A DNA stretch of 64,000 bases from Gammaproteobacteria bacterium (GTDB lineage: Bacteria; Pseudomonadota; Gammaproteobacteria; SZUA-152), in contig JAOUJW010000003.1 of NCBI GenBank assembly GCA_029882975.1, forward strand, positions 131,090-195,089, given 5' to 3'. Below the pieces are notes generated by a model. It searched no databases, had not been told where the DNA came from, and saw nothing but the letters and a program-made list of their open reading frames with translations. Shown in pieces: positions 1 to 64,000 of the stretch. The stretch's first letter is position 1; each line of letters starts with the position of its first letter. Made by a program: the position numbers and the translations under genes.

Positions 1-2
1 CA

Positions 3-317
3 CCCGTCTCAGGAGGCACGTGGTTACCCTTTGACCCGTCTTTGGATTTGATTGTGAGTGGTCTGGGGCTGGATTCGGCGTACTTTAGCGGGGCTATGTG
101 CGGCGATATCAATTCCAGTTGTGTTGAAATGCTGAATATTGTACATCAGGCGGAGGATGGATTCGACGGTCAGGAAAAAAATCAGGGTGCTGACCCAATG
201 GATTGGCGCAGTGCGGCTTTAGCGGAACCTATTAATTACCTGACTTCCGTTTATCCCAATGGCAGTGATTGGACCGGAGCGTTTGACTTTAGCTTTACGC
301 CATCCGGGAACCAGTAA
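3..317 (+). CDS. C-terminal part of an unrecognised, probably exported protein (5' end outside window)
   Basis: The reading frame is open from base 3 to a TAA at 315-317 and has no convincing internal start, so this is the last ~104 residues of a longer gene. The fragment is rich in Asp, Gly, Ser and aromatic residues, holds two Cys (MCGDINSSC) that could form a disulfide, and lacks membrane helices. This composition suits a secreted or outer-membrane protein. I recognise no family. A strong hairpin terminator follows 18 bases after the stop, so this is the end of its transcript. Confidence 0.6.
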   Translation, partial: PVSGGTWLPFDPSLDLIVSGLGLDSAYFSGAMCGDINSSCVEMLNIVHQAEDGFDGQEKNQGADPMDWRSAALAEPINYLTSVYPNGSDWTGAFDFSFTPSGNQ

Positions 318-334
318 TTTTGATGTGGTTGTAC

Positions 335-370
335 AAACAGTCCGGTGTGGTGCCGGACTGTTTGCTTTTT
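335..370 (+). terminator. Rho-independent terminator after the left-edge gene
   Basis: A perfect 11-bp stem (AAACAGTCCGG at 335-345 pairing with CCGGACTGTTT at 353-363) with a 7-nt loop is followed by GCTTTTT. It lies between convergent genes, and A-rich bases on the left side mean it may also work for the minus-strand gene ending at 377. Confidence 0.8.
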
Positions 371-376
371 ACGTTG

Positions 377-1207
377 TTAATTTATCGGTCGAAAATACAA
401 TAAGCCAACAAGGCCGTCGGTGGCGGCCACGACCATTTCCGTGTTGGTTTTGTGAACCACTGAGCCCGGTGTGTGTGAATGTGTTTGTGTCCAGACTTTT
501 AGGGAATAAACCATCCAGTCTTGTTGGGCAAACTGAGCGAAACAGCCGTGTTTGCCGAAGGCGCGGGCGATGCGGTCCAGTTCATCCACGCTTTTATTCC
601 AGTCCAGTGTGCGTTGCTCCTTTGAGGGTATGGGCCAACAGGGCTCCAGGATTTGTTTCTGCGCCTGTTCCCAGTATTGCTCCAGGTTTTTCAATGTCCG
701 AATCAACAGTGTCTGCGCCGTTAACTGGCATTTTACATTTAATGATTCCAGTAATTCGTTTGCGTCAACGGCAAAACTTTGTTGCTGCAAAATGTCACCG
801 GCATCCCATTCATTGGTAAGTTTGTGGATGGAAACTCCATTGACTTGATGTTGGTCCAGGATGATCCAGGGTAGCGGCCATACTCCGCGGCCAACAGGCA
901 GTAAAGTCGGGTGCACGTTAATGCCCCGTATACCGCTGTTACTTAGTTCGGGAACCTTGTAGTGGTAGGCGGCCGTGATGATGACGTCGACGTTGCAACT
1001 ATGCAATTCCCGGATGTGTTGGCTATTGATGGGTTCCAGTGTGTAGGGGACACTATGTTTGCGACAGGTTTCAAGTACGTATTGGTTGCTGGTCCCGTCG
1101 CTGTCACCATCGACACTGAATACTTTGTATATGTCATATTCCTGAGTGAGTAGGCTATCCAGGCAATTATGAAAAAAATCATAGCCGCAATATGCTATTT
1201 TCAACAT
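377..1207 (-). CDS. Formyltransferase-family protein (Fmt/ArnA-like fold)
   Basis: A 276-residue protein of the formyltetrahydrofolate-dependent formyltransferase superfamily. The N-terminal half holds the catalytic signature: the NVHPTLLP motif at residues 97-104 supplies the Asn and His (N97, H99) and WDAGDIL at 134-140 supplies the Asp of the N-H-D triad. The C-terminal ~80 residues resemble the Fmt C-terminal domain only weakly. It is shorter than MTF (about 315 residues) and stands alone, without def or rsmB, so it is probably not the housekeeping tRNA enzyme. An amino-sugar or other amine N-formyltransferase is more likely by inference; the substrate is unknown. It is convergent with the left-edge gene and divergent from the SoxB-like gene. 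Confidence 0.75.
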   Translation of the reverse strand: MLKIAYCGYDFFHNCLDSLLTQEYDIYKVFSVDGDSDGTSNQYVLETCRKHSVPYTLEPINSQHIRELHSCNVDVIITAAYHYKVPELSNSGIRGINVHPTLLPVGRGVWPLPWIILDQHQVNGVSIHKLTNEWDAGDILQQQSFAVDANELLESLNVKCQLTAQTLLIRTLKNLEQYWEQAQKQILEPCWPIPSKEQRTLDWNKSVDELDRIARAFGKHGCFAQFAQQDWMVYSLKVWTQTHSHTPGSVVHKTNTEMVVAATDGLVGLLYFRPIN

Positions 1208-1701
1208 GATGTAATTACCTAAGGGTAAACCCTTGGTCGCGGTTTGGAGTAATGCGTGTGGTTTTCATCGGCGTAAATTATTCCGTCAAGCATCTGAGAT
1301 ATTGTGTGTCATTTAACCTGGTTTTGCAAAATCGGCCACTTTTTTGTAAAAAAAGCTGACATTCACGTATATGTGCACGCCATTGGATCTTATTGTTCCG
1401 CTGGTTTAGCAAATCAAGTCGGTCTACTTAGACGCATTAAAAACACTATATATACTGGATCATATAGGGTTAACCCGTGTTGACACCATACGGGAGACAT
1501 GTTTTATTGTTTCGCTGGAAGAAAAGTGGCTTTAGGGAAGAGGCGCAATTCAGGTTTAGTCTCAAACACAACAGAGGAAACCTGAGCAGATGGGACGCGG
1601 TTGTTTTGAACCCGATTTATGATTTACGAAGAAAATCGGTGATTGCCGGAGATTAATCTGCCGGTAATTGGATTATTAACTAAGAAGATACGGAGTACTA
1701 A
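1208..1701. other. 494-bp divergent intergenic region with a leader hairpin
   Basis: No gene-like ORF is visible. It holds the upstream regions of the minus-strand formyltransferase and the plus-strand SoxB-like gene. On the plus strand there is a weak promoter candidate (1480-1508), and close to the start codon a hairpin at 1642-1668. The distance from that promoter to the ATG would give a ~190-nt leader, unusually long for a gene of this kind. Confidence 0.5.
1480..1508 (+). promoter_or_regulatory. Candidate sigma-70 promoter for the SoxB-like gene
   Basis: A perfect -35 hexamer TTGACA at 1480-1485 is followed, after 17 bases, by TTTATT (4 of 6 matches to TATAAT). The spacing is ideal but the -10 is weak. 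An upstream run CTATATATACTGG could be an alternative -10. Confidence 0.3.
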
Positions 1702-4377
1702 ATGGGGAAATCTAACAAGAGGCAAAGACTGCTTCTGTCCGCTCTTATCAGCAGTGCCCTGGCAGCATCCAGTGCACCTCTGTTAGCGGATGATGAAGCA
1801 AAAATTACCTTTATCCATTCCGGCGACTTTCATGGTGACTACCATCCACATACTAACGGCCGTGGCGATGCTGCCGGTTCGTTGGAAGGCGGTATCGCAC
1901 GTGGCGCCACAGTAATCAAGCGCATTCGTCGTCATAATGAAAACGTCATTCACGTACACACCGGCGACACCATTCACGGCAGTGGTGAAGCATCCATTAC
2001 CAAAGGCATGGCAATGATCCGCTTGGTGGATCAATTGGGTATCGACGTATCCACTCCCGGAAACTGGGAGTTCGCTTATACGCCTTATCGCTATATGCAG
2101 TTTTTTGGAGTTCACAATGATGCCGGTGCAAACCGGGATATCATTGATAACGCCTCTTATAACTTCTCCGCTAAGAAAGCCGTAAAATATACTGCAGATG
2201 AAATTGGCGACGTTCCCAGCTTTGGTGCACCGTTCCGAGAAGTCAAATACGTAGCCAGCTATAACGCTGATGGTACGCCCAATATGGCCACAGGCTATAA
2301 TCGTTGGGGTATGGTCGCGTCCAACGTTTATGAAAACGGCAGTTGGGCTTTGGATCATGGCGTGGTCAGTCGCGGCACCGGAATGAATTTGACACCTCCT
2401 TATCGTATTATCGAAAGAGACGGCATCAAGATCGGTTTTATCGGTTGTACCACTAATCGTGGACCTCAAGTGGTTAGCTCCACCATTACCACCGGTGTGA
2501 GTTATTCCAACTGCAAAGGCGGCATTAAGTTCCCGCAAAACCGCCCCATCGACTGGGACGATCAGGCCATTTCTCACGGCCCGTGGATTGTTGACGACAC
2601 ACACCCCAAAGGCGGCTACTGGCGTCCGGGTAATAAAGTGACCGGCAATCCGGCCGATGCCAGTGTGCAAGCGGGTAACCGTGTTGTCTCTGCTGATCCC
2701 TGGACCAAACGACCGCAAAACGACGGTACTGCCGGTTACAAAGTCAAAAACGAAATCGTGAAGTGGACCAATCACCTGCGCAATGTTGAAGGTGTGGACC
2801 TGGTAGCGGTGATGTCCGAAGCCGGTATTGCGGAAAACATTTTCGCTGCGGAAAACCTCAAAGGCATGGATAACGGTCCGGATATTTATTTCTCCTCCGA
2901 CATGCATGAGGAAACCAACTTTCCGGTTGTTGTGACGGATCCTCGCGGCAAAAAAGTTATCATCATTGAAAACAGTGAAGATATTGCCCAAATCAGCCAG
3001 CTGGATGTGGAAGTGGAAAACGGCCGCATCGTCGAATGGGAATTTACCGGTCATGACGTCAACGAAAGTGTGCGTCCGGACCGCCGCCTGCGTCATATGG
3101 CAGCCCAGATCGATGAGGAGATTGCGGACAGTATCGCTGCCGGTACTGCGGTTAACCCCTATAACGGTCACGTCATTACCGCGCAGTTGACCGATGTTGT
3201 GGGTCAAACGGACGGTATTGTTCTGGAACGTAATCGTTTCACCACGGAATTTGACCCGGCTAACAATGTCATGCCGGCGGTTATCGAAGGTACCGGGCAC
3301 GATTTGGTGACCGATATGTTCCGTAAAATGACCGGTGCCGATGTAGGCGGTATTCGCGGATTCCGCTATACCAACAGTGTTTTGGACGGTGATGACATCA
3401 CTTACAAATCTCTGTACCACTTCTTCCCCATTGGGGCTCAAGTGGCCGTGGGCAGCATTCCGACGACACCTACCGCTGAAACCGGCGGCAGCTTCCTGTC
3501 GCCCAGCGATCCCAACAAGTTCAGCAACGCAGGCAACGTGAATCCGGCGCAATTTGTGGCTTTCCCACGCAGCTTGCAGCAGGAAATGGAGCTGGCCGGT
3601 AACAGTACTATGAATCCCAACGTGCCTGCCTGGGGCGGTGGCTGGTTCTGGAACTATTCCGGGGTGAAATTTGATTTTCAACCCACCGGTGGTAACTTCG
3701 ACAAATGGGGTACCAAACCCAATGCTCGTGTCAGCAATCTGGTGCTGTACGACAATGCGGATCCGTCCAAAAACGGTCCCATTGATGAGTCTAAGGGAGC
3801 CACAATCAAGTACGCATCCTACTACTACCATGAAGACTACAATCGTATTAACCGCAACCAGCTGGTTCCTGGTGGTAAATGTGGTCCCACCAAGAAACTT
3901 ACCCCGGCTTGTGTTAATGCCAAGGGTGATATCTTGATTCTGGCCAAAGAAACCGCAACGGGTGACTATGTCTTGGTAGACAACCTGGAATACGATGCCG
4001 GTGTTAATCAGCACAACTCCACGGGTGATGGCTCTTTGACGGTATTGGATGCGGTTGAAGCCTTAGGTCGTTACATTAGCGATGCTTCCATTGATGTGTA
4101 TGTATGGAATGGCGGTGCTAAAGTGGCGGCGGCTCATTCTCCGGTTGCCGGTTTGGGTGGTACTTTTAGCGGGCTGGAATTCCCGCGGGTGAACTTGGTG
4201 AAAATGGACGGAACCGACGGTAACGATCTGACCGATTGTTCCATTGAGTTCGGTTCTCCCTGTATCCAGCCGTTCCGCGGTGCAGAAGCGGCCTTCGGTG
4301 TTACCGTGCCGATTCCTGCAGGATATATTAAAGGAACCGCAGATGCGCCGGCATTGGAAGCGGAGTACGACAACTAA
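1702..4377 (+). CDS. SoxB-like / 5'-nucleotidase-family periplasmic metallophosphoesterase, large form
   Basis: An 891-residue exported protein with a Sec signal peptide (residues 1-29, cleavage near PLLAD). The N-terminal calcineurin-like phosphoesterase domain shows GDFHGD (D42, H44), HTGDTIHGSGE (D89) and GNWEF (N121). The WEF wording is closer to SoxB (GHWEF) than to UshA (GNHEF). A 5'-nucleotidase C-terminal domain follows, with GGIRGFRYTNSVL resembling the GFRWG-type substrate loop of SoxB. Two usual His ligands appear to be replaced: E373 in VMSEAG and D400 in SSDMHEE, where UshA has THMG and GGHSQ. The protein is ~320 residues longer than SoxB or UshA, with the excess in inserts and a C-terminal extension. 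No soxXYZA neighbours are present, so thiosulfate oxidation is not supported. The ATG has a GGAG ribosome site 6-9 bases upstream. Confidence 0.8.
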   Translation: MGKSNKRQRLLLSALISSALAASSAPLLADDEAKITFIHSGDFHGDYHPHTNGRGDAAGSLEGGIARGATVIKRIRRHNENVIHVHTGDTIHGSGEASITKGMAMIRLVDQLGIDVSTPGNWEFAYTPYRYMQFFGVHNDAGANRDIIDNASYNFSAKKAVKYTADEIGDVPSFGAPFREVKYVASYNADGTPNMATGYNRWGMVASNVYENGSWALDHGVVSRGTGMNLTPPYRIIERDGIKIGFIGCTTNRGPQVVSSTITTGVSYSNCKGGIKFPQNRPIDWDDQAISHGPWIVDDTHPKGGYWRPGNKVTGNPADASVQAGNRVVSADPWTKRPQNDGTAGYKVKNEIVKWTNHLRNVEGVDLVAVMSEAGIAENIFAAENLKGMDNGPDIYFSSDMHEETNFPVVVTDPRGKKVIIIENSEDIAQISQLDVEVENGRIVEWEFTGHDVNESVRPDRRLRHMAAQIDEEIADSIAAGTAVNPYNGHVITAQLTDVVGQTDGIVLERNRFTTEFDPANNVMPAVIEGTGHDLVTDMFRKMTGADVGGIRGFRYTNSVLDGDDITYKSLYHFFPIGAQVAVGSIPTTPTAETGGSFLSPSDPNKFSNAGNVNPAQFVAFPRSLQQEMELAGNSTMNPNVPAWGGGWFWNYSGVKFDFQPTGGNFDKWGTKPNARVSNLVLYDNADPSKNGPIDESKGATIKYASYYYHEDYNRINRNQLVPGGKCGPTKKLTPACVNAKGDILILAKETATGDYVLVDNLEYDAGVNQHNSTGDGSLTVLDAVEALGRYISDASIDVYVWNGGAKVAAAHSPVAGLGGTFSGLEFPRVNLVKMDGTDGNDLTDCSIEFGSPCIQPFRGAEAAFGVTVPIPAGYIKGTADAPALEAEYDN

Positions 4378-4445
4378 CCCCTGACTTAGAGTCAATAGCT
4401 GCATGACTTAAAGTCCATAACAATAAAGAAGTTGTATCGTTATTC

Positions 4446-4480
4446 ACCCGTCACCTGCTTGCAGGTTGACGGGTTTTTTG
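4446..4480 (+). terminator. Rho-independent terminator after the SoxB-like gene
   Basis: Stem ACCCGTCA/TGACGGGT closed by CCTG/CAGG with a one-base bulge, followed by six T. It lies 70 bases after the stop codon and separates the gene from the MauG-like gene. Confidence 0.8.
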
Positions 4481-4580
4481 TGTGATTTGGTTTGATCTGC
4501 GTGCCTATCATGGCATGACAATGTGCGGTGCTTAATTTAGTATTGGCAGGGTTTGGCAGTTGATGTAACAGATTTAGAGT

Positions 4581-6458
4581 ATGTGGATAATGAAAACAGT
4601 GAATCAAATGAATAATGGTGGGTGTAACGTGTGGGGGTTGGTGTGGAGCGGGGTGTGGAGCGGGGTGTGGAGCGGGGTGTGGAGGTCAGTGCCGGTCATC
4701 TTGGTTTTAGCGCTTGTTATGTTAGTCTTAGCTTGTGCGCCGCAGCTGCAATTCGGCACGGACTCGGTGCATACTGAGGGCCATGATAATGAAAACCATA
4801 ACCATAATGGCCATCAGCAAACCCGTGGCCAACAAACCCATGATAGCCTTGACGCCCACCACGATCACATGGACAGGGGGCAATTTGACCCGCTGCAATA
4901 CACCAGCCGGGCGAAAGCCGTCACATTAACTACCGAGGAAGGTAACTACAGGCTTAGCTTGTTCAGCAATGAAGCGCCCATCCCCGTAAATAAATTGCAC
5001 AGCTGGACGGTCCATGTGGAGGACCTGCAGGGTAACCCTTTGGAAACGGGTAAGTTGTACGCTAATGGCGGCATGCCGCAACACAATCACGGTTATCCCA
5101 CACGTTTGAGTGTTAAAAAGTACTTAGGCAGTGGAGACTATGAAGTGGAAGGGGTCCGCTTCGATATGTATGGTCATTGGGAAATGAGCCTGAGCGTACA
5201 GGTAGGTTTACAAACGGAATTTGTGCTGTTTAAAGTGAATTTGCAACCGCCGCTTCCCGAACAGACTAAAAATACCCACTGGAGCGATGCAGAGCTGGCG
5301 GTATTACAAAGCTTTTGGATCGGTAATTTGGCCCAATCACCCAATCCGGGCAACCGGGTAGCCGATGATGTCAACGCGGTCGCATTGGGCCATAAGTTGT
5401 TTTTTGATACCCGTTTCAGTGCCAACGGCCAAGTGGCTTGCGCTAATTGCCATCAACCGCAGCGATACTTCACGGATGGTTTGAAAGTGGCGCGCGGTTT
5501 GGGTGAGGTTGAACGTAATGCGCCAACTATTGTGGGGGCAAGTCATAATATCTGGTTTTTTCACGACGGTCGTGCCGATAGTATGTGGTCTCAGGCCTTG
5601 GGTCCTTTGGAAGACCGGCAGGAGCATGGCGGTAGTCGCACTCAATATGCCCACTTGGTTTACAACGATCCCGCCTATAAAGCTCAATATGAACAATTGT
5701 TTGGTCCTATGCCTGATTTGTCGGATCGCAATCGATTTCCACTGCGAGCCGGGCCGGTGAAGGATCCGGTCTTGCTGGGTGCCTGGCTGCAAATGAGCGA
5801 AGCGGATCAGCAAGCAGTGACTCGGGTGTTTGTCAATTTGGCCAAAGCGGTAGAGGCTTATGAGCGGCGATTGCAGCCGGGAATCTCACTTTTTGATCGG
5901 TATGTAGAGGCGGCATTGAAAAATGATACGGAAACTATGCAGCGCCTTCTGTCCAAGGATGAAGTCGCGGGATTACGTTTGTTTATCTCTAAGGCCAATT
6001 GCAGTATCTGTCACAACGGGCCTTTATTCACTGATCATGGCTTTCATAATATTGCGGTACCTCCCATGTCAAGCAAGCGCTACGATTGGGGGCGATACAA
6101 GGCCACTGCCAAAGTACGAAGCAGCGAGTTCAATTGTCGCGGTCCGTATAGTGATCAGAAAGATAAACATTGTCCGGAGTTGGAGTACATTATTTATCAC
6201 AAAGAGGAAACCGCCGCGTCATTCAAAACACCGGGCTTACGCAATGTTTCCAAAACCGCGCCCTATATGCATGCCGGTCAATACACAGAACTTGCCGACG
6301 TTATGCGGCATTACGCCAAACCGCCATCCACCAAAGTGGGTATGAGCGATCTATTACCGGTGGAATTAAGTGAAAAGGAACAAGGTCAGTTGCAAGCTTT
6401 CTTGCGTACTTTGGATAGCGAGATTAATGCACCTGCCGAGTTGTTGCGTGCTCCGTGA
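4581..6458 (+). CDS. His-rich lipoprotein with YtkA-like domain fused to di-heme cytochrome c peroxidase (MauG/CcpA family)
   Basis: A 625-residue lipoprotein. A basic, repeat-bearing N-terminus leads to a hydrophobic segment and lipobox LVLAC. A His-rich stretch follows (residues ~65-95: HDNENHNHNGH, DAHHDHMD), suited to Cu or Zn binding, then a ~110-residue beta domain resembling YtkA/FixH (HSWTVHVED; PQHNHGYPT). The C-terminal ~370 residues are a di-heme peroxidase with heme motifs CANCH (C287) and CSICH (C474). The protein should sit in the periplasm on a lipid anchor. A peroxidase or MauG/MbnH-type oxidation of a partner protein is possible. In-frame ATGs at 4590 and 4608 are alternative starts; none has a strong ribosome site. 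Confidence 0.82.
   Translation: MWIMKTVNQMNNGGCNVWGLVWSGVWSGVWSGVWRSVPVILVLALVMLVLACAPQLQFGTDSVHTEGHDNENHNHNGHQQTRGQQTHDSLDAHHDHMDRGQFDPLQYTSRAKAVTLTTEEGNYRLSLFSNEAPIPVNKLHSWTVHVEDLQGNPLETGKLYANGGMPQHNHGYPTRLSVKKYLGSGDYEVEGVRFDMYGHWEMSLSVQVGLQTEFVLFKVNLQPPLPEQTKNTHWSDAELAVLQSFWIGNLAQSPNPGNRVADDVNAVALGHKLFFDTRFSANGQVACANCHQPQRYFTDGLKVARGLGEVERNAPTIVGASHNIWFFHDGRADSMWSQALGPLEDRQEHGGSRTQYAHLVYNDPAYKAQYEQLFGPMPDLSDRNRFPLRAGPVKDPVLLGAWLQMSEADQQAVTRVFVNLAKAVEAYERRLQPGISLFDRYVEAALKNDTETMQRLLSKDEVAGLRLFISKANCSICHNGPLFTDHGFHNIAVPPMSSKRYDWGRYKATAKVRSSEFNCRGPYSDQKDKHCPELEYIIYHKEETAASFKTPGLRNVSKTAPYMHAGQYTELADVMRHYAKPPSTKVGMSDLLPVELSEKEQGQLQAFLRTLDSEINAPAELLRAP
4641..4684 (+). repeat. 12-bp tandem repeat (3.7 copies) inside the signal-peptide region
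   Basis: The unit GTGTGGAGCGGG occurs three times perfectly (4641-4652, 4653-4664, 4665-4676) plus eight bases of a fourth. It encodes WSGV repeats just before the lipoprotein signal's hydrophobic core. Twelve is a multiple of three, so copy-number change would lengthen the N-terminus without a frameshift. Confidence 0.9.
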
Positions 6459-6487
6459 TAGAGGAGCGCTGGAATCACCGGACTTAT

Positions 6488-7483
6488 TCAAAAATCAAAA
6501 ATACCTGGCGCGGGCTTGCTTTGATATGCCGGCGGGTGGTCGATGCGTTGCTGCATCTCCGTCTGGTTGGCGAACTCCTGCAGTTTAAACGCCAAGTATT
6601 CGCCGCGTTCCATTTCATATAGTTGTTGTTTGTATTTTTCGGTGAAATCAAACCATTGATTCAGGCTTGCCTTGAATCGCTCCTCTTCCGGGAGATTTAG
6701 TGTGCCGAAATAGGATTGCAGGGCTAAAAAATAGCGCATCGCATTTCGTTCGACCACGCCTCGCATGCCGCCGGTGAATTTTGGGGGACCGTTGTCCTTA
6801 TCATCGTCGTTGTTTATGCTGAATCCTACCTTATTGCGCCCAAAGGTGGCCAAGTAGGAGTTGAGTACAAACATGGCCAAGTTTCCGTATTGCACCGAAT
6901 AGGATAAATGAATAAAACACCTGTTGGTGGCAGTACCTTGTTCCGGCGGCAGGGGAATGATTTGGGCGTGAAGTTTATAGTCGGATGTGCCGTAGGGGCC
7001 AAAATCTGAGCTCAGTAAAATGTGGGTGTAGTCGTGGCTGTGTTGTATGACCTGGAAAGCGTACTCCAGGACCAGCGACTCTTCCAGGTTCTGGTAAGTT
7101 TTGTATCCCAGGTAAGTACGAATGGCATTTTTGTCACGCGGCTTTACGCAGCCTTTGATATTAATATGCAATATCATGGCGCGGCACCACCTGCCCGGTT
7201 GCAATAGTTCCTGTGTAAGCGTTTGATAGTCGTATGGCAATATTGCGTAGATCTCACCGAAGGCGGATTTTTCGTGAGTATTGGATTGCAGGTAAAGTGG
7301 GGCATCGTAGGGGTTTTTTTCCAACTGTGGTGTTAAATCCATAAACATTTGCTGCAGCTGTTGCTTTCCGGGGGGGGTGGTGATGGAAGCTGCGATACTG
7401 GCGTTGACAGAGCTGCAGCTGAAAAAGTAAACAAACAGGCTCCAGTGCAACGTGTGCTTAACCAATCGAAGGTGTGTCAACAT
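6488..7483 (-). CDS. Exported protein of unknown function
   Basis: A 331-residue protein with an N-terminal hydrophobic segment (HWSLFVYFFSCSSVNAS) that reads as a signal peptide. The rest is a soluble mixed alpha/beta domain with paired Cys (RWCRAMILHINIKGC, later RCFIHLSY) and a charged C-terminal helix (EERFKASLNQWFDFTEKY). I recognise no family or catalytic motif. It is convergent with the MauG-like gene (29-bp gap). A 43-bp gap separates it from the YkgJ-type gene upstream on the same strand, so it may be the last gene of that minus-strand run. Confidence 0.6.
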   Translation of the reverse strand: MLTHLRLVKHTLHWSLFVYFFSCSSVNASIAASITTPPGKQQLQQMFMDLTPQLEKNPYDAPLYLQSNTHEKSAFGEIYAILPYDYQTLTQELLQPGRWCRAMILHINIKGCVKPRDKNAIRTYLGYKTYQNLEESLVLEYAFQVIQHSHDYTHILLSSDFGPYGTSDYKLHAQIIPLPPEQGTATNRCFIHLSYSVQYGNLAMFVLNSYLATFGRNKVGFSINNDDDKDNGPPKFTGGMRGVVERNAMRYFLALQSYFGTLNLPEEERFKASLNQWFDFTEKYKQQLYEMERGEYLAFKLQEFANQTEMQQRIDHPPAYQSKPAPGIFDF

Positions 7484-7526
7484 TGAGGCCTCTATTTGAC
7501 TGCAAACAGTAATTGCCGAATATGAA

Positions 7527-7799
7527 TTAGTTGCTGGTCAGTTGTTCCAGCTCTACCAAGCGTAATTTGGCTTCCAAAAAACTGTCACCGCATACGTCAC
7601 GGTAAGGTAAAAAGTCGTGACACACTTTAGGGCGGTTGGGCTGATCAAAAATGAGGCATTGTTTCTTCGGCCCCAGTTGAGGGCAAGGTACATTTGCCGG
7701 TTTACCCTGTTCCATGCCGGGAATAGGACTGCTGATTGATGGGTAAATACAACAGGCGCCACAATGGGGGCGGCAGCTGATCGTGTCGGATTTCGTCAT
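7527..7799 (-). CDS. YkgJ-type cysteine-cluster protein
   Basis: A 90-residue protein with eight Cys (C9, C13, C16, C17, C39, C48, C60, C70) in the pattern C-x3-C-x2-CC ... PC ... QC-x-IF ... CHDF, the hallmark of the YkgJ/UPF0153 family, thought to bind Zn or an Fe-S cluster. It starts with ATGA overlapping the stop of the upstream HMA-domain gene, so the two are translationally coupled. Function unknown; the pairing with a metal-binding domain suggests metal handling. Confidence 0.8.
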   Translation of the reverse strand: MTKSDTISCRPHCGACCIYPSISSPIPGMEQGKPANVPCPQLGPKKQCLIFDQPNRPKVCHDFLPYRDVCGDSFLEAKLRLVELEQLTSN

Positions 7800-8011
7800 C
7801 GGGCGCTGTTCACCACAGCCGCAAATCCTACGGCTTTCAAGGCCTGGCAGGCGGCTTGCGGGTCAATATCTCCGAAAATAAGCGCTTGGCCTTGAGCCAA
7901 GTCAAATTCGGCCTTCTCGAAGCCGGGGAGGTTTTCCAATGCTTTGGTGGCATTGGCGATGCAGCCACCGCATTTCATGCCTTCAACGTGAAGGCGGGTT
8001 TCAACTGTCAT
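7796..8011 (-). CDS. Heavy-metal-associated (HMA) domain protein, CopZ-like
   Basis: A 71-residue single ferredoxin-like HMA domain with the metal-binding loop GMKCGGC (C14 and C17, the CxxC that binds Cu(I)). The pattern beta-alpha-beta-beta-alpha-beta and the late GFAA loop fit copper chaperones and isolated ATPase N-domains. No copper ATPase or regulator is next to it. It is followed by the YkgJ-type gene with a 4-nt overlap. Substrate metal (Cu likely) is inferred from the family. Confidence 0.85.
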   Translation of the reverse strand: MTVETRLHVEGMKCGGCIANATKALENLPGFEKAEFDLAQGQALIFGDIDPQAACQALKAVGFAAVVNSAR

Positions 8012-8036
8012 AGCGATTCCTTAATATGGTAAAGCC

Positions 8037-8645
8037 TTATTTGTAAAAAATGTGCTTGCCAATTTTAGCGACTTTCACTTTATTGCGTGCCCACCGCGGT
8101 TTTACGTAGTCGGCATGGTAAAACAGGGCATCTTTGACTTTATTTGCAGGTACTTCTTCCCGGTACACCTCTCGTGCGATTCGCACGGCCTCAATCCAGG
8201 CTTGTGACTCCTCAGGAATATCAGTGACTTTGTCGTTGGTCCAGGAAAAAGCGCTGATATAACGTTGGCGGCGTTTACTCCATTGTTTGTAATAGACCAC
8301 ACGGCACACGTCATTGGGATGATGCTTGGAGTCCACTCGGTTCATTGTCACCTTGGCTACAGCATACTTTCCCGGCTTGGGTTCTCCCCGGGCTTCGTGA
8401 TACACGTTCATGGCCAGGCAGCGAATATCACGCATTTCATATTGGTCTTTTAATACCATATAGGTTGTGAATCCGGTGGTTGACAAGAACAAACCGCCGG
8501 CGATAAGTAATACTTGATTCGTTGTGCCAAAACCTTGCCACCAGTAACGCAGATTGACCATGGTGTAACTGCAGTATATGCGCTCATAAATACTGGTTAT
8601 GGCGCCAAAAAACAGGCTGAAAGGTTTGAAAATAATACTCAACAT
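8037..8645 (-). CDS. SleB-like cell wall hydrolase, membrane-anchored
   Basis: A 202-residue protein. An N-terminal membrane segment (residues ~42-64, LLIAGGLFLSTTGFTTYMVL) acts as an uncleaved anchor. The periplasmic domain starts with CLAMNVYHEARGEP, the signature of the Hydrolase_2 family, whose Glu is proposed catalytic, and continues with VTMNRV and ALFYHADYVKP. These enzymes cleave peptidoglycan glycan strands. The gap to the HMA gene is 25 bp, so all four minus-strand genes from 8645 to 6488 may be one transcript. The upstream 356 bp is intergenic. Confidence 0.85.
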   Translation of the reverse strand: MLSIIFKPFSLFFGAITSIYERIYCSYTMVNLRYWWQGFGTTNQVLLIAGGLFLSTTGFTTYMVLKDQYEMRDIRCLAMNVYHEARGEPKPGKYAVAKVTMNRVDSKHHPNDVCRVVYYKQWSKRRQRYISAFSWTNDKVTDIPEESQAWIEAVRIAREVYREEVPANKVKDALFYHADYVKPRWARNKVKVAKIGKHIFYK

Positions 8646-8863
8646 GTGTTTTTTCGTAGGGATGAAACTACGCCCCTTATGTAACTCATTGAAAATATAA
8701 TGGTAATTCTTTGAATACCCTGAGTCTCAATCACTAATATGACAACCCACTGCAATATAAATTCCTATTTTATTGTAGAACATGGATGCCCGCTATGGTT
8801 TTGTGATTTGCCACGGATTTGTGAGAAATGCAAATCGAGTGGGTCGGGTCACTCTGGCCTTAC

Positions 8864-8883
8864 GTGTTACAAAGTGTTACAAA
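8864..8883 (+). repeat. Perfect tandem direct repeat GTGTTACAAA x2
   Basis: GTGTTACAAA at 8864-8873 is repeated exactly at 8874-8883. Ten bases is about one DNA helical turn, so the two copies face the same side of the helix, as for a cooperatively bound regulator. The repeat ends 38 bases upstream of the candidate -35, a typical activator position. Confidence 0.5.
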
Positions 8884-8921
8884 AAGGATAGTCATAGTAA
8901 ATAATCACAGTAGCACCCGGG

Positions 8922-8950
8922 TTGGGAATTCTACATAATGCAGTTATATT
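8922..8950 (+). promoter_or_regulatory. Candidate sigma-70 promoter for the barrel gene
   Basis: TTGGGA (8922-8927) and TATATT (8945-8950) are separated by exactly 17 bases; the -10 matches consensus at 5 of 6 positions. The predicted start would be near 8957, giving a ~45-nt leader. Confidence 0.4.
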
Positions 8951-9001
8951 TTCTTTTCGGGCGTGTTAATAGTTACTTTTTTTACAGCTAAGGAGAGTTG
9001 A

Positions 9002-10402
9002 GTGTTGCGGAGCTTGTTAAGCATGGGCTGTCTTGGTCCCTACGGGATTTATGGCGCCATTTTTATGGTGCTTACGAGTGCATCGGTGCAGGCACAAACT
9101 GCAGGGGAGGGGGCGGGAAGCTCGGTTATCGTTCCCGTTGATGTCGGCCCGGATAAAGACAAAGAGCCGGCGGAACATCCGGACAACTACAAGTCCCCGG
9201 TAAACCGAATTTTAGGGGTGGACCGCCGTCGGGATCAGTATGGTAAGGACTTTGGCTATTTTGTTTATCCTATCGCCGGAGATATTCCCGGCTTAGGGCA
9301 GGCGGCAGGCTTAGGGGCCACCTTGATGAATATGGGCGGGTCGGATATGGATTTTACCGGGTTTAAGGTCGATGGAGACTTCAGTGCTTCAGGTGCGACC
9401 TTATTGGACATCAATCTGATTCCGCAGCGATTGATCTTTGATTTTGGCTACTACGATTATGATGTGGCTCCGGTGGACTATGCTCGTGGTCTGGATTCTG
9501 ATAAGGATGATTATTTGTTGCCGAAAGTAAAGGGTTATTACTGGTTGGGGCAAATGACACTTACCTTCATGCAACGAAAAGTCGAGGCCTTTTATCGGCT
9601 GGGCTTGGGTAAAAGCCAGCTGCTGGAAATTCGCGAAAAAGACGGCAGCCTGTATCCGATTGGAGATACCTCCGAGAAAAATGCACGTGGAGATACTTTA
9701 GGCGTCAGTTTTGACAACACCGATGACCGCCTGGACCCGCGCACGGGTGTTCGGGCGGAAATCGCCCGCAAGGGATTTAATAACGAGGATCCTTTAGTCA
9801 GTGATTTCTATATTATGGATTACAATCTCACTGCTTATGTGCCCATGCGTCGCTGGGATACCCTGGCGTTTAATTTATTTCGATCCGATGCCCATGTCAC
9901 TCGTCAAGCGTCGACGGACGAAGCGTACCTAAAGTCGCAATTCGGATTCAACTGTGCCCCGGCAGATCAAGCTTGTCTCCAGGTTGAGCAGGAGTTTGTC
10001 GACCGGCGCATTCAGTTCAATCAATATGGGGTTGCCAGCAGTCTTGGTGGAACTCAAAGACTGCGTTCCTTTGCCAACGGCCGCTATACGGCGGGGCATT
10101 CTTTGTTTTATGGTTTGGAATACCGTTGGAATTTAACCGATGAGCGGGTACCGTTTGACATATTCATTGCCCGTGGGGTACGCACCGGTTTTCAGCTGGC
10201 ATTTTTTGCTGAGCAGGGCAGTGTGGCGGAAAATACCTCGGATTTATGGCGACAGCGCAGAACCAGCTATGGCGTTGGATTTCGCCTGGTGTTATCCGGC
10301 ATCATTATTCGGGCCGATTATGCCACCGGTGATGAGGGGGATGAGTTTGTGTTGTTTATAAACTATCCATGGAGTTTGTTTTCTGTGGACAGTTCCGGCT
10401 GA
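9002..10402 (+). CDS. Omp85-superfamily (BamA/TamA-like) outer-membrane barrel protein without POTRA domains
   Basis: A 466-residue protein with a signal peptide (to about SASVQAQ) and a short Asp/Lys-rich linker, followed directly by amphipathic beta strands. The segment FDNTDDRLDPRTGVRAEI is the usual opening of the surface-antigen (D15) domain. The later LGGTQRLRSFANGRYTAG matches the Omp85 [LR]G[YF] loop that enters the barrel lumen, with S in place of the central G. There is no room for POTRA repeats. The C-terminus (NYPWSLFSVDSSG) lacks the common terminal Phe. Start is GTG with AAGGAG 6-7 bases upstream. The function is unknown; a role in outer-membrane protein or lipid insertion is an inference. 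Confidence 0.75.
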   Translation: MLRSLLSMGCLGPYGIYGAIFMVLTSASVQAQTAGEGAGSSVIVPVDVGPDKDKEPAEHPDNYKSPVNRILGVDRRRDQYGKDFGYFVYPIAGDIPGLGQAAGLGATLMNMGGSDMDFTGFKVDGDFSASGATLLDINLIPQRLIFDFGYYDYDVAPVDYARGLDSDKDDYLLPKVKGYYWLGQMTLTFMQRKVEAFYRLGLGKSQLLEIREKDGSLYPIGDTSEKNARGDTLGVSFDNTDDRLDPRTGVRAEIARKGFNNEDPLVSDFYIMDYNLTAYVPMRRWDTLAFNLFRSDAHVTRQASTDEAYLKSQFGFNCAPADQACLQVEQEFVDRRIQFNQYGVASSLGGTQRLRSFANGRYTAGHSLFYGLEYRWNLTDERVPFDIFIARGVRTGFQLAFFAEQGSVAENTSDLWRQRRTSYGVGFRLVLSGIIIRADYATGDEGDEFVLFINYPWSLFSVDSSG

Positions 10403-10446
10403 GCGTATGACGATCGGTTGTGCGGGAACCTCTGTGAGCGCGGGGT

Positions 10447-10632
10447 TTAAGTTGCTGTGGTCTTAGTGATACCACAGCGGCTGCATTTCTTCAGGGTGAT
10501 CAATTTTCCTTGTTTTACATCAAATTGTTTTTCCTGGACGATTTCCCATTTGTGAAACCCGCTTTTGCACAGGTCTTTACCTTTATGGATGTCCTTGAGT
10601 CGTTTTTTTTTAAACTTGATTACCTGCGCCAT
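10447..10632 (-). CDS. Small zinc-ribbon-like protein
   Basis: A 61-residue basic protein. Two pairs of potential ligands, C22/H27 (LCKSGFHKWE) and C52/C55 (CSRCGITKT), could form a single zinc knuckle. The N-terminus is Lys-rich (KFKKKRLKD), as in nucleic-acid binders. It is convergent with the barrel gene. An inverted repeat GCTGTGG/CCACAGC (10454-10478) in its 3' coding end could act as a transcript-end hairpin. Function unknown. Confidence 0.6.
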   Translation of the reverse strand: MAQVIKFKKKRLKDIHKGKDLCKSGFHKWEIVQEKQFDVKQGKLITLKKCSRCGITKTTAT

Positions 10633-10680
10633 TGGTCTAGCCCGTTTGTATGAATGTCATTAGCCTGTTTATCTAATTGA

Positions 10681-10708
10681 TTATAAAGTATCAATGAACC
10701 ACTATAAT
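10681..10708 (+). promoter_or_regulatory. Promoter of the DUF72 gene
   Basis: A perfect -10 TATAAT (10703-10708) lies 16 bases after TTATAA (10681-10686). Transcription would start near 10715. This rules out an in-frame start at 10707 for the gene downstream and supports the ATG at 10815. Confidence 0.5.
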
Positions 10709-10814
10709 GAGAACAAGCGCCGATGGTTTGGTTGTTGTGTGCAATGTTAAAGCCTGTCCCATTCTTTATAACAGACTGACATCCGTAAGCTCAATAGAAG
10801 AAGGTTGTATAATA

Positions 10815-11486
10815 ATGAACCAGGACCATTCCAAACACACTCCGCAGCTCGAAGTCGGGTTGCACGGTTGGGATCATGCCCACTGGTGTGGTGGCTTTTA
10901 TCCGGAGGATATGCCAAAGGAATGGCGGTTTTCGTATTACAGTAATGAATTTCGATCGGTGTTGCTACCCTGGTCGTTCTTATCCCAGGCCAGTCCGGAA
11001 ACGGTTCAGGAGTGGTTGGATGACAGTGATGAATCTTTTGAGTTTTACGCAGAAGCGCCGCAAGCACCGCAGTGGGGAGCTTTTTTGTATTTGGCAGCCG
11101 AATTACGCCCCCAGTTAGCAGGCGTGGTATTGCCGCAGAGCAGCAACGGATTGGATGTGAGTGATAGTTTGGGAGCGGATGTTGTCTTATACCAGCGGGT
11201 CTCATCTGATGGCCTTGAATCGCAAAACGCTTTGCAAAAACTACCACAATACACATATGGCTGCTATTGTTACCATGATTCTTTGCAAGGAAACGTGTGT
11301 CGCACAGATAAGGTGTTGGTGAATGTCAAGGACAGTCGTATTACGGAGCCCAGGGATGTTCGCGTAATTGTGGATGCTTGTTTGGCGCTGCCGGCCGATA
11401 GGGTGGTTTTGATTTTTTCCGGTGAAGCGCCGAGTTTAAATGCGGCTCGCCATGCGCAAGTGATATATGAGTTAAGTGCGAGCTGA
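10815..11486 (+). CDS. DUF72 (YecE-like) family protein
   Basis: A 223-residue protein. Its opening, LEVGLHGWDHAHWCGGFYPEDMPKEW, corresponds to the DUF72 signature G-T-S-G-W-x-Y-x-x-W-x-G-x-F-Y-P. The following YYSNEFRSVLLPWSF replaces the usual YA..F..VEINSTFY. The family has a TIM-barrel fold and no settled function. The open frame extends to 10707, but that overlaps the perfect -10 box, and homology begins after the ATG at 10815. It precedes the mla operon by 61 bp and might be co-transcribed with it. Confidence 0.75.
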   Translation: MNQDHSKHTPQLEVGLHGWDHAHWCGGFYPEDMPKEWRFSYYSNEFRSVLLPWSFLSQASPETVQEWLDDSDESFEFYAEAPQAPQWGAFLYLAAELRPQLAGVVLPQSSNGLDVSDSLGADVVLYQRVSSDGLESQNALQKLPQYTYGCYCYHDSLQGNVCRTDKVLVNVKDSRITEPRDVRVIVDACLALPADRVVLIFSGEAPSLNAARHAQVIYELSAS

Positions 11487-11547
11487 TGACGATTGAATTT
11501 TAGAAATAATCTTGTGAGAGCCTGAAGCGAGGACGTAAGAGAATACT

Positions 11548-12396
11548 ATGATTGCCGAACAACTTGATAACAGTGTTAAACCCGGCGTGGAAGGCGAGAC
11601 CTTAGTGAAAATCAGAGGGCTGTCTTATTATCGGGGCAGCAGAGCCATATTCAATGGCGTGGATATGGATATCGTCAGAGGTAAAATCACAGCCATTATG
11701 GGGCCTAGCGGAACAGGGAAAACCACCTTATTGCGATTGATGGGAGGGCAGCTCAAACCGTCCCAAGGAACCGTAGCGGTGGAAGGGGCTGATGTGGCGA
11801 AGCTAAAATACACGCAATTGTATGCCTTGAGAAAACGCATGGGGATGTTGTTTCAAAACGGCGCTTTGTTTACAGATATTAACGTATTTGACAATGTGGC
11901 ATTTCCTTTGCGCGAACATACCAATTTACCGGACTCCATGATCCGGGATCTGGTTTTAATGAAGCTGGAAGCGGTGGGGTTGCGCGGAGCCAATCAGTTA
12001 ATGCCTAGCGAATTGTCTGGCGGTATGGCCAGGCGGGTTGCCCTGGCCAGGGCAATTGCACTGGATCCCATGATGATCATGTACGACGAACCCTTTACCG
12101 GGCAGGATCCCATCTCCATGGGGGTATTGGTTCGGTTATTGAAAACCCTGAATGATGCTCTGCACCTGACGAGCGTGTTGGTATCACACGATGTGAAGGA
12201 AAGCCTTTCTATTGCAGATTATGTCTATGTGATATCAGAGGGTAAGGTGGTGGAGCACGGCACTCCGGATACCTTGCGACAATCTCAATCTGAATGGGTA
12301 CAACAGTTCCTGGAGGGTTTGAGTGACGGCCCGGTGCCTTTTCACTTTCCGGCGGCTGACATAGAAACTGACTTATTGAAGGAGGGGCGCTCGTGA
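11548..12396 (+). CDS. mlaF: MlaF, ATPase of the Mla phospholipid transporter
   Basis: A 282-residue ABC ATPase. It shows Walker [12 protein letters not shown], the signature [16 protein letters not shown], Walker [14 protein letters not shown] and the switch His in LVSHDVKES. The GGMARRVA signature (MA in place of QQ) is typical of Mla/Mce ATPases. It energises movement of phospholipid between the inner-membrane MlaFEDB complex and periplasmic MlaC. Overlaps mlaE by 4 nt. Confidence 0.95.
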
Positions 12397-13175
12397 TTGG
12401 TATGCTACAAAACCTGGGCGCGGGCGCTCTGGGCATTTTTGAACGCTTAGGACGGGGTAATCTGTTTTTACTGAATGTCCTAATGGGCATCCCCGGGCTG
12501 TTGTTGCGATTTGGTTTGGTTGTGGCACAACTGTATGCTACGGGCGTTCTGTCGCTGTTGATTATCGGCGTGGCGGGACTGTTTGTCGGAATGGTGTTGG
12601 GTCTGCAGGGCTACAACACTCTGGTGACTTACGGCGCTTCCGAGTCGCTGGGTATTTTTGTGGCCTTAACGCTGGTGCGGGAGTTAGGGCCGGTGGTTTC
12701 TGCTCTATTATTTGCGGGGCGTGCCGGATCTGCCTTAACCGCGGAAATCGGCTTAATGAAAGCCACCGAACAGCTCTCCGCTATGGAAATGATGGCGGTG
12801 GATCCATTGCATCGAGTGATAGCCCCCCGGTTTCTTGCCGGTATGATTGCAACTCCCTTATTGGCTGCCTTATTCAGCGCCGTGGGTGTGATGGGTGGTT
12901 ACTTTGTGGGAGTGGGTTTGCTGGGGGTGGATGAAGGTACCTTTTGGTCGCAAATGCAAGACAGCGTGGATCTTTACGATGATGTTATGAACGGCGTGAT
13001 CAAAAGTGTGGTATTTGGGTTCGTGGTAACGTGGATCGCTGTCTTTGAAGGGTATGATGCTGTACCCACTTCGGAAGGCGTCAGTCGTGCTACAACCAGA
13101 ACCGTGGTGCACGGATCATTGGCGGTATTGGGTTTGGATTTTGTATTGACTGCATTAATGTTTGGAGACAATTAA
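12393..13175 (+). CDS. mlaE: MlaE, permease of the Mla phospholipid transporter
   Basis: A 260-residue MlaE/YrbE-family membrane protein with five to six hydrophobic segments and the family stretch [20 protein letters not shown], followed by [13 protein letters not shown] and [14 protein letters not shown]. Its start overlaps the mlaF stop (GTGATT within CGTGA), and mlaD starts on the base after its stop, showing tight coupling. Confidence 0.95.
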
Positions 13176-13637
13176 ATGGAACAATCGAAGACGGTGCAAG
13201 TGTGGGTTGGGGTGTTTGTGGCCATTGGCATTGCCTCCTTGTTTATGCTTGCTATGAAAGTGAGCAACATCAGCGCACTGGCTGAAACAGAAGGCTATGA
13301 GTTGAAGCTGAAGTTTGAAAATATTGGCGGACTAAAAGTGCGTTCGCCGGTGACCATGGCCGGTGTGGTGGTGGGGCGAGTTGCCGGGATCGGTTTTGAT
13401 CGAGAGTCGTATGAAGCCGTGGTAACCGTTAGAGTAGAGCAAAAATACGACAATATTCCCGACGATACCAGCGCCAGTATTTATACCGCCGGTTTGTTGG
13501 GTGAGCAATATATTGGGCTGGAGCCTGGTGGCTCTGAAACCTACTTGAAACCGGGTGATACCTTTAAGCTGACCCAGTCGGCTGTGGTGTTGGAAAAGCT
13601 CATCGGTCAGTTTTTAGTGAATAAAGCTGACGAATAG
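13176..13637 (+). CDS. mlaD: MlaD, MCE-domain substrate-binding subunit
   Basis: A 153-residue single-pass protein: one N-terminal membrane helix (VGVFVAIGIASLFMLAMKV) and one MCE domain with FENIGGLKVRSPVTMAGVVV and the exit ...ASIYTAGLLGEQYIGLEPG. It is expected to form the hexameric periplasmic ring that channels lipids. It lacks the long C-terminal helix of larger MCE proteins and has the normal MlaD length. An unusual TolC-family gene comes next, not mlaC directly. Confidence 0.95.
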   Translation: MEQSKTVQVWVGVFVAIGIASLFMLAMKVSNISALAETEGYELKLKFENIGGLKVRSPVTMAGVVVGRVAGIGFDRESYEAVVTVRVEQKYDNIPDDTSASIYTAGLLGEQYIGLEPGGSETYLKPGDTFKLTQSAVVLEKLIGQFLVNKADE

Positions 13638-13716
13638 TTTGCAGGATTGGATTTACCACATAGGGTTTACTATATCAGGGTAACAATGGGCGTTAGATGC
13701 AGTAAAGGCACAAAGT

Positions 13717-15138
13717 ATGATCGAGTTTGGTAATGACAATATACAACAAAGCGCGCGACCTGGGTTGTTTGGTTTAGGGTCCTTGGGTTTAGGATCCTTG
13801 GGTTTAGGGTGCTTAAGTGCGGGGTTTCTGCTGTGCGGCTTAAATACTCCGCTGCAAGCAGAGGAAATGGTGTTGTCCTTGGAACAGGCAGTGGAAAAAG
13901 CGCTGGCTCATGATCCACGCATTGGCGAGAAACAAAAACTGGTTGGTGCGGCAGAGGGCTTGGTGTTGGAAGCAGAAGGTTCTGCGGACTGGATCTATGA
14001 TGTCAATGCATTTGTGGCTTTGGCGCCGTCCATTCGTGGAGACTTTTACGACAGCAGCGGCCAATACAATCGCGATTCTTTGGATATGACCGGTGTGGGG
14101 CCCTGGTTCAATGTGGATTTTACGGCAGTAAAACCTTTGTATACCTACGGCAAGATAGAAAACTACTCCCGCGCCGCAAGAGAAAATGTCAAAATTAAAA
14201 AAGGGGATGTAAACCTGGCGCGCGCCAATACCTATTTGGATGTTACCCGGGCTTACTACGGGTACTTAACCGCAAGGGATGTTGCTCTTCTGGTGGAAGA
14301 TGCCTTGGGTAAACTCGATGGAGCCATTACTTTGGTAGACGAGTGGGTGGAAACCGGTAAAGCAAAACAATCCGATAAGTTCGCGTTGGAAACCGGGGTG
14401 GCCATCGCCAACCGATTTCTTGCTGAAGCCCGGGGCACGGAGCAGGTGGCCATGGCGGGGTTGAAATACCTGGTGGGCGCAAAAAGCGAAGATACGTTGC
14501 GTTTAGCCGACACGCAGTTGAAACCCGTTGTGATGCCGGATAAGACTTTGCCGGAGCTGCAATTGGCGGCATTGAAGAACCGCCCGGAAATGTCGCAGGT
14601 GGAGGCCGGTTTGAGCGCTCGCCGGGCGCTATTGGATGCGAAAAACTCTGAATTCTATCCGAATATTTACGGCGGTTTGGCCGGTGGCTTTGCTTATTCA
14701 CCGGATCGGGTCAGTACCGAAGAGGTGGCTGTGTATGATCCGTTTAATAAAGCAGGGGCAACCCCCGTTTTAGGGGTGAAGTGGGATTTATCCAGTGGAG
14801 CCCAAAAGGGCAAAGTGGCGCAGGCCCAAGCGGAGTTGGACGCGGTGTTGGAGCTCAAATCCATTGCTTTGCAGGGTATCCCGTTCCAGGTGGCGGAGCG
14901 GTTTCATACCGTCAGTGCCAATGACAAAATGGTAAAAGAATTATATAAAGCGGCCCGTTCCGGGCGGCGCTGGATGATCAGTACCTATGCTGATTTTGAA
15001 GCGGGTATTGAAGAGGCGGATAAAGTGATTACCGCCTTGCAGGCTTATGTATTGGCCCACAGTGAATATTTGCAGGTCGTGAACGATTACAATGTCAATG
15101 TAGCGCGGCTAAAAGTGGTTACAGGAGAAATTCAATGA
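13717..15138 (+). CDS. TolC-family outer-membrane channel protein embedded in the mla operon
   Basis: A 473-residue outer-membrane efflux protein. The signal peptide carries an unusual GLGSL repeat and cleaves near LQAEE. Two repeats with the long helices of TolC follow: LSLEQAVEKALAHDPRI opens the first, the second starts near LPELQLAALKNRPEMSQVEAGL. It sits 79 bp after mlaD and overlaps mlaC by ATGA, so it is coupled to lipid transport genes. No membrane-fusion or RND partner is present. A role as outer-membrane conduit for the Mla system is an inference. The gene could instead be driven by a weak promoter in the 79-bp gap. Confidence 0.85.
   Translation: MIEFGNDNIQQSARPGLFGLGSLGLGSLGLGCLSAGFLLCGLNTPLQAEEMVLSLEQAVEKALAHDPRIGEKQKLVGAAEGLVLEAEGSADWIYDVNAFVALAPSIRGDFYDSSGQYNRDSLDMTGVGPWFNVDFTAVKPLYTYGKIENYSRAARENVKIKKGDVNLARANTYLDVTRAYYGYLTARDVALLVEDALGKLDGAITLVDEWVETGKAKQSDKFALETGVAIANRFLAEARGTEQVAMAGLKYLVGAKSEDTLRLADTQLKPVVMPDKTLPELQLAALKNRPEMSQVEAGLSARRALLDAKNSEFYPNIYGGLAGGFAYSPDRVSTEEVAVYDPFNKAGATPVLGVKWDLSSGAQKGKVAQAQAELDAVLELKSIALQGIPFQVAERFHTVSANDKMVKELYKAARSGRRWMISTYADFEAGIEEADKVITALQAYVLAHSEYLQVVNDYNVNVARLKVVTGEIQ
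13771..13815 (+). repeat. 15-bp tandem repeat (3 copies) in the TolC-like signal peptide
   Basis: GGTTTAGGGTCCTTG (13771-13785), the same with one change (13786-13800) and with three changes (13801-13815) encode GLGSL-GLGSL-GLGCL. In-frame, located in the hydrophobic core of the signal peptide. Confidence 0.85.
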
Positions 15139-15758
15139 AAGTGATAAATGTGATTTTATGTTTGGGTTTAGTCTCATTTTTACCCGCACGCCTATTGGCG
15201 GCTGACCATCCGGCGCAGACCTTGGTGGTCAATACCACAAAGCTGGTTATGGAAAAACTCAGAGCAGAAGAAGAAATTGTAAAAAAAGATAGCGCTCGTC
15301 TGATGAAAATTGTCGACGAAAATGTATTACCCAATTTTGACTTTCACAAAATGTCCAGTTGGGTTCTGGGTAAGTATTGGCGCAAGGCGAGTAAAAAGCA
15401 GAAAGCGCAGTTCACAGATGAATTTAAAACCTTATTGGTTCGAACCTACAGTAAAGCTTTGTTGGATGCTATCGACAAAGAAATAAAATTTTTACCCATG
15501 CGTTCCAAGAAGAAAGACGCCAAAGAGGTGACGGTACGCACGGAAGTGGATCAGAAGGGCGGGTTTCCTATTCCCATTGATTACAAACTTTACGAGAAAG
15601 AGGGTAAATGGCTGGTATACGATGTGGTAATCGATGCTTTAAGTTTGGTGTCCAATTATCGCACCAGTTTTTCCAAAACCGTGCGAGAGTCGGGTATTGA
15701 TCATTTGATTAAAACGCTGGCTGAACGTAACGCAGATGAAGGAAAGACAAAATCATGA
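15135..15758 (+). CDS. mlaC: MlaC, periplasmic phospholipid shuttle
   Basis: A 207-residue Ttg2D/MlaC-family protein with a signal peptide (to LLAAD). The family core VDENVLPNFDFHKMSSWVLG and FKTLLVRTYSKAL, and the later RTEVDQKGGFPIPIDY and WLVYDVVIDALSLVSNYR, are clear. It ferries phospholipid between the MlaA complex in the outer membrane and MlaFEDB. Coupled to the TolC-like gene upstream and to mlaB downstream by 4-nt overlaps. Confidence 0.95.
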   Translation: MKVINVILCLGLVSFLPARLLAADHPAQTLVVNTTKLVMEKLRAEEEIVKKDSARLMKIVDENVLPNFDFHKMSSWVLGKYWRKASKKQKAQFTDEFKTLLVRTYSKALLDAIDKEIKFLPMRSKKKDAKEVTVRTEVDQKGGFPIPIDYKLYEKEGKWLVYDVVIDALSLVSNYRTSFSKTVRESGIDHLIKTLAERNADEGKTKS

Positions 15759-16078
15759 GTGCAAACGGCAATGCGACTGGAAGCATCACCAGGCAAACTG
15801 ATGATACCTATTTGCTGCAGGGGGTGTTGAGTTTTGACAGTGCCGCTGCTTTGGCTCGACAGGGTAATGAGTTGTTTAAAAGTGCCGGAGCTACGGTATC
15901 GGTGGACTTAAGTGGCGTGGACCGCAGTGACAGCGCCGGTTTGGCGCTGCTGCTGGAGTGGATGCGTGCAGCCCGTAAACGCAATCAGACCCTGGTATTC
16001 AGTCACGTGCCCCGGCAGATTCAGGATATTGCGGCGGTTAGTGGGGTTAAGTCGCTGCTGAACGCCGAATCAATCTAA
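15755..16078 (+). CDS. mlaB: MlaB, STAS-domain subunit of the Mla transporter
   Basis: A 107-residue STAS protein. The motif VDLSGVDRSDSAGLALLLEW (conserved DSAGL loop) and the closing HVPRQIQDIAAVSGVKSLL fit MlaB, which binds MlaF and is needed for complex assembly. Last gene of the transporter operon; 85 bp separate it from ibaG. Confidence 0.93.
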   Translation: MSANGNATGSITRQTDDTYLLQGVLSFDSAAALARQGNELFKSAGATVSVDLSGVDRSDSAGLALLLEWMRAARKRNQTLVFSHVPRQIQDIAAVSGVKSLLNAESI

Positions 16079-16163
16079 AACACTCTTGCGTCACGATAAT
16101 CGCTCATTTTGGCTTGAAGCAAAAGTGCGCTAAAATGTTCACTTTTGGAGGCGGTTTAGCCAC

Positions 16164-16424
16164 ATGGAAAATGAGGAAGTCAAACGTCTGATAGAAGCAG
16201 GCATCGCCGATGCGCAAGTCACTGTGAACGGTGACGGCAGCCACTACGAAGCTATCGTTGTGGGCGCCGTCTTTGCTGGTAAGTCACTGCTTGAAAAGCA
16301 GAAAATGGTCTACGCGACGCTAAATGCGGAAATCACCAGCGGTCGAATTCATGCCCTGAGCATAAAAGCCTACAGCCCTGAGGAGTGGGAAAAAGCGCAA
16401 AAATTCCAGGTGGGTGGTGCATAG
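16164..16424 (+). CDS. ibaG: IbaG, BolA-family protein
   Basis: An 86-residue BolA-fold protein with GDGSHYEAIVVGAVFAGKS and the helix LLEKQKMVYATL, closing with IHALSIKAYSPEEW. The IbaG branch is characteristically found between mlaB and murA. With monothiol glutaredoxins, BolA proteins bind [2Fe-2S] clusters; the conserved His of IHAL is a candidate ligand. Strong ribosome site GGAGG 8-10 bases before the ATG. Confidence 0.93.
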   Translation: MENEEVKRLIEAGIADAQVTVNGDGSHYEAIVVGAVFAGKSLLEKQKMVYATLNAEITSGRIHALSIKAYSPEEWEKAQKFQVGGA

Positions 16425-16489
16425 CCGCCCGGGGTATAGCGATTTTAGCGTTTCATTGAGAACAAGGTCTCAGTTCCCCCGCTTCTTAA

Positions 16490-17947
<1,458 letters not shown>

Positions 17948-17994
17948 GAGCTTGGAAACAGTAGTTGGGAAACAGTTGGGAAATTGAGTGCGAC

Positions 17995-18642
17995 ATGAAT
18001 GAATCATTGATTATCGCCTTATCCAAAGGCCGTATTTTTAAGGAAACTTTACCCTTGTTGGCGCAAGCGGATATCCATCCCGTGGACGATCCGGAGAGTA
18101 GTCGCAAATTAATTCTGGATACCAATCAGGATAATGTGAAGTTGTTAATTGTTCGGGCTTCCGATGTGCCCACTTATGTGCAGTATGGTGCGGCAGATGT
18201 GGGGGTGGCGGGTAAAGACGTGTTACTGGAGCATGGGGCGGAAGGCTTGTATGAGCCGGTGGATTTAAATATTGCCTGTTGCAAATTGATGGTGGCAGGG
18301 CGCTGTGGAGAAGCTCAGCTGTCGGATCACGGGGCGCGCTTGCGAGTGGCTACCAAGTATGTTCACAGTACTCAGCGCTACTTTGCCTCTAAAGGGCAAC
18401 AAGTGGAAATCATCAAACTGTACGGTTCTATGGAACTGGCGCCCCTGGTGGGGCTGGCGGATTTGATTGTCGATGTGGTGGACACCGGTAATACCCTGAG
18501 GGCCAATGGCCTGGAGCCATTTGAGCACATTTTGGATATTAGTTCTCGATTAGTGGTGAACGTAGCTTCAATGAAAATGAAGCACACTATGGTAAAGTCC
18601 TTTATAGATAAAATAGCAGCGGCGGTTACGGCGGCGCGTTAG
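17995..18642 (+). CDS. hisG: HisG, ATP phosphoribosyltransferase (short form)
   Basis: A 215-residue catalytic subunit; first step of histidine biosynthesis. The N-terminus [17 protein letters not shown] and the PRPP loop [18 protein letters not shown] are clear. It ends near residue 215, so it lacks the ~80-residue regulatory domain of the long HisG. Short HisG proteins require HisZ, which is not in this window. Start chosen at 17995 where homology begins; the frame is open to 17965. First gene of the his run, 47 bp after murA. Confidence 0.95.
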
Positions 18643-18673
18643 TGAATGTTTCGGTAGTGAGCGGCGATAAAAT

Positions 18674-19987
18674 ATGAATATTCAAAGACTTAATACCCAG
18701 GACGGAGAGTTTTGGCGGAACCTGGAAGAGCTGTTAGCTTGGGACGTGGTCTCTGATGATGAAGTAAACTTAACGGTGCTGGATATATTGCGCGAGGTGC
18801 GAAATCGTGGTGATGACGCTTTGTTGGAGTATACCAACAAGTTTGATCGCACCGATGCGAAAAGCATGGCAGACATGGAAATTTCGCACAAGCGCTTACA
18901 GCAGGCTCTGGACGCCATTCCAGAGAATCAGCGCCAAGCCTTAATGCTGTCCAAAGAGCGTGTGCGCGTGTATCACGAAAAGCAAGTACAGGGCGATTGG
19001 CAGTTTGAAGAGCCCAATGGTACGGTGCTGGGTCAAAAAGTAACTCCGCTGGATCGAGTTGGGCTTTATGTTCCGGGTGGCAAGGCGGCTTATCCCTCGT
19101 CAGTGATAATGAATGCGGTACCGGCTAAAGTGGCCGGCGTTTCCGAGCTGATCATGGTGGTACCCACACCCTTGGGAGAAGTGAACGAATTGGTGTTGGC
19201 TGCGGCTGCCATTTGTGAAGTGGACCGGGTATTTGCGATCGGTGGAGCCCAGGCTATCGGCGCATTGACCTACGGTACCAGTTCTGTCCCTAAGGTGGAT
19301 AAAATCGTGGGGCCGGGCAATATATATGTGGCTACTGCGAAACGCATGGTTTTCGGCCATGTTGGCATCGATATGATAGCCGGGCCGTCTGAAATATTGG
19401 TGATTTGCGACGGAAAAACCGATCCGGATTGGATTGTGATGGACTTGTTTTCTCAGGCTGAACATGATGAAGATGCGCAGGCCATCTTGGTGTGTCCGGA
19501 TCAGGACTTTTTGGATGAAGTGGATGCCCGTATCAAGAAGCACCTGCAAACGATGGAGCGTGTGGATATCATGCAGGTCTCACTGGGAGACCGGGGCGCC
19601 TTAATTAAAGTCAAAGACATGACGGAAGCGGTGAAAGTGGCCAATTTTATTGCTCCCGAGCATTTGGAGTTGTCGGTTGAAGACCCGCAGGCCCTGCTTC
19701 CGGAGATTCGTCACGCCGGCGCCATTTTCATGGGGCGTTATACAGCGGAAGCGCTGGGTGATTATTGTGCCGGACCCAACCATGTGTTGCCCACATCAAG
19801 AACAGCGCGATTTTCTTCTCCCTTGGGAGTTTACGATTTTCAGAAGCGCTCCAGCATCATTATGTGTTCGCCTCAGGGCGCATCGGAGCTGGGCAAAACC
19901 GCCTCCATATTGGCTCGAGGAGAGGGTTTGACCGCGCACGCGCGATCCGCTGAATACCGAATTCAGCCTGATTCCGACAAAACTTAA
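18674..19987 (+). CDS. hisD: HisD, histidinol dehydrogenase
   Basis: A 437-residue Zn-dependent NAD enzyme doing the last two oxidations to histidine. Conserved blocks include [54 protein letters not shown] (Zn and catalytic region) and [18 protein letters not shown]. Length matches the family. 31 bp after hisG, 5 bp before hisC. Confidence 0.97.
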
Positions 19988-19992
19988 GTCCG

Positions 19993-21072
19993 ATGGATTC
20001 CCAGGAAAAAGTTTTACGCTGGATCCGCCCTTCGATTCGGGCTCTCAGCGCTTACCATGTGCCGCCCGCGCAAGACCTGATTAAGCTGGATGCTATGGAG
20101 AATCCCTATGTGTGGCCGGAGGAAATGAAGCAACAATGGCTGCAACGGATGCAGGGGGCTTGTCTTAACCGCTATCCGGATCCGTCTGCACAAGGTTTAA
20201 AAACACAGGTGCGGCATGCTTTCCAGGTCCCGGAGGGGATGGATATCATGTTGGGTAATGGATCTGATGAACTGATCCAAACTCTGTGTCTGGCTGCGGG
20301 TGGGCAGGGTCGTAAGCTGGTTTCTGTTGAACCCGGATTTGTGATGTACCGAATCATTGCCACTATTGCTGCAATGGAGTACGTGCCGGTAGATTTGAAG
20401 GAAAATTTCGAATTGGATTTACCGCGATTTTTAGTTGCAGTGCAGCAGCATGACCCGGCGCTTATTTTCATTGCCTATCCCAATAACCCCACCGGTAATC
20501 GGTTCGATGAAGCTGCTATTTTGCAGATTATTGAAGCCAGTAATGGTTTGGTGGTGGTTGATGAAGCTTACTTCGCTTTCTGCGGTCACAGCTTTATGCG
20601 TCATCTGCAGGGATACCCCAATTTACTGGTTATGGGGACTGTATCCAAGCTGGGTCTGGCGGGTTTGCGTTTGGGATTCCTGGCTGGAAACCCGGTTTGC
20701 ATGCAGGAACTGGAAAAAATTCGTTTACCTTATAATATTAATGCTCTGACCCAGCTCAGTGCGGAGTTCGCGCTGGAACATAAATCGGTTCTGGACGGCC
20801 AGACCCAACAAATTGTGCGGGACCGAGAGCAGCTGTTTAAACAACTACAGAGTATGGACGGTATAGAGTGTTTTCCCAGCTCCGCCAATTTCCTGTTATT
20901 TCGTACCCAACAGGCCGAGGCGCAGCAGGTATTTGAACGACTATTGGATCGCGGCGTGTTGATCAAAAATTTGTCCGCAGCAGGGCCATTATTGAGCCAA
21001 TGTCTGCGGGTGACTGTGGGGACAGAAGCGGAAAACCAGCAGTTCATATCTGCCTTACAGGCGAGCTTGTAG
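19993..21072 (+). CDS. hisC: HisC, histidinol-phosphate aminotransferase
   Basis: A 359-residue class-II PLP aminotransferase. KLDAMENPYVWPEEMK at the N-terminus, YPNNPTGN (substrate Asn), VVDEAYFAF and the Schiff-base Lys in TVSKLGLAGLRLGFLAG are all present. It converts imidazole acetol phosphate to histidinol phosphate with glutamate. Confidence 0.96.
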   Translation: MDSQEKVLRWIRPSIRALSAYHVPPAQDLIKLDAMENPYVWPEEMKQQWLQRMQGACLNRYPDPSAQGLKTQVRHAFQVPEGMDIMLGNGSDELIQTLCLAAGGQGRKLVSVEPGFVMYRIIATIAAMEYVPVDLKENFELDLPRFLVAVQQHDPALIFIAYPNNPTGNRFDEAAILQIIEASNGLVVVDEAYFAFCGHSFMRHLQGYPNLLVMGTVSKLGLAGLRLGFLAGNPVCMQELEKIRLPYNINALTQLSAEFALEHKSVLDGQTQQIVRDREQLFKQLQSMDGIECFPSSANFLLFRTQQAEAQQVFERLLDRGVLIKNLSAAGPLLSQCLRVTVGTEAENQQFISALQASL

Positions 21073-21160
21073 TCGCGGGCACCGTTGAGCCGAGTGGATT
21101 CAAGGTTTAGAATGGCTCTACCGAAAGCCTATTGTTTTATTACTAAATGAGGATGCCATA

Positions 21161-21775
21161 GTGGCAAACAAGAGTGACAACCGGGTTGAACGTAAAGCGT
21201 CAGTAGAACGTGCGACTTTGGAAACCCAAATTAAGGTTGAACTGAACTTAGATGGCAAAGGCGAGGCGCGCTTAAAAACCGGTGTACCCTTTCTGGAGCA
21301 CATGCTGGATCAGGTCGCTCGTCATGGAATGATCGATTTGGAGATTGAAGCCAAGGGCGATCTGCATATTGATGCCCACCACACGGTGGAGGATATTGGT
21401 ATTACCCTGGGACAGGCTTTTGCGCAAGCTGTGGGCGATAAAAAAGGCATTCGGCGTTACGGTCATGCCTATGTGCCCCTGGATGAGGCTTTATCCCGTG
21501 TGGTGATCGACTTCTCCGGCAGGCCGGGTTTGGAGCACCGCGTGGCTTATCCCCGTGCGGCTATTGGTACCTTTGATGTGGATTTGTTTCACGAGTTTTT
21601 TCAGGGTTTTGTGAATCACGCCAAGGTGACTTTACATATTGATAATATTCGTGGCGACAATGCTCACCACATTGCGGAAACCGTATTTAAGGCCATGGGT
21701 CGCGCTGTGCGGATGGCGTTGGAGCTGGATGAACGCATGGGTGGGATAATGCCTTCCACAAAAGGTAGTCTCTAG
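21161..21775 (+). CDS. hisB: HisB, imidazoleglycerol-phosphate dehydratase (monofunctional)
   Basis: A 204-residue IGPD with the duplicated Mn-binding motifs [11 protein letters not shown] and [12 protein letters not shown]. It lacks the N-terminal histidinol-phosphatase domain of the E. coli bifunctional HisB, so that step needs another protein. GTG start with GAGGA upstream. Confidence 0.96.
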
Positions 21776-21855
21776 GTGCGCAGGTTTGCGATGCCGGGTG
21801 GCGGGTGGATGGCTCGCGGTAACTGGTTAATCCCTGGATAATCGACGTATACAAG

Positions 21856-22500
21856 ATGAGTAAAATAGCCGTTATTGATTATGGCATGGGGAATCTCCAT
21901 TCTGTTGCCAAAGCGCTGGAACATGTGACCCATACTCCCATAGTGGTTACTGCAGACAGTAAAGAAATCCTCGCAGCGGACCGTGTGGTGTTACCGGGTG
22001 TAGGTGCTATGCGTGATTGCATGGGGGAGATTCGACGCTTGGAATTAGACCAAGTCATTCTTCGTTGTGCTCGTGAAAAACCTTTCCTGGGGGTTTGTGT
22101 GGGTATGCAGGCACTGCTGCAGCACAGCACAGAAAACGACGGTGTGGAATGCCTGGGGATTTTTGACGGCACTGTGCAAGCTTTTGGGGCGGACTTGCAG
22201 GACCCGTTGAGCGGTGAGAAGTTAAAAGTACCTCACATGGGCTGGAATCAGGTACATCAGGCAGTCTCTCATTTTATGTGGCGAAATATTCCTCAGGATG
22301 CCCGGTTTTACTTTGTGCACAGCTATTTTGCACAACCTGCTACTCCCGAGCCTATCGCCGGGTCCAGTGTTTACGGTTTTGCGTTTGCTGCTGCCTTAGC
22401 TCGGGATAATATATTTGCGGTGCAGTTTCACCCGGAAAAAAGTCAGCATGACGGTTTGGCCTTATATGCTAATTTTGTGGAATGGGATGGGCAAAGTTAA
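21856..22500 (+). CDS. hisH: HisH, glutamine amidotransferase subunit of IGP synthase
   Basis: A 214-residue class-I amidotransferase with nucleophile Cys in [13 protein letters not shown] and the His-Glu pair in [12 protein letters not shown]. The N-terminus [18 protein letters not shown] and PHMGWNQV are HisH-specific. It feeds ammonia to HisF. 80 bp after hisB. Confidence 0.96.
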
Positions 22501-22573
22501 TGCTGATGAATATTGTTTCAATGCACTGCTTGTTTAACGCTGAATTCTTTAATGCTGCCAGAGGAGCCGGATC

Positions 22574-23320
22574 ATGTTATTAATCCCCGCCATTGACCTG
22601 AAGGATGGCAAATGTGTGCGTTTGCGTCAGGGGAGAATGGAAGACGACACGGTGTTTTCGGACGATCCGGTAGCGATGGCCAGGCAGTGGGTGGATGCGG
22701 GGGCCAGACGTTTGCATCTAGTGGATCTGAACGGGGCTTTTGCCGGTAAGCCGGTCAATGGGGATGTGGTAGCTCAGATCGTCAAAGCCTGTCCTGACAC
22801 ACCGGTGCAGGTCGGCGGCGGTATCCGCGATGAAGATACGATTCAATCCTATCTGGATCTGGGAGTGCAGTATTGTATTATCGGTACGAAAGCGGTTAAT
22901 GCTCCGCACTTCGTTTCCGACATTTGTCTCAATTTTCCAGGGCACATTATCGTGGGACTGGACGCTAAAGATGGCAAAGTGGCTATCGACGGCTGGTCCA
23001 AGTTGTCTCGTCACGATGTGATTGATATGGCTCAAAAGTTTGAACAGGACGGCGTGGAAGCCATCATCTACACGGACATTAGCCGCGACGGCATGATGAC
23101 CGGCGTGAATACCGAATCCACCGTTAAGCTGGCGCAGTCCATACATATCCCGGTTATCGCCTCTGGAGGGATTACCAATCTGGACGATGTGCGCGCTTTA
23201 TGCGCTGTGGCGGATGAGGGCATATTGGGTGCTATAACCGGCCGTGCTATCTATGAAGGGTCTTTAGATTTCGCTGCGGGCCAGGCATTGGCGGATGAAC
23301 TGTGTGCAGGAAAAGATTAG
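22574..23320 (+). CDS. hisA: HisA, ProFAR isomerase
   Basis: A 248-residue TIM barrel with [17 protein letters not shown] (catalytic Asp), [11 protein letters not shown] (phosphate loop), [15 protein letters not shown] and [12 protein letters not shown] (second acid). AGAGGAG ribosome site 8 bases before the ATG. Confidence 0.96.
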
Positions 23321-23363
23321 GTGTACATGTGATGTGTGTTCGGTGTACAAGGGTTATGTGGCT

Positions 23364-24137
23364 ATGGGGTTAGCAAAACGAATCATTCCCTGTCTGGATG
23401 TGGACAACGGCCGTGTGGTGAAGGGTGTTCAATTTGTCGATATTCGCGATGCCGGTGACCCGGTAGAGATTGCCAAACGCTATGATGAGCAAGGTGCGGA
23501 TGAACTGACTTTTTTGGATATTACCGCAAGTTCCGATCAGCGTGAAACCATGGTACATGTAGTGGAAGAGGTCGCAGGGCAAGTGTTTATTCCACTCACG
23601 GTTGGCGGTGGTATACGGGAACCGGCTGATATTCGGCGTATGTTGGTTGCCGGTGCCGATAAAGTGGCTATCAACACAGCTGCAGTATTCAATCCTGAGT
23701 TTGTGAAAGTTGCGGCTCAAAAATTCGGTTCCCAATGTATCGTTGTGGCTATCGACGCAAAACGGGTTTCGGCAGAAGGTGAAGCATCGCGCTGGGAGAT
23801 ATTTACTCACGGAGGCCGCAAAGGCACGGGTATAGACGCAGTACAATGGGCGGAGAAAATGGTGGCTTATGGAGCGGGTGAAATTTTGTTGACCAGCATG
23901 GACCGGGATGGCACCAAAGTCGGTTTTGATCTGGAACTGACCAGAGCCATCAGTGACGCAGTTTCGGTACCGGTAATTGCGTCCGGTGGAGTGGGAACCT
24001 TGGACCATTTGGTGGACGGCATTAAGCAAGGACATGCTGACGCAGTGTTGGCAGCCAGTATTTTTCATTTTGGCGAACATACCGTGGGGGAGGCCAAGCA
24101 AGCTATGGCGGCCCAGGGCATTGAAGTGCGTTTGTAG
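23364..24137 (+). CDS. hisF: HisF, cyclase subunit of IGP synthase
   Basis: A 257-residue TIM barrel. [19 protein letters not shown] carries the first catalytic Asp, [15 protein letters not shown] the second; [15 protein letters not shown] and [12 protein letters not shown] are phosphate loops. The frame is open to 23295, which would overlap hisA, but homology starts at the ATG at 23364, preceded by AAGGGTT. Forms the ammonia-channelling complex with HisH. Confidence 0.96.
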
Positions 24138-24151
24138 CAGGTGAAAATGGG

Positions 24152-24541
24152 ATGTCGAAAACGGCTTGGTTGGAAGAAATAAAGTGGGCTGAGGACGGCC
24201 TGTTGCCCGTGATTGCCCAGGATCATCACAGCGGCAAAGTTCTCATGTTTGCCTGGATGAATCGAGAGTCTTTGCAGCTCAGTATCGCTGAGGGACGAGC
24301 CATCTATTGGTCTCGTTCCCGTGGGCGCCTATGGCGCAAAGGTGAGGAATCGGGACATGTGCAGCTCATCAAAGACGTGCGTCTGGATTGTGATAATGAC
24401 GTTTTGTTATTGAGTGTGGAGCAGTTGGGCGAGATCGCTTGTCACACCGGGCGCCAAAGTTGCTTTTATAAACAGCTGCAAGATGGGCAATGGCAAAGCG
24501 TGGAGCCAGTGTTAAAAGACCCGGCGCAAATTTACAAGTAA
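24152..24541 (+). CDS. hisI: HisI, phosphoribosyl-AMP cyclohydrolase
   Basis: A 129-residue Zn enzyme with [19 protein letters not shown] (DxDxD metal site) and [12 protein letters not shown] (Cys ligands). Encoded separately from hisE, as in many beta- and gammaproteobacteria; E. coli has a fusion. 14 bp after hisF. Confidence 0.96.
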
Positions 24542-24605
24542 TGTGAAGCCCCGGCTGACATTACGGTGATACAAACCTGATAGTAGGCAGACATTTGAAT
24601 TACTC

Positions 24606-24926
24606 ATGAGCGACATACTGAAACAATTGGCCCAAGTGCTGGAACAACGTAAACAGGCTCCGGCGGACAGCTCCTACGTGGCAGGTTTGTACGCTAAAGG
24701 TCTGGATAGTATTTTAAAAAAAGTCGGGGAAGAGTGCGCTGAGACGATTGTCGCGGCTAAAAATGGTGACCCGCAGCAGATTATCTACGAAACTGCGGAT
24801 TTATGGTTTCATACCCTGGTGATGTTGGCCCAGGCGGGATTAGGGCCGGATCATGTATTGAAAGAATTGGACCGGCGGTTCGGTTTGTCCGGTTTGGATG
24901 AAAAGGCTGCCCGGGAGAAAAAATGA
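24606..24926 (+). CDS. hisE: HisE, phosphoribosyl-ATP pyrophosphatase
   Basis: A 106-residue all-alpha MazG-like protein with [18 protein letters not shown] and [14 protein letters not shown], the paired metal-binding acidic helices of HisE. Last his gene; its stop overlaps the hinT start by 4 nt. Confidence 0.95.
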
Positions 24927-25258
24927 GCGATTGCCTGTTTTGCAACATTGTTGCCGGAACCATTCCCTCGGATATTGTATTTGAAGACGAGCAACTTATC
25001 GTTTTTAAAGATATTTATCCCAAGGCTGATGTACATTTGTTGGTGATCCCGCGGATTCATATCGGCAGCCTCAATGATCTGGAACAGGAGCACGATCCGC
25101 TGGTTGCGCATATGTTGCGTGTGTTGCCTCGTGTGGCTCGGGAGCAGGGGTTGGAGAGTGGCTTTCGTACGGTCATCAACACCGGCCCCGCCGGCGGCCA
25201 GGAAGTGTATCATTTGCACTTCCATTTGCTGGGCGGTCAAGCCATGTCATTTGGTTGA
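24923..25258 (+). CDS. hinT: HinT-like HIT-family nucleotide hydrolase
   Basis: A 111-residue HIT protein, purine nucleoside phosphoramidase family. [19 protein letters not shown] is the N-terminus; the catalytic histidine triad is [10 protein letters not shown]. It is coupled to hisE (ATGA overlap). Confidence 0.95.
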
Positions 25259-25286
25259 GTTAAGAGTTTATTATCGGAGAAAAGTT

Positions 25287-25520
25287 ATGGGTATTAGTAT
25301 TTGGCAGCTCCTTATCATTTTGTTAATCGTGCTGGTGTTGTTTGGAGCTAAACGACTGCGCAATATAGGTGGTGATTTGGGTGCTGCAGTGAAAGGCTTT
25401 CGTGGCGCCCTAAAAGACGGTGACGAGGAAAACAAAGCCAATCCAGACCGCATTTCGGCCGAAAAAGACGGTCATGTGATTGAAGGCGAAGTGACCTCTA
25501 AAGAGAAAGACAAGGTTTAG
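25287..25520 (+). CDS. tatA: TatA, twin-arginine translocase pore subunit
   Basis: A 77-residue protein: one membrane helix ([18 protein letters not shown]), the [14 protein letters not shown] hinge and amphipathic helix, then a charged tail. The frame is open upstream to 25074, inside hinT; the ATG at 25287 has GGAG 7-10 bases before it and starts at the family N-terminus. Confidence 0.95.
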
Positions 25521-25538
25521 TCCCGCGGCCTGCCTGTT

Positions 25539-25904
25539 ATGTTTGATGTCGGTTTTTGGGAGCTGGCGCTTATCGCGGTAGTCGCTCTGGTAGTCATTGG
25601 CCCGGAGAAGCTACCCACGGTGGCCCGTACCGCGGGTTATTGGATTGGTCGGGCTAAACGTTTTGTGGCTGATGTGCAGGATGATATCCGCCGTGAAGTG
25701 GATAAGTCCGAGGAACTCAAGCGTCTTTTGGAAGAGCAATCCAAAGTGAAAGAGCTGCATGAAATCATCGAAAATACCGTGGACGAGACCCGGAAAAGTG
25801 TTTCCGTTAATGCCCAGCTACCGCCTCATAAGCCGGAGCCCATGCCGTCCGCTTCGGTTGCTGAGGATGGCGCCAAGCCAAATAGCATTGAATCCAAACC
25901 ATAA
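25539..25904 (+). CDS. tatB: TatB, twin-arginine translocase receptor subunit
   Basis: A 121-residue protein with the TatB N-terminus MFDVGFWELALIAVVALVVIG containing the conserved Glu, then PEKLPTVART and a long amphipathic/charged helix. Longer acidic tail than TatA. 18 bp after tatA. Confidence 0.94.
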   Translation: MFDVGFWELALIAVVALVVIGPEKLPTVARTAGYWIGRAKRFVADVQDDIRREVDKSEELKRLLEEQSKVKELHEIIENTVDETRKSVSVNAQLPPHKPEPMPSASVAEDGAKPNSIESKP

Positions 25905-25946
25905 TTCTTTAATCATGTTGTTTTAAGTGTCCAGGTTCCTATACCA

Positions 25947-27026
25947 ATGACTACACAGCAGTTTCCGCCACCATTGGAGCAACCTTTTGTGGCTCATTTA
26001 GTTGAGCTGCGGGACCGTTTATTGCGCATTGTTGTGGCGGTATTGCTCGTGTTTTTAGCCTTATTTGCCTTCGCTAATGAGTTGTACACATTTGTCGCGG
26101 AACCGCTAATGCGACATATGCCGGAAGGCACAAGTATGATTGCGACAGAAGTGGCGTCACCGTTTTTAACGCCATTCAAATTGACCTTGGTGGCGTCCAT
26201 ATTTATTTGTATTCCTTTTATTTTGTATCAGGGGTGGGCCTTTATCGCTCCCGGTTTGTACCAAAATGAGCGGCGCTTGGTCATGCCTCTCTTGGTGTCC
26301 AGCACGTTTCTGTTTTACCTGGGGATGGCTTTTGCGTACTTTGTAGTGTTCCCGCTAGTGTTTGGTTTTTTAACAGGAATAGTGCCCACCGGTGTGGAAA
26401 TGATGACAGATATTAGTCGGTATCTGGATTTCGTGTTGAAAATGTTTTTTGCTTTTGGGTTTGCTTTTGAGGTACCCATTGCCACCATATTGGTTATTTG
26501 GACCGGTCTGGCCACAGCCCAAAGCCTGGCCCAAAAGCGCCCCTATATTATTGTGGCCGCTTTTGTAATCGGTATGTTGCTGACACCGCCGGATGTCATT
26601 TCGCAAACTCTGTTGGCCTTGCCGATGTGGATATTGTTTGAGTTAGGGCTGATAATGTCGCGGTTGTATACCAAGCCGCAGCAGGAATCCGATGATACTG
26701 TAGCGGCCGCGGTTGCTGGAAATGCCATGACAACTCCGAATGTTGATGATCTTTCTGAAAATCTTGTGGTGGACGAATCTGCCACGGACGATGCCGATAA
26801 CGAAGAATATCGTGAATTATCGGATGAGGAAATGGATGCGGAGTTAGATCGAATTGAGGCCGAAGACGACGCCTGGGATGATGAGCCGGCCGAGGAACCG
26901 CACCAAGAGTATGAGCCGCTTCCTGAGAATATGGCGGACGCAGACGCAGACGCAGACAAAAACACAGAAACAGACAAAAACACAGATAAAAACGGGGACG
27001 GCACCGACGCCCCTAAAACCAATTGA
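25947..27026 (+). CDS. tatC: TatC, twin-arginine translocase core, with a long acidic C-terminal tail
   Basis: A 359-residue protein. Residues ~10-240 are the six-helix TatC core (FVAHLVELRDRLLR near the N-terminus, FAFGFAFEVP, LLTPPDVISQTLLALPMW). A ~115-residue tail, not found in typical TatC (about 250 residues), is very rich in Asp and Glu and closes with DADADADKNTETDKNTDKN. The tail is predicted cytoplasmic and disordered. Confidence 0.94.
   Translation: MTTQQFPPPLEQPFVAHLVELRDRLLRIVVAVLLVFLALFAFANELYTFVAEPLMRHMPEGTSMIATEVASPFLTPFKLTLVASIFICIPFILYQGWAFIAPGLYQNERRLVMPLLVSSTFLFYLGMAFAYFVVFPLVFGFLTGIVPTGVEMMTDISRYLDFVLKMFFAFGFAFEVPIATILVIWTGLATAQSLAQKRPYIIVAAFVIGMLLTPPDVISQTLLALPMWILFELGLIMSRLYTKPQQESDDTVAAAVAGNAMTTPNVDDLSENLVVDESATDDADNEEYRELSDEEMDAELDRIEAEDDAWDDEPAEEPHQEYEPLPENMADADADADKNTETDKNTDKNGDGTDAPKTN
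26934..26995 (+). repeat. Low-complexity GACGCA/ACAGACAAAAAC repeats in the tatC 3' end
   Basis: Three to four copies of a GCAGAC-like hexamer (26934-26957) are followed by imperfect copies of ACAGACAAAAACACAG (to 26995). They encode DADADAD and KNTETDKNTDK. Both are in frame, so length variation between strains is plausible. Confidence 0.75.
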
Positions 27027-27051
27027 TGCTATAAACGATAAGGTGAGAAAT

Positions 27052-27348
27052 ATGACTAGATTAGTCCAATGCGTGGTATTGAAAGCTGAGGCTGAAGGCC
27101 TGGATCGTCCGCCACACCCCGGAGAGCTGGGGCAGCGGATTTTTGACAACGTTTCCAAAGAAGGTTGGAAAAAATGGCTGGAACGACTCACCATTATCAT
27201 TAATGAAAATGGACTGAGTTCCGCCGATGAAGGCAATTTGCAGCTCATCGAGGAACATATGCGTGGGTTTTTATTTGAGGAAGGTGAATTCGGAGGATTG
27301 CCCGCCGGGTTTCAACCCGCTGGTCGGGCGGGCGGCGGTAAAAAATAA
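27052..27348 (+). CDS. yggX: YggX, Fe(2+)-trafficking / oxidative-damage protection protein
   Basis: A 98-residue protein matching YggX across its length: VQCVVLKAEAEGLD, PPHPGELGQRIFDNVSKEGWKKW and LIEEHMRGFLFE. The single Cys (C7) matches the family Cys. It protects Fe-S enzymes in enterics. Start at 27052 has AAGGTGAG upstream; the frame is open further into tatC but homology begins here. The C-terminus adds a Gly/Ala tail. Confidence 0.94.
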   Translation: MTRLVQCVVLKAEAEGLDRPPHPGELGQRIFDNVSKEGWKKWLERLTIIINENGLSSADEGNLQLIEEHMRGFLFEEGEFGGLPAGFQPAGRAGGGKK

Positions 27349-27367
27349 CCGTTTCTGCGCAGTTTGA

Positions 27368-28630
27368 CTACCGTGTTGAGCCGGTTATTTTCCACAAAGG
27401 GTCAACAACCACTTTGAGTTGGGCGTGAGCTTGCCGTAAGGCTTGCTCAACGACCGCCGGGTTTTCGCCCCGAGCAAAAATGAAACCCAAGTAGCTGGCA
27501 GCATCCGGTAAGCAGTTCAATTCATGGCCTTCGCGAACGGAAATAATAACTTCTTGAATGAGTGGCGTGTTTTGCGCGGCCAGAACGCCTTCCACACGCC
27601 GTAAAATGCCGGGCTTAGGCGTAGGAATCATTAAAACACCTACACTGTGCTCCATAGGCTTTATGTCCAAGGGGGTTGCCGTGGCGTAGCTGATCACCAA
27701 TTCTTCCAGGCTGTGCCCGGTGCCGTATTCCAATAAACGGGCACATTCTCCTCCAATGGTACGGGCTGCGAGTTCGAGGATCCAGGCTTCGTCATCGAAT
27801 AGTCGCAATTCGGCGTGCACGGGACCGGTCACCAAGCCATAGGCACTGCAGGCTTGTTGTACCCGTTTCAGTATATGTGTTTGCATCGACTGGGGCAGGC
27901 GTGAGGGGGTGACATAATAGCTTTCCTCAAAATACGGCCCTGTAAGCGGTTCGGGTTTGTCGAAAATGGCCAGGGGTATGAGGCAACCGTGATGCAGCAA
28001 GCCTTCTACCGCCACTTCCGCGCCATCAATGTATTGTTCCAACAGGGCGGTATGGCGGAGCTCTTCGTCGTGTTCGTGGCGCAAAATGCGCTGTAGGATC
28101 TCACAGGCTTGTAAAAAACTGTCTCTATCATTGACTCGTATGACCCCGCGGCTGGCGGACATGCCCAATGGTTTAATCACGGCCGGCAAGGGAAAATCGA
28201 TGATTTGCTCAATGAGTGGCTGAATCAGGGAGATTTTTTTAAACTGGGGTACCGGTAGATCGTGTTGTTTCAGGATTTGCCGGGCCAGATCCTTGCGTCG
28301 GGCAATGCGGGCGGATTGGGGTGGGTTATGCGGCAGTTGCAGTTGCTGTGCTATTTTAGCTGCCATTTCCACCGTAAAGTCATCCGTGGCCACAACCCCG
28401 CTAAAATGATGTTGTTCATGAGACTTCAGTATTTTTTCCAGACTGGCGGGAACGTCATCGAATTGGATATGTAGGCCGGATGCAATTTCGGCGATTAAGG
28501 AGTGTTCTCCTTCCGAAGCAATTTCGATGGGGATACGGCGACGTTTTGCGGCTTCTATGTAGGCTGCTGTGCGGTAGCTATTGGGTGGGGCGATTAACAG
28601 TAATCGCCCCGGTACAGTCGGATCATTCAA
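27368..28630 (-). CDS. ATP-grasp ligase (carboxylate-amine ligase type)
   Basis: A 420-residue protein. A Rossmann-like N-terminal domain (LLLIAPPNSYRTAAYIEAAK) is followed by an ATP-grasp fold with ARRKDLARQILKQHDLPVP, the nucleotide-binding VIKPLGMSASRGV, EQYIDGAEVAVEG and the Mg site LELAARTIGG. Layout fits the BL00235-type dipeptide-synthesising or purine-like carboxylate-amine ligases. The C-terminus resembles the L-amino-acid ligase lid (GVLMIPTPKPGILRRVEGV). Substrates unknown. It may be co-transcribed with the A-type carrier upstream, which stops only 6 bp before its ATG. Confidence 0.85.
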   Translation of the reverse strand: MNDPTVPGRLLLIAPPNSYRTAAYIEAAKRRRIPIEIASEGEHSLIAEIASGLHIQFDDVPASLEKILKSHEQHHFSGVVATDDFTVEMAAKIAQQLQLPHNPPQSARIARRKDLARQILKQHDLPVPQFKKISLIQPLIEQIIDFPLPAVIKPLGMSASRGVIRVNDRDSFLQACEILQRILRHEHDEELRHTALLEQYIDGAEVAVEGLLHHGCLIPLAIFDKPEPLTGPYFEESYYVTPSRLPQSMQTHILKRVQQACSAYGLVTGPVHAELRLFDDEAWILELAARTIGGECARLLEYGTGHSLEELVISYATATPLDIKPMEHSVGVLMIPTPKPGILRRVEGVLAAQNTPLIQEVIISVREGHELNCLPDAASYLGFIFARGENPAVVEQALRQAHAQLKVVVDPLWKITGSTR

Positions 28631-28636
28631 ACGAGC

Positions 28637-29020
28637 TTAAGCGCAACCGCCACCCGCGGCCCCGCAGGCGCCGCAGGTCCCAGAGCCTCCGGTAGAGGCA
28701 AAAACGTTCTTAAACACAAAACTGGCGTTGCCGACTCCCTGTTCAACGTAGTCAATCTCCACACCTTCCAGGTAGGATAGAGCCACTGCGTCGACATACA
28801 CCGTTAAGCCGTCTTTTTCCAAGATACTGTCAAATCGGGTGGGGGCTTGGGCAAAGGTCATGCCGTAGGTCATACCGCCACAGCCACCACCGGAGACAAA
28901 AATTCTTACACCATTAACCTCATCTTCCGAATTCAGCAAACCCACCAGTTTTTCGTGGGCGGCAGGGGAAACGTTAACTTCATCAGTGATGGCGGATTTA
29001 AATTCCGGTTGCGCGCTCAT
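28637..29020 (-). CDS. A-type Fe-S cluster carrier (IscA/ErpA family) with an extended Cys tail
   Basis: A 127-residue HesB-family protein. The fold signature VSPAAHEKLVGLL, VRIFVSGGGCGGMTYGM and DYVEQGVGNASFVFKN is clear. Cluster ligands are C47 and a C-terminal group at C116, C119 and C126 in GTCGACGAAGGGCA, in place of the usual CxC (CGCG). The extra spacing and third Cys are odd. Likely passes Fe-S clusters to apo-proteins. Start ATG with CAGGAG upstream on the minus strand. Confidence 0.88.
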   Translation of the reverse strand: MSAQPEFKSAITDEVNVSPAAHEKLVGLLNSEDEVNGVRIFVSGGGCGGMTYGMTFAQAPTRFDSILEKDGLTVYVDAVALSYLEGVEIDYVEQGVGNASFVFKNVFASTGGSGTCGACGAAGGGCA

Positions 29021-29322
29021 TCAATTACTCCTGTGAGATTAATAAGTTTTGGCCCCGCAGGGCACCGGCTATTTTACCGGGTTTGGATATTGTATTCGAG
29101 CGGTGTTTGTAAAAAATGTTCCCCTCTGCGGTCACAGTTAGGAAAGGCGGCGGCAAAGCCTTGGATTTGCACGGGAAAAAGTTTCGGGTTTGGGAAAAAT
29201 TTGCATTTGCAGGGGGCGCAAGCTTGGTGCGCTGACTATGCTTTTAGGAGGTTTACTGGCGAGTGTGGATGTTTGGTAATTATTGTGGTTATCTTGACGT
29301 TTCCTGAAGATAGGTTTCTGAC
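29021..29322. other. 302-bp divergent intergenic region
   Basis: Lies between the minus-strand A-type carrier and the plus-strand HTH gene. Short frames present lack ribosome sites or family features. A TTGACG (29293-29298) near the HTH gene is a possible -35, but no good -10 is visible before the ATG. I see nothing else firm. Confidence 0.4.
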
Positions 29323-29754
29323 ATGGCGAAATGGATGGGTGTGGCAAAGGCGGCAAAATACTTGGGTGTTCCCCGCAGCTTGCTGCAGGAAATGGCGCGC
29401 CAAGGCGATTTGCACACTTTCGATGGAAGGGTGGATCTGGAGGAGCTGAAGTCCCATTTCCCGGCCATGGCCTGGGATGAATCGCCCATGGTGGAGCGTG
29501 CTCGCATTATTCGCAACAATGCCTATGCGAGACGCTTACAAGATACTTTGTTTGATTCTCAGGAAACTTTGGAATCGCAAATAAGGCGTTTGACTGTAGA
29601 GTTGGCGGTGCATAAAACCAAAGAAGCGATGTATCGGGAAATCATTGTAGACTTAATGGACAAGCTGTCACAATTACAGCATACGGACAGTTATAAAAAC
29701 TTTGCCGAAGAGTTAAATGCATGGCTGTTACACCGGTTTAAGCAGGGCAATTAA
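29323..29754 (+). CDS. HTH (MerR/excisionase-like) protein with C-terminal coiled coil
   Basis: A 143-residue protein. Residues 1-45 match the short excisionase-type winged HTH (GVAKAAKYLGVPRSLLQEMA then HTFDGRVDLEELKSHFP). Residues ~60-125 form a long heptad-like helix (TLESQIRRLTVELAVHKTKEA). It is a likely DNA-binding regulator. It sits 2 bp before the ferredoxin-reductase gene, suggesting one unit and possibly redox-linked control. No ligand-binding Cys motif is present in it. Confidence 0.7.
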   Translation: MAKWMGVAKAAKYLGVPRSLLQEMARQGDLHTFDGRVDLEELKSHFPAMAWDESPMVERARIIRNNAYARRLQDTLFDSQETLESQIRRLTVELAVHKTKEAMYREIIVDLMDKLSQLQHTDSYKNFAEELNAWLLHRFKQGN

Positions 29755-29756
29755 GT

Positions 29757-30749
29757 ATGAGCGGACATCAAGTTAAACTATTGCCTGCCGGGCGCGAGTT
29801 TACCGCGTTTGATAAAGAGACTTTATTGGATGCCGGACTGAGGGCCGGTTTAAATATGAACTACAGTTGTGCCGGTGGTAGCTGTGGTGAATGTAAGGCT
29901 CGTGTTGTGCAGGGGAGTTGCGAGCCGTTGCAACATTTTGATTATGTGTTTTCCGATGCTGAAAAATCCCAAAACATGGTATTAATGTGTTGCATGGCGG
30001 CGGCAGAAGACTTGGTCCTGGAGGCCAGTACAGCCCGAACCTCTGCCGATATTCCGCAGCAGAATGTAAAAGCCAAAGTAGCAAACATTGAGGTGCTGGA
30101 TGAGCAGCACCGGGTGTTGCATTTGCGCACTCCCCGCTCCAGTACATTGCGTTTCCTGGCAGGACAATACGTGCAGCTGCAGTTTCAAGGATTGCCGCCC
30201 AAAGATATTGCCATCGCCAGCTGCCCATGTAACGGCATGGTTTTGCAATTCCATGTTCGCCAGGATGGTAGTGATTTCTCCGAGGCGGTGTTTAGCCGGC
30301 TTAAATCATCTGACCACGTAACGGTCACAGGCCCATGCGGTGAATTTGCCTTGGATGAGGAATCCCGTCGGCCCCTGGTAATGGTGGCTCAGGACACAGG
30401 TTTCGGTCCTATTAAAAGTCTGGTGGAACATGCCATTGCTTTGGAGTTAGAGCAAAGCATGACCTTGTTTTGGGTGGTGGAACAGGGCCAAAAGCCGTAT
30501 TTAGAAAACTATTGCCGTTCTTGGTTAAATGCGTTGGATAATTTTGTGTTTTTTGTGTTGGAATGGGATTCCACAGCGGGTGATTCCCAACTTCGGGCCC
30601 TGACACAGGAGATTGTGGCACGCTCACCGGTGGAAACAGAAATCGATTTGTACGTGGCGGCAAAACCTTCGCTGACCCAAGCTGCAGACCAAGCGTTTCG
30701 CGCCAAGGGAACCCCTCCCTCCCGAGTCATGCTCACCAGTATTTATTAA
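29757..30749 (+). CDS. 2Fe-2S ferredoxin-reductase fusion (CDP-glucoseen-reductase-like), divergent flavin domain
   Basis: A 330-residue protein. The N-terminal ferredoxin domain has the plant-type cluster motif CAGGSCGEC (C38, C43, C46) and the last Cys at C78 or C79. The C-terminal two-thirds is an FNR-like module (FLAGQYVQLQF, HVTVTGPCGEFAL, VMVAQDTGFGPIKSLVEHA). The expected R-x-[YF]-[ST] flavin motif after the GQYV strand is replaced by KDIAIAS (149-155), with no Arg, and the Gly of GTGFAP is altered to DTGFGP. The C-terminus lacks the usual aromatic or Asp end. It probably still folds; whether it binds FAD is unclear. Confidence 0.8.
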   Translation: MSGHQVKLLPAGREFTAFDKETLLDAGLRAGLNMNYSCAGGSCGECKARVVQGSCEPLQHFDYVFSDAEKSQNMVLMCCMAAAEDLVLEASTARTSADIPQQNVKAKVANIEVLDEQHRVLHLRTPRSSTLRFLAGQYVQLQFQGLPPKDIAIASCPCNGMVLQFHVRQDGSDFSEAVFSRLKSSDHVTVTGPCGEFALDEESRRPLVMVAQDTGFGPIKSLVEHAIALELEQSMTLFWVVEQGQKPYLENYCRSWLNALDNFVFFVLEWDSTAGDSQLRALTQEIVARSPVETEIDLYVAAKPSLTQAADQAFRAKGTPPSRVMLTSIY

Positions 30750-30841
30750 GGCGCAATTTATTGGATTCTGCGTACGCAGTCAAAAACCTTTAAAAAACGG
30801 CGCTTTGTTGTGTTTTGGAGTGAGCAGGACCGTGATAGCGG

Positions 30842-31141
30842 CTAACTCAACTCTACTACCGCCTCGGACAGGCGTGCCTTATCCCAAACGGCTCCTTCGG
30901 TACGCGCGCCGGTGAGGTCGGCATCTATCAAATTGGCATGGCTTAGATTGGCGTTGCTGAGATTGGCTAAGCGCAGATCCGCTCCTTGTAGGTTGGCACG
31001 GGATAAATCGCAGCCGCTGAGGTCGTGCTGTACCAAGTTGGCATTTTCCAGATTGGCACCGCTTAAATCCAAGCCGCAGAGGCTGTCTTCTTCCAGAGAC
31101 AATAACGGGGTGAAGCCACGGCGATCATACACAACAATCAT
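30842..31141 (-). CDS. Pentapeptide-repeat protein
   Basis: A 99-residue protein whose centre (residues ~22-90) is 12 to 14 consecutive A(D/N)Lxx-type pentapeptides (SGANLENANL, RANLQGADL, SNANLSHANL), a right-handed quadrilateral beta helix. Its ATG overlaps the stop of the diguanylate-cyclase gene by one base (TGATG), so the two are coupled. Function unknown; it is shorter than gyrase-protecting Qnr proteins. Confidence 0.85.
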   Translation of the reverse strand: MIVVYDRRGFTPLLSLEEDSLCGLDLSGANLENANLVQHDLSGCDLSRANLQGADLRLANLSNANLSHANLIDADLTGARTEGAVWDKARLSEAVVELS

Positions 31142-32625
31142 CAGGCTTCTACAACGCAGTTTTTACCCTGAGTTTTCGCGGTTTCCAGGGTTTTATCGGC
31201 ACGGGTCAATACCGCGGCGGCATTATAATCCCGGTGTACATTGATGAAGGTGTAACCGCAGCTCAAAGTGCAACGTAAATCGTCTGGCACTGCCGGGTGG
31301 CGTTCCTGTTGCTCCAGAAAGGTTTCAGATAATTTTTCCAGACAAGGACGGATTTTGTCCGGTTGCATATCGAGTAATAACAAGGCAAATTCATCGCCGC
31401 CCAGGCGTGCAGCAAAATCGGTTTTGCGGCAGTATTGCTGTAATGTGTTGGCAAATAATTTTAACGCTTGATCACCGGCGGCATTGCCCGCTTGCAAATT
31501 CAATTTTTGAAAATTGTCCAGGTCCACTAATACGACGGCCATGGGGATGCCGCGGCGGGCCAAGTTGTAGGCGCGTACAAATTCATTGTTAAAGTGGCGT
31601 CGGTTGGGCAGTCCCGTTAGTTCGTCAACCCAGCTTTGATTGGCGATCATTTGTTTTTGTTTTTGTATATCCCGCGATAAATAATCAATGTAGGGGAGTA
31701 GTTCCGCTGTTTCCTTCAGATGGATATTGGGCGGATTGGTGTCAAATTTACCCTCCTGTACCTGGTCCAGTCGATCGCGTATTTTTTCGTAATCGTGTTT
31801 AAATATTCGTGAGGAATATACGATAAAAAAGCCTATCAACGCGATGACCACAATGGATGTGGCCAGATTGGATAAGCTCAGTGTCAGATAAATGGGTAAG
31901 GAAGACGCCAGGTTTTCCGTGACCTGGATGGTCCAACTGCTGTTGGGGACTGGCATGGAAATGCTGTATTGTTCCAGTGTCGTGGATATAGAGCCGGCAA
32001 CGGCGATGGGTTCGCCTTCATGGTCCAGCAATTGTAGCAGTTGTTCTTTACTGACACTTTCTTGCAGGGTGGATTTGAGCGTGTCCAGGCTAAAGCTGAC
32101 AAAAAGAATTCCAATTTGAACGTCGTCTTCGTCCAATACTGCTGTGGTCAAATCATAGTGCGACAGCTCGGGTATATCCCGGTGAATGGGGGGGTGAGCC
32201 ACTTTGAGGCCCTGTGACAACTGAGTCAGGTCGGTCAGGCACTGGGGGCCCAGCCGCAGGGTCACCGGGTCTCCCAACACTTTTCCTGTGGAGGATAGCA
32301 GGGCAATGCCGATGGATTGAGGTAAGTATTTGCGCATTTCCACCGCCCAGTTGTGAGCGGTGTTGGTATCGCCAAACATGAGTAAATCACGTGTGGTGGC
32401 CTCGCCGGCCAGATTGGCTATGATTTGTTTATACAATTTGATCTGCTTGCCGATAATCAGGGTCTTGTTTTTCAACTGTTCCCGAATTTGTTCGTTTTCA
32501 TAGTTGGTATAGTGGGCTCTGACCACCAGCAGGTTGACGACAGCGGAGATCAGCAGCAAGGCGATAATTACGGCGGTCGTCAAATAAACGGTTTTTTTAA
32601 ACGAACTGTATTTTAGAGGGTTCAC
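31141..32625 (-). CDS. Membrane diguanylate cyclase with periplasmic sensor region
   Basis: A 494-residue protein: membrane helix 1 (VYLTTAVIIALLLISAVV), ~215-residue periplasmic region, helix 2 (LATSIVVIALIGFFIVYS), then a linker and GGDEF domain with GGDEF at 409-413. It makes cyclic di-GMP. RKTD five residues before GGDEF is the RxxD inhibitory site, so product feedback is expected. DELTGLPNRRHF is conserved. The periplasmic part resembles a Cache-type sensor, but the ligand is unknown. Confidence 0.92.
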   Translation of the reverse strand: MNPLKYSSFKKTVYLTTAVIIALLLISAVVNLLVVRAHYTNYENEQIREQLKNKTLIIGKQIKLYKQIIANLAGEATTRDLLMFGDTNTAHNWAVEMRKYLPQSIGIALLSSTGKVLGDPVTLRLGPQCLTDLTQLSQGLKVAHPPIHRDIPELSHYDLTTAVLDEDDVQIGILFVSFSLDTLKSTLQESVSKEQLLQLLDHEGEPIAVAGSISTTLEQYSISMPVPNSSWTIQVTENLASSLPIYLTLSLSNLATSIVVIALIGFFIVYSSRIFKHDYEKIRDRLDQVQEGKFDTNPPNIHLKETAELLPYIDYLSRDIQKQKQMIANQSWVDELTGLPNRRHFNNEFVRAYNLARRGIPMAVVLVDLDNFQKLNLQAGNAAGDQALKLFANTLQQYCRKTDFAARLGGDEFALLLLDMQPDKIRPCLEKLSETFLEQQERHPAVPDDLRCTLSCGYTFINVHRDYNAAAVLTRADKTLETAKTQGKNCVVEA

Positions 32626-32730
32626 AACTTTACAACATCCAGCTTCTATGGAGAGCTGCGCTTAATATGACTGATACAACAGAGTACGTCAATTTATGCT
32701 GGCTCCTTAAGTCTTTGTTAAGATAATTTC

Positions 32731-32755
32731 CAGGCCCGAAAAATCGCCGGGCCTG
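32731..32755 (-). terminator. Hairpin after the ketopantoate-reductase-like gene
   Basis: Perfect 8-bp stem CAGGCCCG/CGGGCCTG with a 9-nt loop, 12 bases after the stop codon of the minus-strand gene. It is followed by GAAATTATC without a strong U run, so termination may be weak. Confidence 0.45.
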
Positions 32756-32766
32756 AAGATTCCCGT

Positions 32767-33537
32767 TCAGTCCACTGTTTTAGAGTGGATTTCTCTCAGT
32801 TTTGGGACTGAGAGGTTTGCTTCATCGGCAATTCTTAATGCATTGGCTAATCGCGCCGGCGCCGAGCGCCCCATGCATTGATGTTGGGGGTCGCCGTTGA
32901 TAGCCGTGACCATGCCTTCGATTAAGGCGTTGCTGTCCTGTGCTGCGCCGGTTAAATATTCCTGCAGTTGTATAACCTCGCCGGCCACAGTTTTGGCCAG
33001 ATCCCGGTGTTGATTCCACAAATTTTCTACATCGCCGCCAACGACCAATCCGCTAATATTGGTGGTGAGTATGTATACATTTTTTAGCACCAGTTCAAAC
33101 AATAACTCTTCTGCGTTGTTGAGCAGACGATTGGGAATGTCCAATTGTGTCAGGGCATCACCAAGGATGTGGGCTTTGGGGCCATAGATGGGGGAGGGTA
33201 CCAGCACTTTATAATCCTGGCCTTTCTTTTTTTCAAACCAGACGGAAATGATCGTGGGTTGGTTCAGTTGATGTGTTTGCCAGTCTCTGGGGAGCAATTC
33301 ATTTTGTAACAAGGCTAATTGCGGCTTCCAATGTTCAGGAATGGTTTCAAGAGAGCTGTGTAGGTCTTTTTCCGCCACGCTGAGTAATACCATGTCCGGA
33401 GTCGGTGCAAATTGGGCCGCCTGGTGGATGTCTGTGTCACGGGTTACCGGAATTACCGTATAACCGGATTTTAAAAAACCACGACAAAACACCCCTGCCA
33501 TCTCACCGATACCAATGACCACAATAGACTTTTGCAC
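32767..33537 (-). CDS. NAD(P)-binding ketopantoate-reductase-like protein
   Basis: A 256-residue protein. The N-terminus IVVIGIGEMAGVFCRGFLKSG is a Rossmann nucleotide loop. The C-terminal helical part (VLKNVYILTTNISGLVVGG, NALIEGMVTAINGD, ANLSVPKLREIHS) resembles the ApbA/PanE C-terminal domain. It is shorter than PanE (about 300 residues), so the substrate is uncertain. Single gene, upstream region shared with the TPR/Tol cluster. Confidence 0.7.
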   Translation of the reverse strand: MQKSIVVIGIGEMAGVFCRGFLKSGYTVIPVTRDTDIHQAAQFAPTPDMVLLSVAEKDLHSSLETIPEHWKPQLALLQNELLPRDWQTHQLNQPTIISVWFEKKKGQDYKVLVPSPIYGPKAHILGDALTQLDIPNRLLNNAEELLFELVLKNVYILTTNISGLVVGGDVENLWNQHRDLAKTVAGEVIQLQEYLTGAAQDSNALIEGMVTAINGDPQHQCMGRSAPARLANALRIADEANLSVPKLREIHSKTVD

Positions 33538-33681
33538 TATTTTCCCACTCCAATATTAAAAATTATTATACAGTTATAAAAAAATGTCTAATTCTAAATC
33601 CCTGCTGTTAAAATCAGGTATTGTATCTTTATCGACGCAATAGTATGGTTGTTTCAGAGCCGAGAAACTTTTCCGCGCTTG

Positions 33682-33692
33682 GTAAATTTTAC
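33682..33692. repeat. Operator-like dyad GTAAATTTTAC
   Basis: An 11-bp perfect palindrome. Its arms GTAAA/TTTAC recur in the dyad at 33778-33795, and the candidate promoter lies between them. Confidence 0.35.
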
Positions 33693-33720
33693 TTTAAAAC
33701 CAAATACATAATCTTGCGTA

Positions 33721-33748
33721 TTGCGCCAACTCATGAAGACATTATATA
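33721..33748 (+). promoter_or_regulatory. Candidate promoter of the TPR/Tol cluster
   Basis: TTGCGC (33721-33726), 16-base spacer, TATATA (33743-33748). Hexamers match consensus at 3 and 4-5 positions. The leader to the first gene would be ~130 nt. Confidence 0.3.
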
Positions 33749-33777
33749 GTTTGGGGCGCAATCCTGAAAAATATACC

Positions 33778-33795
33778 AGTAAAACGGATTTTACT
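33778..33795. repeat. Operator-like dyad AGTAAAA-CGGA-TTTTACT
   Basis: Perfect 7-bp arms around a 4-base centre, ~30 bases after the candidate -10; it could be an operator or an RNA hairpin in the leader. Confidence 0.35.
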
Positions 33796-33881
33796 TAAGT
33801 AGTTTGGTTTTGCTATGTTGGGGGCAATGATAAGGCATTTTTGTCATATGCTAAAGTGTTTGGGGTTTGGGGGTACGTAGG

Positions 33882-34463
33882 GTGAAGTTTCCAGTATACG
33901 TAATTGCCACGTTCTCTGTGGCGTTTTCAGCTATTGCCTGGTGTGAGCCGGGGTCCCATCCGGAGCGGGAAAATAGTACGCCCCAAGCCACAACACCAGC
34001 CATTGCCCCGTTAGCCTCGTTCCGAACTCTGGACGAACAGACCGAGCTGCTGGTGAAAGAAGTACTAAATTTGGGCAGCGACCTGGCTATCTTGCAGGAG
34101 CGCGAAGACAATCCGGAAAAATTTCAGTTGTTGGTTCTCGTCACTATGGACAAAACCAAATTGTTTGCCTTGGACCTGATTCAGCTGGAAATCGACGGTA
34201 AGGTTGTAGCGGAATATCAATACTCGGCAGCCGATGTGCATGCGCTGACTCGGGGAGGTAGCCACCGCTTGTATTTGGCTAATGTTCCGGCAGGAATGCA
34301 CAGCATTAACGCGGTCATGGTGGGACGCGTACCACGCAATCCCGATTACCAGCGGCAAACAGTGTATCGATTTCTTTCGGGGGTATCTCGGACTGTTTTG
34401 GAATTGAATGTCAGTAGTGCGGGTAAGGGTTATCCTGCTTTGGTGGTAAAGGAGTGGAATTGA
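33882..34463 (+). CDS. Small exported protein, first gene of the TPR/Tol cluster
   Basis: A 193-residue protein with a signal peptide (YVIATFSVAFSAIAWC, cleavage near WCEPG). The mature part has a short helix (TELLVKEVLNLGSDLAIL) and a beta domain (VTMDKTKLFALDLIQLEID ... SHRLYLANVPAGMHSINAVMVG) like PEGA or carboxypeptidase-regulatory folds. I recognise no family. GTG at 33882 gives a clean signal peptide; a TTG at 33867 is the alternative. It is 4 bp before the next gene. Confidence 0.65.
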   Translation: MKFPVYVIATFSVAFSAIAWCEPGSHPERENSTPQATTPAIAPLASFRTLDEQTELLVKEVLNLGSDLAILQEREDNPEKFQLLVLVTMDKTKLFALDLIQLEIDGKVVAEYQYSAADVHALTRGGSHRLYLANVPAGMHSINAVMVGRVPRNPDYQRQTVYRFLSGVSRTVLELNVSSAGKGYPALVVKEWN

Positions 34464-34467
34464 ACTT

Positions 34468-35919
34468 ATGAAAGCGGTTAAGTTTTTTCACTTCTCTGTG
34501 GTGTTGTTCCTGCTGGCATTAGTGTGTGATAACAGCTTTGCAGTAGAGATTGAGTGGTCCGGTTTACGTGACCCCAGTTTACAGGAATCCTTGTTTGACT
34601 CTTATCAGGGGCGGCACTTCGCTGCCATTACCCGACTGCAATCCCATCAGAAACTGGGGCGCATCAAGAAAAATCAAGACCGAGCCGGACTGGTGTTGGG
34701 TGGTTTGTATTTGTCTTATGGTTTTCATCAAGAGGCGGCCAGTCTCTTTGAGGCTTTTTTGGAAAAAGATCAACCCAGACCGGTGAGCGATCGTGCCTGG
34801 TTTTATCTGGCGAAAACCCAGTATCAAAGGGGGCGCTATCCTGAGGCCTTGGATGCGCTTGCCAGAATCAAGGGGCAGTTAGACTCTGAGCTTCGGGCCG
34901 AACGTGTGGTGTTGGAGGCTCTCATTCTTATGCGGCTGGAACGCTTCAGTGAAGCTTCACGATTGTTAGCGCAGGAGTCCAAGGGTGGGCAGTGGTGGGT
35001 TTATGGAAAATACAATATGGCAATGGCGTTGGCCAAAACCGGTAAAAAGGTGGAAAGTGCGGAAATTCTGGATGAGTTGGGCAAGCTGCGTGTTAAGGAT
35101 GACGAAGCTCAACACTTGAAGGATAGAGCCAATTTGGTTCTGGGTTATGAATACTTGGGCAGTGGCGAGCCGGAAAAAGCTAAAGCGTTTCTCAAACGAA
35201 TTTATTTGGATGGGGTGCATGCCAACAGAGGTCTGCTGGGTTTGGGAAGAGCCTATTCCACCGGTAACGAACACGAGAAATCTCTTATCCCTTGGTTGCA
35301 GTTGATCGAAAGAGATCCCAGCGATCCCCATGTGCAGGAAGCGTTAATGGCGGTTCCCTATGCTTTTGGTCAATTGGAAGCGTATAAACAGTCTTTGCAA
35401 TACTACGAAAAAGCGATGCTGATTTTTCAGGAAGAGATTACAAAAATAAACTCGGCAGCCAATGCTATCGCCGGGGGTAAATTGATCGAAGGCATATTGC
35501 GAACGGAAACCGGTGAAGCGGATACCGGTGCCTGGACGATGAAAAAGGTTCTGGATTCACCTGAAGGGCGCTATTTGTGGCCTGTGATTGCCAGCTATGA
35601 GTTTTCCGAAACTTTGTTTAACTATAAGCAGTTGAGATTCTCACTGGGGAAGCTGGAAAGCTGGTCTGCCACATTACCCACCTACCAAACGCTGAATCAA
35701 CAAAATTACGGTGCCTACCAAACCCGAATTAATCAGCTACAGGCGCAGGTGTTATTAGCGTCTGAAAAGCTCAATCATCATTTGCAACGCCTGGCCTACA
35801 AGGAATTGGAGCAGCGCAAAAAGCGCCTGGTGGGATACTTTAATCAAGCTCGGTTTTCTGTGGCGCAAATCTACGATTATTCCGCCAAACGCTGGGGGGT
35901 AAAGCATGAGAAGGAATGA
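34468..35919 (+). CDS. Exported TPR protein
   Basis: A 483-residue protein with a signal peptide (cleaved near NSFAVE). The body is a TPR-type alpha solenoid: DRAWFYLAKTQYQRGRYPEALDAL, VLGYEYLGSGEPEKAKAFL, LLGLGRAYSTGNEHEKSL. The last ~120 residues are a long helical region with coiled-coil character. Periplasmic scaffold is the likely role. It overlaps the next gene by 14 bp. Confidence 0.8.
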   Translation: MKAVKFFHFSVVLFLLALVCDNSFAVEIEWSGLRDPSLQESLFDSYQGRHFAAITRLQSHQKLGRIKKNQDRAGLVLGGLYLSYGFHQEAASLFEAFLEKDQPRPVSDRAWFYLAKTQYQRGRYPEALDALARIKGQLDSELRAERVVLEALILMRLERFSEASRLLAQESKGGQWWVYGKYNMAMALAKTGKKVESAEILDELGKLRVKDDEAQHLKDRANLVLGYEYLGSGEPEKAKAFLKRIYLDGVHANRGLLGLGRAYSTGNEHEKSLIPWLQLIERDPSDPHVQEALMAVPYAFGQLEAYKQSLQYYEKAMLIFQEEITKINSAANAIAGGKLIEGILRTETGEADTGAWTMKKVLDSPEGRYLWPVIASYEFSETLFNYKQLRFSLGKLESWSATLPTYQTLNQQNYGAYQTRINQLQAQVLLASEKLNHHLQRLAYKELEQRKKRLVGYFNQARFSVAQIYDYSAKRWGVKHEKE

Positions 35920-38752
35920 GGTTCAATTCCTGTTGCGGCCCTTAGCAGCGAGTTTAATCATCGCTTTGGCTGCCTGTAACACCACCGGTAAGAATACACT
36001 GGGATCACTGGGCGAGAAGCTTCACGTGAAGATTGAGAAAGATGCCGTGGTGGTGAGTGCGCGCAGTGATGTGATGGATAACTACTGGCAATTCATGAAT
36101 AACAATCCGGAGGATTCGCTGCGTGTAGAGGCGTTGACGCGACTGGCGGATCTGGAGCTGGAAAAAAGCGAAGCGCGTTACCAGTCCCAATTGGAGCAGT
36201 TGACCGAAAAGCAAACCACGCAGGATCAACCGGATGAGACGATCAATTTGCAAGGCGTGAGTTACGAGAAAGCAATTGTGTTACTGGAAAATGCCTTTAC
36301 CGTATCTAAGCGTAGCGGCAATCCCAAACCGAAAATATTGTATCGATTGGCCAGAGCGTATGAACAAGCGGGTAATTCGCGCAAGTCGCTGCATTCCCTG
36401 GATCGATTGCTGGAGGAATTTCCCAGTATAACCAACCGTGATGAGATTCATTTTCGCCGCGGTGAGTTATTGTTTGCCATGCAGTCCTATGATGAGGCCG
36501 AAGATGCTTATACACAGGCTATGGTGATTAGCCCCGGTTCGCCATTCTATGAGAAAGCACTGTCAAAGCGGGGTTGGTCGGCCTACAAAAAAGGCGAGTA
36601 TGAACAGGCGCTGTATTCTTTTGTGAGCCTTATTGATCGCAAGCTTAGAAGCGGCAGCGGTGAAGTGGGAGAGGACGATTCGCATTTGAGTCGGGGTGAT
36701 AAAGAATTGCTGGATGATGTGTTTAGGGCAACCTTGCTGAGCTTTAACGAATTAGGCGGTGGTAATGTCATCTCCGAGTATTTTACCCGTAATGGTCGTC
36801 GTCCCTATGAATATAGGCTGTACAAGGCGTTAGGAGAGCACTACCTTGGGATGGGGCGGGTACGGGATTCGGCTAAGGCCTATCGAGAGTTTGTCAGCGC
36901 TTTTCCCGACCATCCACAAGCTCCCTACTTTGATTTGTATGCAATTGATGCCTATGCCAATGGGGGGTTCGCTAAACTGGCCCTGACAGAAAAAGCCAGT
37001 TTTGCCGGTCGTTACCGGGTAAATGGGGCGTTTTGGAAGAGTTTGACCGAAGAGCAAAAAAACAAGTTAGGTCCCAAGTTGGCGCAGAATATCGAGGAGC
37101 TGGCACAGCACTATCATGCGGCCGCGCAAAAAACTGCATCCTTCGAAGATTCGGCCAAGGCTTTGGTGTGGTATGAGCAGTATTTAAAGAGCTTTCCGGA
37201 GAATCCCAAGACGCCGAAGCTACATTTGTTGATGGCGGATTTGTTGTTGGATGCTAAGCGTTATGGGGATGCGGCACGGGAATATGAGGCCATTGCTTAC
37301 CAATATAAGACGTCGGATGCAGATGCTGCGTATGCCGCAATAGTGGCTTATTCCAAGCAAGCGGAAATATCCGGCTTGGACAAAGAAAAAGCCAGTCGTC
37401 AGTCTGTGGCCAGCGCGCTGCGATTTGCCAAGTCTTTTCCCAAAGACAAGCGTTCGGCTACAGTGATCATGAAGGCAGCGGAAGAATTATACGCGCTGAA
37501 AAAGTTTAATCAGGCGGCAACCGCTGCCCGGGTGGTGTTGGAGCTTAGTGGCAAGGTGCCCGATAAAATCCGCCGTTCAGCCTGGTTGATTGTTGCTCAG
37601 GCAGATTTGCAGGGTGGGCGATTCTCTGAGGCGGAATCGGCATATAAAATCGCACTCAAGCTGACCAAAAACAAGAAAGATCGTTTGGATATGCAGGAAC
37701 GAATTGCCGCAGCAATCTACAAACGCGGTGAGCAGCTACGCAGTTCCGGCGATGTGGAAGGTGCTTTGGCCCAATTCAGTCGTATTGAACAGGAAGCTCC
37801 CGATTCCAGCGCCAATCAGGCAGCGCTGTTTGACGCGGCAATGGGCTTCTTACAAAAAGAGCAGTGGGCTGAAGCGATTAAGCGTTTAGAGAAATTTCGG
37901 GGTAAATATCCCGGCAGCAAACATCAGGATCAAATTACTCGTGGGTTGGCCCGCGCCTATGAGCAGAACAAGCAACCGCTGTTAGCCGCAGGCGAATTCG
38001 AGAAACTGATGATTGGCGAATCGGACCGCGAAAAACAACGGCAAATGATTTTGCACGTGAGTGAGTTGTATGAGGGGACCTCTGAATCCGGCAAAGCCAT
38101 GAATTTGTATCTGGAATACGCTAAAAATTATCCTCGTCCTGTAGATATGGCTATTGAAGTAAAGCAGAAAATCGCTGCACATTACAAAGATCGGGGTAAT
38201 ACGGACAAGTATCATTATTGGTTGAGAGAGATTATTCAAACGGATGAATTTGCCAATAGAGAGCGTTCCGAGCGCACAAAATTTCTCGCGGCCAAGGCCA
38301 GTTTTATTTTAGCTAAGCCTACATTGCGCTCATTCCAGAACATTAATCTAGTGGCTCCGCTTAAAGAAAATCTAAAGTTGAAAAAACAGCGTATGCAAGC
38401 TGCGGTGGATGCCTATACCCAGGCTGCCAATTATGGGATTGCTGAAGTAACAACGGCGTCCGTTTACTTATTGGGTGAAATTTACTCTAATTTTGGAAAA
38501 GAATTAATGAAATCTGAACGGCCATCCGGGCTTTCCCGGGAGGAGTTGGAACAGTATGATATCCTCCTGGAGGAACAGGCTTATCCGTTTGAAGAAAAGT
38601 CTATAGATATTCATGAGTCCAATGCTCATAGGGCCTCCGAAGGTCTTTACGATGAGTGGGTTAAGAAAAGTTTCATTGCTTTACGTACCCTGCGCCCGGC
38701 GCGGTACGGAAAAATGGAAAGGAGTGAGTTGATTGCTGACACCATTAATTAG
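35906..38752 (+). CDS. Large TPR lipoprotein
   Basis: A 948-residue lipoprotein (lipobox ALAAC, Cys24) made almost entirely of TPR-like repeats, for example ILYRLARAYEQAGNSRKSLHSL, LFAMQSYDEAEDAYTQAM, RGWSAYKKGEYEQALYSF, LARAYEQNKQPLLAAGEF. Asp after the Cys is absent (Asn at +2), so sorting to the outer membrane is expected by the E. coli rule. Comparable in kind to the large TPR proteins (AglT) of Myxococcus Agl/Glt-type systems. Confidence 0.85.
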   Translation: MRRNEVQFLLRPLAASLIIALAACNTTGKNTLGSLGEKLHVKIEKDAVVVSARSDVMDNYWQFMNNNPEDSLRVEALTRLADLELEKSEARYQSQLEQLTEKQTTQDQPDETINLQGVSYEKAIVLLENAFTVSKRSGNPKPKILYRLARAYEQAGNSRKSLHSLDRLLEEFPSITNRDEIHFRRGELLFAMQSYDEAEDAYTQAMVISPGSPFYEKALSKRGWSAYKKGEYEQALYSFVSLIDRKLRSGSGEVGEDDSHLSRGDKELLDDVFRATLLSFNELGGGNVISEYFTRNGRRPYEYRLYKALGEHYLGMGRVRDSAKAYREFVSAFPDHPQAPYFDLYAIDAYANGGFAKLALTEKASFAGRYRVNGAFWKSLTEEQKNKLGPKLAQNIEELAQHYHAAAQKTASFEDSAKALVWYEQYLKSFPENPKTPKLHLLMADLLLDAKRYGDAAREYEAIAYQYKTSDADAAYAAIVAYSKQAEISGLDKEKASRQSVASALRFAKSFPKDKRSATVIMKAAEELYALKKFNQAATAARVVLELSGKVPDKIRRSAWLIVAQADLQGGRFSEAESAYKIALKLTKNKKDRLDMQERIAAAIYKRGEQLRSSGDVEGALAQFSRIEQEAPDSSANQAALFDAAMGFLQKEQWAEAIKRLEKFRGKYPGSKHQDQITRGLARAYEQNKQPLLAAGEFEKLMIGESDREKQRQMILHVSELYEGTSESGKAMNLYLEYAKNYPRPVDMAIEVKQKIAAHYKDRGNTDKYHYWLREIIQTDEFANRERSERTKFLAAKASFILAKPTLRSFQNINLVAPLKENLKLKKQRMQAAVDAYTQAANYGIAEVTTASVYLLGEIYSNFGKELMKSERPSGLSREELEQYDILLEEQAYPFEEKSIDIHESNAHRASEGLYDEWVKKSFIALRTLRPARYGKMERSELIADTIN

Positions 38753-39338
38753 ATTCCTGTGTCTGTGCCAGTTGGTGCTGCTGTTGCAAGGATGTTTTGG
38801 TAGTGGGGCGAGTACGAGTACCCCTCTTATACGAAAAGCCTCAAGTGTTCCAGTCAATGTTTCACCGGAAGCCCGCGCTGATTATCAGGAGGCGCTGGAT
38901 GCGATGAAAAATGGTGACACAGGTAAGGCCAAGACCCTGCTGCAGACTCTGGTGAAGAATTACCCGGATTTATCAGGCCCCCATACCAATTTGGGCTTGC
39001 TGTACTACCGTGAGCAAAAAATGGACGATGCGGAGACTGCGTTTCTAAAAGCCATTGAAATCAATCCCGGTAGTTCGGTGAGTTATAACCATTTGGGCAT
39101 AATTAACCGGGGGCGGGGAAAGTTTAAGGAAGCGGAAGACTTTTATTTGAAAGCGCTGGAAGCAGATGGTGAATATGCGCTGGCGCATCTGAATATTGGG
39201 ATTCTGTACGACTTGTATCTGGGTCGTTTGAAAAAAGCCAAGAACCACTATGAACGTTTCCAGGAGCTGTCAAAAGAGCAAGACAAGGAAGTGGAAAAGT
39301 GGTTAATCGACTTGGATAGACGTATAAAGAGCCGGTAA
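38733..39338 (+). CDS. Small TPR lipoprotein
   Basis: A 201-residue protein starting with TTG at 38733, chosen because GGAG lies 9 bases before it and the start gives a lipoprotein signal (LVLLLQGCF). Residues ~55-165 hold three TPRs (GPHTNLGLLYYREQKMDDAETAF, SYNHLGIINRGRGKFKEAEDFY, ALAHLNIGILYD). Overlaps the preceding gene by 20 bp, consistent with coupling. It resembles NlpI or PilF-type outer-membrane TPR lipoproteins. Confidence 0.8.
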   Translation: MLTPLIRFLCLCQLVLLLQGCFGSGASTSTPLIRKASSVPVNVSPEARADYQEALDAMKNGDTGKAKTLLQTLVKNYPDLSGPHTNLGLLYYREQKMDDAETAFLKAIEINPGSSVSYNHLGIINRGRGKFKEAEDFYLKALEADGEYALAHLNIGILYDLYLGRLKKAKNHYERFQELSKEQDKEVEKWLIDLDRRIKSR

Positions 39339-39423
39339 ATTAAAGCCTGTATAAGTAGTTTTAGTTCTAAAGTGTTTTGTTTTTCGCTGGGAATTTTTGT
39401 AATATAACCGCGTGGTGAATCTG

Positions 39424-39705
39424 ATGAAAAAAATTGGTGTTTCAATTTTTAGTATATTTTTTATGCTGTCTCAGGCCTCCGCTGAAGAAAAAATGAATAT
39501 GGATGAGACCTCCATTACAGGGGCACGGGAGTTACCTAAGGTGTTATACGTGGTGCCCTGGAAGGATTCCGAAATAAAAATCACTGCAGCGACTCCGGTT
39601 AAAGAAAGTGGCGCGGTCAGTATGGATGTGCTGGACCGTGATGTGTTTAAGCGCGAAATAGATTACTATGGCTTGCTTAACCCGGTAGACAATGCGCCGC
39701 GCTAG
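39424..39705 (+). CDS. Small exported protein in the TPR/Tol cluster
   Basis: A 93-residue protein with signal peptide (GVSIFSIFFMLSQASAEE). The mature 74 residues contain ARELPKVLYVVPWKDSE and a C-terminal DVFKREIDYYGLLNP. No family recognised. GTGs at 39412 and 39415 are alternative starts. It is 85 bp after the TPR lipoprotein and followed by a 337-bp gap. Confidence 0.6.
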   Translation: MKKIGVSIFSIFFMLSQASAEEKMNMDETSITGARELPKVLYVVPWKDSEIKITAATPVKESGAVSMDVLDRDVFKREIDYYGLLNPVDNAPR

Positions 39706-40042
39706 CATGCTCTAATGTCAAAGCGCGATGGATTTACTCGTTGGAGAATGAGACAAGGTCAAGGGTTGATGCGTGATGCAAACCATCGCAAGGCCCGAAA
39801 CGCTTTGAATAGTTGCCTGTTATGAGATTCTTTTCTCAATTCCACGAACTAAGTTGTGTTAGGTTTATAGATCACTAATGTCAAGATCAATGTAAGCTTT
39901 GTCAAGCTTGTTGTCGCTTGGCTCTTTAAGCGGGCGTTATTTGGTGATCGAAACATAAGGAATTAGTTTTTATCAGCCATAATTTTTACGACACAAGTAC
40001 GCAGTTTGTTTGTGCAAGCATGTGTTTTGTGAGGAGAACCGT
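39706..40042. other. 337-bp intergenic gap within the TPR/Tol cluster
   Basis: No coding sequence. A weak dyad (TGAGATTCTTTTCTCA, 39823-39838) and an AAGCTT repeat are present; no convincing promoter or terminator. The gap splits the cluster into a TPR half and a motor half, so the motor genes may have their own promoter. Confidence 0.4.
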
Positions 40043-40687
40043 ATGGAATTCTTTTCGGCAATAGTCAGATTTTTTCAGGAAGGTGGGTGGTTCATGTATC
40101 CCATCTCATTGGTGTTGGCTGCAGGTATCGCCATTGCGGTGGAAAGGTATCTCTATCTCAGCTACGCCAAAGCCACGAATCGTATGATGTGGCAAAAGCT
40201 AACGCCGTTATTGAAAACCAACAACTACGCCCAGGCGATGGCGATCAGCTCTAAATCCAAAGCGGACATTGGTAAAATCTTAACTTACGGTTTAACCCGG
40301 GTTCAGGCAGCGCGCAGTCGTGATGATATTGAGATGGCGATGGAAGAGGGCCTGATGGAGATATTGCCACGCTTGGAAAAACGTACCCACTACATTGCCA
40401 CCTTTGCCAATATTGCCACTTTGTTAGGACTGTTAGGGACGATCATCGGTCTGATTCAAGCATTTACCGCAGTGGCAAATGCCAATCCGGCTGACAAAGC
40501 GGATCTGCTGTCAGCCAGTATTTCGGTTGCTATGAACACGACTGCATTTGGATTGATGGCTGCCATACCTTTGCTGCTGGTCTACGCCGTGTTGCAAACC
40601 AAAACAACGGAACTGGTGGATAGTATGGAGATGGCGACGGTTAAATTTCTCAATGTCATCACAGAACACGCCACCAGATCCAAATAG
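40043..40687 (+). CDS. MotA/TolQ/ExbB-family proton channel protein
   Basis: A 214-residue inner-membrane protein with three helices: near 15-35 (FMYPISLVLAAGIAIAVERY), ~115-135 (IATFANIATLLGLLGTIIGL) and ~155-180 (SVAMNTTAFGLMAAIPLLL). The ATLLGLLGTIIGLIQAF and TTAFGLMAAIP motifs define the family; the conserved Thr pair of the third helix is present. GAGGAG 6 bases before the ATG decides the start. Pairs with the two ExbD-like proteins downstream. Confidence 0.92.
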   Translation: MEFFSAIVRFFQEGGWFMYPISLVLAAGIAIAVERYLYLSYAKATNRMMWQKLTPLLKTNNYAQAMAISSKSKADIGKILTYGLTRVQAARSRDDIEMAMEEGLMEILPRLEKRTHYIATFANIATLLGLLGTIIGLIQAFTAVANANPADKADLLSASISVAMNTTAFGLMAAIPLLLVYAVLQTKTTELVDSMEMATVKFLNVITEHATRSK

Positions 40688-40699
40688 CGGAGACAAAAC

Positions 40700-41194
40700 A
40701 TGGCGCGTCGGGTGAGAAGAGCTCATTTGGAAGCTCCGGAGCTGAATATAACCGCATTTTTGAACCTGATGGTTATATTGGTGCCGTTTTTGCTGATTAC
40801 GGCAGTTTTCTCGCACATGACGGTTTTGGAATTGAATTTACCGCCACAGAAAAAGCAAAATCCGCAGCAATTACAGCAAAAGAAAGAGATGAACTTTGAA
40901 TTGATTTTGCGCAAGGATCAAATCGTCGTTTCAGAAACCATTAACGGGCCCATTAAAACCTTTGAGAAAACCGCCAATGGTTTCAACATGAAAGAAGTTT
41001 CTGATCTGTTGTTGAAAATCAAGTCCCGATTTCCGGACAAAAAGAACATCACCATACTATTGGAACCCAAAGTGCCTTATGAGACTTTGGTGCAAGCAAT
41101 GGATGCTTCCCGTGCGGTACGTGTAGTTGAAGTGGGCACGGTGGTGCAAAAGGAATTGTTTCCCGTTATTTCGATTGGCGACGCTCCGGGTTAG
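40700..41194 (+). CDS. ExbD/TolR-family protein (first copy)
   Basis: A 164-residue single-pass protein; the helix LNITAFLNLMVILVPFLLITAVF lacks the usual Asp at the centre (family core is PLIDVMLVLLIFF), with N-L-M-V instead of D-V-M-L. A periplasmic domain follows (ILRKDQIVVSE, VPYETLVQAMDASRAV). The missing channel Asp suggests it is a non-conducting or structural partner, by inference. Confidence 0.88.
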   Translation: MARRVRRAHLEAPELNITAFLNLMVILVPFLLITAVFSHMTVLELNLPPQKKQNPQQLQQKKEMNFELILRKDQIVVSETINGPIKTFEKTANGFNMKEVSDLLLKIKSRFPDKKNITILLEPKVPYETLVQAMDASRAVRVVEVGTVVQKELFPVISIGDAPG

Positions 41195-41206
41195 AGGCAG
41201 TAGCAT

Positions 41207-41725
41207 ATGAGCTCAATGAAAATGTCCCGGCGCGCCAAGCGCATGGAACGACATCACAAACGCAGCAAGAGCAAAGCGGTCCTGAATATGGTTTCGCTCA
41301 TGGACATATTTACCATTTTGGTGTTCTTTTTGTTGGTGAGTTCCACAACGGTGCAGGATCTGCCCAATGCTAAAAAGATCAAATTACCGGAATCGACAGC
41401 GGAAAAGCTTCCCAAAGAAACCGTTGTGGTCATGGTGAGTAACGAAGATATTGTAGTGCAAGGACTTAAGGTGGCGGACCTGAAAACTGTAACGCGCTCG
41501 GACGATCCGGAAATTGAAGGCTTGAAACGGGAACTGGCACGATTGTCCAAACGTGTTGCCATGAAGAAGACACCTGACGGAAAACCTTTGCCTCGTGAGG
41601 TCACTATCATGGGGGACAGGCTCATACCTTATGAGGTCTTGAAAAAGATTATGTACACCTGTACCAAAGCCAGTTACACCAATATTTCCTTGGCGGTCAT
41701 GAGGAAATCTGAGGACAACGGGTAA
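41207..41725 (+). CDS. ExbD/TolR-family protein (second copy)
   Basis: A 172-residue single-pass protein whose helix VSLMDIFTILVFFLLVSS keeps the channel Asp in the MDIF motif, the residue that carries protons in TolR and ExbD. Basic cytoplasmic N-terminus; periplasmic domain with EVTIMGDRLIPYEVLKKIM. The pair of a DIF-containing and an Asp-less ExbD matches the AglR/AglS doubling in Myxococcus in a general way. Confidence 0.9.
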   Translation: MSSMKMSRRAKRMERHHKRSKSKAVLNMVSLMDIFTILVFFLLVSSTTVQDLPNAKKIKLPESTAEKLPKETVVVMVSNEDIVVQGLKVADLKTVTRSDDPEIEGLKRELARLSKRVAMKKTPDGKPLPREVTIMGDRLIPYEVLKKIMYTCTKASYTNISLAVMRKSEDNG

Positions 41726-41729
41726 ACGC

Positions 41730-42704
41730 GTGAGTGCAACAGCCTTATATCATTCCTTTACGCTTCCCTGGACCATCATTCGGGAGGAGTTGGAGCGGCT
41801 TAAACGCATACTAATTGTGGTCATGGTGATCACCTTAGTTTTGGGTTTCATTGTTCCTTTGGTTCCGGTAAAGAAAGTCGATCGCAGCAAGGTGGAAGAA
41901 TTACCGCCGCGTTTTGCCCAGTTGGTTATGGAAAGGCAGAAACCGCCGCCACCACCACCACCCAAAGTGGAGAAAAAGCCGGAAAAGAAACCGGAGAAGA
42001 AAAAACCAGAGAAAAAACCGGAAAAGAAAAAGCCCGAGCCAAAACCCAAGCCAAAGCCGAAACCGGAAAAAACGGCTGAGCAAAAACGGGCCGACGCGCG
42101 CAAAAAAGCCTCCTCTGTGGGTTTGATGGCCTTTGCAGACGAATTGTCCGATATTCGGGATAAGCCGTTGACGACCGCTTTGAAGAAAAACACTAAGCTG
42201 TCCAATAAAGGGGCATCCGCCAAGAAAGTAACCCGCAATGTTATTACTTCCGATGAGATTGTCACCAGTGGCGGTATTGATACTTCGAAAATAAGCTCCG
42301 GTTTGGGTGGCAGCACCGACTTGGAAGACCGCGAAACGACTAAGGTGGAAAGTGGTATTGAAAAACTCGCTGCGCGGGGTGGGGAGTCAAGTACCAGCGA
42401 CAGCGGCAAACCCAGACGCACATTTGAAGAAGTGAGTATGGTGTTTGATCGTAATAAAGGTCAGATTTATAACTTATACAATCGGGAATTACGTAAAGAT
42501 CCAGGTATTGCCGGCAAGATTGTTTTTAAACTGGTGATTGCATCAGATGGTTCCGTAGTCAGTGTGGAAATTGTTTCCAGTGAACTCAATTCTCCGCGGT
42601 TGGAGAAAAAGCTGAAAATCCGTATCAGGGGTTTTAATTTCGGATCCAAGCCCGGGGCGGAGAATTTGACGGTGACATTCCCATTGGATTTCTTGCCTTC
42701 CTAA
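41730..42704 (+). CDS. TonB/AgmX-like energy-transducing protein
   Basis: A 324-residue protein: cytoplasmic start, one helix (ILIVVMVITLVLGFIVPLVP), a rigid Pro/Lys periplasmic rod (KPPPPPPPKVEKKPEKK and similar repeats, residues ~70-115), a low-complexity middle, and a C-terminal domain (FDRNKGQIYNLYNREL, GKIVFKLVIASDGSVVSVEI) matching the AgmX/PglI C-terminal (TonB-like) domain. It would carry conformational energy from the motor to envelope partners, here plausibly the TPR lipoproteins. GTG start, 4 bp after the second ExbD. Confidence 0.85.
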   Translation: MSATALYHSFTLPWTIIREELERLKRILIVVMVITLVLGFIVPLVPVKKVDRSKVEELPPRFAQLVMERQKPPPPPPPKVEKKPEKKPEKKKPEKKPEKKKPEPKPKPKPKPEKTAEQKRADARKKASSVGLMAFADELSDIRDKPLTTALKKNTKLSNKGASAKKVTRNVITSDEIVTSGGIDTSKISSGLGGSTDLEDRETTKVESGIEKLAARGGESSTSDSGKPRRTFEEVSMVFDRNKGQIYNLYNRELRKDPGIAGKIVFKLVIASDGSVVSVEIVSSELNSPRLEKKLKIRIRGFNFGSKPGAENLTVTFPLDFLPS

Positions 42705-42712
42705 ACGAATCA

Positions 42713-42738
42713 GCGCTTGGGGCTTTCAGCCCAAGCGC
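42713..42738. terminator. Bidirectional hairpin between the TonB-like and SprA-like genes
   Basis: GCGCTT/AAGCGC continues into GGGCT/AGCCC with one bulged G and a 3-nt loop. It lies between convergent genes. No strong T run on the plus side. Confidence 0.5.
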
Positions 42739-42761
42739 GCTCTCAGAGCCTTGATATTTTC

Positions 42762-43547
42762 CTACGCTACTAAATTGAGCCCTAAAGAGCGTGAATCAGT
42801 AATAGCTTCATAGCTGTGGTTCAGGCGTTGGCGATTGAGTGCCGTATTGGCCAATGACGGAGATTCGGTTTCTTTTGGATCGTTGTTGGTCCGCTCATTG
42901 CCCTCAATGATGTTAGCTTTGCCCGTTTCGATTGTTCCTTGCTGTGGTGCATTTTCTGAGCCTTCAGAGCCGACCGGATTGAATCCCGACTGGGTGTTTG
43001 TTTCTCCTTGGTTGAGTTGTGCTCTGGCTTCGGCTTCCATTTGCGCGGCTTGCGCGGCCACTTGCCGGTCCTGACCGGATGGTGCAGCGGGTGCTAAAGC
43101 CGCCCTGCGGACTCTTTGCGCTTTGGCAACGGTGGCCTGAGGATCGTTGGCTACCGAGCCGGTGTCGATGCTCACTTCGCCACCGGACGCATAGCGTTTG
43201 CCGTCGGGGCCCATGGTGTACGTGTATTGGGCTGCGCCCGTGAGATTGCCGCCGGCCGCTTGATGGGCGGCTTCATGGCGCCGCACCTCATCATCGCGGG
43301 TTTTCAGACGTTCGAGATGTTGTTCGTCGGCGCGACTTAGGGTTACCGTGTCGCCCGTCGGTTTGTCTTTCTCCGTTGATAAGGGGTTTGGTTGTTGGGT
43401 TTTGCTGTCCTGCCGTGCATCAGCGGCGGGTGCCTGCGTCTGACTCTGCTTTGGGTCCTGGCCTTGGATTGGCGCAGCCCCCGGTTTTGCTTGAGTCGCT
43501 TTGTGGGCATAAGGATTAAATTGATTAACGTTTATACTTGAGTCCAT
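42762..43547 (-). CDS. SprA-related putative metalloprotease
   Basis: A 261-residue protein. The core DDEVRRHEAAHQAAGGNLTGAA with HEAAH (an HExxH motif), YTMGPDGKRYASGGEVSID and VAKAQRVRRAALAP is the signature of the SprA-related (putative metalloprotease CJM1_0395) family. The flanks are low-complexity Gln/Asn/Ser/Pro. No signal peptide is visible, so location is unclear. Downstream of the rod-like small gene on the same strand. Confidence 0.85.
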   Translation of the reverse strand: MDSSINVNQFNPYAHKATQAKPGAAPIQGQDPKQSQTQAPAADARQDSKTQQPNPLSTEKDKPTGDTVTLSRADEQHLERLKTRDDEVRRHEAAHQAAGGNLTGAAQYTYTMGPDGKRYASGGEVSIDTGSVANDPQATVAKAQRVRRAALAPAAPSGQDRQVAAQAAQMEAEARAQLNQGETNTQSGFNPVGSEGSENAPQQGTIETGKANIIEGNERTNNDPKETESPSLANTALNRQRLNHSYEAITDSRSLGLNLVA

Positions 43548-43616
43548 GGTCTTTGCGAAATGTCAGTATACAAACCTTTAGGTTTGAGGTTGATTGGGGC
43601 AAGTACTTCCAATTGC

Positions 43617-43850
43617 CTATGCCAATACGTCCAACAAGGTGCCCAAACTTTCGTCCACGGCTTGTACAACTTTTACAGCCGCCTGTACCTGGGTGCGATC
43701 GGTGTTTAGATCTACCAGGGACCGGGCTAAGTCGCCGGGGTCTTCATTGCCTTTAGCGCTGGCGGTGGCTATTTCATGAGCATCGCGCTTTAGATTGTCC
43801 AGACCATTGTGGATGCCGTTAAGGCCTGTTTGAATACCGGGGATAGCCAT
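43617..43850 (-). CDS. Small protein resembling the C-terminus of flagellar rod/hook proteins
   Basis: A 77-residue protein. DLARSLVDLNTDRTQVQAAVKVVQAVDESLGTLLDVL follows the pattern of the conserved C-terminal helix of FlgB/C/F/G rod proteins (NVDLVEEMVNMI..QRAYEANAKVI). Too short to be a rod protein alone; no flagellar genes are in the window. It may be a solitary relic or a coiled-coil partner. Upstream of the SprA-like gene by 69 bp. Confidence 0.6.
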   Translation of the reverse strand: MAIPGIQTGLNGIHNGLDNLKRDAHEIATASAKGNEDPGDLARSLVDLNTDRTQVQAAVKVVQAVDESLGTLLDVLA

Positions 43851-43979
43851 GATTCCTCACAAAAAAACTTACCTTCATAGCGCATATCGGAAACTTGACG
43901 GGTACCTAGAGGGGTTTTTTGTTACAACAATGTGAGACTGGACTTATTTGAGCTTTGTTTTAAACTTTAGTAACCGGGC

Positions 43980-44534
43980 TTAGGTTGTGGCCCGTTGTGA
44001 ATGCCAGTAGGTTTCCTGATTCTTACCCTGATGGTTTAAGTTTCGGGCCAACACAAACAGTAAATCGGATAGACGGTTCAAATACGTTTTCACATGCGGG
44101 GAAACCGTTTCGAGCTGGGATAAAGCGATCACTCTTCGTTCAGTTCGTCGACTGATGGCACGGCTCAGATGGCAGAAAGAGGCTGCTGTGTTACCGCCGG
44201 GTAGGATAAACTCTTTTAGTGGTGGTAAGGTGGAATTGTAATGTTCCAATGAGGTTTCCAGGAAGTGCGTATGTGCGGCACTGATTATATGTGTATCCGG
44301 CATGCTTAACTCGCCGCCTAGATCAAAGCAATGATGTTGGATTTGCAGCAGTAGTTTACTCATGGCGGCATCGGTGACAAAGTTGAGTAAAACACCCAAG
44401 CTGCTATTAAGTTCGTCTACATCGCCCAAGGCTTCCACGCGAGCATGGTTCTTGCTCACACGGGAACCATCACCCAAGCCGGTCTCGCCTTGGTCACCTG
44501 TTTTTGTCACTATTTTAGAGAGCCGATTGCCCAT
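43980..44534 (-). CDS. PduO-type cob(I)alamin adenosyltransferase
   Basis: A 184-residue protein with KTGDQGETGLGDGSRVSK (ATP loop), VDELNSSLGVLL, LPGGNTAASFCHLSRAISRRTERR (active-site Arg-rich helix) and LNRLSDLLFVLAR. It adenosylates cobalamin to coenzyme B12. The frame is open to 44705, but GGAGA lies 7 bases before the ATG at 44534 and homology starts there. Confidence 0.92.
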   Translation of the reverse strand: MGNRLSKIVTKTGDQGETGLGDGSRVSKNHARVEALGDVDELNSSLGVLLNFVTDAAMSKLLLQIQHHCFDLGGELSMPDTHIISAAHTHFLETSLEHYNSTLPPLKEFILPGGNTAASFCHLSRAISRRTERRVIALSQLETVSPHVKTYLNRLSDLLFVLARNLNHQGKNQETYWHSQRATT

Positions 44535-44878
44535 GCTTTGTCTCCATTGAAGGGCAAAATACCCGGTTTTGTGGTTCTTGCCAAGGACATAGCGCAAGTA
44601 TAGCGAGGTACCAGTGGCATCATAGCACACAGGCCGTGAACGATGCCCTCCGAGGAGCAGTAGGAATGAAGTCGAAAACAGCTGATTCAGGCAAACGAAA
44701 AGCAAAAATTTGGGTTCTGTGAACCAAAGCTGGATTTTTTGTGTCTTTCTGGGTTAACTTTTAGAACAGACATGCCGATGCTACTAAAGAGTTCTGTTGC
44801 CGGCACTTACGTGCTGCAACATCATCCTTTGGTTTTTACTCAATGATTTTTAATCAACTCTTTTGAATACAATAGCTT

Positions 44879-45601
44879 ATGCATAAAATCATAATTTTGA
44901 ACGCAAAAGGCGGCAGTGGTAGAACCACGCTGGCCACAAATTTAGCCGCCTGTTTGGCCAATCGGGGGCGCTATCCTGCTTTGTTTGATTACGATCCGCA
45001 GGGTTCCGCATTAAGTTGGTTACATACCCGGCCCAAAGATGTACCACCTATACATGGGGTGGAGGCACACCGCAAAAAAGTCACAGTCACCCGCAGCTGG
45101 CAAATGCGCATGCCAAAAGACGTGGACTGCATTGTCATCGATACACCGGGCGGCCTCGCAGGTGCGCAGTTAGCGGACTACATCCGTCAAGCGGATACTA
45201 TTATTATTCCGGTGTTACCGTCGCCCGTTGATGTCCATGTGGCAATTAATTTTATTAAAGAAATTACTACCTTAGGGAAAATAAAAACGCGTCGTTCCAG
45301 CGCGTCTTCCAATTTGACCCGCCTGGCGGTGGTTGGCAATAAAGTCCAGGACAATACCCGTGTCTATCGTGGATTGTGTACCTTTTTAGACGATCTGGAT
45401 TTGCCCTTTCTTACCGCACTGGCGGACAGTCAGTACTATGTGCATTCCTTTGTTGAAGGTTTGGGGGTGCAGGAAATACGCGATACCCGGGTGCAAATGA
45501 TCATTCAACAATGGCAGCCCCTGTTAGACTGGTTAGACGATGTGCCACAGCAGTTGAGTTCTGTGCCACTGTATAAAAACACCATGGACGTTATTATCTA
45601 A
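44879..45601 (+). CDS. Orphan ParA/MinD-family ATPase with Arg in the P loop
   Basis: A 240-residue protein. The deviant Walker A is NAKGGSGRTTLATN: signature Lys (K10) kept, the general P-loop Lys replaced by Arg (R15; codon AGA). The switch DYDPQGSALSWL and Walker B VDCIVIDTPGGL are normal. No parB or parS is adjacent. No ribosome site is visible; TACAAT at 44868-44873 sits 5 bases before the ATG, suggesting a leaderless transcript. Confidence 0.85.
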   Translation: MHKIIILNAKGGSGRTTLATNLAACLANRGRYPALFDYDPQGSALSWLHTRPKDVPPIHGVEAHRKKVTVTRSWQMRMPKDVDCIVIDTPGGLAGAQLADYIRQADTIIIPVLPSPVDVHVAINFIKEITTLGKIKTRRSSASSNLTRLAVVGNKVQDNTRVYRGLCTFLDDLDLPFLTALADSQYYVHSFVEGLGVQEIRDTRVQMIIQQWQPLLDWLDDVPQQLSSVPLYKNTMDVII

Positions 45602-45624
45602 TGGAATCCCTGCGTCTTGGGTGT

Positions 45625-46275
45625 TTATCTCAGGCTCATGATTTTCCAGTGTTTTTCTTCAGCGTAGCGTTGTAATTCAGGGTCCGGGTCAACTGCAATG
45701 GCATGGGTCACATGATCCAAGAGAGGAATGTCATTGTGGGAGTCGCTGTAAAACCAACTGTTATCCATCGACAGTTGGTTTTCCAATAGCCACTGTTGTA
45801 GGCGTTGTACTTTTCCTTCTTTAAAACAGGGGATTCCTTCTACCTTGCCGGTGTAACGACCGTCTTTGATTTGCGGATTGGTGGCTAACAGATGTTGTAC
45901 CTGCAGCGCCGCTGCTATTGGCGCTGTAACGAAACGGTTGGTGGCAGTGATAATCAGCAGGGTATCACCATTTTCGCGGTGTGTTTGCAGCAACGACCGG
46001 GCTGCCGGCAACAGGATAGGTTGGATTTTTTTCACCATGAATTGACGGTGTAAACTGGTCAATGTGGGCATGTCGTGTTGTGACAGGGGTTTTAAGCTAA
46101 ATTCCAGAAACTCATAAATATCCAAGGTGCCGTTTTTATAGGCCTCATAAAAACGCTGGTTTTCACTGTAAAAACTGTCGCCGACCAAACCTTGTTCCAC
46201 TAGGAATTCGCCCCATAAATAGTCGCTATCCCCCCCAATCAAAGTGTTGTCCAGGTCGAAAATGGCAAGACTCAC
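45625..46275 (-). CDS. HAD-IB family phosphatase (SerB-like fold)
   Basis: A 216-residue HAD phosphatase. FDLDNTLIGGDS gives the nucleophile D7 and acid D9; LLIITATNRFV is motif 2, EGKVQRLQQWL holds motif 3 Lys, and YSDSHNDIPLLD is motif 4. Next to rppH and ptsP, as in Pseudomonas. The his operon here lacks a histidinol-phosphate phosphatase, and this family is a candidate, by inference. Confidence 0.88.
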   Translation of the reverse strand: MSLAIFDLDNTLIGGDSDYLWGEFLVEQGLVGDSFYSENQRFYEAYKNGTLDIYEFLEFSLKPLSQHDMPTLTSLHRQFMVKKIQPILLPAARSLLQTHRENGDTLLIITATNRFVTAPIAAALQVQHLLATNPQIKDGRYTGKVEGIPCFKEGKVQRLQQWLLENQLSMDNSWFYSDSHNDIPLLDHVTHAIAVDPDPELQRYAEEKHWKIMSLR

Positions 46276-46419
46276 TATGGTTTCTCCTCGTGAAAACTCA
46301 GAATTTTTTTCGATTTAGTGCTAATATTTCTTGAAAGAATAATTATATGTTTTTGAATCAAAGAGATACGGATTTGCATTAAACCGTATGGCTGTGAAAA
46401 AATCCATATTATATAACAA

Positions 46420-46962
46420 ATGGTTGATAATTCAGTGATTGATTGCGACGGATACAGATCAAATGTAGGGATAATTGTCAGCAACCAAGAAGGAAAGTTG
46501 CTGTGGGCACGCCGTATTGGTCAGGATTCCTGGCAGTTTCCCCAGGGGGGTATCAAGCGCCACGAATCGCCGCAGCAGGCTTTGTATCGGGAGCTTTGGG
46601 AAGAGGTGGGTTTGCAGCGCCGGCATGTCCATTTGTTGGGGTCTACCAAGGGGTGGTTACGGTATCGCCTGCCCAAATGGTTGATGCGCCACGACGAACA
46701 GCCCTTGTGCATTGGACAAAAACAAATTTGGTATTTATTGCGTTTGTGTGGCAGCGAGCACCACGTGCGCCTGGATGCGGCTGAGAGCCCCGAATTTGAT
46801 GGATGGCGTTGGGTTGATTATTGGCATCCATTAAAAGAAGTGGTGTCCTTTAAGCGAGACGTTTATAAGAAAGCCTTATCGGAATTGGCTCCCTTGCTGA
46901 AACAACCCTTACAGGAATCCAACGCACCAATCCATGCCAACAAAATGCCTCAGCAATTCTGA
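46420..46962 (+). CDS. rppH: RppH, RNA pyrophosphohydrolase
   Basis: A 180-residue Nudix enzyme that removes pyrophosphate from the 5' end of mRNA and triggers decay. The Nudix box is [23 protein letters not shown] (split here as GGIKRHES then [15 protein letters not shown]). [16 protein letters not shown] and [10 protein letters not shown] are RppH-typical. A GTG at 46435 would give the N-terminus [12 protein letters not shown] that matches E. coli RppH exactly in layout and may be the real start; neither has a clear ribosome site. Confidence 0.92.
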
Positions 46963-47066
46963 GTGCTCACAACAATGCATATGGAGTTTTGATTGCGGAC
47001 CACTGTTAGCAGCCCAGTACCGTATATCCTTAAAAACATTTTCCGGGAACCGTGGTTTTATAGTCC

Positions 47067-49331
47067 ATGTTAGATACACTTCGTCGAATCGTGCAAGACG
47101 TGAACAATGCCAGAGATTTACAACAGGCTCTGGATATCATTGTTAATCGTGTAAAAAAAGCGATGGGTGTGGATTTATGCTCGGTTTATCTTACGGATCA
47201 TGTGCACAAGCACTATGTGCTTATGGCAACCAATGGACTGAACCCTGACGCTGTCGGCGACGTGCGTCTGGAATTTGGGGAGGGCTTGACAGGACTGGTT
47301 GCGGCAAAAGAAGAGGTGCTGAATATTGCCGATGCAGCGGGTCATCCCAATTTTAAATACGTCCCCCAATCCGGAGAGGAGGTTTTCCATGCCTACCTGG
47401 GTGTTCCCATCATTCATCACAGAAAATTGCTGGGCGTCCTGGTGTTGCAGCGCCATCAGCGACAGAAATTTGATGAAGACATTGTCACTTTTTTAATCAC
47501 AATTGCGGCACAACTTGCCGGAGCGATAGCCCATGCCGAAGCCAGTGGCGGCATTGATGGACTACAGAAAGGCTCCCTGCGTAGTGTAGAGCCCTACCAG
47601 GGGCATCCTGGGGCGCAGGGGGTGGGCGTGGGGGATGCCTTCGTCTTGTATTCTTCGGCCGAGTTGAGTGCTGTTCCTGATCGTAAGATTGACAACGTGG
47701 AGGATGAAATCCAAGTATTTCAAACCGCGTTGCAGGGGGTGCGCGAAGACATAGGGGAGCTCCTCAGCAGTTTGGTCGGCATTCTACCGGCTGAAGACCG
47801 GGCTTTGTTTGACGCTTATTTGCTCATGCTGGACAGCGATACCTTGATCAATGGAGTGGAACAGAGGATCCGGGAGGGGAATTGGGCCTCGGGCGCCTTG
47901 AGGGACACTATCAAAGAGCACATCCAGGTGTTCGATGAGATGGAAGACCCCTACCTGCGAGAGCGTAGCACCGACATACGCGATCTGGGACGACGCATCC
48001 TCACACGCCTGCAAAGTGGCGGCAGTCGCCGTCCCTTAAATTTGCCGGACCGGACTGTGTTAGTGGGTGAGGAAATAACCGCTTCCATGTTGGCGGAAAT
48101 TCCCGTGGACCACATCACCGGTGTCGTTTCCGTGGCGGGTTCGCGCACTTCCCATGTCGCCATACTGGCCCGTGCCATGGGGATTCCGGCCGTCATGGGG
48201 GTGGATCTACCGGTCAGTCGCATCGATGGTAAACGTGTGGTGGTAGATGGTTACAGTGGGCAGGTGTATGTAGAGCCTACCCGAGCCATTTGTGATGAAT
48301 TTCAGCGCCTGGCCCAGGAAGAAAAAGAGCTGTCGGCAGATCTGGCAGCGTTGCAGGAATTGCCTTCGGTCACACCGGACGGTGTGCACGTGCCCTTGCA
48401 TGTCAACAGCGGTCTACTGGCGGATATTGTGCCCACCGAATTTGTGGGAGCTGAGGGAATCGGTTTATATCGCACAGAATTTCCATTCATGGTGAGAGAT
48501 CGTTTTCCCGGTGAGGAGGAACAATATCTCATTTATCGCGAACTGCTTAAGTCCTTCGAGATGGGACCGGTAACCATACGCACTCTGGATGTGGGGGGGG
48601 ATAAAGCTTTACCCTATTTCCCAATTACCGAAGATAATCCCTTTCTGGGTTGGCGGGGGATTCGGATTTCGTTGGATCATCCGGAAATTTTCCTGGTGCA
48701 ACTGCGTGCCATGCTACGGGCTAATGAATCACTGGACAATATGCAACTGTTGTTGCCGATGGTGAACAGCGTCGGTGAAGTTGACGATGCGTTGGCGCTA
48801 TTGAAAAGGGCTTTTGAGGAGCTCAGAGAGACAAATGCCGGTATTAACATGCCCAAAGTAGGTGTCATGATAGAGGTGCCATCGGCGGTATATCAAGTCG
48901 AGTCTATTGCTCGGCGTGTGGACTTCCTTTCTGTTGGTACCAACGACTTGACCCAATATTTACTGGCGGTTGACCGCAACAACTCCCGGGTTGCGGAGTT
49001 ATACGATTCCTTGCACCCAGCCGTGCTTCAGGCTTTGGTGCAAATCGTCAAAGGGTCGCATAGAGAGCACAAACCCGTATCCATATGCGGAGAGATGGCC
49101 GGTGACCCGGCCGCTGCGATTTTGCTCGTGGGTATGGGATATGACAGCTTAAGTATGAGTGTGGCCAACTTACCCAGAATCAAATGGGTGATCCGTAATT
49201 TTACCACCAGTCGGGCAAGGCGCCTGTTGAGTGAAGTGTTAGAGTTCGAGCATGCCTATCAGGTTCGCAATCACTTGAACGGGATCCTGGAGTCATCGGG
49301 ATTGGGAGGCTTGGTGAGACCGGGCCGTTGA
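47067..49331 (+). CDS. ptsP: PtsP, enzyme I of the nitrogen phosphotransferase system
   Basis: A 754-residue EI-Ntr. N-terminal GAF domain (residues ~20-160), enzyme I N-domain, the phosphohistidine domain with SVAGSRTSHVAILARAMG (His is the phosphorylated residue), and the PEP-binding TIM barrel with GIGLYRTEF, TIRTLDVGGDKALPYF, SVGTNDLTQYLLAVDRN and CGEMAGDP. It hands phosphate from PEP to NPr and PtsN for control of nitrogen, K+ and envelope functions. Downstream of rppH as in Legionella and Pseudomonas. Confidence 0.95.
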   Translation: MLDTLRRIVQDVNNARDLQQALDIIVNRVKKAMGVDLCSVYLTDHVHKHYVLMATNGLNPDAVGDVRLEFGEGLTGLVAAKEEVLNIADAAGHPNFKYVPQSGEEVFHAYLGVPIIHHRKLLGVLVLQRHQRQKFDEDIVTFLITIAAQLAGAIAHAEASGGIDGLQKGSLRSVEPYQGHPGAQGVGVGDAFVLYSSAELSAVPDRKIDNVEDEIQVFQTALQGVREDIGELLSSLVGILPAEDRALFDAYLLMLDSDTLINGVEQRIREGNWASGALRDTIKEHIQVFDEMEDPYLRERSTDIRDLGRRILTRLQSGGSRRPLNLPDRTVLVGEEITASMLAEIPVDHITGVVSVAGSRTSHVAILARAMGIPAVMGVDLPVSRIDGKRVVVDGYSGQVYVEPTRAICDEFQRLAQEEKELSADLAALQELPSVTPDGVHVPLHVNSGLLADIVPTEFVGAEGIGLYRTEFPFMVRDRFPGEEEQYLIYRELLKSFEMGPVTIRTLDVGGDKALPYFPITEDNPFLGWRGIRISLDHPEIFLVQLRAMLRANESLDNMQLLLPMVNSVGEVDDALALLKRAFEELRETNAGINMPKVGVMIEVPSAVYQVESIARRVDFLSVGTNDLTQYLLAVDRNNSRVAELYDSLHPAVLQALVQIVKGSHREHKPVSICGEMAGDPAAAILLVGMGYDSLSMSVANLPRIKWVIRNFTTSRARRLLSEVLEFEHAYQVRNHLNGILESSGLGGLVRPGR

Positions 49332-49370
49332 TAGGGCCCGGTATCTGTCCTTGCTTTTGTTGCCTTGTGT

Positions 49371-49401
49371 CGAGCGGTTTCGTGCGTGGATTCACCGCTC
49401 G
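49371..49401. terminator. Hairpin between convergent ptsP and the 978-residue gene
   Basis: CGAGCGGT (49371-49378) pairs perfectly with ACCGCTCG (49394-49401) across a 15-nt loop, between the stop codons of two convergent genes. No clear T run on either side, so a modest bidirectional terminator at best. Confidence 0.4.
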
Positions 49402-49407
49402 GTCCGG

Positions 49408-52344
49408 TTAGAACGTGGTTCCCACGGAAACGTAGGCCATATCTTCTCCTAAATCCGGGTCCAAACCGTGCGCCACACCGATACGTAAGTCCAGCAGGAA
49501 CATGTAGCCTAATATAATTTCTGTATTCACTTCGAAACCGGTACCTTGTTTATAATCGGCCGCCTCGATGCTGTCGTTCCAGGCATCCCCGACATTGTAA
49601 AAAGCACGACCGTAAATATTGTGTATGCCGGTGGGAAAGATCAGTATGGAGTACATGCTCCCCCGTTCCATTGTGTAAATGGGAAATCTTACCTCCATTT
49701 CAAACAGGCTCATATGAGTTCCGGACAGCTCCGTAAGACCTTCTTTGTAACCTCGCAGGGCATAGCTGCGCCGATTAAACAGTTCGCGGCTGGAAGCAAA
49801 TACGCTGTTAGCAGGTGACGCCATGGTATAACCATCATTTACACCGCCTAAGGAAAAGAGCTTGGGGGCATCGGTGCTGCTGGCGCCGGCTAAGCGCAAG
49901 GCCATGGCGGTGCGGTGACCTAAATCGAAATAGGCGCGTATATCCGCGGTATAGACTTGGCCCGTATGGTCACTGTCAAAAGTATCATAGTCTTCAGCGA
50001 CCAAACGCCAACGCATACCTTCGCTGGGGCTGACGGCCCGGGGGTAGAATTTAGAAGAATTATACGTAATGGCAGCACCCGCCAGTTTTGATAAAGTTTC
50101 ACCTTGTGGAGGAACAAAGGGATCCCGCCAGACATCTTTTTCCTTATCCTGCAATACTCCGAGATGCAGGGACAATTGTTGGTTGCGTTTTAATATAGGG
50201 TAAATCAATTCCGCGCTTAAGGTTTCTGATATGCGTGTGCGTATTGCTTCATCGTTACTGTTGAGAAAATACTTGGGTGTACGCAGAACGGATAATTTCA
50301 ATGCTGGATTCCAGCGATCATAAATATAATCGAGATAGCCTTCGGAATATTTTTGTTTAAAATCGTAAGCATGGCTAAATTCGTAATAGTGGCGCTCCAA
50401 TGGGTCTGTTCCCCAGGTGGTAATACCTACACCCGCATTGTCGGGAGTATAAAACAATATGGGAAACCACGAAGTAGGGGTTAAGCGTGTCAGACCGTTG
50501 TAATCACTAACTGCGGCGGTGTCAGGATTGTAGACGCTATTCGGTTCGGTATTGGCCAAGGCACTTTTTATGTGTTTTTTGGCAGGTTCTTGATAAGCGA
50601 CAGGCGTAATGGCCTTGCTATCATCAATTTTGTAAATATCGTAGCCTTTGCCGCTGACCCCCATATAGACAATGCCCCGGCCTTCACCGTGCTGTACGGC
50701 CGCAAAAGCGCCCCCCAGGACATTACTCAACTGCTCCGTTTTACCGCTCAGCAGATCCAGTTTTCTTACATTGTAAACACCATCATAATCGGCGCAAAAT
50801 ATAATTGATTTGCCGTCATGCGTGAATTGTGGCTGAGCTTCAATGTCTGCGGTTTGAGTTAATTTCACCCAACGTTTTTCTGCTAAGGAGAAGGCTTCAA
50901 GATTCCATTGACTGTCGGGTCGCCAAACGGAAGCGACGATGGTTTTGCCGTCAGGAGACCAATCGGGTTGGGATACCACGACTTTGTCTTTACCACTCCA
51001 TAGGGTGTCCAGATAATTGCCATTGGCATCGAGTAAATGGAGGGCTTTTTCACTGAGATGGTTATGTACTGCTACGATGCGGTCTCCCTGTGGGTTCCAT
51101 GTGGCGTAAATATAACGCTTTTCCGAAGTCAGACGGGTCTGGCGCCCCGTTTCAATGTCGATGTGATGCAGGTCGGAAAAATAACTGGCGTTATTGAACA
51201 AGTCCAGTCGGGCCATAATGATTCCGGCCGTCGGATGCACGTCGTAGCGGTCGGTTTCAACTTCGGCTACCACCTGGGGCGTGGTGGAGTTGTGTTTGAT
51301 TCGCATCAATTTTTGATGGCTTAAAAAATCATCTTGAACATAAAATATATCGCCGTTGGGCAGGCTGCGGGGTGCGCCCGTGTAGTAACCCGTTTGACTG
51401 AGTTGGGTGCCCGCGACCAAGCCTTGGGATTTAATGTGCTCCAGCTGGGGACGGAATTGTTTCTGCACGTAGGTTTCAAATTCAGGCCATAAGCGACCCA
51501 AAGACTTACCAAAGGTCTGTCCGGCATTTCGGTTAATAAAAAACGGTAATAGATTGTTGCTGTAGTTGTGAATCCATTCCCTGAGCTTTTCCTCGCCGTA
51601 GGTATCGCGAATAAAGTTCATAAAATAAACGCCATACAAATAGCGTGCTGTACCGGCGGGCCATGTCACCATGGGTTGGTTTACCTGAGTGATGGGTTTC
51701 ACCCCGGTTTCCACTTCCATGCGCATCAACGCCTTGAATGAGTTGCTTTGGCCGCGGCCAATTCCTTTCTCTGTGTCGGTTTCAGTATAGGTGGCCAAAC
51801 CCTCCAATACCCAGCTGGGTTGATAGGCATTAGGAAAGGCAGCGAGAAATGGACTAAACAGGCGACCGAAAATTTTACGGAATACTCCGGAAGCCCCGGT
51901 GGCTTTATCCATGTGCAAAATATGAGTGTATTCGTGGGTGATAAGCAATTCCAGCCAGTTGGAGTAATCGTCCAGTACACCCACATCGTCCGGAGGGCTC
52001 ACAATAATATTCATGGTGTTTCGAGGTAAAGGGGTCGCCCAACCGTTGGTAAAGTCCATTCGGTCTGTCAATATCAACTCAGTTGGGCTGCTTGGGGTCC
52101 AGTCTAAAAATTGGCTCAGGCGCTGGTGCGCCCTTTCTGCTATGACAGCGGTTTCTTTGGCCAGAGCCTCTTCACCATCATGGTAGTGGATGTAAAAGTG
52201 AGGTGTATGCATGGTTTTCCAGCTAATTGTGGGGTCTTGGGAAACCGCGGCGATGGCTGTGTTACAACAAAGCGCTAATATCAAAGAAAATAGTGAAAAG
52301 CGAAAAAAGTTGGTACGCACTGTTTGCATAGGCAGTATTTGCAT
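49408..52344 (-). CDS. Gluzincin protease, beta-propeller and Omp85-like barrel fusion
   Basis: A 978-residue exported protein. Signal peptide ~1-33. Residues ~40-330 are a peptidase MA-type domain with HEYTH (137-141) and third ligand E181 in VLEGLATY. Residues ~340-640 are six or so WD40/TolB-like blades (PDWSPDGKTIVASVWRP, PQFTHDGKSIIFCAD). The remainder is an Omp85-type barrel with SYALRGYKEG and a terminal Phe (VSVGTTF), the BAM recognition end. It is probably an outer-membrane barrel with a periplasmic protease head, by the Omp85 topology. Comparable proteins exist in databases as BamA/TamA-type fusions, but the role is unknown. Confidence 0.8.
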   Translation of the reverse strand: MQILPMQTVRTNFFRFSLFSLILALCCNTAIAAVSQDPTISWKTMHTPHFYIHYHDGEEALAKETAVIAERAHQRLSQFLDWTPSSPTELILTDRMDFTNGWATPLPRNTMNIIVSPPDDVGVLDDYSNWLELLITHEYTHILHMDKATGASGVFRKIFGRLFSPFLAAFPNAYQPSWVLEGLATYTETDTEKGIGRGQSNSFKALMRMEVETGVKPITQVNQPMVTWPAGTARYLYGVYFMNFIRDTYGEEKLREWIHNYSNNLLPFFINRNAGQTFGKSLGRLWPEFETYVQKQFRPQLEHIKSQGLVAGTQLSQTGYYTGAPRSLPNGDIFYVQDDFLSHQKLMRIKHNSTTPQVVAEVETDRYDVHPTAGIIMARLDLFNNASYFSDLHHIDIETGRQTRLTSEKRYIYATWNPQGDRIVAVHNHLSEKALHLLDANGNYLDTLWSGKDKVVVSQPDWSPDGKTIVASVWRPDSQWNLEAFSLAEKRWVKLTQTADIEAQPQFTHDGKSIIFCADYDGVYNVRKLDLLSGKTEQLSNVLGGAFAAVQHGEGRGIVYMGVSGKGYDIYKIDDSKAITPVAYQEPAKKHIKSALANTEPNSVYNPDTAAVSDYNGLTRLTPTSWFPILFYTPDNAGVGITTWGTDPLERHYYEFSHAYDFKQKYSEGYLDYIYDRWNPALKLSVLRTPKYFLNSNDEAIRTRISETLSAELIYPILKRNQQLSLHLGVLQDKEKDVWRDPFVPPQGETLSKLAGAAITYNSSKFYPRAVSPSEGMRWRLVAEDYDTFDSDHTGQVYTADIRAYFDLGHRTAMALRLAGASSTDAPKLFSLGGVNDGYTMASPANSVFASSRELFNRRSYALRGYKEGLTELSGTHMSLFEMEVRFPIYTMERGSMYSILIFPTGIHNIYGRAFYNVGDAWNDSIEAADYKQGTGFEVNTEIILGYMFLLDLRIGVAHGLDPDLGEDMAYVSVGTTF

Positions 52345-52561
52345 AGATAGAAAGTCCCGCTGTTATTTATGGCCTTGAACCATTGTAAACCATTTTTCTA
52401 AAAGTTGAGTTGCTAATCGAGAGTCCCAATTGTATCCATAACATAAAAATTTAGCCTCAGGCTCAAGTGTGAGTTTTGTGACCCGATACCTACTGTGAAA
52501 TTTCATTACGTCCGCCGGGCGTGTCCTTAGTGAAGCAGTGCAGGGAGCGGTTGTTCATAAA

Positions 52562-53050
52562 ATGATCAAATTGAATGTTTTTGTAGGTTTATTCCTTGTT
52601 TTCGGGCTAATTGCTCAGGTGGCACCACTGCAGGCCAAGCCCATGTCTCCGGTGCAAGTGAGCATATGGGCGGAGCAACCCGTAACACCGGGCGAACCGA
52701 TTCAATTGGTCGTTAGTGCCCAAATGGAAGTTGATGCCGTTTCCGTCAATATGGATGTGCAGGTTCCGCCTGGAACTGTGACACACAGCGGTCCGCTGAC
52801 ATGGCAAGGCGGGCTGTCGAAAGGTCAGGAAAAACAGTTGCGCCTGTCCATGGCCTTACCGGTTAACGGGCAGGTGTTTGTCCGGGTTTCTGCTGTTGAT
52901 TCCGTGACCCTACAACAGATGACTGCAGTGGCTGTATATCAGGCATCGACACCTATCCGAAAACTAGCTGATGATAACAGTCTTATGCAGCGAGGCCACA
53001 GGGTAACTGCAGCGGATGGTGATGTCATTCGAGAATTTTTCCTGGATTGA
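52562..53050 (+). CDS. Small exported beta-rich protein, partner of the metalloprotease lipoprotein
   Basis: A 162-residue protein with a signal peptide (FVGLFLVFGLIAQVAPLQA) and an Ig-like beta domain (VQVSIWAEQPVTPGEPIQLVVSA ... QKLRLSMALPVNGQVFVRV). No catalytic motif. The ATG at 52562 follows a GGGAGCGG site; the frame runs to 52538. Its stop is 5 bases before the next gene's ATG. A chaperone, inhibitor or accessory of that protease is an inference. Confidence 0.65.
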   Translation: MIKLNVFVGLFLVFGLIAQVAPLQAKPMSPVQVSIWAEQPVTPGEPIQLVVSAQMEVDAVSVNMDVQVPPGTVTHSGPLTWQGGLSKGQEKQLRLSMALPVNGQVFVRVSAVDSVTLQQMTAVAVYQASTPIRKLADDNSLMQRGHRVTAADGDVIREFFLD

Positions 53051-53055
53051 CGCTT

Positions 53056-54705
53056 ATGACGATCATGCGATTGCTGTTTGTTTTTGGTTTTCTACTACTC
53101 AGTGCTTGTGGTGAAGATGAGAAAACTTATACTCCGCTGTCGGTGGAAGGGCAGGTGCGCTATGAGGATAAGGAATACAGTTCCAACGGCTTTACCGGAG
53201 AACGTTTTCTAAAACCGGTGCGTTTCGCTCGGGTGGAACTGGTTTCCGGAAACGGCCGCGTCCTGGATCGAGCGGTAGCCGATGAGAACGGTTTTTACTC
53301 CTTGCGAGGCGGAGCGGAATATATGTATGTTCGGGTCTTGGCTTTTGCTGAAGCGCAGACCGGTTCCACAATAGAGGTTCGAAATCACTCGGGCGAACTA
53401 TATGCCATGCGTCAATCGGTAGACAGTGCGGGGGGAGATCCGGTCAATCTGGATATGGATATTACTTCGGATCATCTTATCTCCGGGGCATTTAATATTC
53501 TGGATGTGTATCTCAATGCTACGGGATATATTTCCGGTCTTTCTACTCAACCCATGCCCCCTTTACGGGCTTTTTGGCAACCCCAATCCAACCGATACGG
53601 AACTTATTTTTGTTCTTCAAGTGTTCAAAGCAGTAACTGTCCTCAGGGCGCCGGTGTGTATTTGTTGGGGGGCTACCAAAGCGGTGGTGATACGGATGAG
53701 TACGACGATGATGTTTTATACCATGAGTTTGGACATTATTTAGAGTCTGCCTTAGGCATACTGCATTCACCTGGCGGTCGGCACTATATTTCTGAAAACG
53801 ACAGCGATATCCGCCTGGCCTGGAGTGAGGGATTCGGAGGTTTTATGCCGGGAGCTGTAAAATCCTGGTTGCGTCAAAATGATTCCGATCGCCTATCGAT
53901 TCCGCCAACGCTGGCGACATCTTATTTTATCGATACCTCCGGTTCCTATGCGGCGATCTCACTGGATATGGCAGCCCCGTCAACCATGTTTTGTTCCATG
54001 GGAAAAGACTGTTTTGTGTATTCCACCAGTGAAGTCTCGGTTGCCAAAATTCTCAACCAATTGGATGCTCAGTTCGGTTCCCGGTCCTGGTGGGATACGG
54101 TGGTGACCTATATGGCCGCAAATAACCGGGTGGCCACCCTGGAGACGTTCTGGGATGGCTGGATGCAACACCGGTTTCCCGGTAGTGATGAAATGGCCTT
54201 GGTGCAGGGAATTTTTCAGGATCGTCAAGTGTTCTATATAGATGACAGCTTTGAAAATGACAGCACGTTACCAGCAGCAAACACGGTGGTGGTGTGCGAA
54301 CCGGAGCCTTGTACTACAGCGGTGCGGACTTTGTATGGAGTCAACGGTGAGGTAGATATGGATCTTTTTCGTTTCGATGCGGTAGCCGGATCCAGTTACA
54401 CCGTTGAAACATTAGGGTTGAGCAACGGTGCCGATACTTTTATCCGTATTTTGGATGCAAATGGCAACCTCGTACTTGGCGCTTCAGGGGAACCGATGCA
54501 GAACAATGACCGTCCCGGTACCGTGTATTGTTACCCCTTTGACAGTCCGTGCCGGGTCCACAATGATGCGACTATGCTCTCATCCGTGCTCACGTTTCAA
54601 CCGCTGCTGTCTGCGCCATATTGGGTGCAAATTAGTACGAATCCCAATCGCCCGGCAGCGGCCGGCCGTTACGGTTCTTACCAATTTAAAATTACCAGGA
54701 ACTGA
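53056..54705 (+). CDS. Secreted/outer-membrane metalloprotease lipoprotein
   Basis: A 549-residue lipoprotein (LLLSACGEDE). After a carboxypeptidase-regulatory-like beta domain (PVRFARVELVSGNGRVL), the catalytic region carries VLYHEFGHYLES (HEFGH 223-227) and third ligand E258 in LAWSEGFGGF, a gluzincin pattern. Asymmetric Cys pairs (CSSSVQSSNC, CSMGKDC) suggest disulfides. The C-terminal ~100 residues resemble a pre-peptidase C-terminal (PPC) domain (VDMDLFRFDAVAGSSYTVET). The TTG at 53047 overlaps the upstream stop; the ATG at 53056 is preferred. Confidence 0.75.
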   Translation: MTIMRLLFVFGFLLLSACGEDEKTYTPLSVEGQVRYEDKEYSSNGFTGERFLKPVRFARVELVSGNGRVLDRAVADENGFYSLRGGAEYMYVRVLAFAEAQTGSTIEVRNHSGELYAMRQSVDSAGGDPVNLDMDITSDHLISGAFNILDVYLNATGYISGLSTQPMPPLRAFWQPQSNRYGTYFCSSSVQSSNCPQGAGVYLLGGYQSGGDTDEYDDDVLYHEFGHYLESALGILHSPGGRHYISENDSDIRLAWSEGFGGFMPGAVKSWLRQNDSDRLSIPPTLATSYFIDTSGSYAAISLDMAAPSTMFCSMGKDCFVYSTSEVSVAKILNQLDAQFGSRSWWDTVVTYMAANNRVATLETFWDGWMQHRFPGSDEMALVQGIFQDRQVFYIDDSFENDSTLPAANTVVVCEPEPCTTAVRTLYGVNGEVDMDLFRFDAVAGSSYTVETLGLSNGADTFIRILDANGNLVLGASGEPMQNNDRPGTVYCYPFDSPCRVHNDATMLSSVLTFQPLLSAPYWVQISTNPNRPAAAGRYGSYQFKITRN

Positions 54706-54706
54706 G

Positions 54707-56026
54707 TTAAACGAGCGATGGCGCCAGAGTTTTCCTAAACATCTTGGATTTTCTTTGGTAGTTGTACAGGCGTTTGCGTTCCACGGGTAGATCCGTAAGA
54801 TCCATCGGTACAAATCCCCGTTCCTGGAACCAATGAGCGGTATGGGTGGATAGCACAAACAAAGTGGTTATGTTTTGTTGTGTGCATTGGTTTTGAATGT
54901 ATTCCAGCAATTCATCCCCTAAACCCTGTTTGCGGTAGTTCGGGTGTACTGCAAAACAAGCCAGCTCCGCTGTGTTTTGTTCCGGGTATGGGTAGGCTGC
55001 TCCGCAGGCGATAATCATGCCGTCTTTTTCCGTTACATAAAACCGGCTTATTTCCATTTCAAGTTTCTCTCTGGATCGTCTCACCAGAATACCTTCTTGT
55101 TCCAGTGGTTCGATCAACTCCAATATGCCACTGACATCATCTATGGTTGCCTGACGTTTGCCTTGATACAGGTCGGAGTTGATCAAGGTGCCCACGCCAT
55201 CACGGGTGAACAGCTCCTGTAATAGGACGCCATCAATACGCCGCTCCAGGATATGTGCTCTGGCTACGCCGTTGTTACAAACAAAAATAGCATCCCGTAA
55301 CAGGTGTTGGGTCTCTTTGGGTTGCTGGTTCAGAAGCATCTGCGCTTCGGCGACCGACAATTCTTTTACAGCTTGTCCGTCTCGATACAAGCCCGATTCG
55401 GTTAGATAAATAAGCTTGTCCGCTTTTAAGCTTGCAGCGGTCGCTTTGGCCACGTCTTCGGCAAGCAAGTTGAATATCTCGCCGGTGGGCGAGTAGCCCA
55501 CCGGGGATAAAAGGACGATGGCGCCAGCATCCAGGCGTTGTTGTATGGCATCGATGTCGATTTTTCGCACTTCGCCGGTATGTTGGAAATCGATGCCATC
55601 ACGGATTCCATAGGGCTGAGCGGTAATAAAATTGCCTCCAGCCACTCTTAGTTTGGCGCCGGCCATGGGGGAATTGGCCAATCCCATGGATAGCAGCGAT
55701 TCTATTTCCAGGCGAATACAGCCCACTGCTTCTTTAACGCAAAGTAAGGCTGTGCTGTCGGTGATTCGTGCGTCGCCTTCGTATTGGAATTCGGCGTCCA
55801 TATTGTTTAGTTTTTGTTCAATTTGGGGTCGGGCGCCGTGGACCAGTACTAATTTGATGCCCAGACTGTTGAGCAGGGCGAAATCGTGGATCAAATGCGG
55901 GAAATTGTCTGCCGCTATGGTTTCACCGTTGAAGACAATAACAAAGGTTTTTCCTCGGAATTTATTAATGTAAGGTGCTGAATTTCGAAACAGCGTGATA
56001 AATTCCTGGTCACTGGTTTGGCTCAT
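54707..56026 (-). CDS. argA: ArgA, amino-acid N-acetyltransferase (N-acetylglutamate synthase)
   Basis: A 439-residue enzyme with an N-terminal amino-acid-kinase-like domain (FVIVFNGETIAADNFP, KLVLVHGARPQIEQKL, VLLSPVGYSPTGEIFNL) and a C-terminal GNAT domain (ELACFAVHPNYRKQGLGDELLEY). It makes N-acetylglutamate, first step of arginine synthesis, and is usually inhibited by arginine. Start at the ATG 56026; a GTG at 56038 is possible. Convergent with the metalloprotease gene, leaving one base between stops. Confidence 0.95.
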   Translation of the reverse strand: MSQTSDQEFITLFRNSAPYINKFRGKTFVIVFNGETIAADNFPHLIHDFALLNSLGIKLVLVHGARPQIEQKLNNMDAEFQYEGDARITDSTALLCVKEAVGCIRLEIESLLSMGLANSPMAGAKLRVAGGNFITAQPYGIRDGIDFQHTGEVRKIDIDAIQQRLDAGAIVLLSPVGYSPTGEIFNLLAEDVAKATAASLKADKLIYLTESGLYRDGQAVKELSVAEAQMLLNQQPKETQHLLRDAIFVCNNGVARAHILERRIDGVLLQELFTRDGVGTLINSDLYQGKRQATIDDVSGILELIEPLEQEGILVRRSREKLEMEISRFYVTEKDGMIIACGAAYPYPEQNTAELACFAVHPNYRKQGLGDELLEYIQNQCTQQNITTLFVLSTHTAHWFQERGFVPMDLTDLPVERKRLYNYQRKSKMFRKTLAPSLV

Positions 56027-56038
56027 ATCTGGGATCAC

Positions 56039-56294
56039 TGGAAAAGTAAGTACTCTTGATTTTAGCTCGTAACGTATTGTTTGTGTAAAAAAAATATGGG
56101 ATTTGGTGGAAATATTTAAAGTTTTCCCCGGGTCTGTGTCGCATCGAAAGTGGTGCTCGCTCCATGGTAATTCATTAAATTTTCTGCTAGTGTTGGCAAG
56201 ATGTATTGTGTCAGCATTTCTTTACGCTGTCATGGGACATAATAGATGTAAATTAACGCAAATCTAATAACTAATATCTGGGGGGATATTAATT
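56039..56294. other. Intergenic region between argA and the small membrane peptide
   Basis: About 255 bp, AT-rich. Contains upstream signals for argA (minus) and the small peptide (plus). A GTAAATTAACG and ATAAT-type -10 (56238-56243, CATAAT) are seen, but without a matching -35 I cannot assign a promoter. Confidence 0.35.
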
Positions 56295-56378
56295 ATGGAA
56301 CGTAATGTTACTTTGCTGGTAAACGCCGCAGTAATCGTAGTTATTGCTATTTTACTGGTCATGAACGCTCAGTTCTAA
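56295..56378 (+). CDS. 27-residue single-pass membrane peptide
   Basis: ATG at 56295 with GGGGGAT 9-14 bases upstream; 27 residues then TAA. Sequence starts MERNVTLL, then a hydrophobic helix (VNAAVIVVIAILLVMNAQF). Like many bacterial small membrane proteins. A strong hairpin follows 17 bases after the stop, consistent with a short separate transcript. No homology recognised; could be chance, but start site, helix and hairpin agree. Confidence 0.5.
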   Translation: MERNVTLLVNAAVIVVIAILLVMNAQF

Positions 56379-56394
56379 GACTTATCGGTGTTGT

Positions 56395-56420
56395 CGGAAG
56401 CGGGCCATGGCCTGCTTCCG
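56395..56420 (+). terminator. Strong hairpin after the small membrane peptide
   Basis: 12-bp inverted repeat (CGGAAGCGGGCC at 56395-56406 with GGCCTGCTTCCG at 56409-56420; one G-T pair). The T run is missing, so it may be a stabilising structure or a weak terminator. Confidence 0.4.
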
Positions 56421-56598
56421 GTTCTAAAGGGCGGAAAAAATAAGGAAAAGCATTCACATTCTCCAGGGATCGGGACCCACCCCACAGCGGCTTTAACATT
56501 ACGCCGGCGCCGGAATTGTCCGGGGAAACTCAAATAAAAACAGGTGGGTAGGCTAAAGCCTGACCGTATTGTCTGTCTCAGTGAATAAAGAGGTCGGA

Positions 56599-57402
56599 GT
56601 GAATTATTGGGGGAAAATAATCGGCGCGTTTTGCGGTTATTTGTTCGGCGCTGTGCTGGGGGCTGTGTTGGGCCTGATTATCGGGCACATCCTGGATAAG
56701 ACCTTACGGGGCAAGCAGCCGTTAAAATTTATCCGCATTTCCACAGAGGAAATGGAACAAATCCAGCCGGAATTTATCACTGCCGTATTTTCCATTATGG
56801 GCTATATTTCCCGATGCATGACTCGCGACGAGGACGAAGAAGTTCAGATGGTCAAGCATCTGATGGATCGTATGAATTTGAGTATAGCGCGTCGAGGCGA
56901 TGCCTTGCGTTTGTTTAATCAGGGCAAGCAAGACGATTTTCCATTACAAAATATTGTTGGCCAGTTTTATATTGCTTGTCGCCACGAACCCAGTTTGTTG
57001 GAAATGTTTGTGGAGGTACAATTATATGCCGCTTTTTATCAGGCGCGAATGACCCCGCTTGCCAAGCAGATCATACTGAATATTTGCTATCAGTTGGATT
57101 TCGCACATACGGATTACGATCGCATTGAGCAGTTGGTTAAGAAAGAGTATCAGCGTGTCCGTAAACAAAAGCATGCCGAGTCCGGCGGGGTAGGGTTGGA
57201 AAGTGCCTATGCCATTCTCAATACCACGCCCAGTGCCAGTGATGCGGAAATCAAAGCAGCTTATCGTCGCATGACCAGCAAGCACCACCCGGACAAATTG
57301 GTGGCCCAGGGTCTGCCGGATGAGATTTTGAAGATGTCAGAAGCCAAAACCCGTGAAATTCGGGCTGCCTATGAACGCATTCGTGAAGTTCGCCATTTTT
57401 GA
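56599..57402 (+). CDS. djlA: DjlA, membrane-anchored DnaJ-like co-chaperone
   Basis: A 267-residue protein with the DjlA layout: N-terminal membrane segment with glycine-rich dimerising pattern (WGKIIGAFCGYLFGAVLGAVLG), a TerB-like helical domain, and a C-terminal J domain with HHPDK (HPD motif). It stimulates DnaK ATPase. GTG at 56599 is chosen because the N-terminus then reads MNYWGKIIG, as MQYWGKIIG in E. coli, and GAGG lies 6 bases upstream; frame is open to 56569. Confidence 0.92.
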   Translation: MNYWGKIIGAFCGYLFGAVLGAVLGLIIGHILDKTLRGKQPLKFIRISTEEMEQIQPEFITAVFSIMGYISRCMTRDEDEEVQMVKHLMDRMNLSIARRGDALRLFNQGKQDDFPLQNIVGQFYIACRHEPSLLEMFVEVQLYAAFYQARMTPLAKQIILNICYQLDFAHTDYDRIEQLVKKEYQRVRKQKHAESGGVGLESAYAILNTTPSASDAEIKAAYRRMTSKHHPDKLVAQGLPDEILKMSEAKTREIRAAYERIREVRHF

Positions 57403-57422
57403 TTTTTCCTTCCTTTTGAGTA

Positions 57423-58190
57423 TTACTCTACTGCATAGCGCGCCAGCCAGCTTCGAATATAGCTAAGTAAAATTCCCTCGGTGTTGTCGTAAGAACGTTT
57501 GGAGCCGGGAATAATCCGTTGGAAATAAGCCGGATGACGGGTTTTCTGGGTAATGGATTTGCGGGTTTGCGCCAGGATCAGTTGGTTTTTGGGCGTCAAC
57601 GCTGCAACGATATCCAATACCGGAGTTTTTTTCGGTATTTCCACTGGGGTTTGGTCCGTTAAGGGGGCAAGGCTCACGCTGATGACTGCTCTGGGTTTTT
57701 GTGTCTCATAGGCCAAAGCTAATGTGGCTCCAGTGCCGTATCCCAGTAACACGATATTTTTTATTTCTTGGCTTTTGTAATACTCGATTGCGCTGTCAAT
57801 GCGCTCTGCACAGTTTTTTTTCAATTGTTCGACATTTGCTGAAGTAATAGTGGTATTTGTAGGTAATTGTAGTGACAAGGTGCTCCAGCCGTGGTGCGGC
57901 AGTTGGGTGCGCAAGGGTTGTATCACTTGCGGCCATGCGGCGTGCGTCTGGTTGTCATGCAGAAGTATGATGCCTCCGCGTTGAGGGTGTTTTGAGCTGG
58001 GAATATAGAGGCTAAGAAACTCCGATGCGGCTGTTTTGAGCCAAAGTGCTTTTCCTGGAAGAGCCTGTGTGGCGACGGATTGTTCCAGGGTCCGACTTAA
58101 AGCGGCTTCGTCCAGGTGGTCTGCACCAGGGCATTGCAGGCTTGTAGTTGTCATGCTGACGCCCAAAAAGTAGGGTAAGAGTATTCTCAT
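57423..58190 (-). CDS. DUF3530-family alpha/beta-hydrolase-like protein
   Basis: A 255-residue protein with signal-like N-terminus (ILLPYFLGVSMTTTSLQC). GGIILLHDNQTHAAWPQVIQPL and the nucleophile-elbow region VLLGYGTGATLALAY correspond to the DUF3530 family. The elbow reads GYGTG, so the Ser of GxSxG is absent, as is usual here; classic hydrolase activity is doubtful. Convergent with djlA. Confidence 0.75.
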   Translation of the reverse strand: MRILLPYFLGVSMTTTSLQCPGADHLDEAALSRTLEQSVATQALPGKALWLKTAASEFLSLYIPSSKHPQRGGIILLHDNQTHAAWPQVIQPLRTQLPHHGWSTLSLQLPTNTTITSANVEQLKKNCAERIDSAIEYYKSQEIKNIVLLGYGTGATLALAYETQKPRAVISVSLAPLTDQTPVEIPKKTPVLDIVAALTPKNQLILAQTRKSITQKTRHPAYFQRIIPGSKRSYDNTEGILLSYIRSWLARYAVE

Positions 58191-58362
58191 TGCCTGTATA
58201 AGATATTGAAATTAAAAGAAAGTATAGTTCAAAAAACCACTCTGAGTCGGCCTGATTCAATAAAGGCTGAAATATCCCCCATTATGTTGTAAAGTGCGCT
58301 GTTCTATTTACCGGTTAAGATTCCTGGCATACAGGAAGTGAATGTGAATAAAGGGGTTTTTC

Positions 58363-59037
58363 ATGTCGGATTATTTAATTGCGCCTTCTATTTTATCAGC
58401 GGATTTTGCTCGTTTAGGGGAAGAGGTCACACATGTGCTTGAGTCTGGCGCGGATATTGTCCATTTCGATGTAATGGATAATCATTACGTGCCGAATCTC
58501 ACCATCGGTCCACTGGTGTGTGAAGCATTGCGCAAGCACGGCGTTACGGCTCCTATCGATGTCCATTTAATGGTTAAGCCTGTGGATCGCATTATTCCCG
58601 ATTTTGCAAAAGCGGGAGCCAGCTATATTACTTTTCACCCTGAAGGTTCAGAGCACGTCGACCGAAGTCTGCAATTGATTCGGGATTGTGGTTGCAAGTC
58701 CGGTTTGGTTTTCAATCCGGCAACTTCCCTGGAGCATTTGAAATATGTCATCGATAAAGTCGATATGGTGTTGTTGATGTCAGTCAACCCAGGTTTTGGC
58801 GGTCAGGCGTTTATTCCGGCTACCTTGGCCAAGTTGCGTGAGGCTCGCAAGATTATTGATGAAAGCGGTTACAATATTCGGCTGGAGATTGATGGTGGTG
58901 TAAAAGTGGACAATATTCGTGAGATCGCTGAAGCGGGCGCTGACACTTTTGTTGCCGGTTCTGCCATTTTCAATACAGAAGACTACAAGGCCACCATTGA
59001 TGCAATGCGCGCTGAATTGGATCAGGTTTCCAAATAA
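58363..59037 (+). CDS. rpe: Rpe, ribulose-phosphate 3-epimerase
   Basis: A 224-residue TIM-barrel epimerase (pentose phosphate pathway). [34 protein letters not shown] (metal and catalytic Asp), [14 protein letters not shown] and [12 protein letters not shown] are all present. 44 bp before gph. Confidence 0.97.
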
Positions 59038-59081
59038 TCCTGACGCGCGTTCGATCAAATATAAAAAGAGTAGGGTGTCTG

Positions 59082-59756
59082 ATGTTTAGTCCGGAAATGG
59101 TACTCATTGATGTAGACGGCACGTTGGTGGACAGCGTGCCGGACTTGGCATTTTGTGTTGATGAAATGATGCGGCAGTTGGACTTACCGGTTCGAGGGGA
59201 GTCTGCCGTGCGTAATTGGGTCGGGAACGGCGTGGAGCGGTTGGTTCGGAGAGCTCTGATCGGGCAGTTAGATGGTGAGCCTGATGATGCAGTATTCCAT
59301 CGAGCGTACCCCGTGTTTTTGGAGTTGTATGCAGAGAATACCAGTAAGCGCAGTGTTTTGTATCCTGGTGTGAAACAGGGGCTGGACTATCTCAAGTCGC
59401 TGGGCGTGGCCCTTGGATGTGTCACCAACAAAGCGGAGCAGTTCACTCTGCCTTTGTTGCGCGATCTTGGTGTGCATGATGACTTCGGTGTTATTATCTG
59501 TGGGGATACGTTGGAGAAGAAAAAACCCGATCCCATGCCTTTGTTGCATGCAGCGCAACACTTTAATGTGTCCCCGCAACAATCGCTTATGATCGGCGAC
59601 TCCCAAAGCGATGTGAAAGCCGCTCGAGCGGCCGGTTTTGCTATTATATGTATGAGTTATGGTTATAATCACGGTGAGGATATTCGGGATTATCATCCCG
59701 ACGCGGTTATAGACTCCATGGAGCAGCTAAAGGATATTGTCCGTAGCGCAGGGTGA
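59082..59756 (+). CDS. gph: Gph, phosphoglycolate phosphatase
   Basis: A 224-residue HAD enzyme: LIDVDGTLVDSVPDL (nucleophile), LGCVTNKAEQFT, KKPDPMPLLHA and IGDSQSDVKAARAAG. Removes phosphoglycolate formed in DNA repair. Standard gammaproteobacterial rpe-gph-trp arrangement. Confidence 0.95.
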   Translation: MFSPEMVLIDVDGTLVDSVPDLAFCVDEMMRQLDLPVRGESAVRNWVGNGVERLVRRALIGQLDGEPDDAVFHRAYPVFLELYAENTSKRSVLYPGVKQGLDYLKSLGVALGCVTNKAEQFTLPLLRDLGVHDDFGVIICGDTLEKKKPDPMPLLHAAQHFNVSPQQSLMIGDSQSDVKAARAAGFAIICMSYGYNHGEDIRDYHPDAVIDSMEQLKDIVRSAG

Positions 59757-60024
59757 ATCGCGACTCTATCCTTGTGAAAAATATTGTGCTAGTTTTAAGG
59801 CAATGCCGCATGGGTGTGCTGGATGCTGCGCGAATGTGGAATCGATAATTAATAAAGTTTAATGACGCCTCTTTCATCAGAGAAGAGCATCTAATTACGT
59901 TAGCGTTTACGCATGAGTCACACAGATAACATTGAAATACGAATAATGTGCTGGATTGGTCGATGGCGTGTTTAGCCTGAGCCGCTGCAGTGATTTCTCT
60001 ATTTCAATTTTCGAGTGACTAAAT
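59757..60024. other. Leader region of trpE
   Basis: 268 bp without an annotated gene. It contains a nine-codon frame (59946-59975) with two Trp codons that could be a leader peptide, but no terminator hairpin with T run before trpE. See the finding. Confidence 0.35.
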
Positions 60025-61524
60025 ATGGATAAACGACAATTCATCGAGTATGCCGAGCGGGGCTATAACCGTATTCCCCGGACCCGGGAAGTATTGGCGG
60101 ATCTGGATACACCGCTAAGTACGTATCTAAAACTGGCTGATGGCCCCTATTCCTATTTGTTTGAATCCGTCCAGGGTGGTGAAAAGTGGGGGCGCTATTC
60201 CATCATTGGCTTACCTTGCTCCACCATTGTGAGTGTTCGTGGTCACGAGATTAGTGTGACTCACCAGGGGCGTTTGCTCGAAGAAGTTCGGGTAGAGGAC
60301 CCTTTGCAGTGGGTGGAGCAGTTTCAACAGCGTTATCGTGCCCCGGATATGCCCGATTTACCGCTGTTTAGTGGCGGGTTGGTGGGGTATTTTGGTTATG
60401 ATACGGTTCGGTATATAGAACCACGCTTGGCACATTGTCCCAATGAAGATACTTTGGGTACTCCGGATATTTTGCTTATGTTGTCGGAAGAAGTTGTGGT
60501 GTTCGACAATTTGAGCGGTAAAATTCGTATGGTGGTCTATTGTGATCCCAGTCAGGTTGATGCATTTGAGATGGCGGGAGAACGTTTGGATCAATTGACC
60601 ATGCGGTTAAGTCAGGCCACCTGCTTGCCGCCCTCGGGGCGTGCTCAAACCGTTAACGAAACGGATTTTGTTTCCGGTTTCACCCGGCAAGGGTATGAGG
60701 ATGCTGTAGGCAAGGCCAAGCAGTACATAATCGATGGTGATGTAATGCAGGTTGTCTTGTCGCAACGGTTGTCTATTCCTTTTTCCGCGCATCCTTTACA
60801 TTTATATCGGGCATTGCGATTCACAAATCCATCACCTTATATGTATTATTTAAATGTGGGTGATTTTCACGTAGTGGGTTCTTCTCCGGAAATATTGACC
60901 CGTTTGGAAGACGGAGAGGTTACTGTCAGGCCTATTGCCGGTACACGGCCGCGAGGAGCTACCGAAGCAGAGGATATGGAATTAGAGCGGGATCTGTTGG
61001 CGGATCCTAAAGAGTGTGCAGAACATCTCATGTTGATTGATTTGGGGCGCAATGACGTGGGGCGTATTTCTCAGACCGGTACGGTCCGTCTAACGGAAAA
61101 AATGATTGTCGAACGTTATTCTCATGTCATGCATATCGTCTCTAATGTGATCGGTCGTGTAAAGAATGACGTCAGCGCAATGGATGTGTTGCGGGCCACA
61201 TTTCCTGCTGGCACACTCAGCGGTGCCCCCAAGATTCGGGCGATGGAAATTATTGACGAACTGGAGCCGGTAAAGCGTGGGGTGTACTCCGGTGCCGTGG
61301 GGTATATCGGCTGGAATGGTAATATGGATACCGCTATTGCCATTAGGACCGCCGTTATCAAGGATGGCGTTTTGAGCATACAGGCCGGTGCCGGTATCGT
61401 CTATGATTCCATTCCCGAAAAAGAGTGGGAAGAAACCATGAATAAGGGAAGGGCTGTGTTCAAGGCCGTGGAACTGGTGGAAGCCGGATTGGATGATTTT
61501 CAGATGCAGGGCAAGGAGTCGTGA
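60025..61524 (+). CDS. trpE: TrpE, anthranilate synthase component I
   Basis: A 499-residue chorismate-using enzyme. [17 protein letters not shown] is the Trp-binding feedback site. The chorismate-binding core includes [60 protein letters not shown] and [18 protein letters not shown]. Feedback inhibition by Trp is expected. Confidence 0.97.
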
Positions 61525-61526
61525 TT

Positions 61527-62105
61527 ATGTTGTTGATGATCGATAATTATGATTCTTTTACCTATAATCTAGTGCAGTATTTTGGTGAGCTAAACGCCCG
61601 GGTGGAAGTGTTTCGCAACGATCAAATTACTCCGGAGCAAATTGCGCAACTACATCCGGAGCGGATTGTGATTTCTCCGGGGCCTTGCACGCCCAACGAA
61701 GCGGGTATTTCCGTCGAGGTCATTCGACAGTTCAGCGGTAAAGTACCTATTTTGGGGGTTTGCTTGGGGCATCAAAGCATTGGCCAGTGTTTTGGTGGTA
61801 AAATTGTCCATGCCGGTCAAATCATGCATGGTAAAACGTCGCAGATTTTTCACAAAGAGATCGGTGTGTTCAGTGGATTGCCCAACCCTTTTGAAGCCAC
61901 TCGCTATCATTCCCTGGTGATAGAAAAAGATTCATTGCCGGATTGCCTGGAGGTGACGGCTTGGACTCAGACAGACACCGGTGATTTGGACGAAATTATG
62001 GGGGTTCGCCATAAAGAGTTGGATGTAGAGGGGGTGCAGTTTCATCCCGAATCCATTTTGACCCAATGTGGCCATGATTTGTTGCGCAACTTCCTGGCTC
62101 GCTAA
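61527..62105 (+). CDS. trpG: TrpG, anthranilate synthase glutamine amidotransferase
   Basis: A 192-residue class-I amidotransferase with [17 protein letters not shown] (nucleophile Cys) and [11 protein letters not shown] (His-Glu). AAGGAG 8 bases before the ATG at 61527 supports this start over the GTG at 61521. It may also serve as PabA. Two bases after the trpE stop. Confidence 0.95.
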
Positions 62106-62199
62106 TACAATATTAAGGCCATTGGGATTTAATACTGGCTGAAAGTTACGCAGTGGCCGTTGGCGCGGTCTCGTGATTTAGGTAATGAGGAAATAAATT

Positions 62200-63222
62200 A
62201 TGGAAATGCAAGCCGCTATTTCTTCGGTGATTGACCATCGTGACCTCACTTCGGCTGAGATGCAGTCAGTGATGCAGAAGATAATGACGGGTGAGGCAAC
62301 ACCGGCCCAAATCGGGGGATTCCTGGTGGGTTTGCGCATGAAAGGTGAGACTATAGACGAAGTGGCGGCAGCGGCAGCCGTTATGCGCGATTTGGCAGCA
62401 AAAGTCAGTGTCACCGGATCGCATGTGGTGGACACCTGTGGTACCGGGGGCGATGGTGCGCGGACCTTTAATATTTCCACTGCCAGTGCTTTTGTGGTCG
62501 CGGCAGCCGGGGGTAAAGTAGCTAAACACGGTAATCGTTCTATTTCCAGTAAATCCGGCAGTGCCGATGTGCTGGAGGCCGCCGGTGTCAATCTGGATCT
62601 AAGTCCTGAGCAGGTGGCGGCTTGTGTCGAAAAACTGGGAGTGGGGTTCATGTTTGCTCCCAAGCACCACAGTGCCATGAAGCACGCCATCGGCCCCCGG
62701 CGTGACATGGGCGTGCGGACCATTTTCAATGTTTTGGGGCCGCTTACCAATCCGGCGGATGCGCCAAATCAGGTGATTGGCGTCTACAGTAATAAATGGG
62801 TGGAGCCGTTGGCCAAAGTACTGGCGCGCCTGGGCAGTCGGCATGTTTTGGTGGTGCATTCCGAAGATGGTATGGATGAAATCAGTATCGGAGCTCCCAC
62901 ATTTGTCGCCGAGATGAAAGAAGGGAAAGTAAACACCTACATGGTGACCCCGGAACAGTTCGGAATCTCTCGTACCAACGTGTCGGATTTGTCTGTGGAG
63001 GACGCGGCGCAATCCTTGGTGATGATTCGTCAAGTCTTTGATAATACACCCGGTCCGGCTTCGGATATAGTTGCCATCAACGCCGGCGCGGCGCTCTACG
63101 TGAGCGGCTTGAGTACCACGCTTGAGGCTGGAGTTAAGCTGGCACAGGAAACCATCGCCAGCGGTGCTGCGCGTGATAAATTCGATGCTTTTGTTGACAT
63201 GAGCCGGAGTTTTACCGGCTAG
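62200..63222 (+). CDS. trpD: TrpD, anthranilate phosphoribosyltransferase
   Basis: A 340-residue enzyme with [17 protein letters not shown] (PRPP loop), [21 protein letters not shown] and [20 protein letters not shown]. Normal length. Separate from trpG, unlike the E. coli fusion. 24 bp before trpC. Confidence 0.97.
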
Positions 63223-63246
63223 TGGCGGCTGGAAAATAGAGCAACC

Positions 63247-64000
63247 ATGGCACAAACTCCGGATATCCTAAAAAAAATTTTGGCAAGCAAAATCCAATGG
63301 GTGGCCTCAAAGTCAGCGCAGGTCCCCATGGGACAGTTGCAACAACAAGTGGAATCTTGTGAGCCCTGCCGGGGGTTTGTCGCATCCATAGAGGCCGTCC
63401 AGCGGCGTGGTGAAGCGGCTGTGATTGCGGAAATCAAAAAAGCCTCACCCAGCAAAGGCGTGATTCGAGCCGACTTTCAGCCGCAACAAATTGCTCGTTC
63501 TTACGCCGAGGGTGGGGCGAGCTGTTTGTCTATCCTAACCGACGAGGAATTTTTCCAGGGCGCGGATTCCTATTTGCAACAGGTGCGACAAGTATGTCAG
63601 TTGCCGCTGTTACGTAAAGACTTCATGGTGGAACCCTACCAAATCCTCGAGTCCCGCGTGTTGGGGGCAGACTGTATTTTATTGATTGTCGCAGCACTGG
63701 ATGATACCAAGCTCATGGAGTTGTTTAACTTGGCTACGGAATTGGGTATGGATGTTTTGGTGGAAGTTCATGACGCCGAGGAGTTGGAGCGGGCCCTGGC
63801 TCTGGATGCTCGTCTGGTGGGGATAAATAACCGTAATTTGCGTACTTTTGACGTGAGCCTCAACACCACGCTGGATTTGCTGGAGCGCATACCTGACAGC
63901 AAAATTGTGGTCACGGAGAGTGCCATACACACTCGCGAGGATGTGGCTTTAATGCGCCGGCATGGAGTGAATGCCTTTTTGGTGGGGGAGGCCTTTATGC
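63247..64000 (+). CDS. trpC: TrpC, indole-3-glycerol-phosphate synthase (3' end outside window)
   Basis: The frame is open from the ATG at 63247 to the window edge (251 codons). [17 protein letters not shown] opens the family; [80 protein letters not shown] and FLVGEAFM are the conserved TIM-barrel segments. A few residues at the C-terminus are missing. Monofunctional, not fused to TrpF. Confidence 0.95.

Follow-up and report, generated by a model that had tools for sequence, protein, structure and literature searches.

The window analysed here, a stretch of 64,000 nucleotides from a gammaproteobacterial genome, contains an open reading frame of 978 amino acids on the minus strand (49408-52344) that, aligned with its family (28 sequences), reads as a complete three-domain protein. 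From the N terminus, sequence and models place a signal peptide predicted by eye (residues 1-32, ending in AIA with A following; 52249..52344), a gluzincin-like protease head (residues 40-312; 51409..52227), a TolB/PD40-like beta-propeller (residues 315-575; 50620..51402), and a POTRA-less Omp85-type barrel with 16 predicted strands (residues 616-978, strands 622-977; 49411..50499), all on the minus strand. An AlphaFold2 model of the full-length protein had a mean pLDDT of 70.4 and a pTM of 0.69 (12-sequence alignment). A sequence-only reading had described a 978-residue chain combining a protease head, a propeller, and a barrel; the open reading frame lies exactly where that reading put it, the three-domain anatomy is supported by both sequence and models, and the observation is confirmed as real and rightly described, except that the strand had been left out.

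The stop codon of the gene lies 76 bases from the end of a convergent ptsP-type gene (47067-49331), and a 170-amino-acid open reading frame at 52538 is divergent from it. In its own genome and two others (G002 and G004), the gene is divergent from this 170-amino-acid gene together with a gene for a lipoprotein-like protein of 552 amino acids. In the window, this lipoprotein-like neighbour bears a YHEFGH motif. Within the window's family, the gene often lies beside ptsP and rppH, a PtsP gene being present in 8 of 15 stretches (in one of these, L113, about 6 kb away); elsewhere its neighbours vary. The 20 neighbour proteins that we scanned included AcrB-type pumps, a Lnb_N/DUF7840 protein, an alpha/beta hydrolase, an ABC1-kinase (UbiB-like), and UvrD, but no BAM subunit, and no partner that would name a substrate was seen in the gene neighbourhoods. 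A scan for promoters and terminators at the gene was uninformative, with 5 promoter-like sites against 4.6 expected and 8 terminator-like sites against 3.7 expected, all 8 of the latter within the coding region. Elsewhere in the same genome lie BamA- and TamA-like genes (recognized by PF01103 matches, length, and inspection of the sequence by eye) and an LptD gene (PF04453, E 4.8e-82); since these are separate genes, the protein does not replace BamA, TamA, or LptD. The genome also encodes TolB-like propellers in two other open reading frames (C16 and C26).

The head carries the predicted zinc-binding and catalytic motif HEYTH at residues 137-141 (51922..51936) and a predicted third zinc ligand, E181 (51802..51804), in the sequence WVLEGLA (surroundings in the window protein, PSWVLEGLATYTE). 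To follow these residues across relatives, we collected all head matches from 218 loci at E <= 1e-5, the E-value being scaled to 100,000 sequences, and counted as distinct those that differed within residues 61-160 of the match; this gave 122 heads, some of them fragments. The four zinc-site residues (H, E, H, and E) are complete in each of these distinct heads (122 of 122), a count from which strongly degenerate heads may be missing because the motif itself scores in the collecting profile. The gluzincin HEYTH with an intact third ligand, as claimed by the sequence-only reading, is therefore upheld, and loss of HExxH in orthologues, the outcome which that reading had set against itself, did not occur. 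A tyrosine at position 235 (51640..51642), shared by 119 of the 120 heads in which that position is occupied, is a candidate for the transition-state tyrosine. Eight positions are invariant in the 28-row family alignment (H137, E138, H141, W178, E181, G182, Y235, and G238). Because H137, E138, H141, and E181 are kept in 28 of 28 rows, the window protein included, the motif is not a chance occurrence.

When the 28 family heads were compared with Pfam, Peptidase_MA_2 matched 13 at E <= 0.5 (best E, 5.7e-10); DUF2268 matched 10, M61 5, M1 2, and Peptidase_M48 1. With whole family proteins as queries, Peptidase_MA_2 was recovered in 6 of 28 at E <= 0.01, and the window head itself matched it at E 0.0023 with 18.2 bits, below the cut-off of 32.4. 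A PDB sequence search with the head profile returned a weak aminopeptidase match alone (3cia, E 0.078), and the matches in fold searches with the full-length model were filled by propellers. With HExxH and the downstream glutamate in every distinct head, and with a match to a clan-family profile, the head resembles a gluzincin-type domain of clan MA.

TolB is a soluble periplasmic protein of the Tol-Pal system, and it is the protein that the central domain most resembles. The window protein matched PD40 with a score of 22.7 bits (cut-off, 20.9) and TIGR02800 at E 1.2e-16; the TIGR02800 score of 60.6 bits is far under the TolB equivalog cut-off of 343.15, and the domain is, by its sequence, TolB-like and not TolB itself. 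Structural alignment of the modelled propeller to TolB (1c5k) with VIA-align gave a Z score of 25.0 over 237 residues at 2.4 A, which, together with the two profile matches, supports the TolB/WD40-like propeller of the sequence-only reading. Unlike TolB, with which it shares both fold and sequence similarity, this propeller sits inside a predicted outer-membrane protein.

Two models, one of the whole protein (pLDDT 70.4) and one of the barrel only (pLDDT 62.1, pTM 0.58, 8 sequences), predicted the C-terminal domain as a barrel of 16 strands, and the barrel-only model has the same insertion as the full-length one. In Omp85 proteins, the L6 motif (V/I)RG(F/Y) lies between strands 11 and 12. The corresponding gap in our full-length model (residues 824-874; 49723..49875), which we take to be the place of loop L6, holds two short helices just ahead of an RGY at residues 864-866 (49747-49755), and parts of this L6 region have pLDDT values below 50. 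Among 26 ungapped rows of the family alignment, G865 and Y866 are present in all 26, residue 864 is R in 19, H in 6, and Q in 1, and the C-terminal residue, F978 in the window protein, is F in 20, L in 5, and V in 1. The barrel with an RGY and a terminal phenylalanine had been read from the sequence, with structure prediction named as the check and a model lacking the barrel as the contrary outcome; prediction of the chain placed a barrel at the C terminus. In the full-length model, the stretch between the last propeller strand and the strand beginning at residue 622 is about 48 residues long, too short for a POTRA; the window protein thus lacks the minimum of one POTRA by which Omp85 proteins are recognized.

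We compared the barrel with known classes by profile and by fold. In hhalign comparisons, the family barrel profile (27 rows) matched six TamA sequences with a probability of 95.9 (E 5.2e-9), two TpsB sequences with 62.8 (E 7.1e-5), and 18 BamA sequences with 54.1 (E 1.3e-4), E-values being those of a single comparison and the TamA set coming from the window's genome and its relatives; BamA, TamA, and TpsB genes were named by PF01103 matches, length, and sequence by eye. Single-sequence comparisons with the barrel profile gave 69.1 for TamA, 15.6 for TpsB, and 0.1 for BamA, with controls at 0.3 (LptD) and 0.5 (an unrelated outer-membrane protein). From these scores, TamA is the nearest to the barrel among those tested. 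A second weak Omp85 match in the window (9002-10402) was also compared and is not close to this barrel (hhalign probability, 5.3). In a Foldseek search with the barrel model, the best 50 of 93 matches at E <= 0.001 were BAM/BamA, TamA, SAM, TOC-TIC, and CdiB entries, with a best E of 1.3e-7. We take entry 5ayw, titled "membrane complex," to be a BAM structure, and the matched chains in the SAM and TOC-TIC entries are presumably Sam50 and Toc75. VIA-align ranked FhaC first (Z 15.9) and placed TonB-dependent receptors, MOMP, and porins at most about 1-2 Z behind it, which means that this method cannot tell Omp85 from other large barrels.

Pfam Omp85 (PF01103) had no match in the window protein or its barrel. 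At E <= 0.5 it recognized 6 of the 26 family barrels, none of them the window barrel, with a best E of 9.3e-5, and at E <= 0.01 it matched 1 of 28 whole family proteins. NCBIfam BamA hit the window protein weakly (E 0.11), and a PDB sequence search with the barrel profile returned nothing at E <= 1. By profile and fold, the barrel is Omp85-like, on models of modest confidence.

The head is the most conserved of the three domains: mean identity to the query was 49% for the head (27 rows), 39% for the propeller (27 rows), and 38% for the barrel (25 rows). Divergence was strongly correlated between domains (Spearman over 351 pairs: head-propeller, 0.94; head-barrel, 0.91; propeller-barrel, 0.94), as expected for one inherited unit, and shared genome ancestry alone would match this pattern too. 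In a search of seven genomes with the barrel profile, 10 of 11 matches lay in open reading frames that also bear the head. One genome (G439) has five head-bearing open reading frames, with a barrel-profile match in only two.

We next determined how widely the protein occurs. In the window's family, 23 of 24 genomes, its own included, had a match extending beyond the TolB-like propeller; three of the 23 had fragments only, and the genome without a match is 81% complete. Some genomes of this family carry two copies of the gene (G007 and G008). Family matches were found in 2 of 16 other genomes of the same class (one of them, G028, to the head part only; the other, G032) and, across a phylum-wide sample, in at least 19 of 398 genomes, its own included (rows above 190 bits). 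The other matches listed for the phylum fall on the propeller, as matches to TolB would. Because the whole-protein profile returned mainly such propeller-only matches, the head or the barrel was used as the query in later searches. Named relatives at 11 loci came from gammaproteobacterial or proteobacterial, Leptospiraceae, Ignavibacteria, and Bacteroidetes metagenome-assembled genomes (MAGs). At E <= 1e-8, head matches were present in 78 of 100 sampled genomes of the phylum of the Leptospiraceae MAG and in at least 90 of 148 sampled genomes of the phylum of the Ignavibacteria MAG, the centre genome being counted in each. On the Leptospiraceae side, 94 of 101 listed rows (a few being two matches in one frame) lay in open frames of 850-1260 amino acids, which is the length of the three-domain protein; of the 7 rows outside this range, two start no more than about 120 bases from the end of a contig.

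We then took 20 distant genes whole, spanning match scores from 285 to 67 bits, a range that stops short of the weakest matches. All 20 have HExxH in the head, and their lengths run from 926 to 1163 amino acids. Peptidase_MA_2 matched 5 of the 20 at E <= 0.1 (best, 2.2e-12), and the propeller was recognized by TIGR02800 in 15 and by PD40 in 13. The family barrel profile matched 15 of 20 at E < 1e-4 (E-values for a tiny database), comprising 11 of 13 from the Leptospiraceae side and 4 of 7 from the Ignavibacteria side; 5 of 20 had no clear match to it. PF01103 matched 3 of the 20 at E <= 0.1 (best, 4.6e-13), and NCBIfam Omp85_fam matched one at 2.5e-20. As judged from these sequences, the same layout with an intact protease site occurs in several bacterial phyla, and the protein is more widespread than could have been known from the window.

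Heinz and Lithgow defined ten Omp85/TpsB subfamilies in 2014 (PMC4104836). One of these, WD40-Omp85, is described there as having a propeller closest to TolB ahead of the barrel, is counted among the POTRA-less architectures, and is likened to a BamA-BamB fusion (PMC4104836). The window protein shares with it the TolB-like propeller N-terminal to an Omp85 barrel and the lack of POTRA, and by the published description it is very likely a member of WD40-Omp85 or a close neighbour of it. That description, as far as the text available to us goes, covers the WD40 part only, with no protease head and no list of phyla (PMC4104836). A genuine HExxH head very likely sits on the WD40-Omp85 branch. Titles, abstracts, and passages searched in open-licence PubMed Central gave no account of a WD40-Omp85 protein with a protease head. 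It therefore looks as if a catalytic domain has been overlooked in a kind of protein that is known but unstudied. Another subfamily bears the name "Metallo" for a metalloprotease attached to an Omp85 barrel, and its domain is assigned to PF00149 (PMC4104836), an entry that in Pfam is Metallophos, the calcineurin-like phosphoesterases. The window protein fits that label but differs in having a gluzincin-like HExxH head and a propeller in between. A 2024 paper on PlpD likewise treats the metalloprotease and WD40-like Omp85 proteins as separate, not well characterised subfamilies (PMC11116518).

The proteins that most inform a functional reading are PlpD and BepA. Like the window protein, the patatin-Omp85 protein PlpD has an enzyme head on an Omp85 barrel, and this head was reported to be exclusively periplasmic; unlike the window protein, it has a patatin-like lipolytic head, one POTRA, no propeller, and no protease (PMC11116518). 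BepA (M48) compares with the window protein only in how the latter would work, as a zinc peptidase located in the periplasm and active at the outer membrane; the heads of the window's family are nearer to Peptidase_MA_2 (13 of 28, E <= 0.5) than to Peptidase_M48 (1 of 28). BepA is soluble and has TPRs.

In the reading that we consider probable, the protein is a zinc peptidase of the periplasm that is held at the outer membrane by its barrel and uses its propeller as a docking platform. Because the same layout and an intact site recur across several phyla, it is probably a protease that is tethered to the membrane and turned toward the inside of the cell. The barrel would lie in the outer membrane and hold the propeller and head on its periplasmic face; given Omp85 topology, with its even strand number, and the periplasmic head of PlpD, we infer that the head faces the periplasm. 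Much as TolB docks Pal, the propeller may bind a substrate or partner, and the head would cleave an envelope protein near the membrane, outer-membrane or surface proteins being the likeliest substrates. The Omp85 barrel would serve mainly as anchor and scaffold, as PlpD suggests, and need not be an insertase. What tips us moderately toward this peptidase reading is the set of 122 of 122 zinc sites, the conservation of the head, the TolB-like propeller, the Omp85 match, the co-divergence of the domains, the 10 of 11 barrel matches in head-bearing frames, and PlpD. What keeps us at a reasonable rather than a high degree of belief is the sub-cut-off Pfam scores, pLDDT values of 62-70, the VIA-align scores that do not single out Omp85, the BamA score of 0.1, the 5 of 20 distant genes without a clear barrel match, genome G439, and the weight of the motif itself in the profile that collected the heads.

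The intact protease site and the RGY at the L6 position of an Omp85-type barrel could also be read as built-in quality control, in which the barrel seam engages nascent or stalled outer-membrane proteins and the head cleaves failures. This was the idea of the sequence-only reading and is speculation, functionally akin to BepA and BamA in one chain; BepA, a zinc peptidase that takes LptD as its target at BAM, speaks for it (PMC8423444, PMC13067283). We regard it as unlikely: there is no POTRA, R864 is replaced in 7 of 26 ungapped rows, the neighbours examined include no BAM gene, and BamA-, TamA-, and LptD-like genes are separate in the genome. The losses of POTRA and of the L6 arginine are not decisive against it, because Sam50 works without its POTRA and POTRA is not required in non-POTRA Omp85 subfamilies, according to the same survey of the superfamily (PMC4104836). 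Slightly more doubtful is its fullest form, a one-chain assembly-or-destroy machine working beside BAM/TAM in several phyla, whose barrel seam would take clients, whose propeller would recognise them, and whose zinc protease would remove failures.

Two further explanations seem to us improbable. FhaC and CdiB are among the structural matches of the barrel, and for PlpD and patatin-Omp85 an earlier proposal had the barrel act as in type V secretion (PMC4104836), so that here it would carry its protease head, together with the propeller, out to the surface of the cell. That the PlpD head is exclusively periplasmic (PMC11116518) weighs against such export, as does the need to pass a propeller and protease of about 540 residues through a 16-strand pore, and the chances of this reading are slim. 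We give just as little credence to a pseudo-protease or TolB-like envelope linker with the head as a binding fold: the propeller is indeed the part with the clearest known relative, TolB, but the full zinc site (H, E, H, and E) survives in 122 of 122 heads, and the tyrosine in 119 of 120 with a residue there.

Under the preferred reading, that of an anchored periplasmic peptidase, WD40-Omp85, a subfamily named yet unstudied, appears to bear a conserved, predicted-active zinc-protease head that is absent from the open-access literature available to us. Since head matches are common in two other phyla, an Omp85 protein with its own protease may be a feature of many diderm bacteria. The family thereby makes two possibilities testable against each other: an Omp85 scaffold that would anchor an enzyme in the manner of PlpD, and outer-membrane assembly that would be coupled to proteolysis.

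Beside the fusion gene, which encodes the gluzincin-like head, TolB-like propeller and Omp85-type barrel, lie two plus-strand ORFs: one of 170 aa (52538-53050), for which no Pfam match was found, and, downstream of it, a lipoprotein-like ORF of 552 aa (53047-54705) with an LLSAC lipobox recognized by eye. This ORF also contains the motif YHEFGH and matches PPC weakly. Homologues of both likewise flank the fusion gene in two other genomes of the family (G002 and G004). The 552-aa ORF is possibly a second metallopeptidase of the fusion-gene locus.

Some genomes of the family carry the fusion gene twice, namely G007 (stretch L112, G007:C82:1-19000), in which the copies lie ~5 kb apart on opposite strands, and G008 (stretches L113/L114). 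On L113 (G008:C35), genes for an AcrB-type pump, a Lnb_N/DUF7840 protein and an alpha/beta-hydrolase lie upstream of the fusion gene and share its orientation, and on L115 (G010:C6) an AcrB-type gene is its immediate upstream neighbour. Stretches L122 and L130 resemble L113/L115 in the lengths and order of their unannotated ORFs.

Elsewhere in the window, two proteins with TPR repeats, 483 and 948 aa long, are encoded side by side at 34468-38752 (plus strand). A 466-aa ORF (9002-10402, plus strand), whose N-terminus looks signal-like by eye, matches Omp85 weakly (PF01103, E = 7.7e-5; 22.8 bits, under the cut-off of 24) and is perhaps a noNterm-type Omp85. A 419-aa ORF on contig C4 looks similar to it, with weaker matches.

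Section 10 of Heinz and Lithgow (2014; PMC4104836) defines a "metalloprotease" Omp85 subfamily by PF00149, and the 2024 PlpD paper (PMC11116518) takes the label over again. Because PF00149 is Metallophos in Pfam, a calcineurin-like phosphoesterase, the label is probably a misnomer for this subfamily.
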